64,000 nucleotides of DNA from positions 62,001 to 126,000 of the forward strand of contig JAGWJY010000001.1 of NCBI GenBank assembly GCA_028865545.1. The letters are read 5' to 3'. Below, piece after piece: positions 1 through 64,000 of the stretch. The notes under the pieces were generated by a model, which saw nothing but the letters and a program-made list of their open reading frames with translations, made no database searches and was not told the DNA's origin. The stretch is from Alphaproteobacteria bacterium. GTDB lineage: Bacteria; Pseudomonadota; Alphaproteobacteria; Micropepsales; Micropepsaceae. The position numbers were made by a program, and so were the translations under genes. Numbering within the stretch: the stretch's first letter is position 1; each line of letters starts with the position of its first letter.

Positions 1-149
1 GGGTCGGGCACCGCCACGTCGCCGACATTCGGCTCGATAGTGCAGAAAGGATAGTTCGCCGCCTGTGCGGCCGCGGTCTGCGTCAACGCGTTGAAAAGCG
101 TCGATTTTCCGACATTCGGCAGGCCGACGATGCCGCATTTGAATCCCAT
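1..149 (-). CDS. ychF: Redox-regulated ATPase/GTPase YchF, N-terminal part (runs off the window edge)
   Basis: Reverse translation [51 protein letters not shown]-loop GLPNVGKST typical of YchF; overlaps the pth stop (TGATG). Confidence 0.93.
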
Positions 150-772
150 CAGCTTTTGTCTTTCTCGATTTCCGGCTTCGGCTTATGCGCAGGCGGGTTC
201 TGGATCAACGCCACCTTGTTCATGAAGCCGATCATGTCGTTTTCCGCAAGCAGCGGTGCGGCCTCGGCGATGGCCGACAGCATCGGTATCAACCAATCCT
301 CGTCGGCCTTGGAGAAATTCTGCAGCACATGGCCGTGCACGCGCTCCCGGCCGCCGGGATGTCCGACGCCGAGGCGGATGCGGCGGTAGTCCGGGCCAAG
401 CACGGAGGTGATCGAGCGCAGACCATTGTGCCCGGCGTCGCCGCCGCCCGTCTTGGCCTTCAGCTTGGCGGCCGCGAGATCAATCTCGTCATGCATGACG
501 ACGACGGCCGACGGCGGCAGTTTCAGGAACCGCGCCGCGGCCCCGACCGAAAGCCCGCTATCGTTCATGTAGGTCATCGGCTTCAGCAGATAGGTCTTGC
601 GCCGTGCCAACTTTCCCTCGGCGATCATGCCCTGATACTTCGCGCGCCACGGACCGAAGTCGTAGCTCTCGTGAATCGTGTCTACGGCCATGAAGCCCGC
701 ATTGTGGCGGTTGCGCGCGTATTGCGCGCCGGGGTTCCCCAAGCCGGCGATGAGCAGCGGTGTATCCGACAT
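149..772 (-). CDS. pth: Peptidyl-tRNA hydrolase
   Basis: [25 protein letters not shown] and [13 protein letters not shown] motifs; next to ychF and rplY. Confidence 0.96.
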
Positions 773-805
773 CCTGCGAGATTACCCGCGAAGCGGTGCC
801 TCGGA

Positions 806-1537
806 CTACTTTTTCTCCGGAGCCTTGGCACCGGCGGCCGGCGCAGCGGCACCAGCGGCAGGCGCGGCGCCAGGTGCAGCGGCGCCTTCGGCGGGCGCGG
901 CCCCTTCCTCGGCTGCCGGAGCGGAAGCAGCCGCGGCGGCGGCGGCAGCAGCGGCGCGCTGTTCTTCGATGACGTGCGTCGGCGCGACAATGGAGGCCAC
1001 CGTGAAATCGCGGTCGATCGTCGGCCGCACACCTTCCGGCAGTTTGAAGGCCGAGATGTGCAGCGAATCGCGGATGTCCATGCCGGACAGATCACCCTCA
1101 ATGAAGTCGGGAATGTTGTCGGCAGGACAGATTAGCTCGACTTCGTGGCGCACGATATTGAGCACGCCGCCGAGCTTGATGCCGGGCGAGCTTTCGCGGC
1201 CCACGAAACGGACCGGAATGGCGAGACGCACGGTGGCGCCTTCTTCAAGCCGCATGAAATCGACATGCACCGGACGATCGGTCACCGGATCGAGCTGCAG
1301 CGCACGCGGAATCACGCGCGTCTTCTTGCCGCCGGTGTCGAGCATGAACAGGGTCGTGAGGAACGAGCCGCGATCCACGAAACGGCCCAGCGTCTGCGCG
1401 TCGACGGCGATGGGCTCCGGCTCCGCGCTGCCGCCATACACGATGGCAGGGATTTTGCCGTTGCGGCGGGCCTGATAGGCCGGGCCCTTGCCCGTGCCGC
1501 CGCGCACTTCAGCGCTGAGTTCCTGGATCTGGCGCAT
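806..1537 (-). CDS. rplY: 50S ribosomal protein L25/general stress protein Ctc, with long Ala/Pro-rich C-terminal tail
   Basis: MRQIQELSAEVRGGTGKGPAYQARRNGKIPAIVYGG; start placed internal to the ORF track start. Confidence 0.92.
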   Translation of the reverse strand: MRQIQELSAEVRGGTGKGPAYQARRNGKIPAIVYGGSAEPEPIAVDAQTLGRFVDRGSFLTTLFMLDTGGKKTRVIPRALQLDPVTDRPVHVDFMRLEEGATVRLAIPVRFVGRESSPGIKLGGVLNIVRHEVELICPADNIPDFIEGDLSGMDIRDSLHISAFKLPEGVRPTIDRDFTVASIVAPTHVIEEQRAAAAAAAAAASAPAAEEGAAPAEGAAAPGAAPAAGAAAPAAGAKAPEKK

Positions 1538-1642
1538 GCTCGTAAGTCCTTGTTTTTCCAGCAATTTACAAAAGCTGGAGGGCCATTTTGCAGCCGCAAA
1601 GGGCAGGCTTGTAGCGGATGGACGCGGTTGGCGCAACCGGCC

Positions 1643-2005
1643 TTAGATTCGGACGCCGGTGGGCGCCGTATAGACGTCGGAGCGGACATTGCCGGTATTC
1701 ACCACTTCGGCCCGCTCGAAAATGATGACCTCGGCCTCCTTGTCGGCCGCGGTGCGATGCTCGACACCCTTCGGCACAACGATCATGTCCCCGGGCTCCA
1801 TGTCCACGATGCGGTCACGGAACTCGACGCGGAAGCGGCCGCGCCAGACCAGGAACATCTCTTCGCTGTCGTCATGATGATGCCAGGGAAAGACGCCCTG
1901 AACCTTGACGAGCTTGATCTCCTGGCCGTTCACGGCGGCAACCAGCTTGGGCCGCCAATGTTCGGAGAACGACGCGAACTTCTCGATCAGAGTGATTTTT
2001 TCCAT
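1643..2005 (-). CDS. Cupin-domain protein
   Basis: HHHDDSEEMFLVWRGRFRVEF..DMEPGDMIVVPKGVEHRT cupin motifs. Confidence 0.85.
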   Translation of the reverse strand: MEKITLIEKFASFSEHWRPKLVAAVNGQEIKLVKVQGVFPWHHHDDSEEMFLVWRGRFRVEFRDRIVDMEPGDMIVVPKGVEHRTAADKEAEVIIFERAEVVNTGNVRSDVYTAPTGVRI

Positions 2006-2013
2006 CACCGGCC

Positions 2014-3075
2014 TCAGCGCGCGCGATCGTCCAGCACATCCTCGATATAGATCTTCTGGACCAACACCGAGAGGGCGACCGTCAACGGCGTCGCCAGCAC
2101 CGCCCCCCAAATCCCAAACAAGGGGCTGAAGACCAGGATCGCCAACAAGTTCATCACCGGCGGCAGCGACACCGTCCAGCGCTGCAGAAGCGGTTGGCTG
2201 ATATTACCCTCGATGGTCAGCACGATCAGGTAAACAATGAGCGCGTAGAGCGCCAGGATCGGCTTCACGCTCAGCGCCAGCAGCAGGCCAGGAACCATTG
2301 CGATGAACGGGCCTATATAAGGAACGAATACGGCCACGCCTGAGAGAACGGCCAACGCCAGCGGCAGCGGCACGCCGATCATCCACATACCGAGCCCGGT
2401 CATCACACCAAGCAACAGCATGTCGAGCGTCATGCCGATCAACCATTTGCGCAGCGACTCGCCCATGGCATTGAGAATCTGGCGCGCCCGCGTACGACGG
2501 CGCGGCGGCACCAGTCGGAGTACGCCGGCGATGTAGGTCGGCGGGTCGGCCGCGAAATAAATGCCGACGAACAACACCAAGATAACTTCGCCAATGCCGC
2601 CCAACACGCCGCCAGCGATCGGCAAGGCGCCGAACAGACGGACCGCCGCGTCCGTCGAACTTTCCATCGCACTCAGTATTTCACGCCCCGACACGGTACC
2701 ATTGAGCCAGGTGCGCGCGGCCTCCACGGCACCAGGAATCTGATCGACGAGGGAGGAGAATTGCTCGCTGGCCAGCGTGCCGAAGAAATCAAAAAAGGCG
2801 AAGGCGACGATGGCGAGCGCTACCGTGGTGATCAGCAGTGAAATGCGGTCGGGAACGTGTAAGTAGCGTCTGAGCGGTTCGGAAAGGTTGCGCAGGATCA
2901 CCGCCACCAGAACGCCGCCGAAGATCAGAATAAGCACCAGGGAGACGCGCCACAGCGCCAGCAGCAGCACGATGATCGCCGCTGCGACCAGCACGCGGCG
3001 CACGAACATGGCTTCCGCAGAAGGTGCGTGCGGAATATGGCCGGCCGGTACGTCGTAGTCTTCGGATTTGTTCAT
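2014..3075 (-). CDS. AI-2E family transporter (PerM-like)
   Basis: Multiple TM helices; GNISQPLLQRWTVSLPPVMNLLAILVFSPLFGIWGAVLATPLTVAL C-terminal family signature. Confidence 0.85.
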   Translation of the reverse strand: MNKSEDYDVPAGHIPHAPSAEAMFVRRVLVAAAIIVLLLALWRVSLVLILIFGGVLVAVILRNLSEPLRRYLHVPDRISLLITTVALAIVAFAFFDFFGTLASEQFSSLVDQIPGAVEAARTWLNGTVSGREILSAMESSTDAAVRLFGALPIAGGVLGGIGEVILVLFVGIYFAADPPTYIAGVLRLVPPRRRTRARQILNAMGESLRKWLIGMTLDMLLLGVMTGLGMWMIGVPLPLALAVLSGVAVFVPYIGPFIAMVPGLLLALSVKPILALYALIVYLIVLTIEGNISQPLLQRWTVSLPPVMNLLAILVFSPLFGIWGAVLATPLTVALSVLVQKIYIEDVLDDRAR

Positions 3076-3083
3076 CCGGGCGC

Positions 3084-3428
3084 TCAGCGAATCCGAGCCG
3101 AGGATACACGTTTTTCCCCGGGTTTTGAGGGTGGCGCGGCAGATTCCCAGGCTTCACGGATCAATGCTGCCAATTCCTTCGCGGGAACCCGCTTCAGCTG
3201 GACGATCACTTCGGCCGTTTTGCCCCACATGAATTTGACGAAGGTCTCGGGATCGGCCTCGAACAGGAATTCCCTGCGCTCGGGCGGCAGGTGCAGATAG
3301 AGCCCGTCGGGCCGAACGACGGCAAAGATGCGCTTTTTTGTGCGGAAGGCCGCTCTGCCCCAATGTTCGACTTCGTTAACTCCCTCCAGTGCCAGGGCAA
3401 TCTTGCGGACATCGGCGGGCGTGGACAT
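3084..3428 (-). CDS. MmcQ/YjbR family DNA-binding protein
   Basis: VRKIALALEGVNEVEHWGRAAFRTKKRIFAVV...LPPERREFLFEADPETF. Confidence 0.8.
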   Translation of the reverse strand: MSTPADVRKIALALEGVNEVEHWGRAAFRTKKRIFAVVRPDGLYLHLPPERREFLFEADPETFVKFMWGKTAEVIVQLKRVPAKELAALIREAWESAAPPSKPGEKRVSSARIR

Positions 3429-3457
3429 CAGCGCCTACGGGGAAAAGGGGGGCAATT

Positions 3458-4393
3458 TCAATCAAACAAACTGGACACGCTCTCTTCGTTGTTGATGCGA
3501 CGCATGGCTTCCGCGATCAGCGGCGCGATGGAGATGCGGCGGATATTGGCGCATTTGCGCACATCATCGGTTGCGGCGATGGAGTCGGTGACCACCATCG
3601 ATTTCAGCGCCGAAGATTGGATCCGTGCCACCGCGCCGCCCGACAGCACGCCGTGGGTGGCATAGGCGCAGACATCCTTGGCGCCGGCCTTCATCAACGC
3701 CTCGGCGGCATTGCAGATCGTGCCGGCGGAATCGACGATATCGTCAACGAGGATGCAGGAGCGGCCTTCGACGTCGCCGATGATGTTCATCACTTCGGAC
3801 TCGCCGGCGCGTTCACGCCGCTTGTCGACGATGGCGAGATCGGCGCCGATGCGCTTGGCCAGCGCGCGGGCGCGCACCACGCCGCCGACATCGGGGGAGA
3901 CCACCATCAGATGGTCTCCGAGGCCGAGATAATCCTTGATGTCTTTTACGATCACCGGCATCGCGTAGAGATTGTCGGTGGGAATGTCGAAGAAGCCCTG
4001 GATCTGACCGGCATGCAGATCGACGGTCAGCACGCGGTTGGCGCCGGCCTGGGTGATGAGATTGGCCACCAGCTTGGCCGAGATCGGCGTGCGTGGGCCG
4101 ACCTTGCGGTCCTGGCGCGCATAACCGAAGTAAGGGATCACCGCCGTAATGCGCCGCGCCGAAGCGCGCCTGAGCGCATCGATGATGATCAGCAGCTCCA
4201 TAAGATTGTCGTTGGCGGGGAAACTGGTCGACTGAATGACGAACATGTCCTCGCCGCGGACGTTCTCCTGGATTTCGACGAAGATCTCCATATCGGCGAA
4301 GCGCCGCACCACGGCCTTGGTCATGGGCAACTTCAGGTACTGGCCCATGGCTTCGGTCAGCGGCCGGTTGGAATTGCCCGCAAGCAGTTTCAT
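3458..4393 (-). CDS. prs: Ribose-phosphate pyrophosphokinase
   Basis: [16 protein letters not shown]...[68 protein letters not shown] loop. Confidence 0.97.
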
Positions 4394-4493
4394 GCCCCGG
4401 GTTCCCTTTGATTCTCCCATGGCCGCCGCACCCCGTTGTTGTGACGTTTTGATGACCGGCTTTTAGCAAGGGGGCTGGGGCGGGTAAACGCCT

Positions 4494-5189
4494 TTATCGT
4501 GACAACCAGCGAAAAGCCTTGCGAACGAATTCCGTGCCGTTTTCACGTGCTATTTCGCCATGCGCCATGACGACCTGCCGAGGCGCAAACGCAAGAATGC
4601 GCTCCAGCGCCCGTCGTGCCTGGTCCCGCCGCCAGAAGGTCGCACGCCATTCGCGCGGCGCGCCGCCGGGCGGGCCGATGATTCCATCCATGCGGGTAAC
4701 GACGGCACGCCAACCCTTGAACCAGTCGGACCGGAAATTTTCGATCAGATCGGCGAAGATTACCGTGCGGCTGGCGCGATGGAGAAAGACGATCTCGGTC
4801 ATGATGAAGCTGCCACGCATCGCCACCTGATCGATGTCATCCGCCCAGGCGGGTTCCGGCGCGTCACCCAGCACCGCGTCGAAACGCAGATCGCGCCGGC
4901 GTTTCGGCAGGCCGGGCGACGCATAAAGCCGCGCCAATGGATAAGCATCCTTCCATTCCCCGAGGAAAAGATGATGGATAGCGTTGGGCGAAACCAGATG
5001 CGCCACCGGGCCCAGGGCGTCGACTTCGGCGCGCAGCGCGTCGTTCAGCGCGATCGGCGACCATACGAACAACGTGCCATCTCTGAGGCGGATCACCGCC
5101 ATACGCGTCGGATAAGGGAAGCTGTAGAAATCGACGACCGGACCTTCCGCGATCCAGATGTCGCTGCCGAAGGGGAGGAGTATCGTCAT
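4494..5189 (-). CDS. DUF4336 domain-containing protein
   Basis: LVSPNAIHHLFLGEWKDAYPLARLYASPGL.. characteristic of the family. Confidence 0.75.
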   Translation of the reverse strand: MTILLPFGSDIWIAEGPVVDFYSFPYPTRMAVIRLRDGTLFVWSPIALNDALRAEVDALGPVAHLVSPNAIHHLFLGEWKDAYPLARLYASPGLPKRRRDLRFDAVLGDAPEPAWADDIDQVAMRGSFIMTEIVFLHRASRTVIFADLIENFRSDWFKGWRAVVTRMDGIIGPPGGAPREWRATFWRRDQARRALERILAFAPRQVVMAHGEIARENGTEFVRKAFRWLSR

Positions 5190-5953
5190 GGCGACAGAGC
5201 GATGGCCGAGATTTCGCGGCCATAGTCCTTTTCGCCTTTGTGTGTCGTACGACGGTAGCTGTAGAAATCGTCCGCGCGGGCGTAGGTGCAGACGCCCAAC
5301 GGCTCGACATTGACGACGCCAGCATCGTCCAACTGGAACGCGACATAGGCTTCGAGATCGAAGCGGAAATAGCCCTCGCGCGTATTGGGCACGAAGAACC
5401 GCGCATTTGCGGGATCGGCACGCAGGAAACCGGCGCGGAATTCACCGCCCACTTCATAGTTCGCCTGAGAGATGCACGGTCCGATGGCCGCAACAATGCG
5501 CCCCCGCATCGCGCCGAGTTTCTCCATCGCCGCAACGGTCGCCGCAACGACGCCGCCTTGCGCTCCTTTCCAGCCGGCGTGCGCCGCACCGATCACGCCG
5601 GCACCTGAGTCGGCGAAAAGCACAGGAGCACAGTCCGCCGTCAGGATACCGAGCGCGATGCCCGGCACGTTCGTCACCATCGCGTCGGCCTGTGGTGCTT
5701 CGCCGGTATTCCAGGCGGCGGTGACCGGAACGACTTTGGGACTGTGGATTTGATAGAGCGTGGCCAATTGCAGGTCCGTGCCGAGTGTCGCGACGGCGCG
5801 GCAGCGGTTCTCGATCACCTTCGCACGGTCATCGTCCGAGCCAGGGCCGCAATTGAGCGAAGTGTAGATGCCGTCCGATACACCACCTTTTCGTCCGAAA
5901 AAGCCGTGAACGACGCGCGGCAGGGAAAGATTCTCGGCGCGAAGAAGGAGCAT
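5186..5953 (-). CDS. pgeF: Peptidoglycan editing factor PgeF (YfiH/laccase domain)
   Basis: TADCAPVLFADSGAGVIGAAHAGWKGAQGGV and AIGPCISQANYEVG motifs. Confidence 0.92.
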   Translation of the reverse strand: MLLLRAENLSLPRVVHGFFGRKGGVSDGIYTSLNCGPGSDDDRAKVIENRCRAVATLGTDLQLATLYQIHSPKVVPVTAAWNTGEAPQADAMVTNVPGIALGILTADCAPVLFADSGAGVIGAAHAGWKGAQGGVVAATVAAMEKLGAMRGRIVAAIGPCISQANYEVGGEFRAGFLRADPANARFFVPNTREGYFRFDLEAYVAFQLDDAGVVNVEPLGVCTYARADDFYSYRRTTHKGEKDYGREISAIALSP

Positions 5954-5987
5954 GATTCAGCGATAGCACATCCGCTGCAGCGGCTCA

Positions 5988-7061
5988 TCAAAATCCAGGC
6001 AACGGCGCTGCATTTTTCGCCGCGATCGCCAGCACCTTGAACAGCGCACCCATCTTTTCCGGGTTTACCAGCCGGTCGACCGCGTCGGCGATGCCGCGCG
6101 CCTGTGTCGGATTGGCGATCATCAGCTGCTCGGCGCGCGGCCCAATTCCCAGATCTGCCAGGAAATTGCACTGGGTGACGGGGCCGTAGGCCGCCGCACC
6201 GCCATTCTGTGCCGCCTTGGCCAATGCGCGGAAGTCGACATGTGCCGACAGATCGCTTTCGCCGGGCTCGGCGAGCACCTCGGCGAATTTGTGACCGGCG
6301 ACGGCCTGCAGCGTCTCGCCGAAGCCGGGTTGATCGTAGCCGTAATCGATGATCAGTGCCGCGCCGCCTTTTGCGGCAATTGCGGCGGCAATTTCTTCGG
6401 TGAGTGCCAGCGCTGCCGGCGCGGTTTCGTAGACGCCGCCATCCGGCGCCGCCGCACGATCGGGCGGAATCATCGATGGCGGTACGGGGGCGGGTGCGAG
6501 CGCGAAAGCGAGCGCGCCGTTCTCTGCCGTCACCATCCGCTCGTGCCAGCCGTGCGCGGTCTTCACGAATTGCCGCACGGGCAGGCAATCGAAGAATTCA
6601 TTCGCCAGCAGGAACAGCGGCCGGTCGGTCAGCGTGCTGTCGAAATGTTTGCACCAGGAAATGTCGACTGCAGATGTCTTCAACCTGTCTCTTTGCAGCG
6701 ATTCCAAAATGGGGCTGGCTTCCACCAGCGTGACTTCCGCTTCGGCGAGGAAATCCGGCGCTGCAGCAGCGATGGCGCGCAACGCGTCGGCCATCAGCGT
6801 GCCGCGCCCAGGGCCCAGCTCCACGAGCCGCGCGCCGTCGGGGCGCCCCTGATCATGCCAAGCCTGCACCGTCCACAACCCCAGCAGTTCGCCAAAGGTC
6901 TGGCTGATTTCCGGCGCGGTGATGAAATCGCCGCCGATAGGATCGCGCGCGCCATACGTGCCACCTGCAGGATCATGCAAGCACAGCGTCATGAACTGTG
7001 CGACCGAAAGAGGACCCTCGACGGCGATCAGACTCGCGATGCGTGTCGCGAGCGCGTTCAT
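5988..7061 (-). CDS. SAM-dependent methyltransferase, MidA/NDUFAF7 family
   Basis: YGARDPIGGDFITAPEISQTFGELLGLW; LVELGPGRGTLMADALR; overlaps lgt start. Confidence 0.88.
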   Translation of the reverse strand: MNALATRIASLIAVEGPLSVAQFMTLCLHDPAGGTYGARDPIGGDFITAPEISQTFGELLGLWTVQAWHDQGRPDGARLVELGPGRGTLMADALRAIAAAAPDFLAEAEVTLVEASPILESLQRDRLKTSAVDISWCKHFDSTLTDRPLFLLANEFFDCLPVRQFVKTAHGWHERMVTAENGALAFALAPAPVPPSMIPPDRAAAPDGGVYETAPAALALTEEIAAAIAAKGGAALIIDYGYDQPGFGETLQAVAGHKFAEVLAEPGESDLSAHVDFRALAKAAQNGGAAAYGPVTQCNFLADLGIGPRAEQLMIANPTQARGIADAVDRLVNPEKMGALFKVLAIAAKNAAPLPGF

Positions 7062-7957
7062 GCCTTTTTCGCAGCCGGCTTGCGCAGCGCGTGCCAGAAA
7101 AAGAAGCCGGCGACGAGCCACATCGGAATGCTCAGCGCCATGCCCATGCTGAACCAGCCATAAATCATCGACTCGGAATCGCGGAAGAATTCCACAAAAA
7201 AGCGCGCCGCGCCGTAGCCGGCGAAGAAGACGCCCGTGACAAGGCCGGGACGTTCATGCAGGCGGAAGCGGCGGATGCAGAACTGCAGGATCAGGAACAG
7301 CACAATACCTTCAAGAGCCGCTTCGTAGAGCTGGCTGGGATGGCGCGGCTGCGCGGTCTCGGCCCGCGGAAAGACCATGGCCCAGGGGACATTTGTCGGC
7401 TTGCCCCACAACTCGCCGTTGATGAAGTTGGCGATGCGGCCGAAGAACAGGCCGATTGGTGTTGCCGCAGCGAGCAAGTCGCCGATCACGAACATGTTGA
7501 GTTTGCGCTTGCGACAGAAGAGATAAAGCGCCACCACCACGCCGATCAACCCGCCATGGAATGACATGCCGCGCAGCTGCGGTACCCAACCGTTCCACTC
7601 CGCGAGCAGCAGCAACGGATTGTGCAGGTAGCCCATCGGCAGATTGCCGCAGTCGCGTCCCGTCCAGATGCCGCAGAAAATCGTGCCGTAGAAAAGGTCG
7701 TAGCCCAGCCGCCCGCCGACGATGACACCGAGCGTAACCCACACGAAGAGATCGCCGATGTCGTCGGCCGTCGCCGGCGACTTGCCCTTGAAGGGCGGAT
7801 TCTTCCAAAGGCTCGCCTGATGCAGCATCTTGACGATGAGCCACCAGCCGAGCAGCAGCCCGCTGATATAAGCCAAGGCATACCAGCGCACGGCAATCGG
7901 CCCCAGTTGAATCAGGACCGGATCGATCTGCGGGTAGGGGATAATGGCTGCAAGCAT
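7058..7957 (-). CDS. lgt: Prolipoprotein diacylglyceryl transferase
   Basis: GMSFHGGLIGVVVALYLFCRK..GRIANFINGELWGKPTNVPWAMVFP Lgt signature. Confidence 0.97.
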   Translation of the reverse strand: MLAAIIPYPQIDPVLIQLGPIAVRWYALAYISGLLLGWWLIVKMLHQASLWKNPPFKGKSPATADDIGDLFVWVTLGVIVGGRLGYDLFYGTIFCGIWTGRDCGNLPMGYLHNPLLLLAEWNGWVPQLRGMSFHGGLIGVVVALYLFCRKRKLNMFVIGDLLAAATPIGLFFGRIANFINGELWGKPTNVPWAMVFPRAETAQPRHPSQLYEAALEGIVLFLILQFCIRRFRLHERPGLVTGVFFAGYGAARFFVEFFRDSESMIYGWFSMGMALSIPMWLVAGFFFWHALRKPAAKKA

Positions 7958-8066
7958 CGGGCGTAAAACACGCTGCTTCGCTTAAGCATGTCAAGTATTG
8001 CTTCTGTCATATACTTGCCCCCCGCCGGTCGCCCGGTCATATAGGGGCAGGCCAAGGAGGCTCTCC

Positions 8067-8312
8067 ATGCAGACCGACAATCCGTTCCTCGACGGGCTGG
8101 CAAAAGTATTCACAGACGCCGCCGGCGCCGCACAGAGCGTACGCGCCGAAATCGACACCTTCGTGAAGCAGCGCCTGGAGAAACTGGTCGCCGACATGGA
8201 TTTCGTGCCCCGCGAGGAGTTCGAAGCAGTAAAGGCCATGGCCGCCAAGGCGCGCAGCGAAAACGAGCAGCTCGAGGCGCGCGTCGCAGCGCTGGAGCGG
8301 CGGAATCCATGA
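8067..8312 (+). CDS. ubiK: Accessory factor UbiK family protein (BMFP)
   Basis: MQTDNPFLDGLAKVFTDAAGAAQSVRAEIDTFVKQRLEKLVADMDFVPREEFEAVKAMA.. Confidence 0.88.
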   Translation: MQTDNPFLDGLAKVFTDAAGAAQSVRAEIDTFVKQRLEKLVADMDFVPREEFEAVKAMAAKARSENEQLEARVAALERRNP

Positions 8313-8492
8313 CCCATCACGCGGCGCAGCCCGACCGAGCGGCGCGCCGTGTGACGGTTAACCGAAATCTGTGAGTTGCTTTTTGTGTCCAAAGGGCAGG
8401 GCGGCGAGACTCTTGTCACCCCGCAAAATCTTGTGTCAGGTTGACACTCAACTGCTTCGTTTTGCGTCGCACGCCAGTTCCAGGAGCCAGGC

Positions 8493-8996
8493 ATGACTGT
8501 CACCCACCAGGACGAATCCGTCAGCCGCCCCCATCCGCTCGACATGCTGGAGCACACGGTGGAGGAGAATGGCTGGGCGTTCGAACGGTCCGGCCGCGAC
8601 GAATTGAATCTGTCCGTCGCCGGCCGCTGGTCCGATCATCATTTCAGCTTCACCTGGCGCGAGGATCTGCAGTCGCTGCACCTGTCCAGCGCCTTCGATA
8701 TGCGGGTGAAGGGCGAGACGCGGCTGGCCGACGTGGCGGCGCTGCTGATGTATGTGAATGCCAGGCTGTGGATCGGCCATTTCGATCTCTGGCCCGAGGA
8801 CGGCACCATCGTCTTCCGCCACGCCATGATCTTTCCGGATGCGCATGCCAGCCCGTCGCAAATGGAAGCGCTGCTGAATCTCGCGCTGGAAGCCTGCGAG
8901 CATTACTACCCGGCGTTCCAGTTCGTGTTGTGGGGCGGCAAGACCGCCGAAGAGGCCGTGGCCGCCGCAATCCTGGAGTGCGCGGGACAGGCCTGA
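8493..8996 (+). CDS. YbjN domain-containing protein
   Basis: ELNLSVAGRWSDHHFSFTWREDLQSLHLSSAFD.. and C-terminal AFQFVLWGGKTAEEAVAAAILECAG. Confidence 0.82.
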   Translation: MTVTHQDESVSRPHPLDMLEHTVEENGWAFERSGRDELNLSVAGRWSDHHFSFTWREDLQSLHLSSAFDMRVKGETRLADVAALLMYVNARLWIGHFDLWPEDGTIVFRHAMIFPDAHASPSQMEALLNLALEACEHYYPAFQFVLWGGKTAEEAVAAAILECAGQA

Positions 8997-9066
8997 CGGC
9001 GGACGTCAGCGCTCCGGGCTTGTCACGCCGAAGCGCGCAGCGCGAAGGCGGATGACGGAAAAATAA

Positions 9067-9870
9067 ATGAGTCAGCCCATTCTCCTTATCGGCGCCGGCC
9101 ACATGGGCAGCGCGCTCATCCGCGGCTGGATCAAGGCCGGGCTCGGCCCGATCACGGCCGTCGAACCGCATCCTTCGGCGCATCTGCGCAAGCTCGAGGG
9201 CCCGAATCTCGTCGCCGACCTCCGGAAGATTCCGCGCGAGCGCTGGCGTGCCTGCGTCGTGGCGCTCAAGCCGCAGGTCCTGCGAGCCGAGGCCGCGCAT
9301 CTCAAACCGGTGGCCGCCTCCGGCACGCTGATGATCTCCATCGCCGCCGGGACCAGCGTGGGCTTCATGGCGCAGCAGTGGGGCCGCAAGGCGCATATCG
9401 TTCGTGCCATGCCGAATATGCCGGGCGGCATCGACCGCGGCATCACCGCCCTCTACGCGGCGTCCACGGCCACCGCACGGGACCGTACCTTGGCGAAGTC
9501 GCTGCTGTCGGCGATAGGCCAGACCGTATGGCTGAAACGCGAGTCGCAGATTGACGCCGCGACGGCGGTGTCGGGCAGCGGTCCGGCCTATATCTTTGCC
9601 CTGGTCGAGGCCATGGAAGCGGCCGGCGTCGCCGCCGGACTGCCCCGCGCCACCGCGGCCATGCTGGCGCGCGCGACCGTCACTGGCTCCGGCGCCCTGC
9701 TCGATGCCGATAGGCGCGATGCCGCCGAACTTCGCCGCGACGTGGCGACCCCAGGCGGCACCACCGAAGCGGCGCTCAAAATACTGCTCGGCAAGGACGG
9801 TCTCGAGGCGCTGATGACGCGGGCCGTTGCCGCCGCCAAGGCGCGCGCCGAGGAATTGGGGCGGGGCTGA
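9067..9870 (+). CDS. proC: Pyrroline-5-carboxylate reductase
   Basis: LIGAGHMGSALIRGW; AMPNMPGGIDRGITALYA; SGSGPAYIFALVEAMEAAGVAAGLPR. Confidence 0.96.
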   Translation: MSQPILLIGAGHMGSALIRGWIKAGLGPITAVEPHPSAHLRKLEGPNLVADLRKIPRERWRACVVALKPQVLRAEAAHLKPVAASGTLMISIAAGTSVGFMAQQWGRKAHIVRAMPNMPGGIDRGITALYAASTATARDRTLAKSLLSAIGQTVWLKRESQIDAATAVSGSGPAYIFALVEAMEAAGVAAGLPRATAAMLARATVTGSGALLDADRRDAAELRRDVATPGGTTEAALKILLGKDGLEALMTRAVAAAKARAEELGRG

Positions 9871-10377
9871 CACCGGACTGCTTCGACGACAGGGCGGCGT
9901 CGCGTCCGGCGCGACTGGCTGATGTGGGAGACCGCTGCAAGTCTGTGGGCCATGATGCTGCTCGTCCTGGTCGCGACGGGTGCCGTCCCGCTGACGGCCT
10001 ATGCAACGCTTCTCGTGGTGGCATCCGGTGTGGCAGTCCTCAATCAAGTGCGGACGCCGGTCGCCCATCTGTGGGAAAACGACGGTGCGGCGATCAGCGT
10101 CACCGCCCAATATCTGGACAGCGTCAACGTCCCGCCGCCTGGACTTCTGCCGGCGCTGTGGGCTCCGGTGGGGTTGCGCTATCACGCGCTGCATCACCTT
10201 CTGCCCGGTGTACCCTATCACGCACTGGGCGAGGCGCACCGCAGGCTGTCTGACACTTTGCCACCGGCTTCATCGTTCTATCGTGCGAACTATAAGGGGC
10301 TCATCGCCTTACTGATGCGTTTGGTCCACGACTCGATGCAGGGCGGCCGGGCCCAAGGCTCGTCGTTTAGGACCTGA
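9871..10377 (+). pseudogene. 5'-truncated fatty acid desaturase (C-terminal half only)
   Basis: AQYLDSVNVPPPGLLPALWAPVGLRYHALHHLLPGVPYHALGEAHRRL retains only the last histidine box; frame opens directly after the proC stop. Confidence 0.7.
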
Positions 10378-11392
10378 ACATTCGCGACGCGTGTTCCAGG
10401 CCGCTCTCATAGGCCGCGATCAGCTTGTCCCAGGTCGCGTCCGCGCCGTCGTCGATTTGCTTCCGCCGCGGATCGGCATCGAACCAGGCAATGGTCCGCC
10501 GGATACCTTCGGCGAAGGGCACCTTGGCACCGAAGTCCGGTACGAAGCGTTTGATCTTCGTGTTGTCGAACACCACGCTGACCGCCTTGTCGCCGGTCAG
10601 GCTGCCGACTTCATCGGGAATGCAGGCGCCTATGAAATCGGAAGGGATATGGACGAGCTTCGCCTCCACCCCGGCCGCCTCAGCCGCGATCCGGGTGAAC
10701 TGGTCCCAGGTCATCACCTCCTCGCCGGTGATGTGGAAGGCGTGGCCGATGGCTTGTTCGTGCCCCAAGAGGCCCGCCAGCCCGACGGCGAAATCGCTGT
10801 TGTGGGTGATCACCCAGAGCGAAGAACCGTCGCCCGGCACGATGATCTTCTTGCCCCGCCGCATCCGGTCCACCGCCGTGTACGATTTCTGCCAGGAATT
10901 CACCGCCAGCACGATCTGCGTGTCGCCATAGGTGAGCGACGGGCGCACGATCGTGACCGGAAAACCCTCATCACGATACGCCTGCATCAACCGTTCTTCG
11001 CAAGCGATCTTGTCGCGTGAATACTGCCAGTACGGATTGGCCAGCGGCGTCGACTCCGTGATCAGATAATGACCGATCGGTTTCTGGTAGGCGCTCGCCG
11101 AGCTGATGAAAACGAATTGCCGCGTGCGGCCGCGAAACAGGCGGATGTCGCGTTCCACATCGGCCGGCGTGTAGGCGCGCCAGTCCACCACTGCGTCGAA
11201 GGATAGCTTGCCGAGCGCCTGTGATACCGCAGTCTCGTCGGCGACGTCCGCGACGATGGTGCGGACATTTTGCGGCAGATCGGCGGCGCGCTGTCCGCGC
11301 CTGAGCAGCGTCAGCTCGATGCCGCGCTCCGCTACCAGCGCCGTGCAGGCCGTGCTGATGATTCCGGTGCCGCCGATGAAAAGAACTTTCAT
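10367..11392 (-). CDS. NAD-dependent epimerase/dehydratase family protein (extended SDR)
   Basis: MKVLFIGGTGIISTACTALVAERGIELTLLRRG; FVFISSASAYQKP. Confidence 0.85.
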   Translation of the reverse strand: MKVLFIGGTGIISTACTALVAERGIELTLLRRGQRAADLPQNVRTIVADVADETAVSQALGKLSFDAVVDWRAYTPADVERDIRLFRGRTRQFVFISSASAYQKPIGHYLITESTPLANPYWQYSRDKIACEERLMQAYRDEGFPVTIVRPSLTYGDTQIVLAVNSWQKSYTAVDRMRRGKKIIVPGDGSSLWVITHNSDFAVGLAGLLGHEQAIGHAFHITGEEVMTWDQFTRIAAEAAGVEAKLVHIPSDFIGACIPDEVGSLTGDKAVSVVFDNTKIKRFVPDFGAKVPFAEGIRRTIAWFDADPRRKQIDDGADATWDKLIAAYESGLEHASRMFRS

Positions 11393-11484
11393 GTCGCCTC
11401 CAGGATAGCCGACAGAGCAGGCATGGCTGCCGTCGCAAAACGTTGAAACAAGTTCGCACCGCCCGTAATTTTGTCGAACCTTAC

Positions 11485-11600
11485 CTCACCATGGTCGGGC
11501 CTGATCCGGCCATCCAGCTGAAACAAGACACGCTTCGGCACATTGGCGCACACATGCTGGATGGGCGGCTCAAGGCCGCCCATGGTGGACAGGAGGTTCA
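11485..11600. repeat. Intergenic palindromic repeat of the alphaproteobacterial 'MAGLDPAIH'-coding type
   Basis: accatggtcgggcctgatccggccatccag plus tggatgggcggctcaaggccgcccatggtgga hairpin; spurious ORF MVGPDPAIQ. Confidence 0.55.
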
Positions 11601-11625
11601 AGCGTCCGCTCTATCCGAAGAGGCT

Positions 11626-13269
11626 CTACGATTCTCCCATGAACGGATAGCGGTAATCCGTCGGCGGCACGAAGGTTTCCTTGATGGTGCGCGGCGAAAT
11701 CCAGCGCATCAGATTCCACATCGAGCCGGCCTTGTCGTTGGTGCCGGAGGCGCGGCCGCCGCCGAAGGGCTGCTGGCCCACCACGGCTCCGGTCGGCTTG
11801 TCGTTGATGTAGAAGTTTCCCGCGGCATGGCGCAGCCCCGCCTCGGCCGCGGCGACGGCGTCAATATCTGCAGCGAAGATCGCGCCCGTCAGCCCGTAAT
11901 CGCTGGAACGGTCGATGAGCCCGACCGTCTCGGCGAATGCGGCATCATCGTACACATAGGCCGTGACGAGGGGGCCGAAGAGTTCTTCCGTCATCAGCCG
12001 CGATTGCGGGGCGGTGCTTTCCACCAGCGTCGGTGCGATGAACCATCCCTCTCTTGCATCCGCCGCGCCGCCGCAGATGATCTTGGTCGCCGGATCGCAG
12101 CGCGCTTCCTCCTGCGCCGCGCTCAGCTTGCGCCACGACGCTTCGTCGATCACCGCGCCCATGAAATTGCGGAAATCGGCGATGTCGCCCGTGGCGATGC
12201 TTTCGATGCCGGCCACCATCCTGTCGCGCAGCTCCGGCCACAGGCTCTTCGGCACATAGAGGCGCGAGGCCGCGGAACATTTCTGCCCCTGATATTCGAA
12301 GCCGCCGCGCAGAATGGCGGTGGTCAGCGCCGCCACATCGGCGCTCGGATGCGCCAGGATGAAGTTCTTGCCGCCAGTCTCGCCCACCAGCCGCGGATAG
12401 CCGCGATAGCGCCCTTCGCCGACACGCCGCACGATGGCGTTGAACACCTCCGTCGAGCCCGTGAAATGCACGCCCATCAGCAAGGGATGCGCAAGTGCGA
12501 CGTCGGAAATCTCCGACGCTTTGCCGTACACAAGGTTGATCACCCCGTCCGGCAGTCCTGCCCGACGCAGGATGTCCATGATGAAATGCGCGGAATATTG
12601 CGCGGTGCTGGCTGGCTTCCACAGCACGGTGTTTCCCGCCAGCGCCGGCGCCGTCGGAAGATTGCCCGCGATGGAGGTGAAGTTGAACGGCGTCACCGCA
12701 TAGACGAAGCCGTCGAGCGGGCGGTAATCGACGCGGTTCCACGCACCCGGCGGCGAGATCGGCTGATGCGCGTAGATCTGCGCCAGGAAGGCGGCGTTGA
12801 AGCGCCAGAAATCGGCAAGCTCAGCCGCCGCGTCGATCTCGGCCTGATGCACGGTCTTGGATTGGCCGAGCATGGTCGCGGCGTTCAACGTATCGCGGCA
12901 CGGTCCGCTCAAAAGATCGGCGGCGCGCAGGAACACCGCGGCGCGCTCCTGCCATGGCGTGGCGCTCCAGCCGGCGCGCGCCTGCAACGCCGCGGCGGTG
13001 GCGGCCTCAATCTCGTTGTGCCCCGCCAGATGCACGTCGGCCAGAACGTGGTGATGGCGATGGGGCATGACGGACGGCTGCAGCTTGCCGGTGCGCACAT
13101 CCCGTCCGGCAATCACCAGCGGCAGCTCGATGCGCGCATGCGCCATTTCCGACAGACGTGCCTTGATGGCGGTGCGTTCGGCCGAACCCGGTGCGTAAGA
13201 GCGTACCGGCTCGTTCTGCACGGCAGGCAGGCTGCAAACGGCGTCGAGGGGGGCGAAGCGATCGTTCAT
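11626..13269 (-). CDS. pruA: L-glutamate gamma-semialdehyde (1-pyrroline-5-carboxylate) dehydrogenase
   Basis: MNDRFAPLDAVCSLPAVQNEPVRSYAPGS; FTGSTEVFNAIVRRVGEGRYRGYPRLVGETGGKNFILAH; FEYQGQKCSAASRLYVP. Confidence 0.93.
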   Translation of the reverse strand: MNDRFAPLDAVCSLPAVQNEPVRSYAPGSAERTAIKARLSEMAHARIELPLVIAGRDVRTGKLQPSVMPHRHHHVLADVHLAGHNEIEAATAAALQARAGWSATPWQERAAVFLRAADLLSGPCRDTLNAATMLGQSKTVHQAEIDAAAELADFWRFNAAFLAQIYAHQPISPPGAWNRVDYRPLDGFVYAVTPFNFTSIAGNLPTAPALAGNTVLWKPASTAQYSAHFIMDILRRAGLPDGVINLVYGKASEISDVALAHPLLMGVHFTGSTEVFNAIVRRVGEGRYRGYPRLVGETGGKNFILAHPSADVAALTTAILRGGFEYQGQKCSAASRLYVPKSLWPELRDRMVAGIESIATGDIADFRNFMGAVIDEASWRKLSAAQEEARCDPATKIICGGAADAREGWFIAPTLVESTAPQSRLMTEELFGPLVTAYVYDDAAFAETVGLIDRSSDYGLTGAIFAADIDAVAAAEAGLRHAAGNFYINDKPTGAVVGQQPFGGGRASGTNDKAGSMWNLMRWISPRTIKETFVPPTDYRYPFMGES

Positions 13270-13425
13270 CGACCATCTCCATGTGGAAGACGCGGCTGGC
13301 GAGAAGTATAGGCCGTTCGCCGACGCGGCACACGGGCCGGTCGCCGCAGCGAAGAATCGAACGGTGACGGCGGCACGGTGAGAGAAAGATTTCACGCGGC
13401 CGCAAGAGGGAGACCGTTTCTTCTC

Positions 13426-14820
13426 CTACACCGGCAACCGAATCGTCGCGCGCAGACCCCCTTCGGGGCTTTTGGACAACAGAAGATCGCCGCCATGGGC
13501 ACGCGCGACATCACGCGCGATGGTCAGACCTAGCCCGACGCCGCCGCTCTGCAGATTGCGGCCCTGGTCGAGGCGATGGAACGGACGGAACGCCTCTTCG
13601 CGTTTGTCGTCGGGGATGCCCGGTCCGTCGTCGTCGACATGGATATGGGCGAAACGCGCTTCCCGCGCCAGCGAGACGCGGACATGCTTGCCGTGCTTCA
13701 GCGCATTGTCGATCAGGTTGGTGGCGCAGCGGCGCAGCGCGTTCGGCTTCACCGCCAGCAGGATGCCGCTCGGCGTGTCGATGGTGAGCCGATCGGCGGC
13801 GCCGGGCCGTGCGCCCGCCGTCGCCTGGGCAGCGTCGCGCACCAGATCACCGAGGTCTGCGAGTTCGGCCTTCTCGCCGCCTTCGCCGCGCGCGAAATCC
13901 AGATATTCGTCGAGCATGCGCTCCATCTCGCCGACGTCTTCGCGCAACGCCTCGATCTCCGATCCGGGCTTCATCATGGCGAGCTGCAGGCGGATACGCG
14001 TCAGCGGCGTCTTCAGGTCATGGCTGACGCCCGCCAGCATCTCGGTGCGCTGGTGGACGTGGCGCTCGATGCGCTCGCGCATGGTCAGAAAGGCCTGCGC
14101 CGCGCGGCGCACTTCGGTGGCGCCATAAGGCTTGAAGTCCGGCACGGCACGGCCCTTGCCGAAAGCGTCGGCGGCGCGCGCCAGCCGTTCGATCGGCCGC
14201 ACCTGATTGCGCAGGAACAGGATGGCCACGGCCAGCAGAATCAGCGATGAGCCCACCATCCAGGCGATGAACAGATCAGGGCTCGACACGGTGACACGGT
14301 CACGCGGTACCACCATCTTCAGCACCCCGTCGCGGACCTCGACGCTGATTTGATAGGTCCTCGCCAGCCCTTTGGTGCGGAAATGGCGCGTCTCGCCGAT
14401 CTGCTGTTCGATCACCTCGTCGAGAGCCTCGTCGATGGTGCTGGTGCGCCGGCGACGCAAGGGCGCCGGGATCTTGGCGCCGGGTTCAAAGGTGAGGCCG
14501 TAGCGCAGCTGGCGTGCGGCCAACGCCCGCAGCTTGATGCGCTCCTGCGCCGGATAGCTGTCCTCCATGGCGATCAGCATCGCGGTGTCCGCCGCGACGT
14601 CGCGCGCCATGCGCCGCGTGGTGGTCTCCAGATCGCGCTCGAAGAAGACATAGGAGACGATCGCCTGCAGCAGGAACATCGGCGCAACGATGATGATCAG
14701 CGAACGGCCGAACAGGCCGCGCGGCATCACATGCTTGAGCAGGCGGCCGGGACGCAGCCGCGACAGGACGGAGAGCGTGCGCTCAAACGATGCGGTCGGG
14801 GACAAGAACGTAACCCACAC
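13426..14820 (-). CDS. EnvZ-like sensor histidine kinase (HAMP/HisKA/HATPase)
   Basis: AGVSHDLKTPLTRIRLQLAM; VDDDGPGIPDDKREEAFRPFHRLDQGRN; two TM segments. Confidence 0.93.
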   Translation of the reverse strand: MWVTFLSPTASFERTLSVLSRLRPGRLLKHVMPRGLFGRSLIIIVAPMFLLQAIVSYVFFERDLETTTRRMARDVAADTAMLIAMEDSYPAQERIKLRALAARQLRYGLTFEPGAKIPAPLRRRRTSTIDEALDEVIEQQIGETRHFRTKGLARTYQISVEVRDGVLKMVVPRDRVTVSSPDLFIAWMVGSSLILLAVAILFLRNQVRPIERLARAADAFGKGRAVPDFKPYGATEVRRAAQAFLTMRERIERHVHQRTEMLAGVSHDLKTPLTRIRLQLAMMKPGSEIEALREDVGEMERMLDEYLDFARGEGGEKAELADLGDLVRDAAQATAGARPGAADRLTIDTPSGILLAVKPNALRRCATNLIDNALKHGKHVRVSLAREARFAHIHVDDDGPGIPDDKREEAFRPFHRLDQGRNLQSGGVGLGLTIARDVARAHGGDLLLSKSPEGGLRATIRLPV

Positions 14821-15481
14821 CGCGGACGGTCTGAAGATAAAGCGGCAGCTTGGGATCCTCCTCGATCTTGCGCCTGAGGCGCGTCACCTGCACGTCGATC
14901 GAGCGCTCCAGCGCCACGCCCAGCCGCGCGCACAGATCGGAACGCGAAAAGGAGCGGCCGGCATTGGCGGCGAAGAGCTGCAGCAGGGCGCTTTCCGAAC
15001 TCGTCAGGCGCACCGGCTTACCTCTGCGGGTCAGCTGTTTGCGGTCCGGGTCGTACAGGCAGTCGCCCATGCGTACCTCGCCGATGGCGTCACGTGCGGG
15101 CGGGGCGGCGCGGCGCAACAGCCCGCCGATGCGCAACACCAGCTCGCGCGGCTCGAACGGCTTGGCGAGATAATCGTCGGCGCCGCGCTCCAGGCCCTGA
15201 ATGCGGTCTTCGGCTTCGCCTTTCGCCGTCAGCATCAGGATCGGCACGGAGGAATTCGACCGTACGGATTGCGTCAGGTCGAAACCGGATTCGCCGGGCA
15301 TCATCACATCCACGATCAACAGGTCGAAGGCCATGCTCTTCATCAGCGCCCGCGCGTCCGCCGCGTTCGCTGCGGCACTCACGCGAAAACCGTTGGAGGA
15401 CAGGTAGCGCTGCAACAGCGCGCGCAGTCTTTCATCGTCGTCGACCACCAGCAGATGCGGATCCTGCACGGCCGAACTCAT
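14783..15481 (-). CDS. OmpR-family response regulator (PetR-like)
   Basis: HLLVVDDDERLRALLQRYL...LLIVDVMMPGESGFDLTQSVR; winged helix SIDVQVTRLRRKIEEDPKLPLYLQTVRGVGYVL. Confidence 0.94.
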   Translation of the reverse strand: MSSAVQDPHLLVVDDDERLRALLQRYLSSNGFRVSAAANAADARALMKSMAFDLLIVDVMMPGESGFDLTQSVRSNSSVPILMLTAKGEAEDRIQGLERGADDYLAKPFEPRELVLRIGGLLRRAAPPARDAIGEVRMGDCLYDPDRKQLTRRGKPVRLTSSESALLQLFAANAGRSFSRSDLCARLGVALERSIDVQVTRLRRKIEEDPKLPLYLQTVRGVGYVLVPDRIV

Positions 15482-15960
15482 GGTTTGCCCTTCTGTCCGA
15501 TGACGCCCTGCAGCACTTTGCGGAAGCCGTTCACCGCCTCCTGACCTGCCGCCTTGAAGGCGGAGGCGAGGAGCGGACGTTGTGCATCCCAGATCGCGTC
15601 GGCGAGCGCGGCGCCCGACTCGGTCAACTGCAAACGGCGGGTGCGTCGATCTTGCATACCGGCTTTGCGCTCTACGAGGCCGTCTTTGAGCAGATCGTTG
15701 AGAACGCGGTTGAGACTCTGCTTGGTCACTTTCAGGAAGCCTAGCAATTCGGCAACGGAAAGCCCCGGATTGCGCGCAATGAAATGCAAGGCCCGGGCAT
15801 GGGCACGTCCCAAACTTGCTTTGGCGAGCGGCACGGCACTTTGTGCGGAAATATCGCGAGCGGCGAAGAACAGCAAATCCAAGCCTTGCTTTAGCGCCTC
15901 GTCGCTAAGGTATAATGTTCGCGTATCGGGCGGTGTCCCGCCGAATTTTACGTCAGACAT
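15478..15960 (-). CDS. MarR-family transcriptional regulator (PetP-like)
   Basis: MSDVKFGG...GLSVAELLGFLKVTKQSLNRVLNDLLKDGLVERKAGMQDRRTRRLQLTESG; directly upstream of the PetR-like gene. Confidence 0.9.
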   Translation of the reverse strand: MSDVKFGGTPPDTRTLYLSDEALKQGLDLLFFAARDISAQSAVPLAKASLGRAHARALHFIARNPGLSVAELLGFLKVTKQSLNRVLNDLLKDGLVERKAGMQDRRTRRLQLTESGAALADAIWDAQRPLLASAFKAAGQEAVNGFRKVLQGVIGQKGKP

Positions 15961-15966
15961 ACTGAC
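15952..15966. promoter_or_regulatory. Inverted repeat GTCAG-ACATA-CTGAC over the start codon of the MarR-family gene
   Basis: Perfect 5-bp arms, 5-nt centre, read directly. Confidence 0.55.
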
Positions 15967-16015
15967 ATAAATAGGCCGCCTGCCACGGCAAGGCAAGAGC
16001 CTGGAGGATAATGAG

Positions 16016-16915
16016 ATGGCCGATGTGATCCCCTTTGACGTTCGCGAAGGTTCGCTTTGGTACGACGGCAAACTCGTGCCCTGGAAGGATGCGAAGACGC
16101 ACGTCCTGACCCACGGACTGCACTACGCCTCCTGCATCTTTGAGGGCGAGCGCGTCTATTCCGGCCGCATCTACAAGCTGAAGGAGCATACCACGCGGCT
16201 GTTCGAAAGCGCCCGCATCCTCGGCATGACGATTCCCTATACCGAAGACGAGATCAGCGCCGCCTGCATCGAAGCGGCCAAGGCGCAGGACATCGTCGAC
16301 GGTTATGTCCGCCCGGTGGTCTTCCGCGGCAGCGAGATGATGGCGGTGTCGGCGCAGCAGACGAAAATCCATGTCGCCATCGCCGTGTGGCAGTGGCCGT
16401 CTTATTTCGATCCGGCGACGAAGCTGAAGGGAATCCGCCTCGACATTTCCGATTGGAAACGTCCGGCTCCCGATACGGCTCCGACCAAGGCCAAGGCGGC
16501 CGGGCTCTATATGATCTGCACGATGTCGAAGCACGCGGCGGAAGCCAAAGGCTATGCGGACGCGATGATGCTCGACTATCGCGGCCTGGTCGCCGAGGCG
16601 ACCGGCGCCAATATCTTCTTCGTCAAGGACGGCACGCTGCATACGCCGACGCCGGACTGTTTCCTCAACGGGATTACCCGCCAGTCCGTGATGGCACTCG
16701 CGCGCATCCGTCAGATTCCGGTTGTCGAACGGCACATCGAGCCCCAGGAAATGGCGAATTTCTCCGAGTGCTTCCTCACCGGGTCGGCTGCGGAAGTGAC
16801 GCCGGTGTCCGAGATCGGACCTTATCGCTTCAAGCCGGGACAGATTTCCGAGACACTGATGCACGACTATGCCGACGAGGTCCGCCGGCCAGTGTCGCAG
16901 GTCTCTTTGGGTTAG
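16016..16915 (+). CDS. ilvE: Branched-chain amino acid aminotransferase
   Basis: HGLHYASCIFEGERVYSGRIYKLKEHTTRL; CFLNGITRQSVMALAR; CFLTGSAAEVTPVSEIG. Confidence 0.93.
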   Translation: MADVIPFDVREGSLWYDGKLVPWKDAKTHVLTHGLHYASCIFEGERVYSGRIYKLKEHTTRLFESARILGMTIPYTEDEISAACIEAAKAQDIVDGYVRPVVFRGSEMMAVSAQQTKIHVAIAVWQWPSYFDPATKLKGIRLDISDWKRPAPDTAPTKAKAAGLYMICTMSKHAAEAKGYADAMMLDYRGLVAEATGANIFFVKDGTLHTPTPDCFLNGITRQSVMALARIRQIPVVERHIEPQEMANFSECFLTGSAAEVTPVSEIGPYRFKPGQISETLMHDYADEVRRPVSQVSLG

Positions 16916-16930
16916 GACGACTCATCCATT

Positions 16931-16984
16931 CCGGCAACGCGCTCACGCTTCGACATAGCGCGTGAGTGCGTTGTCGCGTGCCGG
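16931..16984. terminator. Long hairpin downstream of ilvE (no T-tract)
   Basis: CAACGCGCTCACGC (16935-16948) pairs with GCGTGAGTGCGTTG (16960-16973), one G-U; outer CCGGCA/TGCCGG. Confidence 0.5.
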
Positions 16985-17181
16985 ATACGAATGTGGTGAT
17001 ATAGAATATGTGGTAATTCGAGCGTGTCGGTTCAAGTGGCGCGCGCGGATTTTTACGGTCTGCGACAAATTCCGAAAAATATTTTTGATTTCACCGGCTA
17101 ACATCCGCCGTTGTCGCACCGTGCAGGAAGTCTATTCAGACTCATTTGCGGAAAACTATATCTTCGAGGCTTCGTACCGCG

Positions 17182-17619
17182 TCATTTCCAGCGCTTCGCT
17201 GCGTTGTCATCGGAGGCCTTCGCCTCGACCCATCGCGTTTCGGTCCCGCGCTGCTCCTGCTTCCAAAATGCAGCCGTGGTCTTGAGATGGTCCATCAGGA
17301 ATTCGCAGGCGGCGAAGGCTTCCCGGCGGTGGCTTGCGGCGACGGCGACGAGAACGATGCGCTCGCCCGGTTTCAATTCACCGACACGATGGATCACGGT
17401 AACGCCCAGGAGCGGCCAGCGGCGCGCGGCGTCGTCGATGTGCCGGGCAATTTCGCGCTCGGCCATGCCGGGGTAATGCTCGAGCATCAAGGTTTCGATG
17501 CCGTCCTCGCCGCGCACATGGCCGGTAAACGTGGCCAGCGCGCCGGCGCCTTGCGACATCTCCTCGAGTTCGGGTCCAAGGTCGAACGGCGCCGTCTGAA
17601 TTTTGATGCGTGTCTTCAT
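17182..17619 (-). CDS. moaE: Molybdopterin synthase catalytic subunit MoaE
   Basis: GALATFTGHVRGEDGIETLMLEHYPGMAEREI; VIHRVGELKPGERIVLVAVAASHRREAF. Confidence 0.93.
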   Translation of the reverse strand: MKTRIKIQTAPFDLGPELEEMSQGAGALATFTGHVRGEDGIETLMLEHYPGMAEREIARHIDDAARRWPLLGVTVIHRVGELKPGERIVLVAVAASHRREAFAACEFLMDHLKTTAAFWKQEQRGTETRWVEAKASDDNAAKRWK

Positions 17620-17867
17620 CCGCCTGTCACCGGAGGAAAAAAGGCAATCTCATCGTCATCGCCAATGGGCGCGTCGAACCCGGCGTGCTCCTGATTTACC
17701 GCCGCACGCAGTCGCGACAGATCGGCGAAAGCATCGGCATAGCCGGGTCCCAAGGCAGTCAAATGGCGGATAAGGTCGCGGACCGTGGCCACGCCGGCGG
17801 GCGGCTTGACGTCCTCTTCGCCCTTGCCGATCTTCTGGCGCACCCAGGCGAAATAGAGGAGTTTCAC
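17616..17867 (-). CDS. moaD: Molybdopterin synthase sulfur-carrier subunit MoaD (GTG start)
   Basis: VKLLYFAWVRQKIGKGEED...DDEIAFFPPVTGG with C-terminal GG; overlaps moaE. Confidence 0.92.
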   Translation of the reverse strand: MKLLYFAWVRQKIGKGEEDVKPPAGVATVRDLIRHLTALGPGYADAFADLSRLRAAVNQEHAGFDAPIGDDDEIAFFPPVTGG

Positions 17868-18439
17868 GCGGCCGTCTCGCGGCGCGGGCGGGTGTGGGCC
17901 AGACCCGCGCGCAGATAGACATAACCGGTCGCCACCGTCAGGCCGGCAGCCACCCACAAGGCCACATAGGCGAAGGCCAGCGCACCGGGCACGATCTTGT
18001 CGGCCATGGGCCCGAGGATCATCGCGCCGATGGCGATCATCTGAATGGTCGTCTTGATCTTGGCGAAAAAGCTGACGGGTACGCTGACATCAGCGCCCGC
18101 CAGGAATTCGCGCAGGCCGGAGACCAGGATTTCACGCGCCAGGATCACCAAAGCCGGCACCAGCTTCCAACCGTCGAAGCTGCCGCCCGCCACCAGCATC
18201 ATCAGCGCCACGCCCACCAGAATCTTGTCGGCGATGGGATCGAGCATGCGGCCGAAATCGCTGCCGGCGTTGAGTTTTCGCGCCGCCAGGCCGTCGAGCG
18301 CGTCGCTCAGGCCGGCAATCGTGAAGACGGCGAACGCAATGAGCCGCGCCGTCATGCCGGGCAGGGCAAAAGCGATGGCAAAGACCGGCACCAATGCGAT
18401 GCGCAGGACGGTGAGGATGTTGGGCAGACCTACCAGCAT
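17864..18439 (-). CDS. pgsA: CDP-diacylglycerol--glycerol-3-phosphate 3-phosphatidyltransferase
   Basis: LPNILTVLRIALVPVFAIAF; SDALDGLAARKLNAGSDFGRMLDPIADK CDP-alcohol phosphatidyltransferase motif. Confidence 0.94.
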   Translation of the reverse strand: MLVGLPNILTVLRIALVPVFAIAFALPGMTARLIAFAVFTIAGLSDALDGLAARKLNAGSDFGRMLDPIADKILVGVALMMLVAGGSFDGWKLVPALVILAREILVSGLREFLAGADVSVPVSFFAKIKTTIQMIAIGAMILGPMADKIVPGALAFAYVALWVAAGLTVATGYVYLRAGLAHTRPRRETAA

Positions 18440-18457
18440 AATGATTTCTATACGCGT

Positions 18458-20338
18458 TCAACCGGCCGGGTGGAAGAAGTCATAGATTTTCTTGGCCAAT
18501 GTCCCAGAAACGCCCGACACGCTTTCGATGTCGGCCAGGCTGGCGCCGGCGACGGCCCGGGCCGAGCCGAAATGCTGCAGCAGCGCGCGTTTGCGGGAAG
18601 CGCCGACGCCGGCGATCTCGTCCAGAGGATTGGCGCCAATGGCCTTTGAGCGCTTTTTGCGATGGCTGCCGATGGCAAAGCGGTGAGCCTCGTCGCGCAG
18701 CCGCTGCAGATAGTAGAGCACGGGGCTCTTCTGATCGAGCCGGAAAGGCGGCTTCCCGGGCTGGTGGAGGTGTTCGTAGCCTGCGTCGCGCTCCGCCCCC
18801 TTGGAGATGGCGACCAAGGCCACGTCCTCCACTCCCAGATCGGCGAAGACCTGGCAGGCGACGGCCAGTTGGCCCGGGCCGCCGTCGATCAAAGCCACGT
18901 CCGGCCGCTTGGCTTTCGTGTCCTCGTCTTCCTTCATCAGGCGCGAGAAGCGACGCGTCAGCACCTCGCGCATCATGGCGTAGTCGTCGCCGGGTGTCAG
19001 TTCAGCGGTCTTGATGTTGAATTTGCGATACTCGCCCTTTTCGAAGCCATCGGGGCCCGCCACGATCATGCCGCCGACCGCGTGGCCTCCCTGGATGTGC
19101 GAATTGTCATAAACCTCGATGCGCTTCGGCGGTGTATCCAGGCCGAAGACTTCCGCCACGCCATCGAGCAGTTCGCGCTGCGCCGCGTTCTCCGCCATGC
19201 GCCGGCCGAGTTGTTCGCGGGCATTGGTCAGCGCCATTTCCACCAGATCGCGCTTCTCGCCGCGCTCGGGCACGGCGATTTGCACCTTGCGCTCGGCGCG
19301 CAGCGTCAGTGCTTCGGCGAGCAATTCGCGGTTGGGGATATCCTCGGACAGCAGAATAAGCGACGGCGCCAAGCGTTCGTCATAAAACTGGCCGATGAAG
19401 GCTTCCAGCACCTCGCCGGTGGAGAGTTCGGCGGTGTGGCGTGGGAAATAGGGGCGGTTGCCCCAGTTCTGCCCGGCGCGGAAGAAGAACACCTGCACGC
19501 AAGTCTCGCCGCCCTGGTTGAACGCGGCGAAGAGATCGGCTTCGGCGAAACCCGACGGATTGATGCCCTGCACCGACTGCACCTGGTTCATGGCGCGCAC
19601 ACGGTCGCGCAAGCGTGCCGCGCGCTCGAAGTCGAGCGTCTCGGCCGCGGCCTCCATGTCTTTCACCAGCTGCGCCTGCACCGCCCGGCTTTTGCCGGCG
19701 AGGAAGCGTTCCGCTTCGTCCACCAGTTCCTGATAGGCCGCCTCGTCGATGCGCCCGACGCACGGCGCCGCGCAGCGTTTGATCTGGAACAACAGACACG
19801 GGCGCGTGCGCGACTCGAATACCGAATCCGAACAGGAGCGCAGCAGAAAAGCGCGCTGCAAGGTGTTGAGCGTGCGGTTGACGGCGCCGGTGTTGGCGAA
19901 CGGTCCGAAATAGATGCCTTTGGCGGTCTTGGCGCCACGATGTTTGAGAAGCTGCGGAAAGGCGTGGTCCTGGCGCACCAGGATGTTGGGAAAGGATTTG
20001 TCGTCGCGGAAGGAGACGTTGTAACGCGGCTTCAACCGCTTGATCAGGTTCGATTCCAACAGCAGGGCTTCGGTTTCCGATGCCGTAGTGACGAACAGCA
20101 TCTCCACCGTCTCACAGATCATGCGGGCGATGCGCTCGGTGTGTCCGCCGGACTTGGCATAGGACGCGACGCGTTTCTTCAGGCTCTTGGCCTTGCCGAC
20201 GTACAACACGTCGCCCTTGGCATCGAGCATGCGATAGACGCCGGGCGCATCCGGCAGGGTCTTCACATAGGCGGCGATGCGCGCGATGCCCGTGAGAGCT
20301 GCGTCGGCCGGTTCGATCGTGTCGTCCTCGTTCGCCAT
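18458..20338 (-). CDS. uvrC: Excinuclease ABC subunit UvrC
   Basis: GIY-YIG start LPDAPGVYRMLDAKGDVLYVGKAKSLKKRVASY; RIEVYDNSHIQGGHAVGGMIV; C-terminal HhH. Confidence 0.97.
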   Translation of the reverse strand: MANEDDTIEPADAALTGIARIAAYVKTLPDAPGVYRMLDAKGDVLYVGKAKSLKKRVASYAKSGGHTERIARMICETVEMLFVTTASETEALLLESNLIKRLKPRYNVSFRDDKSFPNILVRQDHAFPQLLKHRGAKTAKGIYFGPFANTGAVNRTLNTLQRAFLLRSCSDSVFESRTRPCLLFQIKRCAAPCVGRIDEAAYQELVDEAERFLAGKSRAVQAQLVKDMEAAAETLDFERAARLRDRVRAMNQVQSVQGINPSGFAEADLFAAFNQGGETCVQVFFFRAGQNWGNRPYFPRHTAELSTGEVLEAFIGQFYDERLAPSLILLSEDIPNRELLAEALTLRAERKVQIAVPERGEKRDLVEMALTNAREQLGRRMAENAAQRELLDGVAEVFGLDTPPKRIEVYDNSHIQGGHAVGGMIVAGPDGFEKGEYRKFNIKTAELTPGDDYAMMREVLTRRFSRLMKEDEDTKAKRPDVALIDGGPGQLAVACQVFADLGVEDVALVAISKGAERDAGYEHLHQPGKPPFRLDQKSPVLYYLQRLRDEAHRFAIGSHRKKRSKAIGANPLDEIAGVGASRKRALLQHFGSARAVAGASLADIESVSGVSGTLAKKIYDFFHPAG

Positions 20339-20391
20339 GGCGCTGATATAATGCTTCTGTCAGATTGTCACAAAGTCAGGGCGAGGGCGCC

Positions 20392-21462
20392 ATGCTGATC
20401 TTCAGGCAATTGTTCGATTCCGCATCGTCGACCTACACCTATCTTCTGGGCGACAGCCAGAGCCGCGAAGCGTTGCTGATCGATCCCGTCTTCGAACAGG
20501 TGCGCCGCGACGGCGCACTGGTCGAGGAACTCGGGCTTATGCTGACGACGACGCTCGATACCCATGTTCATGCCGATCATGTGACTGGCGCCTGGCTACT
20601 CAAGCAGCGCACCGGCAGCGCCATCGCCTTGTCGCGGGAAGCCGGGGCGCAGGGCGCTGATCGCCATCTGGCGCATGGCGATAAGATCCCGTTCGGCAGC
20701 CGCTATCTCCAGGTGCGCGCCACGCCGGGGCACACCAATGGCTGCCTGAGCTTCGTCCTCGATAACGAGACGCTGGCCTTCACCGGCGATTGCCTGCTGA
20801 TCCGCGGCTGCGGCCGCACCGATTTCCAACAAGGCAGCGCGCACACGATGTTTGCCTCGATCAAAAGCCAGATTTTCACGCTGCCCGACGAGTGCCTGCT
20901 TTATCCCGCGCATGACTATCGCGGCCTGACGGCGACGAGCGTGGCGGAGGAGCGCCGCTACAATCCGCGGCTGGGCGGGCAATTGAGCGAAGAGGATTTC
21001 GCGCTCTACATGAACAATCTCCATCTGCCGCATCCCAAGAAGATGGACGCCGCGGTTCCGGCCAACCTCAAATGCGGCCGACCGGAGGGCGATGTGCCTT
21101 CCACTGATCCCGATTGGGCGCCGCTCACCTACACCTTCGCGGGCGTGTGGGAGGTGCAACCGCACTGGCTCGAAGAGAACTCCGCATCGGTGCAGGTGCT
21201 TGACGTGCGCGAGCGCGAGGAATTCGACGGCCCGCTCGGGCACATTGCCGGCGCGATGCTGGTGCCGCTTGGCACATTGAAAGAGTCTCTTGCGGCGTTC
21301 GACAGAGAACGGCCCATCGTGGCGGTGTGCCGCGCGGGCGGCCGATCGGCTCAGGCGACGAACGTCCTGGTTCAAGCGGGCTTTGCCAAGGTTGCCAATC
21401 TTTCCGGCGGAATGCTGCGCTGGCGGGCCGAAGGCCGTACCGTCGTCGGCGGGAGCGTGTAG
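20392..21462 (+). CDS. ETHE1-like persulfide dioxygenase (MBL fold) fused to C-terminal rhodanese domain
   Basis: THVHADHVTGAWLLKQRTGSAIALS; ATPGHTNGCLSFVLDN; FTGDCLLIRGCGRTDFQQGS; C-terminal VLDVREREEFDGPLGHIAGA..VAVCRAGGRSAQAT. Confidence 0.88.
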   Translation: MLIFRQLFDSASSTYTYLLGDSQSREALLIDPVFEQVRRDGALVEELGLMLTTTLDTHVHADHVTGAWLLKQRTGSAIALSREAGAQGADRHLAHGDKIPFGSRYLQVRATPGHTNGCLSFVLDNETLAFTGDCLLIRGCGRTDFQQGSAHTMFASIKSQIFTLPDECLLYPAHDYRGLTATSVAEERRYNPRLGGQLSEEDFALYMNNLHLPHPKKMDAAVPANLKCGRPEGDVPSTDPDWAPLTYTFAGVWEVQPHWLEENSASVQVLDVREREEFDGPLGHIAGAMLVPLGTLKESLAAFDRERPIVAVCRAGGRSAQATNVLVQAGFAKVANLSGGMLRWRAEGRTVVGGSV

Positions 21463-21507
21463 CGACCCGCGCAGCGCTTCCAGGCAAATCGACGTTCGAG
21501 GCCCTGC

Positions 21508-22902
21508 TTACGCGGCCACCGAGGCGGAGCCGCCGGCGTCGGCGATGGCCATGCAGCGCAAGGCGGGAAACGCAATTTTGACGGCGGTCCCCTTGCCCGG
21601 TTCGCTGCTGATGGAAAATTCCGCGCCATGCAATTCGGCGAGCCGTTTGCAGATGGGAAGGCCGAGACCCGTGCCTTCGGTCTCACGCTTCAGCGGGCTC
21701 GCAATGCGGCCAAAAGGCTGCAAGGCGAGCGGGATGTCCTCCGCCTTCATGCCGATACCGGTGTCGCGGACGACCAGATCAATTCCGCCATCCACCGCGA
21801 GGGAAGCCTCAATCGAAACATTTTTGTCTGGCGGGGTGAATTTGATCGCGTTATCGACGAGATTGAACAACAGCTGACGAATCTTTCCCTCGTCGGCACG
21901 CAGCAGCGGCAGGCGAGGCGGGATCGCGACGTCCAGCGTCAGCGCAGCCTCCCGTGCCGCAGGCGCCATGACATCGAGACAGGTATTGGCAACCGCGGAA
22001 AGGTCCACGTCGCTTTCGTTCATTTCCAGCTTGCCGGCTTCACCTTGAGACAGTTGGAGAATTTCGACGATAAGCGTCAGAAGATGGCGCCCGCTGGTAT
22101 GCACGTGCCCGGCATATTCCCTGTACCGGTCGTTGCCGAGGGGGCCGAAAAGTTGTTCGCGTATCGCTTCCGAAAAGCCCAGGATCGCGTTCAACGGAGT
22201 CCGCAATTCGTGGCTCAGCTGGGCGAGCGTGGACCATTTCTCCGTTCGCGCGTTGTCGCGCTCGATGCGGGCCTGTGTCAGCGAATCTTGCAGCGTTTCA
22301 TTGTCGACCTGAAGTTCGATGGTCCGCCCTATCGATATGGACAGATTTGTCGCGGCGAGCCCAAGACCGGGAAGATAGAGCAGCATCAATCCGCCGTTCG
22401 CCGCAATGTAATAGTTCGGGTGCATGAGCGAAACGATTGCGAGCGGCGCGATGAACGGGATGGCGTAGGCAAGAAACGCGGGCGGATAGGGCGCATATGT
22501 CATCAAGGCGCCGGCGGTCATGCCCGCTGCCACGAGCATCATGAGAACGAATTGGCTCGTTTGGCCCCAGATGGGAAAGGCGACGCAGAGACCGCCCCAA
22601 ATCAGTCCGGATGTGAACGACCCGATACAGAAGTAGCGCGCCCATCTCGTACCACACTGAGCGGCCGCAGCGTTCTGCTTAAAGCGCCGGTGAAGCAGTG
22701 TGCGGAGTCCGGCAACCAAAGCGGTCGCGGCAAGCCAGCCGGTAAGAAGCGGATGCGGGAACGAGCCCCATAGGAGCAGGGCAACAACGGCTGCGACCGC
22801 GAGATTGGCCGGGGCCGCGAAGCGCGCGCGATAAAGCAGCCGGAGCTTCTCGGCCAATATCCGATCCGAGCGGTCTTCTACGGCCAGGGGTGGCATGATC
22901 AT
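21508..22902 (-). CDS. Membrane-associated sensor histidine kinase
   Basis: LAQLSHELRTPLNAILGFSEAIREQLFGPLG; LVDNAIKFTPP; GTGLGLPICKRLAELHG. Confidence 0.92.
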   Translation of the reverse strand: MIMPPLAVEDRSDRILAEKLRLLYRARFAAPANLAVAAVVALLLWGSFPHPLLTGWLAATALVAGLRTLLHRRFKQNAAAAQCGTRWARYFCIGSFTSGLIWGGLCVAFPIWGQTSQFVLMMLVAAGMTAGALMTYAPYPPAFLAYAIPFIAPLAIVSLMHPNYYIAANGGLMLLYLPGLGLAATNLSISIGRTIELQVDNETLQDSLTQARIERDNARTEKWSTLAQLSHELRTPLNAILGFSEAIREQLFGPLGNDRYREYAGHVHTSGRHLLTLIVEILQLSQGEAGKLEMNESDVDLSAVANTCLDVMAPAAREAALTLDVAIPPRLPLLRADEGKIRQLLFNLVDNAIKFTPPDKNVSIEASLAVDGGIDLVVRDTGIGMKAEDIPLALQPFGRIASPLKRETEGTGLGLPICKRLAELHGAEFSISSEPGKGTAVKIAFPALRCMAIADAGGSASVAA

Positions 22903-23033
22903 GCGTCACTCCGGCGTGGAGCGCGGAGGCGCACACGCAAAACTGCTACTTAGAGTACGCATTCGATGTTTAATGCACGGTAAATGATACGTTTGCCGTG
23001 CCTGGCCGGCCGTGCGGCGTTAGCGGCGAGGCG

Positions 23034-23438
23034 TTAAGGCCGCTCCCGTTCTATCTCGACCCCGGCGGATTCCGCGCCAGGGAGAGCGTGCAGTTTTTCG
23101 ACGCGCACGCGGGCGCGCTTGACCCTTATGTCCTCGAAGCAGAGTGCGGCAATACGCTCCGCCATGGTTTCCGCCAGATTGATATGGCCCTTGCCGACCA
23201 GGCCTCGGATCTTCTTGGTGATGGCTTCGTAATCGACGACCTTTTCGAGGCGATCTTCGAGCACCACGGCGTCTTCCACCGCCAGGTCCACGTTGATGCG
23301 CACCGGCTGAAGCTTGCCCTTCTCGTGACCGTGGATACCGATCTGCGCCAGCAATTCGAGATCACGGATGAAGACGTGACGGATCGCCTGCGCCGAATCG
23401 GCGATGTGGAGGGGCTGCACGTTGCTCGGTGTGCTCAT
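23034..23438 (-). CDS. folB: Dihydroneopterin aldolase
   Basis: HVFIRDLELLAQIGIHGHEKGKLQPVRINVDLAVEDAV...YEAITKKIRGLVGKGHINLAETMAERIA. Confidence 0.9.
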   Translation of the reverse strand: MSTPSNVQPLHIADSAQAIRHVFIRDLELLAQIGIHGHEKGKLQPVRINVDLAVEDAVVLEDRLEKVVDYEAITKKIRGLVGKGHINLAETMAERIAALCFEDIRVKRARVRVEKLHALPGAESAGVEIERERP

Positions 23439-23440
23439 TT

Positions 23441-24202
23441 CTATTCCTTCACGCCGACATCGGGCGTCTGCCAGATCAGATGTTGTCCTCCGTCGACGGC
23501 GATCATTTGACCCGTAACGGCACTGGCTTCCAACAGATAGCGCACGCCGTCGCAAACGTCCTGAGGTTCGGCGCCGCGGCCCAAGACGGTGGCTTCGCGC
23601 TGACGGGCGAAATCGGCCTGGGACTGGCGCGCATTGATGATGGTGGGGCCGGGGCCCACGGCGTTGACCCGGACGCGCGGCGCCAGGGCCTGGGCCAGCG
23701 TCGTGGTCAGCCATTTCAGCCCGGCCTTGGACAGGCTGTAGGAGAGGAATTGCGGCGTCGGCTTCAGCACACGCTGATCGATGATGTTGACGATGGCGCC
23801 GTGCCCGTCGCGCGGCACCTGACGGGCGAAAGCCTGCGACAGCACGAAGGGCGCCCGCAGATTGGTTTCCATATGCGCGTCCCAGCTCTCACGGGTGACG
23901 CTGTACCAGCTGTCGTTCTCAAACAACGAAGCGCTGTTGACCAAGGCGGTGAGCGGGCCGATCTCCGCGGCCGCGCGCTCGACCAGCGCTGCCGTCTCGC
24001 TTTCGCGGCTGAGATCGGCTTTCAGCAGCGCCACTTTTACACCGTTGGTTGCCGCATCGGCCGCCGTGGCGCGCGCTTCCTTCTCCGAGGCATGGTAGTG
24101 GAGCGCGATTGTCCAGCCGTGACGTGCCAGGTCCAGCACGATGGCGCGACCCAGCCTTTTCGCGGCGCCGGTGACGAGAACGGTTTTGGCTTGCGTGGTC
24201 AT
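23441..24202 (-). CDS. SDR-family oxidoreductase (pteridine-reductase/FolM-like by context)
   Basis: VLVTGAAKRLGRAIVLDLARHGWTIALHYHASEKEA; YSLSKAGLKWLTTTLAQALAPRVRVNAVGPG; adjacent to folB. Confidence 0.85.
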   Translation of the reverse strand: MTTQAKTVLVTGAAKRLGRAIVLDLARHGWTIALHYHASEKEARATAADAATNGVKVALLKADLSRESETAALVERAAAEIGPLTALVNSASLFENDSWYSVTRESWDAHMETNLRAPFVLSQAFARQVPRDGHGAIVNIIDQRVLKPTPQFLSYSLSKAGLKWLTTTLAQALAPRVRVNAVGPGPTIINARQSQADFARQREATVLGRGAEPQDVCDGVRYLLEASAVTGQMIAVDGGQHLIWQTPDVGVKE

Positions 24203-24256
24203 GGAAAGAGATTAGCGAATCTTTGTCGCCTTGACCTCTCCTTTGTGGGACTGCGC

Positions 24257-25285
24257 CTAGCCGAGAAATCCGACCAGCCGCTTCACGTCCGCCAGAACCG
24301 GTTCCGCAATGGCACTGGCACGTGCCGCGCCGTCCGCCAGGACACGATCGATTTCATCGGGATCGGTCAGCAGCCGGCGCATCTCGGCGGCGATGGGCGT
24401 CAGTTTGGCCACCGCCAAGTCCGCCAGCGCATTCTTGAAGCCGGAGAATTGCTGTCCGGCATAGCGCGCGACCACCTGCGAGCGTGGTTCGTCGGCCAGC
24501 GCCGCATAGATATTAAAGAGGTTTTCCGCCTCGGGACGGCCTTCGAGCCCTTTTTCGGAATCCGGCAGCGGCGCGGGATCGGTCTTCGCTTTGCGGATCT
24601 TCTGGGCAATGGCATCGGCATCGTCGGTCAGGTTGATGCGCGAGTAATCGCTTTCGTCCGACTTCGACATTTTTTTGGCGCCGTCGCGCAGGCTCATGAC
24701 CCGCGTGCCCGGTCCGATGATCACCGGTTCGGGCAGCGGGAAGAAATCCGGCGCCGCAAAATCGTTGTTGAACTTCTGCGCGATATCGCGCGAAAGCTCC
24801 AGATGCTGTTTCTGGTCCTCGCCCACCGGCACATGCGTCGCCTTGTAGACCAGGATGTCGGCGGCCATCAGCACCGGATAGGTGTAGAGCCCGACCGAAG
24901 CGCGTTCCTTGTGCTTGCCGGATTTTTCCTTGAACTGCGTCATGCGATCGAGCCAGCCCAGCCGCGCCACGCAATTGAAGATCCAGGCGAGCTCGGCATG
25001 TGCCGGAACGCGGCTCTGGTTGAAGATCGGCGTCTTCTTCACGTCCACGCCCGCCGCGATATAGGCGGCCGCGACTTCGCGCGTAGACTGCGCCAGCTCG
25101 GCGGGACGGCCATAGCCGACGTCCTGGGTGATGGCGTGCATATCGACGACGCAGAACAGGCACGGCATCTCGTTCTGCATCCGCACCCAGTTCTTGAGCG
25201 CGCCGAGATAATTTCCCAGATGCAGGGTGTTGGTTGGCTGCATGCCGGAGAGGACGAGTTGCTGATGCTTCGGCGTGTCGGTCAT
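24257..25285 (-). CDS. trpS: Tryptophan--tRNA ligase
   Basis: [40 protein letters not shown] (KMSKS). Confidence 0.97.
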
Positions 25286-25470
25286 GGAGAGGTCCCGGAT
25301 GAGGGGCCGGGTTATGCCGCGAAGCGCCCGCGCCCGCAAGCAGCAGCGGCCACGGCTGGAGCGTCTTCGACGCGCGTCTGAGGCAGAATAGCGCGGGCTT
25401 TTCCTATATTATTGCCCCATGACGCCGGCCGCAGGCCTACAATTCCGCGTTCCCAGCGGGGAGGGCGCCG

Positions 25471-26280
25471 ATGATGAAACACACAGTTCTAAGCGCGGCC
25501 GTTGCGATTGGGCTCGCGAGCATTTTTCAGCAAGCTTACGCCGACCCCGCGGGGGCTTCCGCAGCCCAGACAACCGCGGAGCAGCCCTGGGCGACGGCAC
25601 AGACCATACTCGATGCCACCAAGGCCGATCTGCAGACAGGCGGTCTCCTTGCGGTTGGCGCCCATGTTGCGGACCTCGAACATGCGCTGGCGGACGCCAA
25701 GCAGCCCGCTGCCAGCTCGGGAGCCGACACGGTGTATGTGCTCACGGACGGTCCGACCGAGACCCTGTTAGCCTTGGCGGCCGCGGCGTCTGACAAAAAT
25801 GCTCCGGCAGGACGGAAGGTCGTGGCTTTGAACAATCCCTATCCGGCGATCAGCCTGTATCTCGGTTCCTACTACAACGAGATCGGCAAACCGGAGGAAG
25901 CGTTGCGAGTTCTGGACGCCGGCCTAACGCTGGAGAACTCGACGCTCGGTTTGCATCAGCCGCTTTTGATCAGCGAACGAGGCGCCGCCCTGGCCTCGAT
26001 GAAACGCTGGCCGGATGCGCTTGCGGACTACGACAAGGGCTTGGCTCTCGCGGGCCTCGCAGACAGCGCCCGCGCGCGTCTATACCGCGGTCGGGGCTTC
26101 GCGTTGACGGAACTTGGGCGCCTTGATGAAGCGGAGCAAGCATACCGCGACTCGCTCAAGCTGGCTCCCGGCAACGCGATCGCGCAGCAAGAACTGGATT
26201 ATATCGCCCATCTGCGCGCCGGCGGCGCCGCCGAACCAACGGGCATCACCATGCCGCAGCCCGCGCCGAAATCGCAGTAG
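25471..26280 (+). CDS. Secreted tetratricopeptide-repeat protein
   Basis: Signal peptide MKHTVLSAAVAIGLASIFQQAYA; TPR-like helices YRGRGFALTELGRLDEAEQAYRDSLKLAPGNA. Confidence 0.8.
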   Translation: MMKHTVLSAAVAIGLASIFQQAYADPAGASAAQTTAEQPWATAQTILDATKADLQTGGLLAVGAHVADLEHALADAKQPAASSGADTVYVLTDGPTETLLALAAAASDKNAPAGRKVVALNNPYPAISLYLGSYYNEIGKPEEALRVLDAGLTLENSTLGLHQPLLISERGAALASMKRWPDALADYDKGLALAGLADSARARLYRGRGFALTELGRLDEAEQAYRDSLKLAPGNAIAQQELDYIAHLRAGGAAEPTGITMPQPAPKSQ

Positions 26281-26281
26281 A

Positions 26282-29050
26282 TCAAACCCTGACTGCTTCG
26301 GCGGCGTCCGCCTCTTCGCCTTCCAGCGCCTTCAGCAAGCGCGCCTCGACGGCCTTCAAGCGGTCGGGATGGATGATCTTGTGGCCGAAGCCGTCCCGCA
26401 CGTAGAAAACGTCGACGACGCGTTCGCCATAGGTGGCGATCATGGCCGACGAGATTGACAGACCCGATTCGAACAGCGCCGTGGTCACGTCGTAAAGGAA
26501 GCCCAGCCGGTCCGGGCCGCGCACCTCGATTACGGTGGCGGTGGTGGACGCGTCGTTGTCGAAATTCACGCGTGCACTGACCTTGAAGGCGCTGGCGCGG
26601 CTCTTGATCGGGCGTTTGGCGATCATCCGCCGAGGTATGAGTATGCCGGTCAGCGTCTTTTCGATCGTCTGGCGCAGACGCGCGATACGAGCGTTGTCGC
26701 CGAACGGCCCGCCTTCGGCGTCCTGTACCGAAAACACGTCCAGCGCGAAGCCGTCCGAGGTGGTGAAGACCTTGGCATCCACGATCGATCCGCCGGAGAC
26801 GGCAATGGCGCCGGCGAACTGTGCGAACAGACCCGGGTGATCCGGCGTATAGACGGTGATTTCGCTGACAGACCGGAAGTTGTTGCTCACCGCGGCGAGC
26901 GACAGAAGTTCACCCTGGGCATCGGCTTCGGTGATCATCCTGGCATGGCGCTCATGCGTTTCGGAATCGAGCGCGAGCCAATAGGCGTCGTAGTGGCGCG
27001 ACAAGGCGCGCTCGCGCGCGTCTTCCGGCAGATCGGCAATGCGCTGGGCCAATGCTTCCTTGGCTTCCTCAACGCGCGCGCTGCGCGCCCGTATCGTGTC
27101 GCCGCCCGACATCACGGTCTCGGCCTCGAAATAGAGTTCGCGCAGCAGCTGGCCTTTCCAGCCGTTCCACACACCCGGTCCGACCGCACGGATGTCGGCC
27201 ACGGTCAGCACCAGCAGCAGGCGCAGCATCTCAGGCGACTGCACGATGGCGACGAAATCGCGCACCGTCTTGGGATCGGAGACGTCGCGGCGTTGCGCCG
27301 TGTCGCTCATGATCAGGTGGTTTTCCACCAGCCAGGCGACGGCACTCGTATCCTCGGCCGACAGCCCCAGGCGCGGGCACAGGCTCTCCGCAATTGCGGC
27401 GCCGACGTCGGAATGGTCGCCTGGCAGGCCCTTGGCGATGTCATGCAGCAGCATCGCGCAGTAGAGGACTTCGCGCGTCTTGATCCGTTTGACGATGTCG
27501 CTGGCCAGCGGATGCTCGTTTGCCAGTTCGCCGCGCTCGATCGACGCGACGTTGCCCACGGCGCGGATCAAATGTTCGTCCACCGTATAGTGGTGGTACA
27601 TGTTGAACTGCATGAGGGCGACGACGCGCCCGAACTCCGGCACGAATTTTCCGAAGACGCCGGCCTCGTTCATCAGCCGCAACGCGCGTTCCGGATCGCT
27701 GTGCGAGGACAGGATTTCCAGGAACAGCTTGTTGGCCTCGGGGCTGGCGCGCAACTCGTCGTCTATCAGATCCAGCGAGCGGGTGATGGTACGCAGCGCA
27801 TCGGGATGGACGTCGATGCTTTTGACGTCGGCAATGTGAAAGATGCGGATGAAGTTGACCGGGTCGCGCTTGAAGGCGCCGGGACGCGCGTTCAACCTTC
27901 CCGTATCGACAAAGAAATCGTCATCCTTGCTACGCGGCTTGAGGAAGCCGGGCAGAATGCTCGCCAGCGAGGCGCGGCGCTTCTTGTTCTGCACTTCCAG
28001 CGCGGCGCAGAAGATGCGCGTCAGATCTCCCACATCCTTGGCGACCAGGAAGTAGGCGCGCATGAATTTTTCTACGGCATGGCGCGGCGTGTCATCGGTG
28101 AAGCCGAGCTGGGCGGCGAGCTCCGGCTGCGCGTCGAAAGACAGGCGCTCCTCGGCGCGGCCGGCCAGGTAGTGCAGCCGCACGCGCACGTCCCACAGGA
28201 AAGCTTCGGCCTTCTGGAAGGTCTTGTACTCGTCCTTGGTGAAGACGTTGTTCTGAACGAGATCACCCGTGTCGTAGACGCGGTAGAGATACTTGCCGAT
28301 CCAGTAGAGTGTCTGCAGATCGCGCAGCCCCCCTTTACCTTCCTTGATGTTCGGCTCGACCAGATAGCGGCTCTCGCCCTGATGATGATGACGGTCGTCG
28401 CGCTCCGCCAGCTTGGCTTCCACGAAGTCCTGGCCGGAGCCGGTGGCGATATCGGACCAGAACTTCTTGCGCAGCTCTTCATAGAGCGCCATGTCGCCGC
28501 ACAGATAGCGCGCTTCGAGCAAGGCCGTGCGGATGGTGATGTCCTGCTTGGCCAGCCGCACGCATTCCGGCAGCGAGCGCGTAGCATGGCCGACCTTCAG
28601 CCCCAGGTCCCACAACATGTAGAGGATGAATTCGATGACGCTCTCGTCCCAGGCCGTTTGTTTGTAGGGACGCACGAACAGCAGATCGACGTCGGAGCCG
28701 GGGGCGAGTTCGCCGCGGCCATAGCCGCCTGTCGCCACGATGGTGATGTGTTCGGCCTTGGTCGGGTTCTTGGCGGGATAGAAATGCTTGACGGCGAAAT
28801 CGTAGATCACCTGGATGACACCGTCCTGGGTCGCCGACAGCGCCCGGGCCGCGATGATGCCGGGTAGATTTTCGGCCAGCACCTGGTGCTTGACGCGCTC
28901 GCGCGCGTCCAGGAATGCGGTCTTGATCTGGGTGAGCGCTTCTTTGCGCAGATCGGCGGGATCGCGGGTTTGCCCGGCCAGCGCCTTCAAGCTGCTCCGC
29001 AACGCCTTGGCGTCAAGTTGAAGCCCGCGCGGCGGCCCTTCATATCCCAA
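26282..29050 (-). CDS. glnD: [Protein-PII] uridylyltransferase
   Basis: ATGGYGRGELAPGSDVDLLFV nucleotidyltransferase, HD domain LLHDIAKGLPGDHSDVGA, two ACT domains. Confidence 0.97.
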   Translation of the reverse strand: MGYEGPPRGLQLDAKALRSSLKALAGQTRDPADLRKEALTQIKTAFLDARERVKHQVLAENLPGIIAARALSATQDGVIQVIYDFAVKHFYPAKNPTKAEHITIVATGGYGRGELAPGSDVDLLFVRPYKQTAWDESVIEFILYMLWDLGLKVGHATRSLPECVRLAKQDITIRTALLEARYLCGDMALYEELRKKFWSDIATGSGQDFVEAKLAERDDRHHHQGESRYLVEPNIKEGKGGLRDLQTLYWIGKYLYRVYDTGDLVQNNVFTKDEYKTFQKAEAFLWDVRVRLHYLAGRAEERLSFDAQPELAAQLGFTDDTPRHAVEKFMRAYFLVAKDVGDLTRIFCAALEVQNKKRRASLASILPGFLKPRSKDDDFFVDTGRLNARPGAFKRDPVNFIRIFHIADVKSIDVHPDALRTITRSLDLIDDELRASPEANKLFLEILSSHSDPERALRLMNEAGVFGKFVPEFGRVVALMQFNMYHHYTVDEHLIRAVGNVASIERGELANEHPLASDIVKRIKTREVLYCAMLLHDIAKGLPGDHSDVGAAIAESLCPRLGLSAEDTSAVAWLVENHLIMSDTAQRRDVSDPKTVRDFVAIVQSPEMLRLLLVLTVADIRAVGPGVWNGWKGQLLRELYFEAETVMSGGDTIRARSARVEEAKEALAQRIADLPEDARERALSRHYDAYWLALDSETHERHARMITEADAQGELLSLAAVSNNFRSVSEITVYTPDHPGLFAQFAGAIAVSGGSIVDAKVFTTSDGFALDVFSVQDAEGGPFGDNARIARLRQTIEKTLTGILIPRRMIAKRPIKSRASAFKVSARVNFDNDASTTATVIEVRGPDRLGFLYDVTTALFESGLSISSAMIATYGERVVDVFYVRDGFGHKIIHPDRLKAVEARLLKALEGEEADAAEAVRV

Positions 29051-29112
29051 TTACGTCACTCCCGTGCCCTGCTCATAGAAGTCTGGCCGGCCGCCAAACG
29101 CAAGTTGCACCT

Positions 29113-29436
29113 TCACTTTGGTGTGGTTTGCGCCTTCGCCCAGGCAAGGTAGTCGGCGCTGCCGCCGTCGATGGGCAGGATCAGGAAACACGGCACCGTG
29201 TAGGGGTGCAGCGGCCGGGCGGTTGCGATGGCCTGGTCGACCAGGGCGCGGCGCGTCTTGATGAAGGCGGCGACCTCCGGGCCGGTTTCCAGCTTGCCTT
29301 GCCATTCGTAGATGCTGGTCATCGGCGCGGAGAGATTTACGCACGCCGCGAGCCTCGCCTGCACCAGTGCCTCTGCGACGCGTCGGGCAGACGCCTCGTC
29401 GGGAAATGTCGAGTAGAGGAAGACAAATTCGGTCAT
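29113..29436 (-). CDS. cutA: Divalent-cation tolerance protein CutA
   Basis: MTEFVFLYSTFPDEASARRVAEALVQARLAACVNLSAPMTSIYEWQGKLETGPEVAAFIKT. Confidence 0.95.
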   Translation of the reverse strand: MTEFVFLYSTFPDEASARRVAEALVQARLAACVNLSAPMTSIYEWQGKLETGPEVAAFIKTRRALVDQAIATARPLHPYTVPCFLILPIDGGSADYLAWAKAQTTPK

Positions 29437-29474
29437 AACTGACAGTATAGGATAACTTTCTGGAGAAGGCGCAA

Positions 29475-30041
29475 ATGAAGAGGGGAATGCTGTTCGCGCT
29501 GCTTGTGAGCGTTGCGCTTGTCGGCAGCGCCGGGGCGGGCGACGATGGCGTCTGTACATTGACCGCTGCGGACCTGCTGGCAAACGCCAAGCTATCTTTC
29601 TGGAATTTTGACCAGACCGGCACGACGCCTTCGACAGCACGAGCCTTGGCGAATCGGAGCTGCTATTCAGAAGCCGCCGCCGCCACCGAAAATTTCATGC
29701 TTCTGCATGCGCCACTGAAGAACGGCGAACGCATCATTCTGCTGTTTCACGAGGGGCAGTATCGCGCCATGGCGGGCGAAGAACACGTTGCTGCCATGCT
29801 GATCGCCGCGTCGAAGGATCTGGGGCAGAAACCCAGTGACCCCTTAGACTGGAACACCTATGTCGATGGCACTTGGGCATTTTTGACGAATGATCGCTCC
29901 ATGCTTGATGCCGCCAGCGAAAAGTTGTCGGCGGAGCGGGGTAGAGGAAACATTATGAACGCCCGGGTGCTGCATGGTTTGCAGGCGTGTTTTGGACATC
30001 CCTACAAGGAGGCCTACAGCAGCAAGTGCTTTACCCATTGA
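29475..30041 (+). CDS. Hypothetical secreted protein
   Basis: MKRGMLFALLVSVALVGSAGAGDD signal peptide; no family recognised. Confidence 0.7.
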   Translation: MKRGMLFALLVSVALVGSAGAGDDGVCTLTAADLLANAKLSFWNFDQTGTTPSTARALANRSCYSEAAAATENFMLLHAPLKNGERIILLFHEGQYRAMAGEEHVAAMLIAASKDLGQKPSDPLDWNTYVDGTWAFLTNDRSMLDAASEKLSAERGRGNIMNARVLHGLQACFGHPYKEAYSSKCFTH

Positions 30042-30045
30042 CGCC

Positions 30046-30197
30046 ATAAAACAAGACAGCGCGATATTTCTCCCGCGACGCCTGCTTTACGCAGGTTCTT
30101 CGGCTCAGATGAGCTTCAGATTCACGGCCTTCGGGCCGCGCTTGTCGACCTCATCTGGGAAGGTCGAATAGAGGAAGACAAATTCGCTGTCAGCCAT
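30046..30197 (-). pseudogene. Chimeric relic: CutA N-terminus joined to CspA C-terminus plus csp terminator-like tail
   Basis: Minus-strand ORF 30197..30105 = MADSEFVFLYSTFPDEVDKRGPKAVNLKLI*; halves match cutA (MTEFVFLYSTFPDE) and csp (EADKRGPKAVNLKLV*) in this window. Confidence 0.85.
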
Positions 30198-30252
30198 CCC
30201 TGGCAATCCTTTGCGGCTTTGGCATCATAGCGCGGCATGGCTGGCAGGGAGA

Positions 30253-30639
30253 ATGGAAATGGCACGCATCACGGGGGTAGGCGGTATCTTCTTCACATCG
30301 CCCGATCCGAAGAACCTCTCGACTTGGTATCGCGAGGTGCTCGGGATTGAGGTTCAGGATTGGGGAGGTTCGCTTCTCCGCTATGACGCGCCGAACCATC
30401 CGCCCTTCGTCGCCTGGAACCCGTTCCCGGAGAAGGCCGATTACTTTGCGCCGTCCACGCGCCCGTTCATGATCAACTTTGCGGTCGACGACATGGACGG
30501 CTTCGTCTCGAGGGTCGAAGCCATGGGCGTGGCGATTTTCGCGCGTGACGATGAATCGCCTTACGGCCGCTTTGCATGGCTTCTCGACCCCGACGGCACG
30601 AAGATCGAATTGTGGCAGCCGAAGAAACCGGCCGCATAA
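30253..30639 (+). CDS. VOC (glyoxalase/bleomycin resistance) family protein
   Basis: MARITGVGGIFFTSPDPKNLSTWYREVLGIEVQDWGG...WLLDPDGTKIELWQPKK. Confidence 0.9.
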   Translation: MEMARITGVGGIFFTSPDPKNLSTWYREVLGIEVQDWGGSLLRYDAPNHPPFVAWNPFPEKADYFAPSTRPFMINFAVDDMDGFVSRVEAMGVAIFARDDESPYGRFAWLLDPDGTKIELWQPKKPAA

Positions 30640-30646
30640 AAACGAA

Positions 30647-30672
30647 ACGGCGCGGGATTGCTCCCGCGCCGT
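30647..30672. terminator. Bidirectional terminator between convergent VOC and csp genes
   Basis: ACGGCGCGGGA-TTGC-TCCCGCGCCGT perfect hairpin; A/T-rich flank on the VOC side (T-tract for csp). Confidence 0.85.
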
Positions 30673-30694
30673 CCGTTTACGCAAGTTCTTCGGC

Positions 30695-30898
30695 TCAGAC
30701 GAGCTTCAGATTCACGGCCTTCGGGCCGCGCTTGTCGGCTTCGACGTCGAAGCTCACGCGCTGGCCTTCATTAAGGCCGCGGAGACCCGCAGCCTGAACG
30801 GCGGTCATGTGGACGAACACGTCCTTGCCACCGCCTTCCGGCGCGATGAATCCGAAACCTTTTGTCGTGTTGAAGAACTTGACTTGACCAATGGTCAT
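30695..30898 (-). CDS. Cold-shock protein
   Basis: MTIGQVKFFNTTKGFGFIAPEGGGKDVFVHMTAVQAAGLRGLNEGQRVSFDVEADKRGPKAVNLKLV. Confidence 0.97.
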   Translation of the reverse strand: MTIGQVKFFNTTKGFGFIAPEGGGKDVFVHMTAVQAAGLRGLNEGQRVSFDVEADKRGPKAVNLKLV

Positions 30899-31126
30899 GA
30901 CGGCTTTCTCCTGAAAGCATTAAAGTCCGCTGCGAACACCATGTTCGTCGCGGTTGTCGAAGTCGCACCAAATTTTCAGGAAAAGCGTCGTCGTCGTCAC
31001 TCCAGGCCATTCACTCCCATGTGGGAGCGTCTGCATGGGCGCGCTGGAAACTTGTCTCTGTGGCTTGCGCGGCCTCAACCTTCGTTCCTATAGGCGTTCG
31101 CCCTCTCAAAGGCAAGCTGGCGCAGC

Positions 31127-31738
31127 TCACGCAGCGGTTAACGCGAGGTGTCGTGGCTGCGTCGCAACGCGGGAAATCCAGGCGGAAACGGCCGGAAAAT
31201 CGCCGAGATCGAATCCGCCGTCGGCGGCGCTATGGGTGTATCCGTAGAGGGCGATGTCGGCGATGGAATAGTCTGTCCCGGCAAACCAGTCGTGCGTCTT
31301 AAGATGCGCTTCCATCACGCCCAACGCGGCATTTCCTTTCGCGTGCCATTCCGGAACGAGGTGGCGTTTCTTCTCAAATTCCTCAAGGGGCGCGAATTTG
31401 TGCCAGTAGCGCGATACCGCGATGTAAGGCTCGTGGCTATACTGTTCGAAGAACATCCACTGCAGCATGCAGGCGCGATCCCATTTGTTGTCGGGCTGCA
31501 ACCTTGTCCCGTCGCTCAGATAAAAGAGGATGGCGCCGGATTCCGGCAGAACGCGTCCATCCTCGAATTCCAGCACGGGGGTCCTTCCATTGGGATTGAG
31601 ATTGAGGAATTCGGGCGTGCGCGTCGCTGTGCCGACCACCGGATAATTGACGAGATTGAGGGGGAAGCCGAGTTGATGCGCGACGAGGCGCACCTTGTAG
31701 CAATTTCCCGACATCTGCATCTGGTGAAGTGTCAGCAT
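31127..31738 (-). CDS. Glutathione S-transferase family protein
   Basis: MLTLHQMQMSGNCYKVRLVAHQLGFPLNLVNYPVVGTATRTPEFLNLNPNGRTPVLEFEDGRVLPESGAILFYL. Confidence 0.92.
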   Translation of the reverse strand: MLTLHQMQMSGNCYKVRLVAHQLGFPLNLVNYPVVGTATRTPEFLNLNPNGRTPVLEFEDGRVLPESGAILFYLSDGTRLQPDNKWDRACMLQWMFFEQYSHEPYIAVSRYWHKFAPLEEFEKKRHLVPEWHAKGNAALGVMEAHLKTHDWFAGTDYSIADIALYGYTHSAADGGFDLGDFPAVSAWISRVATQPRHLALTAA

Positions 31739-31774
31739 GATGGCCCCTCGTGCTCGCGCTCTGCGTAGCACGTT

Positions 31775-32353
31775 TCACCTATGCGTGCGGCGCGACGCAC
31801 CTTTGCGCGTACCCGGCGCGACGGTGCGGATAATGGTGCCGCAGGCGATCCGCCGGCCGGAATTGCCGTCCGGCTGGCTGGCGTAATCGTCCGCTCCGGC
31901 GTGCAGGATGAGCGAGGCGCCGTCCCGATCGAAGAGCGATTTCTTGCCGTTGCCGAGCGAGAACGCGGTGGTGATCATCGATGCATGTAACGTTCCGTCC
32001 GCCGCCGCGAATTGATTGGGAAGATCGCCCGCACGCGATCCGCCCTTGGCGAAATAACCGTGCGGCTTTGTCGGTTCGAGCGAGAGCACTGGCCCCGCAG
32101 AGGTGAAAAGCGTTTTCGGATCACAGGACGCCGTCGTGTGGACCAGTACGGCATGCGCACCAGGCGGCAAGCCGTGCGCCGTGATTTCGATCAGTACGCC
32201 GTGCGGCGTCTGTATCAAATCCGCTCGACCGATTTGGTTGCCGTTCGCGCCCAACAGTTTGGCGACGGCGTGCGCGCCGGTTACGGCTTCCGCCGGCAAG
32301 GTCAGTGCGGCTGCGCAGGCCAGCGCGACGACGACACGCATGCGGTTGTTCAT
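31775..32353 (-). CDS. Cu/Zn superoxide dismutase-like protein with degenerate metal ligands
   Basis: HGLPPGAHAVLVHTTASCDPKTLFTSAGP...RAGDLPNQFAAADG..LILHAGADDYASQPDGNSGRRIACGTI; several canonical His replaced. Confidence 0.8.
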   Translation of the reverse strand: MNNRMRVVVALACAAALTLPAEAVTGAHAVAKLLGANGNQIGRADLIQTPHGVLIEITAHGLPPGAHAVLVHTTASCDPKTLFTSAGPVLSLEPTKPHGYFAKGGSRAGDLPNQFAAADGTLHASMITTAFSLGNGKKSLFDRDGASLILHAGADDYASQPDGNSGRRIACGTIIRTVAPGTRKGASRRTHR

Positions 32354-32628
32354 CGAAAAACTTTTCCGATACGACAAGCGCGGTCAGCCTAGCGGCTAAC
32401 GATGTGGAAGAGAGGAACATGACTTGGATTACCCACAAAAAATATGCGTGATTGTACATGGCGCTGAACGCGACGCATTCCTGCCGTTACGCCGACGGAA
32501 GACATAAAGCCCTGTCGTGCCTGCATTCCTTTCGGATGCCGGCAATACAAATTTCGCGAAATTGACATTTTAAGCAATTCCGGTTCGCAATGTCCGTCTG
32601 CTGAAGCTTGAATCGATGGGAGGCAATC

Positions 32629-33024
32629 ATGACCAGAGCGTCGGCTAGGTTGTCAGCGCGCATGCGCGCAGCCGCAGCGTCTTTGAGCTTGGGTATGCTG
32701 ATGGTTCTCGGCGGCGCTGGCGATGTCCACGCGCAGGACACGCGAACTCTCGCGAAATTTTTGTCGAGCTGCAACAGCGACAGGAACGGCTGCCGCGACA
32801 ATCTCCATGACTATACGCTGGCGGCCAGTCGGCAAGGCATGATTTGCATGCCGAAGGACCTCTCGATCAACGAGGCGGTCGGGCAGGAACTCGATTGGCT
32901 GCGCAATGTCGGTGCGCAAAAGGACGAGATCAACAACGGCAACGCCGAGGATGCCGAGTGGACTGCGATCTCGACCTTGTGGCCCTGCGCAAGCGACGCG
33001 ACGACAGAGACCGCCGCACGCTGA
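32629..33024 (+). CDS. Small secreted Rap1a/Tai-like Cys protein (paralog 1)
   Basis: Signal peptide; TLAKFLSSCNSDRNGCRDNLHDYTLAASRQGMICMPKDLSINEAVGQELDWLRN...EWTAISTLWPC. Confidence 0.75.
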   Translation: MTRASARLSARMRAAAASLSLGMLMVLGGAGDVHAQDTRTLAKFLSSCNSDRNGCRDNLHDYTLAASRQGMICMPKDLSINEAVGQELDWLRNVGAQKDEINNGNAEDAEWTAISTLWPCASDATTETAAR

Positions 33025-33210
33025 CGATCATCACGCGGAGCTTTTCTTCACTCCGAGTCTCGCGCGTCGGCGGTGTTTTTGGCCCCAGTCGTCGCTGATC
33101 GGGCACGCCGCTGCGCGCTGCGACAGGCACACAGCATCGCATGTTTAACATCTTGGAATATTTGACTTATTATTCCGCGCCGAAAGCCACTCACCCAAGC
33201 GCTGCACCTT

Positions 33211-33231
33211 CAACCTTAACGGTTAAGGTTG
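33211..33231. promoter_or_regulatory. Perfect palindrome CAACCTTAAC-G-GTTAAGGTTG upstream of lipoprotein gene
   Basis: 10-bp arms with 1-nt centre, read directly. Confidence 0.5.
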
Positions 33232-33274
33232 ACTCTCGACCGATTGCGGTCCGGAATCTTCGGCGTTCGGGGCG

Positions 33275-34492
33275 GTGGAGGAGGTTATGGTTGGGGCATT
33301 GGCTGGTCGTTCGACCAGTGCGCGTGCGCGGGCCCGCACGGCACTTCTGGGATTTGGCGCACTCTTCGTTTTAGCGGGCTGCGCGGAGACTGTGGACGAA
33401 GGCGCCACCGACTATCGCAAGGCGACGATCAACAGTCAGTCGGCCCAAGGCCAGCCGACCGATATTTCCAAAAAATACGCGCTGTCGAGCACTACCGACT
33501 TTGCGGGCAACAACTCAATCCCCATCACCACTGGCCGGCGCTACTACGTCTCGCTGCTGCAGGCCTTCGTCGGACCCGAAGTGCGCGTCGGCGGCACCAA
33601 CTGGTTTCACGAGCACGAGCAGGTGGCGCTGGTGCTGCGCGTGCACGACAGCAACGATCGCGCCCATCCGGGCCGACTGGTGTTCTTTACGGACGATTTG
33701 AAACTCGGCGGACAGTTCCTCAACTTCTCCAATCTACTGACGATCGGACCGACGGATTACCAGGGCGGCGTCATCACTGTGGATGTCGACGAGGTGCATC
33801 TGCGCGGCACCACCAACCACATCAGGGAAATGCTGCAGGATTTGGCGCAGGAACCAAATTGCCCGGTCGGCGCACACGATCCGGCAAGCGGGCACGACGT
33901 GTGCGATGATAGTGGCGCGGGTGGTCCGTCCGATACCGCGCAGTCGGCACTTGTCGGCCCCGATCCGGGCAAGCGGCGCACCTGGGAAGCGCGCGAACGT
34001 GATCTGTTCAATCTGATCGACACCGACGGTTACTCCACGCGCTACACGTTGACGCTGTTGCCGGCAGGCGGTGTTGAGGGGCTTCCCTACCCACGCTTCG
34101 AGGCCGGCAACTACGTGCTGATGCGCCATGACAAGCGCGACAATGCCCTGGAATGGGACCGTCTGCAGCTCGACAACAACACGGGCCGGCTGGTCTATGC
34201 GGGAACGCATAGCGACGCGAACGGCAGGATCGCGTCGCGTGATCCCGATAACGATAAAGACCTCAATTATCAGAGCCGCAAACAGCAATATGATGCCAGC
34301 GGCAAAAACGACCTGTGGCAAGAAAAGGTTGGCGACTACCGCGAACAATCCTATGTGACATTGCAGATCAACGCGCTCGACGACGCGCCGCCTGTAGTCG
34401 CCCCGCCGCGCTACCGCTCGCTGACGCAGGAACGGGTAATCGGCGGAAAGCACAAAAAAGCGGCCGGTACGGGGCGCCGCGCTGAGCCATAG
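33275..34492 (+). CDS. Orphan predicted lipoprotein
   Basis: LLGFGALFVLAGC lipobox; no family recognised; start may be the ATG at 33287. Confidence 0.75.
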   Translation: MEEVMVGALAGRSTSARARARTALLGFGALFVLAGCAETVDEGATDYRKATINSQSAQGQPTDISKKYALSSTTDFAGNNSIPITTGRRYYVSLLQAFVGPEVRVGGTNWFHEHEQVALVLRVHDSNDRAHPGRLVFFTDDLKLGGQFLNFSNLLTIGPTDYQGGVITVDVDEVHLRGTTNHIREMLQDLAQEPNCPVGAHDPASGHDVCDDSGAGGPSDTAQSALVGPDPGKRRTWEARERDLFNLIDTDGYSTRYTLTLLPAGGVEGLPYPRFEAGNYVLMRHDKRDNALEWDRLQLDNNTGRLVYAGTHSDANGRIASRDPDNDKDLNYQSRKQQYDASGKNDLWQEKVGDYREQSYVTLQINALDDAPPVVAPPRYRSLTQERVIGGKHKKAAGTGRRAEP

Positions 34493-34531
34493 CCGCTATG
34501 TCCTCCTGGGGAGAGGACGGAGGAGGAGACG

Positions 34532-34867
34532 ATGAAAAGTACTGCAATTGCTTTCGCGGCCGCTATCGTAGTGGTCCTGCTCGGATCAAACGCCGTCGCC
34601 AACGAAACACGCTCGTTGTCGGACTTCCTGTCGGACTGCAGCAAGAATTCGCGCGTCTGCCACGGAAACCTTCACGACTATCTGCTTGCCGCCAAAACCC
34701 AGGGGTTCGTCTGCCTGCCCGAAGATCTGCCGATCGATCGCGCCGTGAGTCAGGAACTCGATTGGCTGCGCCAGCAAAGCTCGGACGACGCCGCGCTCTA
34801 TAAAGGTAACGCCGAAGACGCGCAGTGGACCGCCATCACGACGCTGTGGCCGTGCAAGAAGGAGTGA
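34532..34867 (+). CDS. Small secreted Rap1a/Tai-like Cys protein (paralog 2)
   Basis: SLSDFLSDCSKNSRVCHGNLHDYLLAAKTQGFVCLPEDLPIDRAVSQELDWLRQQ..AQWTAITTLWPCKKE. Confidence 0.8.
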   Translation: MKSTAIAFAAAIVVVLLGSNAVANETRSLSDFLSDCSKNSRVCHGNLHDYLLAAKTQGFVCLPEDLPIDRAVSQELDWLRQQSSDDAALYKGNAEDAQWTAITTLWPCKKE

Positions 34868-35106
34868 CCGCCGCAATTTTCTCGCGGAAGTCGGCCATTT
34901 TTGCGGCGCACAGCAGCAATATGACGCACGGCGTTCGTGCCGACAAACGCTGAAGACCGGCCTCGGCAATCATATTTAATAGACCTGAGACCGAGGCGTC
35001 GGACGTCTTCTTATCCGACGTCAATGAAATGTCGCGCCGAAACGCAGAGAAAGAGAGCAGACAAAGTCTTTCCTTTTCCTCTTGGGGGCACGACAGAGAG
35101 GAGGAC

Positions 35107-35448
35107 ATGATGAAAAAGTCCGTTCTCACGCTCGCGGCAGTTCTTTTCGCTCTTTTGATGAGTGCCGGCGCCGCCGCCGGACAAGGGCGGCAGACGCTTT
35201 CCAAGTTCCTGGAAAGCTGCAACGGCAGCGCGCAGAACTGCACGATGATGACGTACAACGTCATCCAAGCCGGAAAGAGCAGCCGATACATCTGCGTGCC
35301 GCGTAGCATCACGTTGGAGGATGCCGCGGCCAAGCAGCTTGACTGGCTGAAGCAGGAGGTGCGGGACAATCCCCGTTTCGGCAATGAGGATCTCGAAGAG
35401 GCGCAATGGACGGCGGCCGACAAGTTGTGGCCGTGCAATAAGAAGTGA
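35107..35448 (+). CDS. Small secreted Rap1a/Tai-like Cys protein (paralog 3)
   Basis: TLSKFLESCNGSAQNCTMMTYNVIQAGKSSRYICVPRSITLEDAAAKQLDWLKQE..AQWTAADKLWPCNKK. Confidence 0.8.
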   Translation: MMKKSVLTLAAVLFALLMSAGAAAGQGRQTLSKFLESCNGSAQNCTMMTYNVIQAGKSSRYICVPRSITLEDAAAKQLDWLKQEVRDNPRFGNEDLEEAQWTAADKLWPCNKK

Positions 35449-35533
35449 CGGCCGGTTTTCCACAGCCTGCGCGCCATCGGGCGGATCGAATCGTGCTCTA
35501 GTGCGGACCGGATAGGGCAAAGAGGTCCGGCGT

Positions 35534-36175
35534 ATGGCCGCGCGTTTGGAAGTCATCGTCGGGCCGATGTTCTCGGGCAAGACCGAGATGCTGATCGCCA
35601 AACTCCACCGTGCCCAATATGCCCGCAAACGCATCCGCATCATCAAGCCGGCGCACGACACACGCACGCAAGGGTTCATCGCCTCGCGCGCGGTGAACCC
35701 CGACGGCACCACCGAAGTCACGGATACGCTTTCGGCGGTCATGGTGCGCACGGAACAGGATTTCATGCGCGTGGTGACGCCCGCGGATTTCGACGTATTG
35801 GCCGTCGACGAGGCGCAATTCTTCCCGCTCGACGAGCCGCTGAAGGATTCCCTGGGCTGGTTCGGGCGTGCCATCCGGGCGCTGTTGCGCGAGAGGCGCG
35901 ACACGCATCTGCATATCATCGTCGCCGGGCTCGACATGGATTTCGCCGAGCAGCCCTTCGGGCCGGTGCCCGGTTTGCTGGCGCTGGCAGACAGCGTGGA
36001 GAAGCTGACCGGCGTCTGCATGGTCTGCGGCTCCGACAGCGGTTACATCTCGCAGCGTTTGATCGCCGGCGAGCAGCAACTCGTAGTCGGCGACGTGAGC
36101 GAATACCAGGTGCGCTGCCGCGCCTGCTACGAACCGCCCGGCATCGGCCCACGCGGCGTGGTTTCGGCCCGATAA
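35534..36175 (+). CDS. tdk: Thymidine kinase
   Basis: LEVIVGPMFSGKTEMLIAKLHRAQYARKRIRIIKPAHDTR; DVLAVDEAQFF; GLDMDFAEQPFGP. Confidence 0.97.
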   Translation: MAARLEVIVGPMFSGKTEMLIAKLHRAQYARKRIRIIKPAHDTRTQGFIASRAVNPDGTTEVTDTLSAVMVRTEQDFMRVVTPADFDVLAVDEAQFFPLDEPLKDSLGWFGRAIRALLRERRDTHLHIIVAGLDMDFAEQPFGPVPGLLALADSVEKLTGVCMVCGSDSGYISQRLIAGEQQLVVGDVSEYQVRCRACYEPPGIGPRGVVSAR

Positions 36176-36382
36176 AATCGCATCGCGACGCATGACACGA
36201 ACGCCAAAGTAGGGCGTGTCGCTGCATTGGCAAAAGACAATATTTTCATCCGTTTTTTACGAGCAAGGCGCTGCGTCAAGCCACATGCGCGCCATGATGA
36301 TGAACTGGCCGTTTTGCCTGTGTTCATCCTGCAGGCCGAAGACTCCATGCGTGCGGAGCGTGAACGTGCAAGGAGAAGAACG

Positions 36383-36748
36383 ATGAGAAAAAACTCGAAC
36401 GTACTGAAGATGGCCGTAGTGGCAGGGCTCTTTGGGCTAAGCTTGGCTGTCACCCCGGCCCTTGCCCGGGACGGCTCCGGCGGAGACGGCGCCACGCAGT
36501 GTGGCCGCGAAAGCTGCACGCACGCGGTCTACAATCATGAACGCGATCACCGCCGGCGCGAAGATCGCGGCTACAACGACGGCTATTACCGTGGTTACGA
36601 GAACGGTTGGAACAACACTTACGACAACAGTTGGAACTACGGCTGGAATAACGGTTGGAACAACGACTATCCGGGTTTTTACGGCTGGGGCTCCGGTAAT
36701 TTCGTCGGTCTCGGCGATTGCGACGGTTGCGGCGACGACGACGATTGA
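36383..36748 (+). CDS. Small secreted low-complexity (N/G/Y/W/D-rich) protein
   Basis: MRKNSNVLKMAVVAGLFGLSLAVTPALA signal peptide; GYNDGYYRGYENGWNNTYDNSWNYGWNNGWNND. Confidence 0.7.
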   Translation: MRKNSNVLKMAVVAGLFGLSLAVTPALARDGSGGDGATQCGRESCTHAVYNHERDHRRREDRGYNDGYYRGYENGWNNTYDNSWNYGWNNGWNNDYPGFYGWGSGNFVGLGDCDGCGDDDD

Positions 36749-36771
36749 CCCGGTTCGGTATGTGAGTAACA

Positions 36772-36803
36772 CGCCAAGGGGAGCCGTAAGGCTCCCTTTG
36801 GCG
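36772..36803 (+). terminator. Intrinsic-terminator-like hairpin with GTAA tetraloop
   Basis: CGCCAAGGGGAGCC-GTAA-GGCTCCCTTTGGCG followed by TTTG. Confidence 0.8.
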
Positions 36804-36995
36804 TTTGTGGCGGCCCGCTTCTCAAGCTCTCTCTCCCACATTGGCGAAAGACAATGATCGCCGGTGTTTTCCACAAGCGATCCGCTGCGTAAAGCCGCGT
36901 CTTTGCCGCGATGATGAACGCTTCGTTTGGTTTGCGTTCATCTGGCGACCCGGAAACTTCCTTCCAGAGAGGGCGTACGATTCTGGAGTGAAACG

Positions 36996-37322
36996 ATGCG
37001 AATTCTTTCCAATGCGATGAAGACGGCGGCGGTGGCGGCTGTGTTCGGGATCGGTCTGGCCGCCACGCCGGCGCTGGCCCATGACGGGTATGACGGCTAC
37101 GGCTATGGCAACAATTACGGCTACGCACGTTGCGGCGACGACGGCGACCATTGCCGGCGCACCGACCGCGACGAACGCAGCCGCTACTACAACCGTTACG
37201 ACAACGGCTACAACAGCAGCTGGAACGACGGCTACCGCTACAATCGCTACGACAGCTATCGGCGCGACCGCCACGAACGGCGCGACTGCGACGATTGCCG
37301 CCGCTATCGCGACGGCGACTGA
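36996..37322 (+). CDS. Small secreted D/Y/R-rich protein with CxxDGDxC motif
   Basis: MRILSNAMKTAAVAAVFGIGLAATPALA; RCGDDGDHCRRTDRD; CDDCRRYRDGD. Confidence 0.7.
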   Translation: MRILSNAMKTAAVAAVFGIGLAATPALAHDGYDGYGYGNNYGYARCGDDGDHCRRTDRDERSRYYNRYDNGYNSSWNDGYRYNRYDSYRRDRHERRDCDDCRRYRDGD

Positions 37323-37513
37323 ACGCTGACGGCCGCGGCGTCCTCCCTTGCGCAACCGCCGGGGAGGATGCTGCCGGCGCAGCAACATCCGCTTTTTATC
37401 ACAGCAATGACGCGCCGCCGCCGCAATGGTGCACGGATTGTCATGCATAGGTTCAGGCGGATCACCGAACACCGAAGGTGTGGAGAGGGGCGTGCAAACA
37501 GAGGAGTAGAACG

Positions 37514-37825
37514 ATGGAGCACTTGTCCAACACGCTGAAGACCGCTGCGCTGGCATGCGCGATCGGTCTGGGTACGTTGGCGGCGACCGCCGGCCCGGCC
37601 CTGGCGCATCGCGAATACACGCGTTGCGATCGCGACGGCGATCGCTGCGTGCGCGTGATCTGCGACAACGACGGCGACGACTGCCGCCAGGTCTCCTGGC
37701 GCGACTACGACCGCCGCTACGACCGGGACCGCAGCGCGTATTACCGCCGCGACGACAACCGCTACCGGCATTGGGTCTGCGATGAAGACGGTGACCGTTG
37801 CCATTGGTCCTATGACAGCTGGTGA
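37514..37825 (+). CDS. Small secreted protein with three CxxDGDxC motifs
   Basis: MEHLSNTLKTAALACAIGLGTLAATAGPALA; CDRDGDRC, CDNDGDDC, CDEDGDRCHWSY. Confidence 0.75.
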   Translation: MEHLSNTLKTAALACAIGLGTLAATAGPALAHREYTRCDRDGDRCVRVICDNDGDDCRQVSWRDYDRRYDRDRSAYYRRDDNRYRHWVCDEDGDRCHWSYDSW

Positions 37826-37846
37826 ACATAGCGAAGGAGAAACCCC

Positions 37847-38083
37847 ATGCATTTTTCCAAGACGCTGAAGACCGCCGCTGTGGCGGCAAGCCTGCTCGGA
37901 CTGGGCGCGCTCGCGGGCTGTGCTCCGCCGGGCTATTACGACCATGACGGCAACTGGCACGACGGGTATTACCGCCGCTATGACGGCGACCATGACGGCT
38001 ACTACCATCGCGACGGCGACCGCGACCGCCGCTGGACCTGCGACAGCGACGGCGACAACTGCCACTGGTCCTACCGCGACTGA
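37847..38083 (+). CDS. Small lipoprotein with CxxDGDxC motif
   Basis: MHFSKTLKTAAVAASLLGLGALAGCAPPG lipobox; CDSDGDNCHWSYRD. Confidence 0.75.
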   Translation: MHFSKTLKTAAVAASLLGLGALAGCAPPGYYDHDGNWHDGYYRRYDGDHDGYYHRDGDRDRRWTCDSDGDNCHWSYRD

Positions 38084-38092
38084 CCTCGACGG

Positions 38093-38125
38093 GGGCGGCG
38101 CCGGCCGGCGCGCCGCCCTCTTTTT
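38093..38125 (+). terminator. Rho-independent terminator after the small secreted protein cluster
   Basis: GGGCGGCGC-CGGCCGGC-GCGCCGCCC followed by TCTTTTT. Confidence 0.88.
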
Positions 38126-38207
38126 AACGATTCGAAATCTCTCTAGCCGCAGGGCTCTCCCTGTGGTCTGATCCGCGCGCACAGACTCGAGCCGGGGGGC
38201 CCAGTTC

Positions 38208-38831
38208 ATGAGCAGCGCCGCACAACGCATTCCCCATGACCGCGTACGATGGGGCTTCTTCCTTCTGCTGGCGGCGAGCGTCCTGCTCGTCCTCTATGTG
38301 GACGAACGTTTCCTCATCAATCCGCGCGACGCCGAATGGACGCATATCGCGCCCTTCAAATGGCTGCTGCTGGTGCACGGGCTGTGCGGCGCCACCGCGC
38401 TGTGCACCGGCCCCTTCCAGTTCTCCGATACGCTGCGCCGCAACCACATCACCCTGCACCGCTGGCTGGGACGCACCTATGTCGGCGCCATCTTCATCGC
38501 CGCGCCGATGGCCTGGTACATCGGCACCCATTTCGAACAGCCGCTGCTCGCCGCCGAGCAGCCGGCGCAGGCGGGCGGCTGGCTGCTCTGCACCATCATG
38601 GCGCTGATCTGCGTGCTGCGCGGCAACATCCCGGCGCACAAGACCTGGATGATGAAGAGCTATTGCTTCTGCATGGTCTTCGTCGCCTCCCGCGTGCCCG
38701 ACGCCTTCAATGTGCAATGGACCGACGCGGTCCTCAGCACCTTCCTCTGGTATCTGCTCTTCGCCGCGCTGGTCGGCCCCGACATCGTGCTGACGGCGCG
38801 CGATCTGTGGCGCAAGCGGCGGCGGGCCTGA
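38208..38831 (+). CDS. DUF2306-like membrane protein
   Basis: NHITLHRWLGRTYVGAIFIAAPMAWYIGTHFE...HKTWMMKSYCFCMVFVASRV. Confidence 0.78.
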   Translation: MSSAAQRIPHDRVRWGFFLLLAASVLLVLYVDERFLINPRDAEWTHIAPFKWLLLVHGLCGATALCTGPFQFSDTLRRNHITLHRWLGRTYVGAIFIAAPMAWYIGTHFEQPLLAAEQPAQAGGWLLCTIMALICVLRGNIPAHKTWMMKSYCFCMVFVASRVPDAFNVQWTDAVLSTFLWYLLFAALVGPDIVLTARDLWRKRRRA

Positions 38832-38902
38832 GGCGCCACAAAGTCTGGGATTCGCGCGCAACACCCCCACCTCTATTTGTTTTCGACATTTTGAGGGGGG
38901 TA

Positions 38903-38994
38903 GGGGAGGTTGTTTTCAAAATTTTCGTGTCCCCCTCCCTGCGTCGCCCGCGCCGCGGGAGGTTGTTTTCAAAATTTCGCACGGTGTCCCCCTC
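38903..38994. repeat. Two imperfect direct copies of GGGAGGTTGTTTTCAAAATTT(T)CG...GTGTCCCCCTCC
   Basis: Copy 1 38903-38938 and copy 2 38957-38994, read directly. Confidence 0.7.
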
Positions 38995-39359
38995 CTTCGC
39001 CGACGGCGCGCCGCAAGCATCACGCGACTCATCATTCTAAGGCCGGTTCGGCGGAGCGGGATAAGTTGCGACGTCCGGTGCTAACATGTTGAGGCGATGG
39101 AGCATCCCGCTGCGCGCGGCGAGGGATAAGGTTTGCCGAGGCCGCCGGCGCCCGGCTCGACGGGAAGGCGACGTGCAGGCTGCCCTGCGAATGATCGCCG
39201 GTCCCCATGTCCGCCCGACGGTAGCCGTGCCGTCTGCAGGCGTTGGACCATCGTGTTCCGGGTCCCACGGATTGGCGGAACCATGCAACACCGCCGCCCC
39301 TGCGGCACTTAAGTCTTTGGCAACCACAATCAGGCATTGTGCGCCCGAAGGGGCCCTTA

Positions 39360-41495
39360 ATGTTCAAATGGCTCACGCTATTTCTCGCCCTTGTTGTCCT
39401 CCGCATAAGCCCCGCTTACGCGGACCAAGCTGCACGGCCTACCGGCTCCATAGACAAACCGGGTTGGACGGAATTCGACGGCCTCGTGGCATATGCCAAG
39501 AAGACAATGATGGCGGACCCCAAATCTGCCCTCGACAAAGCGCGCGGCGCCACCGCTTTCGCACAACGACAACCGGTTTCTCCAGGTCAACAACAAGCGC
39601 TCGCGACGGCACTCTGGCTGGAAGCCGAAGCCCTGACGCGGGTCAACCAAGTACCTCAAGCCCGCGTGGCGGTCGTTCAAGCGATCAAGATCGCGTCCAG
39701 CGACGGCAAGATTACCAAACTTGACGGAGACCTTGCTCTGACGCGTGCTCGCGTTGCCGACAATGACGGCGATGTAGAGCTGGCGCTGAAGAGTTATCAG
39801 AAGGCCTACGACATTTTCGTCAAGATCGGGCAGCCGCGCGGTCAATCGATGGCGTTACAGGGTTTAGGAAGCATTTATGAAGAGGCACATGATCTTCCGC
39901 GGGAAATTTATTACTACAAAGAGGCAGCCCAGGTCTATTCAGCAGAACCCGTGATGCAACTCACCATCGCGAACTATGTGGGGTTTGCGTTGCATCAGGC
40001 CGGACGGTACGAGGAGGCTCTCACGGAATTCAGAAGGGCGCTGACGATTGCCATTGCGTTGAAAAGTCCGTACCTCGAAGCCCGTATTCTCACCAACATC
40101 GCCGACACATACGCAAAGCTTCATAACTTGTCCGCTGCACAAAGTGCGGCGAACCAGGCCCTGAAACTGCTCGGAAATGACGACAAGTTCGGTTGGACCC
40201 CATTCGCTTGGGGCATCAAGGCCGAAATCGAATTCGATCGCGGGGCATTGGCTCGTGCGACCGATGATTTGGCAAAGGCGTTCCGCGGCGTGGATCTCAC
40301 CAAGACCATTGCCCCCTTTCGCGATATGCACGAGATCGCGTACAAGGTCTATCGTGCAACGGGGAACTATCCGCTGGCCCTGGCGCATCTGGAAGCCCTC
40401 AAACGTCTCGACGACGAAGGGCACTCGTTGACGGCGTCGGCAAATCTTGCGCTGATGAGCGCCCGCTTCGACTTCGCGAACCAAAAGCTGCAAATCGAAC
40501 ATCTCAAGACCGAACAACTCCAGCGCGACGCCAGTCTCAGAGCGTCTCGGTTCGCAACGCTAGGGGTTGTTCTCCTTAGCCTGATATTGGTCGCGGTCTT
40601 GATCATCATTTGGATCAGCTGGCGTCATCGCTTGCTCGGCGAGCACCGCGACGCCATCAGCAAGGCCAATACGGAACTCACGCGGACACTCGGCGAGCGC
40701 GACCTGGAGATTGAGCGCCGGATCGAGACGGAATGCCGATTGCGGGACGCGAAGGAGGCTGCCGAGCAGGCCAGCGGCGCCAAGACCAAGTTCCTTGCCA
40801 CCATGAGCCACGAACTGCGCACGCCACTCAACGCCATCATCGGCTTCGCCGACATCATCTCTTTGGGCGTCGTCGCTCCGGCGAAGGCTCAGGAGTATAG
40901 TGCCGATATCAGCGCGGGCGGACGCAGGCTACTCGCGATCCTCAGCGACATTTTGGATACGACGAATCTCGAAGCAGGCAAAATCTCATTGTCAGAGGAC
41001 GAACTTGTCCTCGGCGAGATTATTGAAGGCGCGTTGGCAAACATCGGCAACCAGGTCGCCGGCAAGCAGCTCTCGGTTATCGGAGACCGCGGTTCACGCG
41101 TCCGGGGAGATGCCGAACGGTTGGTTCAGATAGTGCAGAACCTCGTATCGAACGCCGCAAAGTTCACGGCGCCTGGCGGGCGAATTGAAATTGGGCTTGC
41201 GTGCGCAAAAGACGGCGGCGTGGATGTCACGATTTGCGATGACGGCATCGGAATTCCGGCCGAGCAGTTGGAGCGTATCGTGGAGCCGTTCGGCCAGGTC
41301 GCTGGGGTCTATGCTCGTGCGCAAGGCGGGGCGGGCTTGGGGCTGGCCATCGTCAAGTCCCTGGTCGCGCTGCACGGTGGAACGTTGACCATCACCAGCG
41401 AGCCCGCCAAAGGAACCTCGGTTTTGGTTCATCTCCCTGCCGCACGGGTCCTGCCTCAACGCGCAGAACCGGCCCCGGTCGAAGCTCAGGGTTAG
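39360..41495 (+). CDS. TPR-containing sensor histidine kinase (periplasmic TPR, one TM, HisKA-HATPase)
   Basis: LATMSHELRTPLNAIIGFADIISLGV; ICDDGIGIPAEQLERIVEPFGQV; GAGLGLAIVKSLVALHGG. Confidence 0.9.
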   Translation: MFKWLTLFLALVVLRISPAYADQAARPTGSIDKPGWTEFDGLVAYAKKTMMADPKSALDKARGATAFAQRQPVSPGQQQALATALWLEAEALTRVNQVPQARVAVVQAIKIASSDGKITKLDGDLALTRARVADNDGDVELALKSYQKAYDIFVKIGQPRGQSMALQGLGSIYEEAHDLPREIYYYKEAAQVYSAEPVMQLTIANYVGFALHQAGRYEEALTEFRRALTIAIALKSPYLEARILTNIADTYAKLHNLSAAQSAANQALKLLGNDDKFGWTPFAWGIKAEIEFDRGALARATDDLAKAFRGVDLTKTIAPFRDMHEIAYKVYRATGNYPLALAHLEALKRLDDEGHSLTASANLALMSARFDFANQKLQIEHLKTEQLQRDASLRASRFATLGVVLLSLILVAVLIIIWISWRHRLLGEHRDAISKANTELTRTLGERDLEIERRIETECRLRDAKEAAEQASGAKTKFLATMSHELRTPLNAIIGFADIISLGVVAPAKAQEYSADISAGGRRLLAILSDILDTTNLEAGKISLSEDELVLGEIIEGALANIGNQVAGKQLSVIGDRGSRVRGDAERLVQIVQNLVSNAAKFTAPGGRIEIGLACAKDGGVDVTICDDGIGIPAEQLERIVEPFGQVAGVYARAQGGAGLGLAIVKSLVALHGGTLTITSEPAKGTSVLVHLPAARVLPQRAEPAPVEAQG

Positions 41496-41644
41496 CGTTC
41501 GAACCGCCGCACGTAATGGTTTCCGTGCAAGGTTCCGTTAACTCGAATGACCAATCCCTCTCCGCTCTAGGAAAAATTTAGAGCCTTTTAATACGTACGA
41601 CACATGCTGGTACTCGCAAAAAGATATTCCGTGGTGGGCGCGCC

Positions 41645-44590
41645 ATGCTTCGAAAATCCTTGCTGAATGGTATCGTTCTCGGGATTTCTCTGGTCAGTAG
41701 CGCGGCGCTCGCCGCCACACCGTCGATCAGCACGCTGTCAGCGCAAGACGCGCCGGTCCGTCAGTTCTACGGCGGGATCAATCCGTTCTACGGCGGCATC
41801 AACCCCTTCTACGGTGGGATCAATCCGTTCTACGGCGGCATCAACCCCTTCTACGGTGGGATCAATCCGTTCTACGGCGGCATCAACCCCTTCTATGGGA
41901 AGATCAGCCCATTCTGGGGGGACAACACCCAGTACTGGGGCAAAATCAACCCGTTCTCGGGCTCGATCGCTCCGGCGTACGGCAGTGTCGATCCGTTCTG
42001 GGGCAACATAAGTCCGTTCACCAGCACCGACAGTTCTCTTTGGGCAACGATCTCGCCCTACTGGCGAAGCGCGGGTCCCCAATGGGGCAACATCAATCTG
42101 GCGTGGGCCAATCTGGAGGCAACCAACGCATCGAATTATTCGGGCCTGCAACAGCAACTGCAAGGCTTCATTGCTAACGCCCAGGCTGTCTGGGGCACGG
42201 CTGTCCAGAAAGCGACGAAACAGAGCTTCATGGACGGTTTCGCGACGCCGTTGCTCGCCAAGTTCGGCATCGATCCAAACAATTCTGCTTCACTTGCCAA
42301 CGTCGACGCCTATACGCGCTCGGCCTTCTTCATGGCCTGGTACGACGGCCTGATGGCCTACTCCGGCGCGCCTCGTGTCGATTGGTGGATGGGCTCGGTC
42401 GATTGGACGCCGCTGCTGACCCAAATTCAGGACACAGGCGCGAAGGCAACGGTCGGCGTGCTCGATTCCACGTTCAATCACAATGGCACCGGCGTTCAGA
42501 ATGTAACACTGATCGGCGGCTACAACATGTACGTGAACGATCACGGGGCCGCCGTCGCCAGCCTCATTGCGTCCCCGCCCACGGCCGGAGGTGCCATGGG
42601 AATCGCGCCGAATTCGCATGTCTTAATCTATAATCCCTTCGATGCGACGGGCACGGCGAGTTGGACCGACGTCACCGCGGGCATCGATGCGCTGTACGCC
42701 AAGGGCGCCTATGTCATCAACGCGTCGCTGGGTGTGCCGGGGTCGGTGCTGTCTCCCGAATGGGCGAACATCATGACCAGCCCGCTGGTGAATAAGAACG
42801 GCCAGACGATGGTCCTGGTGAAGGCCGCCGGCAACGACGGCGTGATGCAAACGGCGAACGTACCCTGGATCGGCAATCAAGCGCCGAACAATCTCATCTT
42901 GGTGGGTTCGGTCGGCGTCGACGGCGTAATATCTCCGTTCTCCAACACGCCGGGCAATGCTTGCATTCTGATCAATGGCTTATGCCAGGAACAGAACAAG
43001 TTGAAGTACCACTTCATCGTGGCACCCGGCGAGAACATCTTGGTGTCCGACAATAATGGCGGCACGACCCGGATGACCGGCACGTCCTTTGCCGCGCCGT
43101 TGGTGTCCGGTGCAATCGCGCTGCTGCAGGATCGCTGGCCCTGGCTGACAAAATATCCGGCCGAAACCGTCCAGATCATCTTCCAATCAGCACGCGATCT
43201 TGGTGCGCCGGGCGTCGACCCCATCTATGGCTGGGGTGAACTCGATGTTGCGGCAAGTCAGGCACCGCTCAACTTCAACAACCTCGTTGTCTATCAACCA
43301 GGGGCGAACCCCAATAATCAGTACAATCCAACATGGTCGATGGCCAGTCTGAGGTCCTCGCTATTAGACCCAGGGCAGCTCAGCCTATGGCAGCAGAATT
43401 CCGCCTACATCGTCGCGTTCGAAACGATCGGCGCGACATACCGGGATTTCGACATACCGCTGAGTTCACTCTTGACCGGTAAGAGGCTGTATAACGGGAG
43501 CGGATCAAACCCGTTCCAGTCATATCTCTATCAACGGTTGATCGATTGGGCGAAAGGTGGGAGCGCCCTAAGCTTCGATTCGCGGTCCCGCCAGGCTGTC
43601 GACAACAACTGGGTTCTGAGCATGACCGCGACGCTGTCCTCCCCGGACGAGATTCGCAGTGATGGACTGCCAATGCATCAGGAATTCGCCGCCTACAACC
43701 GCAAGGCGGGAATAGGTCTGCGCTTCGGCGAAGGCAGCGGGACTCATGCGCTGAACGACGCAAGCGGCTTTTCGCTTCGCTCGGATCTAGATCCGTCAAC
43801 TGGCGGCGTCAACCCAATCCTCGGGTTCGCGTCCGGTGGAATCTACGGCAGTGCCGACATCGTCGTGGGCGGCAAAGCCCGTTTCAGTGTCGGATTCACG
43901 CAGAAGACCGACGACCATACGTACATCGACCCTACCTTCGGGCCTATCCGTGCCGAACAGCTTGCCCCTAACCACTCGTTTGCGTCCGTTGTCGCAGTCG
44001 ATTACGACGTGGCCAAAGGCATCGAGCTGAACGCATCCCACACCATGTTGCGCGAGGGGGATGGCTTGCTCGGTTCGCAGGGCAGCGGCTTCTTCGACAT
44101 GGCCGGAGGCACGGATACCACGGCGACGACGATCGGCGCGAGGCTCGCACCTGCCGCAGATTGGAAGATTTTCGGATCGGCCACTCTGGCCCGTAGTGCC
44201 GCCCCGCGCTTCGGCAATTCTGCACTCTCGTTCACGGCAGGAGGTTTGACTTCGACCGCGTATGAACTCGCTGCTGCGAAGACCGGCCTGTTCGCGGAGC
44301 ACGATCAGATGCGTCTCTCGATCGCGCAGCCGCTTCATATCGAGAGCGGAGGCATTCAGTACCAGTCGCTGCAGGTCGTCGACCGGCAAACGGGCGCGCT
44401 TGGTCTCGTCAACGAAAACTGGAGTGTCTCCGGCCGGCGTGAATACCGCATGGAGGCACTCTATGCGTTGCCGGTTCTGGAAGGGCACGGAGAAGTCAGG
44501 GGCTACGGGCTTGTGGACCTCAATCCGTCTACCAGCACCAGCCAGACGCCTGAGCTTGCGGTCGGACTCCAGTTCCGACTCGGCGTGTAG
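41645..44590 (+). CDS. S8-family serine peptidase with N-terminal heptad-repeat region; autotransporter-like C-terminus
   Basis: Signal peptide; FYGGINP heptads; catalytic motifs VGVLDSTFNH, NDHGAAVASLIAS, MTGTSFAAPLVSGAIALL. Confidence 0.85.
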   Translation: MLRKSLLNGIVLGISLVSSAALAATPSISTLSAQDAPVRQFYGGINPFYGGINPFYGGINPFYGGINPFYGGINPFYGGINPFYGKISPFWGDNTQYWGKINPFSGSIAPAYGSVDPFWGNISPFTSTDSSLWATISPYWRSAGPQWGNINLAWANLEATNASNYSGLQQQLQGFIANAQAVWGTAVQKATKQSFMDGFATPLLAKFGIDPNNSASLANVDAYTRSAFFMAWYDGLMAYSGAPRVDWWMGSVDWTPLLTQIQDTGAKATVGVLDSTFNHNGTGVQNVTLIGGYNMYVNDHGAAVASLIASPPTAGGAMGIAPNSHVLIYNPFDATGTASWTDVTAGIDALYAKGAYVINASLGVPGSVLSPEWANIMTSPLVNKNGQTMVLVKAAGNDGVMQTANVPWIGNQAPNNLILVGSVGVDGVISPFSNTPGNACILINGLCQEQNKLKYHFIVAPGENILVSDNNGGTTRMTGTSFAAPLVSGAIALLQDRWPWLTKYPAETVQIIFQSARDLGAPGVDPIYGWGELDVAASQAPLNFNNLVVYQPGANPNNQYNPTWSMASLRSSLLDPGQLSLWQQNSAYIVAFETIGATYRDFDIPLSSLLTGKRLYNGSGSNPFQSYLYQRLIDWAKGGSALSFDSRSRQAVDNNWVLSMTATLSSPDEIRSDGLPMHQEFAAYNRKAGIGLRFGEGSGTHALNDASGFSLRSDLDPSTGGVNPILGFASGGIYGSADIVVGGKARFSVGFTQKTDDHTYIDPTFGPIRAEQLAPNHSFASVVAVDYDVAKGIELNASHTMLREGDGLLGSQGSGFFDMAGGTDTTATTIGARLAPAADWKIFGSATLARSAAPRFGNSALSFTAGGLTSTAYELAAAKTGLFAEHDQMRLSIAQPLHIESGGIQYQSLQVVDRQTGALGLVNENWSVSGRREYRMEALYALPVLEGHGEVRGYGLVDLNPSTSTSQTPELAVGLQFRLGV
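41765..42121 (+). repeat. Heptad coding array; first 126 bp are 3 x 42-bp near-identical DNA repeats
   Basis: FYGGINP x6, FYGKISP, then degenerate heptads; DNA copies differ at one C/T position. Confidence 0.92.
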
Positions 44591-44833
44591 GAGAGCGATG
44601 TCGCGGATGTGAACTTGGTTGTGTTTATTCAAACGTAGCGTGACATGCTTTTTTGGGCGGCCATTCTGCCTTTGTTCGCGACATGAATCTGTTCTTGCTG
44701 GAGAGGCGCCGCATCCGCGCCTCTCCAGGTCTCCCAAGATTTCCGTCCTACTTCACATTGAAATGCAGCGTCGGACGGAAATTCGCGCCCGGCGCCCGCC
44801 ATGCTATGCTGGCGCGGGGCAATGGGGGCCATC

Positions 44834-45163
44834 ATGCGCAAAGCGTTCGCATTCGCGATCTGCGGCTTGCTGGCCTCCGCCGGTATCGCCGTGGCGCAGG
44901 ACACCGTCGACGAAAGCCTGAGCGCCTTCGTGACACGCTGCCGGACGGCGCAGGCGGAATGCATGAGCGACCTATCGAACGGCTTTCTGGCGGCCCGGGG
45001 CATGAAGACGATCTGCCCGCCCGCCGCTCTTTCGGCGGACGACGCGGCGCGCCGCGAGATGGCCTGGCTGCACAACGCCGCCGCCAATGCCGCGCTCGCC
45101 CAGGGCAAGGAGATCGACGCCGAATGGAAGGCGCTGCACACGCTGTGGCCGTGTCCGCATTAA
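44834..45163 (+). CDS. Small secreted Rap1a/Tai-like Cys protein (paralog 4)
   Basis: SLSAFVTRCRTAQAECMSDLSNGFLAARGMKTICPPAALSADDAARREMAWLHN..EWKALHTLWPCPH. Confidence 0.75.
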   Translation: MRKAFAFAICGLLASAGIAVAQDTVDESLSAFVTRCRTAQAECMSDLSNGFLAARGMKTICPPAALSADDAARREMAWLHNAAANAALAQGKEIDAEWKALHTLWPCPH

Positions 45164-45181
45164 CGCAGGGAGGAAAGCATC

Positions 45182-45490
45182 ATGCATCTCTCGAAGGCAT
45201 TGAAGATCGCGGCCTGCGCCGCCGCATTGGGGGCGCTGGCGGGGTGCGCCCCGGGCTACTGCGCCTATAACGACTGCTCCGGCGGCTATTACGGCGGCGG
45301 CTACGACAACGGCTATTACGGCAACCACCACGACCATGACGGCGATCGCGGCGACAATGGCGGTTATCGCGACGGCGGCGGGCGTGACGGCGGGGGGCAT
45401 GACCGCGGCGGACACGACCGCGGCGGGCATCGCGATGGCGGCGGACACCATGACGGCCATCACGACGACGACGACAATGGCGGGCACTGA
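45182..45490 (+). CDS. Small lipoprotein, G/H/D/Y-rich
   Basis: MHLSKALKIAACAAALGALAGCAPGYC (leader like the 37847 gene); GGHDRGGHDRGGHRDGGGHHDGHHDDDD. Confidence 0.7.
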   Translation: MHLSKALKIAACAAALGALAGCAPGYCAYNDCSGGYYGGGYDNGYYGNHHDHDGDRGDNGGYRDGGGRDGGGHDRGGHDRGGHRDGGGHHDGHHDDDDNGGH

Positions 45491-45512
45491 GGAACGGGCA
45501 AAGGGAGGAAGC

Positions 45513-46058
45513 ATGAGGATCATGAGGGGCGTTTGGCCGGCCGTTGCGCGCGCGGCGACGCTGGCGGCGGCGTTGGTGCTGTTCGCGGGCACGGCGGCGC
45601 GGGCCGACGGCGATTGGGTGGCGGCGGCGAACGCCGACGGCACTTTTCATTTTCAGGCGCCGGTGCAGCCGACGAGCCAAACGAGCACGAGCACGGATGC
45701 CGGAGTTCCCTATACGCAGACGGTTTACACCGCGGCGTCGGGCGGCCTCATCGTACTCGCCGCCTATGACGTGTATCAGCCGAGCGCCAATTACGTGGAC
45801 CCGAAGCTTGTGCTGAAGGGATTCCTCGACGGCCTCGCCGCCCAGCCGATCTCCAGCGAGGATCAGCCTTACAGCCGCGGACCGAACGACGTGCTGCCGG
45901 GTCTGACGGCGTCGGCGAAGACCGACCAGCTCACCTGCCATCTGCGCATCGTGGTGGACGGCGTGCACGTCTATTTGCTGGTGGCCTGCGGCAGGGCCGG
46001 CTACGACGTGACGGCCGACATAGACCGGGCCATGGCTTCGTTCGCGATCACGAAATAG
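45513..46058 (+). CDS. Hypothetical secreted protein
   Basis: Signal peptide MRIMRGVWPAVARAATLAAALVLFAGTAARA; no family recognised. Confidence 0.7.
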   Translation: MRIMRGVWPAVARAATLAAALVLFAGTAARADGDWVAAANADGTFHFQAPVQPTSQTSTSTDAGVPYTQTVYTAASGGLIVLAAYDVYQPSANYVDPKLVLKGFLDGLAAQPISSEDQPYSRGPNDVLPGLTASAKTDQLTCHLRIVVDGVHVYLLVACGRAGYDVTADIDRAMASFAITK

Positions 46059-46135
46059 CGCAACGGCCAGTGTACGGGTGACGCTGCGCGCGATCCGTCG
46101 TAAGGAGAAGCGCGAAGCTTCGAGGGACGGACAGG

Positions 46136-46558
46136 ATGCACGGCGCGCAGGAACTCGGCGAAGACGAAGCAGGGCTCGCCCTCGAAGTGATCATCGGCGA
46201 GCTGAAGCGCCGCAAGAAGGCGGGCGTCATCGCGGTGGCCGACCGCCACGGCGAGCTGCTGGCGCTGTGGCGCATGGACGGCGCGCCGCTCTCCTCGGTG
46301 ACCATCGCCACCAACAAGGCCTTCACCGCCGCGCGCGAGAAGAAACCGAGCGGCGAGGTCGGGCGCTCGAGCCGCGAGGGCGGCTGGGACATCAGCTATC
46401 TGGGCGACCGCCGCTATGTGGGATGGGACGGCGGCGTGCCGGTGACGATCGGCGGCGCGGTGGCCGGCGCGGTGGCGGTCAGCGGGCTGAGCGGCGAGGA
46501 AGACGTCGAACTGGCGACGCTGGCGGCGAAGAAGATCGAGGAGAAGGCGGGGCGCTAA
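46136..46558 (+). CDS. GlcG/HbpS-type (DUF336) heme-binding-like protein
   Basis: GVIAVADRHGELLALWRMDGAPLSSVTIATNKAFTAA...GGVPVTIGGAVAGAVAVSGLSGEEDVELATLA. Confidence 0.88.
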   Translation: MHGAQELGEDEAGLALEVIIGELKRRKKAGVIAVADRHGELLALWRMDGAPLSSVTIATNKAFTAAREKKPSGEVGRSSREGGWDISYLGDRRYVGWDGGVPVTIGGAVAGAVAVSGLSGEEDVELATLAAKKIEEKAGR

Positions 46559-46600
46559 CGCCCTGAACCGGCATCCGTCGGCCCCGCACGCCTCCGATAC

Positions 46601-47102
46601 TTACTGTGCCTTGCCGCAATCCGCCGTCAGCCAGCGGGCGTCGATCTTCGTGGTGTTGTGGATCGGCCGGCCGTCCATCATGCCGTTCATGGTGGTGGTG
46701 CCGTAATAATGCGCCGGCGATTCAAACGTGAACTGGACATGGCCGCGCATCTTCATCTCGCCCGTGCACACCATGTCGGCGCTGTAGGACGTGCCAGTGA
46801 ATTTGGCGTTCTCCATGGCAGTCCTTGCTCTGACCGACCTGCGGCTTGTCCATATTGGCTTCGGCCGGCGTGATGCAATGGCGTGAGGTGATGCCGCCGC
46901 CGCCGTTCATCTGCACGCCGTGCGCCTTCATCTGCGCCCGCACCGACGGCGGCAGTTGCGACATGTCGGGCATGGCCTGCGCCTGGCCGCTCTGGATTTT
47001 CATCTCCCACAGGCCGGGCTTGACGTGCGACGCGGCCGTGGCGGGCACGGCGATGGCGGCGCCAAGCACGGCGGCCGTCGCCAGCAGAACTGCGTGTTTC
47101 AT
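46601..47102 (-). pseudogene. DUF3617-like secreted protein interrupted by an apparent frameshift
   Basis: MKHAVLLATAAVLGAAIAVPATAASHVKPGLWEMKIQ...SKDC in one frame continues as MENAKFTGTSYSADMVCTGEMKMRGHVQFTF... in the next. Confidence 0.75.
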
Positions 47103-47271
47103 CTTATCCTCCCCAATCAGGACGGGCGCAGTATAGCGCAAGCGCACCGCGGCGGAGGCGGCCCGCGCTGCGGCGCTTCGGTGCTTTTGCGAGGGATTTG
47201 CGTGCCGCCGCCAAGGCCGTTGTAATCCGCCGCGCCGCGCCCCACCTTGCGCGCAACACGAGGAGGCGGCC

Positions 47272-48288
47272 ATGGCGACGGTTCTGGTGACGGGCGGTTC
47301 GGGGTTCATCGGCAGTCACACCATTCTGCAGGCGCTGGCGGCGGGCCATCAGGTCCGCACCACCGTGCGCAACCTGAAGCGTGAAGCCGATGTGCGCGCG
47401 CTGCTCAAACAGGGCGGCGCCGAACCGGGCGGGCAACTGGCCTTCTTCGCCGCCGATCTGGAGAGCGACGCGGGCTGGCGCGAGGCGGTGAGCGGCTGCG
47501 ACTATGTCCTGCATCTGGCCTCGCCCTTTCCCGCCGGCGTTCCCAAACACGAGGACGAACTGATCGTGCCGGCGCGCGAAGGCGCGCTGCGGGTGCTGCG
47601 CGCGGCGCGCGATGCGGGCGTCAAGCGCGTGGTGCTGACCTCGTCCTTCGCCGCCATCGGCTACGGCCAGAAGCCGGGCACCTATGACGAGACCAACTGG
47701 ACCAATCCCGAGGGCGCCATGCCCTATGTGAAGTCGAAGACCATCGCCGAACGCGCGGCGTGGGATTTCGTGGCGCGCGAAGGCGGGGCGCTGGAACTCT
47801 CCGTGGTCAATCCGGTGGGCGTCTTCGGCCCGGTGCTGGGGCGCGACTACGCCACCTCGATCATCGTCGTGCAGCGGCTGATGGACGGCGCCATGCCCGG
47901 CAGCCCGCGGCTCTACTTCGGCGTGGTCGATGTGCGCGACGTGGCCGATCTGCATCTGCGCGCCATGACGCATCCCGCCGCCAAGGGCGAACGCTTCCTC
48001 GCCGTGGCGGGCGATTTCATGGCGATGGCCGAGATCGCGCGCGTGCTGAAGGCGCGGCTGGGCGAGAAGGCCGGGCGCGTGCCGACGCGCGAGCTGCCCG
48101 ACTGGCTGGTGCGCCTGGTGGCGCTGTTCGATCCGGCGGTGCGGCAGATCATTCCCGACCTCGGCAAGAAGAAGAACGCCACCAGCGCCAAGGCGCAGCG
48201 CCTGCTGGGCTGGACACCGCGCACGCGCGAAGACGCCATCGTGGCGACGGCGGAGAGTCTGCTACGGCTGGGGTTGGTGAAGGGGTAG
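47272..48288 (+). CDS. NAD-dependent epimerase/aldehyde reductase (DFR-like SDR)
   Basis: VLVTGGSGFIGSHTILQALAAGHQVRTTVRN; VLTSSFAAIGYG; YVKSKTIAERAAWDF. Confidence 0.9.
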   Translation: MATVLVTGGSGFIGSHTILQALAAGHQVRTTVRNLKREADVRALLKQGGAEPGGQLAFFAADLESDAGWREAVSGCDYVLHLASPFPAGVPKHEDELIVPAREGALRVLRAARDAGVKRVVLTSSFAAIGYGQKPGTYDETNWTNPEGAMPYVKSKTIAERAAWDFVAREGGALELSVVNPVGVFGPVLGRDYATSIIVVQRLMDGAMPGSPRLYFGVVDVRDVADLHLRAMTHPAAKGERFLAVAGDFMAMAEIARVLKARLGEKAGRVPTRELPDWLVRLVALFDPAVRQIIPDLGKKKNATSAKAQRLLGWTPRTREDAIVATAESLLRLGLVKG

Positions 48289-48336
48289 AGGCCGCGTCAT
48301 TGGTGTAACCTGCCTGCGGCGGCTGAACCGGAGGAA

Positions 48337-48657
48337 ATGATGACGCAAGATTTCTGGGTTTCTCTTTCAGAAAGCGACCGGGTACTTCTGCGGAAAGTGC
48401 TTGCGCACTATGCCCGTGAAAACGGCGGGGAGCATTCGGTCGTCGTCGACTTGCTGCAAAAACTTGAGCCGTCCCGCCCGTATCCCGACATCACCATCGG
48501 TGTTCACGGCGGGCAGGTGCAATGGACGACAGGAAATCCGTTCCCGCTGCGGATTTGCGATTACGACGGCGACAAATGCGATTTGCCCGATCTCGACAAG
48601 GACGGTGAATGGTGCCGGCAATGGTTTGAGCCGGCGGACGAAGGGGTCGCTAACTGA
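48337..48657 (+). CDS. Hypothetical small protein with CDYDGDKC motif
   Basis: RICDYDGDKCDLPDLDKDGEWCRQWF; RBS-like GGAGG upstream. Confidence 0.6.
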   Translation: MMTQDFWVSLSESDRVLLRKVLAHYARENGGEHSVVVDLLQKLEPSRPYPDITIGVHGGQVQWTTGNPFPLRICDYDGDKCDLPDLDKDGEWCRQWFEPADEGVAN

Positions 48658-49423
48658 CGGGTCGCAGGCGGTAACGGCCGCGCGACACGAAATCGAGAAA
48701 ACCCTGATCGCGCAGCACTTGAAGCTGCTGGCGGATTTTCTCTTTGACGTGCCGGTTGTTCGGATAGATGCCGCTTAGGCGCTGCTCGAAACCATAAACG
48801 TCGTCGAGTTCGAATTCCGCTTTGCCGATCAATTCCACGCAGTTCATCACCTCGATCAACCAGCCGCGCGCCTCTGCGCCTTCGTCTCGCAGGAACAGCG
48901 TCTTCTGCCATTTCTCCAGGACGGCATCGCGCGCCATCGGCGTTCCGCTTTTGACAAGAAAGATTTTTCCCATCTCCGGAACACGTTCGAGCAGGATGTT
49001 GCAGCCGACCCATCCGGCACGCCGGGCCGTAGGTTTGAGCGGTTTGCGCTTTTCGATGATCTGCTGGACGAAGAAGTGTTTTGGCACGACGAAGAAGTTT
49101 GTGACGCTGAGCTTCTTGCGGTCATAATTCAGGAGCATCAGGTTCGGATTGTCGCTGGCGGCGAGCCGTTCGCTCATGGCGCGGAAGGCGCCGTCCACTA
49201 CCTTGGCGCCGAACGCGTTCTTCTGGCTCTTGAGTTCGTAATCCTCTCTGCACGACGGACAGAAGAAGTCGGCAACGGGCCGGTTGTTCTCATATTTACT
49301 GACGTTCACGCGGCCGCAGTTGGGGCAATACACTTGGCTGCGAACCCAGCTTTCCGTCCAAACGCGCGCGCTTTGCGCGGCGCTTGTGTAAGGCGTTTGC
49401 TCTTCTTCGAAGCCGAGTTTCAT
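48650..49423 (-). CDS. DpnI-like methyl-directed type II restriction endonuclease
   Basis: WVRSQVYCPNCGRVNVSKYENNRPVADFFCPSCREDYELKSQKNAFGAKVVDGAF; LKPTARRAGWVGCNI; HVKEKIRQQLQVLRDQGFLDFVSRGRYRL, recalled DpnI motifs. Confidence 0.93.
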   Translation of the reverse strand: MKLGFEEEQTPYTSAAQSARVWTESWVRSQVYCPNCGRVNVSKYENNRPVADFFCPSCREDYELKSQKNAFGAKVVDGAFRAMSERLAASDNPNLMLLNYDRKKLSVTNFFVVPKHFFVQQIIEKRKPLKPTARRAGWVGCNILLERVPEMGKIFLVKSGTPMARDAVLEKWQKTLFLRDEGAEARGWLIEVMNCVELIGKAEFELDDVYGFEQRLSGIYPNNRHVKEKIRQQLQVLRDQGFLDFVSRGRYRLRPVS

Positions 49424-49499
49424 GTTTCTAGTTAAGTAAGAGGACGATATGGCGACGCCAATAGAATTTCACCCTGACCCCAATCTCCTGATAGAATTA

Positions 49500-49778
49500 T
49501 CAGCCCACCTTTGACAGTTTGATCTCCACCTTGTGCCCTACCGCCTTGGCGTATTTTTTCAGTGAAGATAATGACGGTGGGTGACCGCCTTCCATGCGCG
49601 CCACGGCGGATTGCGACGTGCCCATGCGGCGTGCCACGTCCGTTTGAGTCAGCTTCGCCCGCGCGCGCGCTTTGAGCAGTTCGTTGATCAAGGCGAACTC
49701 CTCCTCCAGCGCGTCATATTCCTTCTTGAAGGCGGGATTCTTCATCTGCCTGCGCTTCCAGGCTTCGACGCTTCTCAT
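49500..49778 (-). CDS. XRE-family antitoxin (HigA-like)
   Basis: LLKARARAKLTQTDVARRMGTSQSAVARMEGGHPPSLSSLKKYAKAVGHKVEIKL. Confidence 0.9.
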   Translation of the reverse strand: MRSVEAWKRRQMKNPAFKKEYDALEEEFALINELLKARARAKLTQTDVARRMGTSQSAVARMEGGHPPSLSSLKKYAKAVGHKVEIKLSKVG

Positions 49779-50101
49779 CCCCGGATCTCCTTCATGCGTG
49801 CCCACGCGATCTCCAACTCACGCACCGGCGTTTTCTCCGTTTTCTTGACGAACGTTCTCAGTACGACCACCCGTTGGCCACTCGCCGTCACATAAATCGA
49901 CCGCGCGATTCCATCGCGCCCCTTCAACCGCAACTCCCAAAGCTTGCCGGACAGATGCTTCGCATAGGGCTCGCGCATCGCCGTCAGACCATGATCGCGG
50001 AACAAATCTGTCAGCCGGGCAAAATGCGCTCTCATATCCAACGGCAAGGCCGCAACTTCGGTCTCCGCCACGCTGTTCACAAAGACGACCGTCCAACTCA
50101 T
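49775..50101 (-). CDS. RelE/HigB-family toxin (Gp49-like)
   Basis: HFARLTDLFRDHGLTAMREPYAKHLSGKLWELRLKGRDGIARSIYVTASGQRVVVLRTFVKKTEKTP; 4-nt overlap with antitoxin. Confidence 0.9.
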   Translation of the reverse strand: MSWTVVFVNSVAETEVAALPLDMRAHFARLTDLFRDHGLTAMREPYAKHLSGKLWELRLKGRDGIARSIYVTASGQRVVVLRTFVKKTEKTPVRELEIAWARMKEIRG

Positions 50102-50109
50102 TTTTGATA

Positions 50110-50127
50110 TATCTCAGAAATGAGATA
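50110..50127. promoter_or_regulatory. Inverted repeat TATCTCA-GAAA-TGAGATA just upstream of the toxin start
   Basis: Perfect 7-bp arms, 9 bp from the toxin ATG; typical TA autoregulatory operator position. Confidence 0.7.
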
Positions 50128-50236
50128 ATTGCAAGTTCAATGATATGTGCCTGGGTTGCCGGGTGTCGTTGAGGCGTTTGGTCGCCAGCGCGTGAAGAGA
50201 ATGCGCCTGAGTTTCCGTGGCTCTCGAACGTCTGGT

Positions 50237-50297
50237 GCGCTCGCCCCCCACCCGGCGATGCTTCGCATCACCGACCTCCCCACATGGGGGAGGTGAA
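50237..50297. repeat. REP-like intergenic palindromic element
   Basis: GATGC-TTC-GCATC and CCTCCCC-ACATG-GGGGAGG hairpins. Confidence 0.65.
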
Positions 50298-50304
50298 ATA
50301 GAAG

Positions 50305-52629
<2,325 letters not shown>

Positions 52630-52678
52630 GGGGCTAATATAGTGTGTGTTCGCGGTTTGTGCAGCCCATGAGGTCCTC

Positions 52679-53041
52679 ATGATCGAAGCCTCCTGCCATT
52701 GCGGCGCGGTCCGGCTCGAAATCGAGACGGCGCCCGAGACCGTGACGTCGTGCAACTGCTCGATCTGCCGGCGCACCGGCGTGCTGTGCGCCTATTATTC
52801 GCCGAAGAATGTGCACCTGGTTCCGGCCGAAGGCGCGACGGACATCTATATGTGGGGCGACAAATCCATCGAGTTCCATCGTTGCAAGATCTGCGGCTGC
52901 GCCACCCATTGGGCCCCCGTCGACAAGACGCTCGACCGCATGGGCGTGAATGCGCGGCTGATGGCGCCGGAGGTCCTCGCCGCCGCGCGGGTGCGCCGTT
53001 TCGACGGCGCGGACACCTGGAAATATCTCGACGAAGCGTGA
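52679..53041 (+). CDS. GFA (glutathione-dependent formaldehyde-activating-like) family protein, copy 1
   Basis: [45 protein letters not shown]...FHRCKICGC. Confidence 0.92.
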
Positions 53042-53085
53042 TCGCCCCGCCAGGACGAGAAATCCGTCATCACACAAACGTGCGA

Positions 53086-53123
53086 TTGACAGTTTCAAGG
53101 ACTCATGCCAATTTTTTGGCATG
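53086..53123 (+). promoter_or_regulatory. Promoter-like TTGACA-N17-CAATTT overlapped by palindrome CATGCCAA-TTTT-TTGGCATG at the BlaI-family start codon
   Basis: Palindrome 53104-53123, perfect 8-bp arms; overlaps ATG at 53121. Confidence 0.6.
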
Positions 53124-53543
53124 GTCAGGCACAAGCTCACGAAACGCACGCGCAAGGCCGAGGCTTCCAAGGACGGCCACAGCCGCCGCGAACGCGAGAT
53201 CATGGAAGCGCTCTACACGCTGGGCAAAGCCACCGCCGCGCAGATTCTCGAACAGATTCCCAACCCGCCCACCTACACCGCCATCCGCACCCATCTCACC
53301 ATCTTGGAGAAAAAGGGCCATGTGCGGCACGCCAGCGACGGCACGCGCTACATCTACGAGCCGCTGGTGGCGCGCGAGCAGATGGGGCGGCGCGCCATCG
53401 ACACGGTGCTGAAGACCTTCTTCGACAATTCCGTCGAGCAGGTGGTGGCGGCGCTGCTCACCAGCGAAGAAACCAATGTGTCGCGCGAAGAGCTGGAGCG
53501 CCTGGCGCGGCTGATCGAACAAGCCAAAGAGGAAGGACGATGA
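53121..53543 (+). CDS. BlaI/MecI/CopY-family repressor
   Basis: REREIMEALYTLGKATAAQILEQIPNPPTYTAIRTHLTILEKKGHVRHASDGTRYIYEPL. Confidence 0.93.
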   Translation: MVRHKLTKRTRKAEASKDGHSRREREIMEALYTLGKATAAQILEQIPNPPTYTAIRTHLTILEKKGHVRHASDGTRYIYEPLVAREQMGRRAIDTVLKTFFDNSVEQVVAALLTSEETNVSREELERLARLIEQAKEEGR

Positions 53544-55090
53544 GCTCGCTGATCGCTTTGCGCGCGCTGCTGTTCGGCGGCGAATGTTTCCTCGGCGCGG
53601 CGCTGATCCTGGCGTTGGCCTGGCTGGCGACGGAAAATTTCCGCGGGACCGCGAGCCAACGCCATCTGGTGTGGCTGGCGGCGTTCGGCGCCGTACTGGT
53701 GCTGCCGCTGCTGGCCGCGATCCTGCCGTCGCAGATCGTCATCGTGCATCCCGTGCCGCCGCCGGTGCAGAGCATCGCCGCACTGCCCGTCGTCGCGGCC
53801 TCCGCAGCGCCGGCGGCGCCGATGATCGGTCACGGCACGCTGGCCATGCTGGTCTTCGCGGTCTGGTTCGCCGGCGTCTGCTGGATCGCCTGCCGGGGCG
53901 CGATCGGCCTCCTCGGTCTTCGCGCGTTGCACCGCCGCAGCGTGCCGTATTTCCTGGAAGGCGTCGACGCGTCGAAGCTCGCCATTGCCGGGCGGAACTG
54001 GAAGCTGCGCCTCTCCACCGCGCCGGGCGGCGCCGGACCCATCACCTGGGGATTTTTCAGACCCGTCGTCCTGCTTCCGAAAGTGGCCGTGCTGTGGCCG
54101 TGCGAACGGCTGGAAGCGGTGCTGCTGCATGAAGTGGCGCATGTGCGCCGCTATGACAGCCTGACCCAGGCGCTGTCGCTTCTGGCCTGCGCGCTCTACT
54201 GGCCCAATCCGCTGGTCTGGCTGGCGGCGCGCGCCCTGCGCCGCGAGGCCGAGATCGCCGCCGACGACGCGGTGATCCGGTCGGGCGTCAAGGCTTCGTC
54301 TTACGCCGAAGAGCTGCTGCGGCTGGCCGCCGAATTCCGTCCGCAGCGGACGTCGCTTTCCGACATGCAGCTTTCCATGGCCGGACGCTCGGCCCTGGAG
54401 GCGCGCGTGAAATCCATTTTGGCTCCAACCCAGTCGAGAGCAGGAGTGACTGTGATGAACGCCTTGAAGATCGCCGGCCTTGGTCTGTTGGCCACCTCCG
54501 TTCTGGCGCTGGCACGTCCGTCCTTTGCCGACGAACAGCAGACGCCGTCGCCCGCGCCGTCGGTCGTTCCCGCGCCAGCGGTGCAGGACGACGACATGGC
54601 GGCGCCGCCTGTGCCGCCGCCGGCTCCCGCCATTCCGCCCGCGCCGGCCATCCCGCCCGCGCCCGCCGCTCCCGCGATACCACCGGCACCGCCCGCCGGA
54701 ACCACGGTGCGGATCATGAAGTTCGAGACGCCGGGTTCGGTGAAGATCATGAAATGGGAAGGCTCAGAAGCGGCGGTCAACAAGGCGGTGGCTCTGGATT
54801 CCGTGAAAATTCAAAAGGCGATCGCCGACGCCAAGATTGCCGAAACCGTGGCGCGCGCCATGCGAGAGGTGACGCCGAAAGTCAACGCGGCCGTGGCGCG
54901 GGCGATGCGCGAGGCCAAGCCCGACATCGAGAAGGCCATCGCCGATGCCAGGATCGCCGAGAACGTGGCGCGGGCCGTGCAACAAGAGCAGCCGGAAATC
55001 GAAAAAGCGATAGCCGAGGCGCGCAAACGAGCCGACGCTGCGGCGCGGCGCGATCAGGTCGAACCGCCGCCGTCGCAAGATAATCAGTAA
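53540..55090 (+). CDS. M56-family (BlaR1-type) membrane metallopeptidase
   Basis: LLHEVAHVRRYDSLTQALSLLACALYWPNPLVWLAARALRREAEIAADDAVIRSG; ATGA overlap with the blaI-like gene. Confidence 0.9.
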   Translation: MSSLIALRALLFGGECFLGAALILALAWLATENFRGTASQRHLVWLAAFGAVLVLPLLAAILPSQIVIVHPVPPPVQSIAALPVVAASAAPAAPMIGHGTLAMLVFAVWFAGVCWIACRGAIGLLGLRALHRRSVPYFLEGVDASKLAIAGRNWKLRLSTAPGGAGPITWGFFRPVVLLPKVAVLWPCERLEAVLLHEVAHVRRYDSLTQALSLLACALYWPNPLVWLAARALRREAEIAADDAVIRSGVKASSYAEELLRLAAEFRPQRTSLSDMQLSMAGRSALEARVKSILAPTQSRAGVTVMNALKIAGLGLLATSVLALARPSFADEQQTPSPAPSVVPAPAVQDDDMAAPPVPPPAPAIPPAPAIPPAPAAPAIPPAPPAGTTVRIMKFETPGSVKIMKWEGSEAAVNKAVALDSVKIQKAIADAKIAETVARAMREVTPKVNAAVARAMREAKPDIEKAIADARIAENVARAVQQEQPEIEKAIAEARKRADAAARRDQVEPPPSQDNQ

Positions 55091-55147
55091 TGCCGGCCCG
55101 TCCTATTTCTTCTATGCTGCGGGCCGCCATCCCCTAAGCCTGTCCCG

Positions 55148-55495
55148 ATGATCGAAGCCTCCTGCCATTGCGGCGCCGTGAAGATCGAAGTCGCCCACGC
55201 ACCGGATACGGTGACGGACTGCAACTGCTCGATCTGCCGGCGCTATGGCGTGCTCTGGGGCTATTATTCGCCGAAGGACGTGCGAGCCACCGGCGAAACC
55301 GACATCTATATGTGGGGCAACAGGTCGATCGAGTTCCATCGCTGCAAGACCTGCGGCTGCGTCACGCATGAGGCTCCCGTCGACAAGACGCGCGACCGCA
55401 TGGGCGTCAATGCGCGGCTGTTGCCGCCGGAGATTCTGGCCCCGGCCCGCGTCCGCCATCTCGACGGCGCGGTTACCGAGGCCTATCTCGATTGA
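55148..55495 (+). CDS. GFA family protein, copy 2
   Basis: [45 protein letters not shown]...FHRCKTCGC; close paralog of 52679-53041. Confidence 0.92.
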   Translation: MIEASCHCGAVKIEVAHAPDTVTDCNCSICRRYGVLWGYYSPKDVRATGETDIYMWGNRSIEFHRCKTCGCVTHEAPVDKTRDRMGVNARLLPPEILAPARVRHLDGAVTEAYLD

Positions 55496-55499
55496 CGGC

Positions 55500-56222
55500 T
55501 CACGCCGCCGCCTTTGCCGCGATCTGCGGATAGTATTGCTGCATCATCCGTCCCGTATAAGAGAGCAGGTTGGGATAAAGGCAGGCCGCATCGCGCAGTG
55601 GGCCGTTGAAGAATGGCGTCAGCACCGAAACCGCAAAAGCAAAGGCTGTGGCGTCGGTGCCGCAAGGCGTGTCGCCCATCAGATAAGGCTTGTCGCCCAT
55701 CTGCACCGCCAGCGAGGCGATGGAGCGCGCGCCAAGATCGGCGATTTCCGCCGGCGCATGACGGCCGAGGCCCTGGGCATGCAGCGTCGCCTTCACCCGC
55801 TCGCGGGTTTCGCGGCGCACGGTCTCGCGCATGCCTTCCGGCATCCGGTCGAAGAAGGTGGAGGGACCCTTGGTGAAATTCGCGTCGTCGAGCCAGCGCT
55901 CCTGAACCATCGCCCAATAGAGATGGTCCTCCAGCATGCGCTCAATGCACCAGGCGCGGGCGCGCTGCTCCTGCGTCAGGCCGGCGTCGAGGTCGGCGCC
56001 GTATTTTTTCTCGATGTGGTCGCGGATGAAGGTGGAATCGCCGATGCGCAGGCCATCATCCTCAATCCACGGAATCTTGCCCTTGGGGCCGTTCTGCGGG
56101 ATGCCGCCCTCGCCATAGGTGTAGGGCAGGCCGGACATTTTCAGTTGCAGATCTGTCTTGATGGCGAAGGGGCTGGCGGCGGGAAGGTCAAAGGCGGGGC
56201 CGAAGCCGAAAAGCGTGATCAT
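55500..56222 (-). CDS. Glutathione S-transferase family protein
   Basis: MITLFGFGPAFDLPAASPFAIKTDLQLKMSGLPYTYGEGGIPQNGPKGKIPWIEDDGLRIGDSTFI. Confidence 0.88.
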   Translation of the reverse strand: MITLFGFGPAFDLPAASPFAIKTDLQLKMSGLPYTYGEGGIPQNGPKGKIPWIEDDGLRIGDSTFIRDHIEKKYGADLDAGLTQEQRARAWCIERMLEDHLYWAMVQERWLDDANFTKGPSTFFDRMPEGMRETVRRETRERVKATLHAQGLGRHAPAEIADLGARSIASLAVQMGDKPYLMGDTPCGTDATAFAFAVSVLTPFFNGPLRDAACLYPNLLSYTGRMMQQYYPQIAAKAAA

Positions 56223-56254
56223 GGCGGTGTCTCCTTGGTTCGGCTCTGGTCATA

Positions 56255-56283
56255 CTGACATCCTGCTGACAACATGCTGTCAG
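56255..56283. promoter_or_regulatory. CTGACA-N5-CTGACA-N6-TGTCAG operator candidate between divergent GST and YafY-type regulator
   Basis: Perfect inverted repeat plus an extra direct half-site 11 bp away. Confidence 0.6.
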
Positions 56284-56306
56284 GAGTGATTTGCGACGGT
56301 GCCGTC

Positions 56307-57026
56307 ATGAGACGCGCGGACAGATTGTTTCGCATCATCCAGGTGCTGCGGCGGAAGAAACGGCCGATCACCGCGAACGACATCGCCGAGGAGCTGGAGA
56401 CCTCGGTGCGCACCATCTATCGGGACATCGCCCAGCTGATGGCCGACCGCGTGCCGATCCGCGGCGAGGCCGGCATCGGTTATGTGCTCGACGAAGGCTT
56501 CGACATGCCGCCCTTGATGCTGACGCCCGACGAGGTGGAGGCGGCGATGCTCGGCGCCCAATGGGTGGCGGGCCGCGGCGACTCGGCGCTGGCGCGCGCC
56601 GCCAACGATCTGCTGGCCAAGATCGGCCAGGTGATCCCGGAGCATCTGCGTCCGCTGCTGGTTGAGCCGGTGATGAGCGCGCCGCCGAAATGGAATGCGC
56701 CCGCCGACACTATCGACATGCCCGGTCTGCGCACCGCCATCCGCACCCAGGGCAAGATCGGACTCTTCTATCGCGACGAAAACGGCGCCGAGACGCAGCG
56801 TGTGATCTGGCCGATCGCCGTGGCCTATTTCGATGCGGTGCGGGTCATTGTGGCGTGGTGCGAGCTGCGCCAGGGCTTCCGTCATTTCCGCACCGACCGC
56901 ATCGCCAGATACGAATTCCTCGAAGCGCGCTATCCCACGGCGCGGGCCCGGCTGAAGGCGCAGTGGCGCAAAGAGATGATGGCGACGATGGGACGGCGGA
57001 GCAGCGCACACGCGGCGGCAAAATAA
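56307..57026 (+). CDS. YafY-type HTH/WYL-domain transcriptional regulator
   Basis: MRRADRLFRIIQVLRRKKRPITANDIAEELETSVRTIYRDIAQLMADRVPIRGEAGIGYVL; WYL-like core. Confidence 0.93.
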   Translation: MRRADRLFRIIQVLRRKKRPITANDIAEELETSVRTIYRDIAQLMADRVPIRGEAGIGYVLDEGFDMPPLMLTPDEVEAAMLGAQWVAGRGDSALARAANDLLAKIGQVIPEHLRPLLVEPVMSAPPKWNAPADTIDMPGLRTAIRTQGKIGLFYRDENGAETQRVIWPIAVAYFDAVRVIVAWCELRQGFRHFRTDRIARYEFLEARYPTARARLKAQWRKEMMATMGRRSSAHAAAK

Positions 57027-57189
57027 CGCCGGCGTGTTATCCTTGCGTCACAAATTCCCCGCCGCAAGGTGTGTTGCGCGCGAACGTGCCGTTCTTCTGC
57101 GCGGACTGCACAATAATGCAGCACCATCCGAAATTGTGCGCTTAGCCGTTTTGTGGTCTCCTGCAAAAATAAGAGTGGGGGTGTTGGGC

Positions 57190-58335
57190 ATGCGCACGAT
57201 AGACGTCAGCCATGACGGCTTGGGCAAATTTCGCCGCATCGTCGGCTACGGCATCGTCGAGCAAAAAGCCGCCGTTCAAAAGCAACTCTGGGAAAAGCAA
57301 TGGCAACGGCGCCAGGCGCTGGAGCGGCACCACTTCGTCGGGCCCAATGCCACCACGCTGCAGGCGCTGAAAAGACTCCAGGCCGACGAGCAGAGCGAAG
57401 ACGCCGGGCGCGAGCTGCTTTCCCTCACCACCATCCTGCTGAACGCGGTGCGGCCGCAGCCGGTGGCGGAATGGAAACCACTGTCCGAGCGCGCCGAATT
57501 TCCCGATCCGCCGCCGGCCGAACCGAAGCCGCTGCAGCTGATGCGCGAGCCGCGCAAAGCCGATTTCATGCCGGGCCCGCCGCGCAATCTGGTGGCGCTG
57601 CTGCAGGTCGGCCGCCGCCGGCGACAGAGGGACGCGGCCCTTGCCGCGTTCAAGGCGGCGCATGACGAATGGGATTACGCCGTGCGCTGGAAGACGCAGG
57701 AGCACGACACGGCGGCGAAGAAATACCGCGCCGCGCTGGCCGACTGGGATGCGCGCAAATCCGCGTTTAACGCCGCGCAGGCCGCCGCCGCGGCACGGCT
57801 CGAGGCGTTGCAGCAGCGTTATGCGCAGAAGGATCCCGACGCCGTCGTCGCCAACGCCAATCTGGTGCTGCTGGCGGCCGACCGGCCGGACGGTTTTCCA
57901 AAGCATTGGCAGATCGATTTCACCGGCGGCGTGATGACGGTCGACTATGAACTGCCCTCCACCGATCAATTGCCGAGCGTGAAGAAAGTGAAATACGCCG
58001 CGGCGCGCGATGCCTTCGAAGCGGTGGCGCTGGCGGAGCGTGAGCGCGACCAGCTTTACGCCGAGGCGCTGTACCAGAGTGCGCTGGCGGTGGTGCATCT
58101 GCTGTTCGCCTCGGACGCGGCAGAGGCGATCAAGGCCGTGTCGTTCAACGGCTGGGTGAATTTCATCGACAAAGCGAACGGCCGACCGGCGCGCGCCTGC
58201 GTGATGTCGGTACAGACGACCAAGGAGGATTTCCGCCGCATCGATCTGGCGAGCGTCGATCCGCAGGCCTGCTTCAAGACGCTGAACGGCGCCGTCAGCG
58301 CCAAGCTGGCGGCGATGACGGCGACCCGCGGCTGA
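57190..58335 (+). CDS. Protein resembling the N-terminal region of Mrr-family restriction endonucleases, without a nuclease domain
   Basis: VMTVDYELPSTDQLPSVKKVKY...LYQSALAVVHLLFASDAAEAIKAVSFNGWVNFIDKANGRPARACVMSVQTTKEDFRRIDLASVDPQACFKTLNG, then stop. Confidence 0.6.
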   Translation: MRTIDVSHDGLGKFRRIVGYGIVEQKAAVQKQLWEKQWQRRQALERHHFVGPNATTLQALKRLQADEQSEDAGRELLSLTTILLNAVRPQPVAEWKPLSERAEFPDPPPAEPKPLQLMREPRKADFMPGPPRNLVALLQVGRRRRQRDAALAAFKAAHDEWDYAVRWKTQEHDTAAKKYRAALADWDARKSAFNAAQAAAAARLEALQQRYAQKDPDAVVANANLVLLAADRPDGFPKHWQIDFTGGVMTVDYELPSTDQLPSVKKVKYAAARDAFEAVALAERERDQLYAEALYQSALAVVHLLFASDAAEAIKAVSFNGWVNFIDKANGRPARACVMSVQTTKEDFRRIDLASVDPQACFKTLNGAVSAKLAAMTATRG

Positions 58336-58339
58336 CGCA

Positions 58340-58678
58340 TTATTCGTGCTTAGCCCGGCTGTCGGCCGGCGCTTCGGTGCGTTCAGTTTTGCCGTAGTCG
58401 CGCAACACGGCGGCGACCCGCAGCCGATAATCGGCGAACACTTCGGTGCGGCCCAGCACCTGCGCCGCGCGATGGGCTTCGAGCTTGCGCCATTGCGCCA
58501 CCGCTTCTTCGTCGCGCCAGAACGACAGCGACAGCAATTTCCCCGGCTCGTTCAGGCTTTCGAAGCGTTCGATGGAAATGAAGCCGTCGATGCCGTCGAG
58601 CAGCGGACGCAATTCCTTGGCGATGTCGAGATAGCGCTGACGCTGGTGCAAGCGGCCTTCGAAGATGACTGCAATCAT
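58340..58678 (-). CDS. Antibiotic biosynthesis monooxygenase (ABM)-like protein
   Basis: MIAVIFEGRLHQRQRYLDIAKELRPLLDGIDGFISIERFESLNEPGKLLSLSFWRDEEAVAQWR. Confidence 0.85.
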   Translation of the reverse strand: MIAVIFEGRLHQRQRYLDIAKELRPLLDGIDGFISIERFESLNEPGKLLSLSFWRDEEAVAQWRKLEAHRAAQVLGRTEVFADYRLRVAAVLRDYGKTERTEAPADSRAKHE

Positions 58679-59592
58679 GCACGTTCTCCTTTGAGAAAAT
58701 CACCGACGGCGGCGAACAACCCTTCGCGGCTGTGTTCCAGATGCATCAGATGGGTCCCTTTGGGGATTTTCGCGTCGCGTTTTTCGGGCGAACGGACACG
58801 GGACAGCAGCCAGGCCGCGTCGCGGTCGTCGGACGTGCTGTCCCATTCGCCGCGCACCACCAGAACGGGGCAGGCGATCTTCTCCGGCCGGTAGGCGAGC
58901 GCGCCCGACCATGCCGCGTAAATGTCGGCTACCGGCCCGCCCGGAACTTTCACCGACACCGGCGTGCGCGACGGCGCGTCCGGATCGCTCGCCAGATAGG
59001 CCGGACCCCAGTGCTCCAATTGCGGCTCGATCAGCACCGGAGAATGCCCGCTCGGCACATCCTTGATGAAGCGCGCGTGCTGCTGGGCCAGGGTCACCAA
59101 TTGCCAGCGCCCGGCGGTGTCGGGCGGCGGCATGTCCTGCCGCTCACGGTGGACCACGGGACCGAACAGGCAGAGCCGCGCCACGCGTTCGGGATGCTGC
59201 GTGGCGTACAGCGCGGCGGCGATGGTGCCCCAGGAATGGGCCACGATCGAAATGTGCCCGTGGCCCGTCACCTCGACCATGTGCGCGACGACGCGCGCGA
59301 TCTGCGTCGCCGCGGCTGGTGCGCGTCCGAGCGGCGCGCCCTCGGCGGCTTCGGACATCTGCGGCCGGCGCTCGGAACCGCCATAGCCCGCAAAGTCGAA
59401 GGCCCAGACATCGAAGCCGCGTGCGGCCAGATCGTCCATCCAGGAACGGCCGGCAAAGCGATAGCCGACGGCGAGCGCCGAGGGGAAAGTCGCACCGTGC
59501 ACATAGAGTGCGGGCGGCCCTTCGGAGGGGCGCCGTCGCACCAGCAGTGCCGGCGCGCCGTGCAGCGTTGTGATCTGGTCCCCGCCGGTCAT
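58675..59592 (-). CDS. Alpha/beta hydrolase
   Basis: ISIVAHSWGTIAAALYATQHPERVARLCLFGP nucleophile elbow. Confidence 0.88.
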   Translation of the reverse strand: MTGGDQITTLHGAPALLVRRRPSEGPPALYVHGATFPSALAVGYRFAGRSWMDDLAARGFDVWAFDFAGYGGSERRPQMSEAAEGAPLGRAPAAATQIARVVAHMVEVTGHGHISIVAHSWGTIAAALYATQHPERVARLCLFGPVVHRERQDMPPPDTAGRWQLVTLAQQHARFIKDVPSGHSPVLIEPQLEHWGPAYLASDPDAPSRTPVSVKVPGGPVADIYAAWSGALAYRPEKIACPVLVVRGEWDSTSDDRDAAWLLSRVRSPEKRDAKIPKGTHLMHLEHSREGLFAAVGDFLKGERA

Positions 59593-59593
59593 C

Positions 59594-59902
59594 TCAGCTG
59601 CGCACCGGGCGCAGGAAGGTCCGTTCTTCGCGCAGGATAAGTTTTTCGCGTTCGGCGAAAGTGAAATTCGCCACGCTTTCCGCGTCCGTCCTGAGCCGCG
59701 CGCGATAGGCCTCGTAAGCCGTCAGACTGTCGAAACCGATCATCGCCAGCGCGATGTCGTTGGTGCCTTCGTGCGGCATGAAATAGCCGAGCAACTCGCC
59801 GCCGCATTTGGGGATGATCTTTCCCCAATCCTGGGCGTAACGCTCGAACGCCTGGCGCTTGAACGGATCGATCTGATAGCGGATGCAGCAAACGACGTTC
59901 AT
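59594..59902 (-). CDS. NIPSNAP-family protein
   Basis: [70 protein letters not shown]. Confidence 0.85.
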
Positions 59903-59956
59903 TTCTGGCACTCCCGTGACGGCGAAGGGATGTTAGCGCTTGCCATGACGCAAATG

Positions 59957-59974
59957 CTTCGACTACCATCGAAG
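59957..59974. promoter_or_regulatory. Inverted repeat CTTCGA-N6-TCGAAG immediately before the ArsR-type regulator ATG
   Basis: Perfect 6-bp arms ending 1 nt before ATG at 59976. Confidence 0.5.
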
Positions 59975-59975
59975 T

Positions 59976-60656
59976 ATGAAGGAAGGTCCCAGCATCGCCC
60001 AGATCGCCGCCCTGGCGGGCGATCCGGCGCGCGCCAACATGCTGGCGGCGCTGATGAGCGGCAAGGCGCTGACCGCCAGCGAACTCGCCAACGAGGCGGG
60101 AGTGACGCTGCAGACGGCGAGCTCCCATCTCGGCAAGCTCGAAGGCGGCGGCTTGATTGCCGGCGTCAAGCAGGGGCGGCACCGCTATTTCCGCCTGTCG
60201 GGCGGCGACGTCGCCGAGATGCTGGAAAGCATGATGGGCGTGGCGGCCCGCGCCGGCCATCTGCGCACGCGCACCGGGCCGAGCGATCCGATGATCCGCA
60301 AGGCGCGCGTCTGCTACGATCACTTGGCCGGCGAGATGGGCGTACAGCTGTTCGAGCGACTGACGGCGCTTGGGCATATCGCCGGGCGCGACGCTGACGT
60401 CCACCTGACGCGGCGCGGAGAAGACTTTGCAGCGAAATTCGGCGTCGACTTGCAGGCGCTGGCAGCGCAGCGCCGCCCGTTATGCAAGACCTGTCTGGAC
60501 TGGAGCATGCGCCGCCACCATCTGGCGGGTAGCCTGGGGGCGGCGCTGCTCGAACGGCTTTATGCGCTGAAATGGGCGACGCGCGACAAGCACGGTCGCG
60601 CGATCCTCTTCAGCCGCAGCGGCGAGGCGAAATTCGCCAAGCTGCTGGCGCGCTAG
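59976..60656 (+). CDS. ArsR-type winged-helix transcriptional regulator
   Basis: ALAGDPARANMLAALMSGKALTASELANEAGVTLQTASSHLGKLEGGGLIAGVKQGRHRYFRL. Confidence 0.92.
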   Translation: MKEGPSIAQIAALAGDPARANMLAALMSGKALTASELANEAGVTLQTASSHLGKLEGGGLIAGVKQGRHRYFRLSGGDVAEMLESMMGVAARAGHLRTRTGPSDPMIRKARVCYDHLAGEMGVQLFERLTALGHIAGRDADVHLTRRGEDFAAKFGVDLQALAAQRRPLCKTCLDWSMRRHHLAGSLGAALLERLYALKWATRDKHGRAILFSRSGEAKFAKLLAR

Positions 60657-61046
60657 TTATTCGGCCTTCTTCAGCATATCCGCCGTCTGTGCGGCAGCGG
60701 CCTTGGCCTTGGCAAGATCGGTTTCCGCGATGCCTGCGCTCGCCTCTGTGGCGGCGGCCTGCAACGCCGTCTTGGTTGCCGTCTTCGTGGCGTCGGGGAT
60801 CGCGCCGCTGCCGGCATGCGCGCAAGGATCCATTTCCTTGGCGTCGAAGCCAGCGCCGTTCGGTCCCACCAGACAGTTCAGCGTGTGGTGCAGATGCATG
60901 TGCACGGTGGCGACGTCGGAACCTTGCGCGGCAAGTCCGGCATGGGTCGCGGCAATGACGATCTCCGAATGTCCGTCGGCCAGCGCGGCCGCGGGCAACA
61001 GCAGGGCCGCGGCGGCGGCAAGCGAAAGCAGCATCGACTTCTTCAT
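60657..61046 (-). CDS. Small secreted protein with HMHLHHTLNC motif
   Basis: MKKSMLLSLAAAAALLLPAAALADGH signal peptide; VATVHMHLHHTLNCLVGPNGAGFDAKEMDPC. Confidence 0.75.
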   Translation of the reverse strand: MKKSMLLSLAAAAALLLPAAALADGHSEIVIAATHAGLAAQGSDVATVHMHLHHTLNCLVGPNGAGFDAKEMDPCAHAGSGAIPDATKTATKTALQAAATEASAGIAETDLAKAKAAAAQTADMLKKAE

Positions 61047-61078
61047 GGATATTTCCTTCCGAAAAGCCGGCTCTGCCG

Positions 61079-61720
61079 CTACCAGCGCAAACTGAAGCGG
61101 CCGAGCACGGCGCCAAACGCTCCGACCAGAATGATGCCTAGCGTATACCAGATTGCGAGGAACGGCATCCCCGGTTCGGGGCAATGGAAGGCATAGATGA
61201 AGGCGCCCAGCGCGCCGGCCACCAATCCGCCGGTGGCGCCCGCCAGGACGGGCCGGGTTGGCGCCAGTTTCCGCAGTGCCCAGAAGACGCCGATGAAGAT
61301 CGGCAGGGCCAGGACGACGACATGGTAGGGACACAGATCGTACGAACTGCCGAACAGCATGATGTATTGATCGCTGGCGGGCGTGAAGCGCCACGACCAG
61401 GCGGCCAGCAAGGCCATGACAACAAAGGGGAGCGTCATCGCCGCCAGGCGCGCCGTGGCTTTGGCGCCGGGACGCGCCAGGCGTTCGAGCGCCGCCAGGG
61501 CGACGAGCGCGAACAGCAAGGTATAGAAGAACTTGGCCCAGAAGATGGGCGTGGCGAACACGGCGAGCATGTGATGGCGCACACCAAGCCACTCCTGCAT
61601 CAGCAAGGCCGACACGATGGCGCCACCGCCCAGTCCGATCGCCAGCGTGCGCAGCATCGCGCCCGGCGCCACCGGCTCCGCCCGCTCGGCCAATTGTTCG
61701 ATCAGCGCATCCGTCTTCAT
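61079..61720 (-). CDS. NrsF/DUF1109-type membrane anti-sigma factor
   Basis: MKTDALIEQLAERAEPVAPGAMLRTLAIGLGGGAIVSALLM; six-TM-like profile; overlaps the ECF gene. Confidence 0.88.
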   Translation of the reverse strand: MKTDALIEQLAERAEPVAPGAMLRTLAIGLGGGAIVSALLMQEWLGVRHHMLAVFATPIFWAKFFYTLLFALVALAALERLARPGAKATARLAAMTLPFVVMALLAAWSWRFTPASDQYIMLFGSSYDLCPYHVVVLALPIFIGVFWALRKLAPTRPVLAGATGGLVAGALGAFIYAFHCPEPGMPFLAIWYTLGIILVGAFGAVLGRFSLRW

Positions 61721-62253
61721 GGTTCGCGTCCGATCATAGCGGATAGCGTCTTCAGCGCGCGGTGCACGCCGACTTTCACGGCCGATTCCGACATGCCGGT
61801 GCGTTCGGCAGCTTCCGCCGTCGATAATCCTTCGATCTTCACATGCCGCACCAGGCGGCGGCGCGACTCGGGCAGTGCCGCGAGCAGTTTCTCGACGTCG
61901 CGCGCGGCGTCGCAGGACTCGGCTTCTTCTTCAGCGAACACCGAATCCGCTTCCTCGAGCGGCAAGGTGCGGCGGAGCTTCGAGCGGCGGTAATGGTCGA
62001 TCAGCTTGTAGCGCGCGATGGCGTGCAGCCAGGCGGTGAAGGGCTGTGCCGTATCGTAAGTGGCGCGGCGCGCGTGAATGGCAATCAGCGTTTCCTGCAC
62101 CAGGTCCTCCGCATCCGCGCTCTGCCCCATGCGGCGCGCGTAATAGGCCCGCAGATGGGGAGAAAGCGCGGTCAGCAACGCGCGGTACGCCGCCGCATCG
62201 CCCGCCAGCGCCGACAGCATCAGCGCCTTCAGCCGCGCCTCGGCAGCGCTCAT
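61717..62253 (-). CDS. ECF sigma-70 factor
   Basis: SADAEDLVQETLIAIHARRATYDTAQPFTAWLHAIARYKLIDHYRR; sigma4 LSTAEAAERTGMSESAVKVGVHRALKTL. Confidence 0.95.
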   Translation of the reverse strand: MSAAEARLKALMLSALAGDAAAYRALLTALSPHLRAYYARRMGQSADAEDLVQETLIAIHARRATYDTAQPFTAWLHAIARYKLIDHYRRSKLRRTLPLEEADSVFAEEEAESCDAARDVEKLLAALPESRRRLVRHVKIEGLSTAEAAERTGMSESAVKVGVHRALKTLSAMIGREP

Positions 62254-62272
62254 ATCGGCATCCTGGAATGAA

Positions 62273-62299
62273 TTCGCACGAAGTGGGCCGCTCGTTACA
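62273..62299 (-). promoter_or_regulatory. ECF-type promoter TGTAACG-N16-CGAA driving the sigma operon
   Basis: Minus-strand TGTAACG (62299-62293) and CGAA (62276-62273) with exactly 16 nt between. Confidence 0.75.
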
Positions 62300-62311
62300 T
62301 CGCGAATCCAG

Positions 62312-62338
62312 TGTAACCGAAGTCCCGGCACCCTCGAA
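62312..62338 (+). promoter_or_regulatory. ECF-type promoter TGTAACC-N16-CGAA driving the Met/His-rich gene
   Basis: TGTAACC 62312-62318, CGAA 62335-62338, 16-nt spacer. Confidence 0.78.
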
Positions 62339-62374
62339 CTAGCAAGTACAACCAGTCACCACACGGAGTTGACC

Positions 62375-62788
62375 ATGAAGACCCTAGTCCCAGGATGGAA
62401 TTTGCTTGCCGCTGCCGCCTTTGCCGGGGCGCTGGCCACCGGCGCCGCCACGGCCGCTGATTCCGCGATGTCGAATTCTTCGATGTCCCACACCAATTCG
62501 ATGTCGTCGGATCATATGTCGAGCAGCCATATGTCGTCCGGTCACATGTCGACCAACCATATGTCCGGCAATGCGATGTCTTCCGATCACATGTCGGGCG
62601 GCGCGATGAGCTCCGACCACATGGCGGGCAATGCAATGTCCGGCGACCACATGAAGAATAAGAAGAAGAACAAGAAGCACGCCATGAACCACAATGGCAT
62701 GACACACGACGGCATGGCCCACGACAACATGAAACACGACGGCATGGCGCATACGAATGCCATGACCGGCGGCGGTATGGGTCATTAG
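62375..62788 (+). CDS. Secreted Met/His-rich pentapeptide-repeat protein (MxxDH-type)
   Basis: Signal peptide; MSSDHMSSSHMSSGHMSTNHMSGNAMSSDHMSGGAMSSDH...MNHNGMTHDGMAHDNMKHDG. Confidence 0.88.
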   Translation: MKTLVPGWNLLAAAAFAGALATGAATAADSAMSNSSMSHTNSMSSDHMSSSHMSSGHMSTNHMSGNAMSSDHMSGGAMSSDHMAGNAMSGDHMKNKKKNKKHAMNHNGMTHDGMAHDNMKHDGMAHTNAMTGGGMGH

Positions 62789-62796
62789 AACAACGC

Positions 62797-62928
62797 TCGC
62801 TTTCTCCCCCGCTTGCGGGGGGAGTGCCGCCGAAGGCGGCGTAGGGGGCGACGTCCCCTACGCTCCGCTGTGCGGAGCACCTCCCCCGTGAAAGGGGGAG
62901 GAAAGCGCTGCGCCGTCGTCTCTACTGG
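62797..62928. repeat. Composite nested palindromic (REP-like) element
   Basis: Five successive hairpins enclosed by an outer CGCTTTCTCCCCC...GGGGGAGGAAAGCG inverted repeat. Confidence 0.8.
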
Positions 62929-63107
62929 AAATGATGCGGGCGTTCGTAGACCAGAACTTCCCCGTCCCAGACCTCGATCCGCTTCATCCCTCTTTCCTTC
63001 ATCGCATGTGCCAGCACCTTGGCCTGAAGGTCATTGGCGCAATTCGCGGCGACTTTCGTTTCCAGCGTTCCGTCATCGCTGCGGTAGCAGATTTCGTAAC
63101 TCGGCAT
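62922..63107 (-). CDS. Hypothetical small protein
   Basis: MPSYEICYRSDDGTLETKVAANCANDLQAKVLAHAMKERGMKRIEVWDGEVLVYERPHHFQ. Confidence 0.65.
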   Translation of the reverse strand: MPSYEICYRSDDGTLETKVAANCANDLQAKVLAHAMKERGMKRIEVWDGEVLVYERPHHFQ

Positions 63108-63332
63108 AGGCTGTCTCCTTCGACAAGCAGATGCCCCCATTGCTCGTCGAATTCTTGTGCCAGAAGCGCTTGAATGTCGAATGACAAATCCGTTGTAATT
63201 CATTGAAATCTTTCGCTAGTTGGAAACATGGCGGGCTCTTCGCAAACCTGTCGCAAAGCTTCTTCTGTGACCTTTTGTTGACATTGGCCGCCACGCTTCC
63301 CACATCTTTGTGGAACGTGGGAGGGATGAGCC

Positions 63333-63686
63333 ATGGTGAATGCTTCTGGAAGCGCCCCCATACCGGCGACCGAGTCGGCGCGGACGCTGACGATCATCAT
63401 CTATCTGCTTTATCTGGCGGCGCTGGTGAACGGCATCACCGCGATCATCGGCGTGGCGCTGGCTTACGCCAAGCGCGAGGACGCGCGCGGCACGCCGTAT
63501 GACAGCCACCTCGCCAATGCGATCGAGATTTTCTGGGTATTCCTGCTCGGGATGCTGGTCGCCGTACCGCTATGCTTCGTGATCGTCGGCATTCCGCTGG
63601 TGATCGGGCTGTATATCTGGGTGATCTTCCGCACCGTGAAGGGGTTGGTGCGCGCCGTCGACGGCCGGTCCTACTACTATTATTAG
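63333..63686 (+). CDS. DUF4870/Tic20-like membrane protein
   Basis: IIYLLYLAALVNGITAIIGVALAYAKREDARGTPYDSHLANAIEIFWVFLL. Confidence 0.85.
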   Translation: MVNASGSAPIPATESARTLTIIIYLLYLAALVNGITAIIGVALAYAKREDARGTPYDSHLANAIEIFWVFLLGMLVAVPLCFVIVGIPLVIGLYIWVIFRTVKGLVRAVDGRSYYYY

Positions 63687-64000
63687 GCGCGCTGTCGCTT
63701 GACGATGTAGGCCACCGCCATCACGACCATCGCGGCGGCGAAGCCGACGGGCGGTATGATATACACCATCCATGGCGCGATGGAGGCGGTGGTGAAGCTG
63801 TCGCCCATTGCCACGCCCCAGAAGGTGCAGCTGCCGCCGCCTTCGTTGACGTTGCATCCGGGATAGATGGCGCTCATCACCACCAGCACCGGCAGGAGCA
63901 GCGCCGCCGTGGGACCGGCGAACACGCCGATGAAAGCGCGCGCCGGACTGCGTGCCAGAATGGCGGCGAGCGCCACCAACAGCGCCAGCGGGATCAGCAC
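63683..64000 (-). CDS. Hypothetical membrane protein (possibly partial at window edge)
   Basis: Hydrophobic segments; ORF abuts the window end. Confidence 0.55.
   Translation of the reverse strand: MLIPLALLVALAAILARSPARAFIGVFAGPTAALLLPVLVVMSAIYPGCNVNEGGGSCTFWGVAMGDSFTTASIAPWMVYIIPPVGFAAAMVVMAVAYIVKRQRA

Follow-up and report, generated by a model that had tools for sequence, protein, structure and literature searches.

The closest described systems pair an ECF sigma factor with an anti-sigma factor of the NrsF family. BcrX of Brucella melitensis is an MXKDX repeat protein under the control of an anti-sigma factor of the NrsF family. HOCl induces it together with the rest of the bcrXQP operon, which adds to the resistance against HOCl; BcrX is proposed by the authors to be a sacrificial sink regenerated by MsrQP (PMC8315932). 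BcrX is a homolog of MrpX of Azospira, and both are periplasmic methionine sinks induced by an ECF16 sigma factor/NrsF pair under hypochlorite. For Azospira itself, a published summary describes a mechanism of methionine cycling in the periplasm that is made up of sigF/nrsF, yedYZ and mrpX, and places exported MsrA/MsrB in some perchlorate islands (PMC4623255). The EcfF/OsrA pair of Bradyrhizobium japonicum combines an ECF16 sigma factor with a DUF1109 anti-sigma factor that senses through cysteines; its inducers are H2O2 and singlet oxygen, and the OsrA regulon includes three methionine-sulfoxide reductases (PMC3420878). The SigF/NrsF pair of Caulobacter, finally, responds to chromium and cadmium and drives bufferin (DUF2282/DUF692) operons. 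The consensus of the sigma-F promoter in Caulobacter is GTAACC-N16-CGAA (PMC3511200).

The stretch analysed here, referred to below as the window, comprises 64 kb from the MAG-like assembly of a soil-type alphaproteobacterium (3.4 Mb, 95.7% complete). The genes, their families, the promoter motifs and the conserved layout were read from the sequence. Positions 60657-62788 hold four genes. Three of them encode an ECF sigma factor, an NrsF anti-sigma factor and a small secreted protein with His and Cys; the fourth, divergent from these, encodes a secreted Met-pentapeptide protein. An earlier note on this DNA had described an ECF sigma gene overlapping an NrsF/DUF1109-like gene, a small secreted HMHLHHTLNC protein behind them and a divergent, His-rich repeat protein, and all of these are indeed present. 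The features of the locus are the following.

61717..62253, minus strand: ECF sigma factor, predicted to be of the SigF/ECF16 type (Sigma70_r2 and r4; ATG at 62253).
61079..61720, minus strand: NrsF membrane anti-sigma factor (PF06532, 218.9 bits against a cut-off of 26.8).
60657..61046, minus strand: small secreted protein of 129 aa with HMHLHHTLNC and C58/C75, the third operon gene in this clade.
62375..62788, plus strand: secreted Met-pentapeptide repeat protein (MrpX/BcrX-like) of 137 aa, His-enriched (TIGR02953; ATG at 62375).
62313..62338, plus strand: predicted sigma-F promoter of the repeat gene, GTAACCGAAGTCCCGGCACCCTCGAA (GTAACC-N16-CGAA, the exact consensus, 36 nt before the gene).
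62273..62298, minus strand: predicted sigma-F promoter of the sigF-nrsF operon, GTAACGAGCGGCCCACTTCGTGCGAA (GTAACG-N16-CGAA, one base off the consensus).

The ECF sigma gene and nrsF share 4 nt at their junction (ATGA, stop/start); the latter is the only NrsF gene of the source genome, and GC3 lies between 0.78 and 0.84 in all four genes. In Brucella/Ochrobactrum loci that have the characterised layout, the sigma factor is 48-51% identical to the one encoded here. With 151.7 bits the anti-sigma factor stays below the cut-off of 300 of the NCBIfam equivalog NF042994 (AntiSigF_NrsF), and we therefore refer to it as a member of the NrsF family and not as the named Caulobacter equivalog. In the surroundings of the locus, an ArsR-like regulator gene (59976-60656) is convergent with the HMHLHH gene, an arrangement that is also found at the loci L161 and L184. 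On the other side, a GC-rich palindromic intergenic element (62788-62910), the probed arm of which is single-copy in the window, and a gene for a small membrane protein (63333-63686) lie 3' of the repeat gene; relatives of the latter occur in the same area at several nrsF loci (L066, L067, L068 and L080).

Two cysteines stand out in an alignment of 14 NrsF sequences, Cys130 being invariant and Cys180 nearly so (it is missing in the distant L092). They correspond to C129/C179 of OsrA, C131/C181 of Caulobacter and C129/C179 of Brucella. C179 of OsrA is required for the response to H2O2 (PMC3420878); in the window protein, Cys180 is the likely sensing residue. The NrsF family serves both metal-linked and oxidant-linked regulons, so that the sensor by itself does not reveal the stimulus, which is deduced here from the effectors.

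The main effector candidate is the repeat protein. An N-terminus that resembles an export signal (judged by eye) is followed by tandem pentapeptides led by Met; of the 109 residues of the mature protein, 20 are Met and 15 are His. Sixteen Met-x4-Met spacings were counted, against a maximum of 10 in 20,000 residue shuffles (p < 5e-5); Met-x3-His and His-Met pairs occur seven times each. The protein matches NCBIfam TIGR02953 (pentapeptide MXKDX repeat protein) with 67.6 bits (cut-off 41, E 7e-19); no Pfam family was matched. Its counterparts in Brucella tritici, Phyllobacterium, Microvirga and the nearest relative (L161) score 66.2, 53.0, 54.8 and 60.6 bits, respectively. Compared to the canonical MXKDX units, Asp is common (MSSDH) but Lys at position 3 is rare, the Lys residues being clustered in KNKKKNKK; the His-richness of the repeats and the scarcity of the Lys-Asp of canonical units count against a methionine sink. 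In its DNA, the gene contains repeats that are 15 and 30 nt long. The possibility that the pentapeptides are an artefact at the level of the DNA was rejected in view of the TIGR02953 matches in relatives, the Met content across homologs and the residue shuffles.

A comparison of 32 repeat proteins (the row of L207, which is out of frame, was left out) showed that Met makes up 11-30% of the residues throughout while His varies between 0 and 14%, with the window protein the richest in His and the window, L161 and L184 providing the most His-rich forms (11-14%). On the sequence level it is thus Met, and not His, that is conserved among the homologous repeat proteins, and the protein is predicted to be a sacrificial methionine sink.

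The divergent region between the repeat gene and sigF spans 121 nt and carries both predicted promoters, neither of which had been noticed in the earlier note. A relaxed sigma-F pattern occurs three times in the 64 kb window (0.53 expected), and sites at corresponding positions recur in many relatives. Genome-wide, however, GTAAC-N16-CGAA is no more common than its reversed control (24 versus 25 sites), so that most sites must be attributed to chance and only position and conservation carry weight. Scans for generic sigma-70 promoters and terminators gave no useful result. A script was used to select promoter-placed sites, i.e. those located 20-150 nt before an ORF start and outside long genes. 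This left the two sites of the window and sites before genes on the contigs C11, C68 and C66 and, weakly, near purC (C88). On C11 the motif lies 43 nt upstream of an msrB-msrA operon, the msrB product of which scores 194.8 bits against TIGR00357; by eye, both Msr proteins have N-termini like export signals. On C68 it lies 45 nt upstream of the genes for a cytochrome b561 (PF01292) and a molybdoenzyme. The latter reaches 105.1 bits against the MsrP equivalog NF003767, below the cut-off of 207, and is for that reason called MsrP-like only. The pair is homologous to the pair beside bcrX-type genes in Brucella (L197, L199, L210 and L217), with 48-51% identity for the MsrP-like protein and 44-46% for the cytochrome. 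Moreover, the motif (at most one mismatch) is found upstream of 7 of the 12 operons of the C68 type in the genus, as compared to 5 of 610 background windows. None of the 24 genome-wide motif sites lies near the second MsrA gene (C93) or the other gene of the PF00174 family (C65). Judged from these sites, the regulon is predicted to include both types of exported Msr enzyme, although their genes are scattered. On C66, the exact GTAACC-N16-CGAA is found 59 nt upstream of a gene for a TonB-dependent receptor (C66:1098; L136/L113), which may represent a further sigma-F target or chance. In one relative (L143, genome G021) the cytochrome b561/MsrP-like operon carries a sigma-F motif and the assembly, which is about 95% complete, yielded no NrsF match.

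The earlier note had called for a survey of DUF1109-ECF loci for repeat neighbours. NrsF is present in 26 of 61 relatives; TIGR02953 matches were obtained in five genomes, and in all five they adjoin nrsF. A secreted Met-rich protein of a Ser/Ala type, which stays below the TIGR02953 threshold, is faced by the majority of the other nrsF loci in the genus. In total, 62 NrsF loci were named, 55 of which have usable flanks (the window included). An opposite-strand ORF within 2.5 kb was counted as Met-rich if it has 8 or more Met in 50 residues; such an ORF faces NrsF at 31 of the 55 loci, whereas a single one was found in the control loci (174 kb). A cytochrome b561/MsrP-like pair is nearby at 26 of the 62 loci, MsrA at four, DUF1223 at several and DUF2282/DUF692 at one; outside the NrsF loci, genes for a cytochrome b561, an MsrP-like protein and a repeat protein are adjacent at L153. 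Individual loci show how varied the effectors are. The DUF1223 genes (CSSCPPAN motif) repeatedly separate the Met-rich gene from the sigma-F motif (L163, L166, L168, L173, L182 and others), and their product is possibly an electron donor or thiol partner. The NrsF locus L092 (G045), the NrsF of which lacks the second conserved Cys, faces an msrA-like and an msrB-like gene, the latter with an export-type N-terminus. At L181 (Rhizobiales AFS091992, 584-3415) a Met-rich gene and a DUF2282/DUF692 pair each have a sigma-F motif upstream, implying that a bufferin pair and a Met-rich protein can share one regulator.

The locus is most probably a SigF/NrsF (ECF16) response to oxidants in the envelope, of the kind known for MrpX and BcrX, with its reduction arm dispersed in the genome. 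Several features lead to this reading: a TIGR02953 match above the cut-off and at a level similar to that of the Brucella tritici counterpart, sigma-F motifs in both directions as published for bcrX/bcrS, the motif before the Msr operons of C11 and C68 and its retention in relatives of the C68 type, the recurrence of Met-rich ORFs and of the b561/MsrP-like pair at NrsF loci, a Met content that is high throughout while that of His is not, and the conserved sensor cysteines that match those of OsrA. The stimulus, the release of the sigma factor, the oxidation of Met and the repair are adopted from characterised homologs. The sigma factor would be retained by NrsF at the inner membrane until reactive chlorine species, or another stress that oxidises thiols or methionines, is sensed via NrsF. 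The freed sigma factor would transcribe its own operon and the divergent Met-pentapeptide gene, the exported product of which would use up the oxidant through the oxidation of its approximately 20 methionines. The exported Msr enzymes of the same regulon, encoded by msrB-msrA on C11 and by the cytochrome b561/MsrP-like genes on C68, would then regenerate the sink and repair envelope proteins.

The resemblance to BcrS/AbcS-BcrXQP extends to the ECF16 sigma factor, the two-Cys NrsF-family anti-sigma factor, the divergent MXKDX protein, the identical promoter consensus in both directions and the MsrQP-like genes in the regulon (PMC8315932). In Brucella, however, a single operon starts with the repeat gene and continues with the MsrQP-like genes, whereas here the homologous pair is located on another contig behind a motif of its own. 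The window genome in addition has an exported msrB-msrA operon, the HMHLHH gene after nrsF and His-rich repeats. The His enrichment, the extra operon gene and the dispersed Msr operons are features of this lineage. The SigF/NrsF-MrpX-YedYZ system of Azospira suillum PS likewise joins a sigma/anti-sigma pair to a Met-rich peptide and a MetSO reductase (PMC4623255, PMC8315932), and the window genome shares the exported MsrA/MsrB with some perchlorate islands (PMC4623255); the comparison covers the scheme and the gene content, the gene order differs and a perchlorate setting is not expected here. With the bufferin operons of Caulobacter the locus shares the sigma and anti-sigma families, the promoter and the two conserved NrsF cysteines, but the effectors are different.

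The earlier note had favoured a metal-buffering function, in which the Met/His-rich and HMHLHH proteins bind Cu, Ag or another periplasmic metal under SigF/NrsF and thereby replace the bufferins. The abundance of His and its pairing with Met are in line with this proposal, as are the Caulobacter precedent, where Buf1 chelates copper, and the lack of any match to the MNIO/DUF692 enzyme of the bufferin systems (PF05114) in the 95.7% complete source genome. Moreover, genes of the DUF2282/DUF692 type occupy the position of the Met-rich gene at two divergent NrsF loci (L089 and L090, in G002 and G054). This layout, the ECF/NrsF module and the predicted output agree with the broader proposal of a stress module with a Met-rich output in the DUF2282/DUF692 position. 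As the best reading of the locus, however, metal buffering gave way to the MXKDX family match, the Msr operons at the motif sites and the conservation of Met instead of His, which is variable among homologs at the same position. The co-regulated candidates are methionine-sulfoxide reductases and not metal pumps or chelators, and the characterised homologous loci answer HOCl. We consider metal buffering unlikely.

Nor is the HMHLHH family tied to the sigma-F motif. Its family occurs in 30 of the 61 relatives, all of the same genus, and is absent from the other genera of a class sample of 289 genomes. Its place in the nrsF operon is confined to a small clade (the window, L161, L162, L172, L184 and L185), in three of these six cases after a gene of the SYLF type; outside that clade the gene does not adjoin nrsF. 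A sigma-F motif (at most one mismatch) was found in none of the 30 regions upstream of the family's genes, so that the family is no general sigma-F target; a role as bufferin replacement was rejected because the family is mostly unlinked to NrsF and lacks the motif. Profile searches gave no Pfam, NCBIfam or PDB relative of the protein; no Pfam match was consistent within the family, and a Psb31 match of one member (7e-4) was taken as chance. An AlphaFold model (pLDDT 79) shows a four-helix bundle, for which the best matches in the PDB were uninformative bundles of the cytochrome b562 type (E ~0.1 or worse). H35, H51, H54, N57, C58, P74 and C75 are invariant or nearly so, a pattern that would be compatible with a possible metal or haem site.

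It is conceivable that both functions are combined in this clade, the repeat protein being an oxidant sink whose added His would, along with the HxHxHH four-helix protein, bind metal as well and thereby curb oxidant chemistry driven by metals. The most His-rich repeat proteins all have the HMHLHH gene in the operon, and H35, H51, H54, C58 and C75 are invariant in that family. However, L162, L172 and L185 possess the HMHLHH gene and no His-rich repeat protein, and the family is genus-wide and mostly unlinked, which makes a dual function rather improbable. Equally doubtful is the more specific suggestion that the methionine sink of the clade became a joint sponge, with the MSSDH-type repeats and the HxHxHH protein binding a redox metal and scavenging hypohalous acid under one sigma factor. 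It is highly implausible that the Met-rich protein has no relation to the module and is secreted as a structural or neutral protein, with an incidental gene position. Low-complexity repeats expand readily and DNA repeats are present, but NrsF loci of many genera show the same position, promoter and Met content, and Ser and other codons differ between the repeat units.

Read as a methionine sink with dispersed Msr partners, the locus is no longer a speculative metal system but joins the oxidant defence by methionine cycling that Azospira and Brucella are known for. NrsF loci of many Alphaproteobacteria, mostly organisms of soil and water, commonly follow this scheme. Moreover, since NrsF is paired with effectors as varied as Met sinks, bufferins, DUF1223 proteins and MsrA/B, what it senses becomes testable by comparison.
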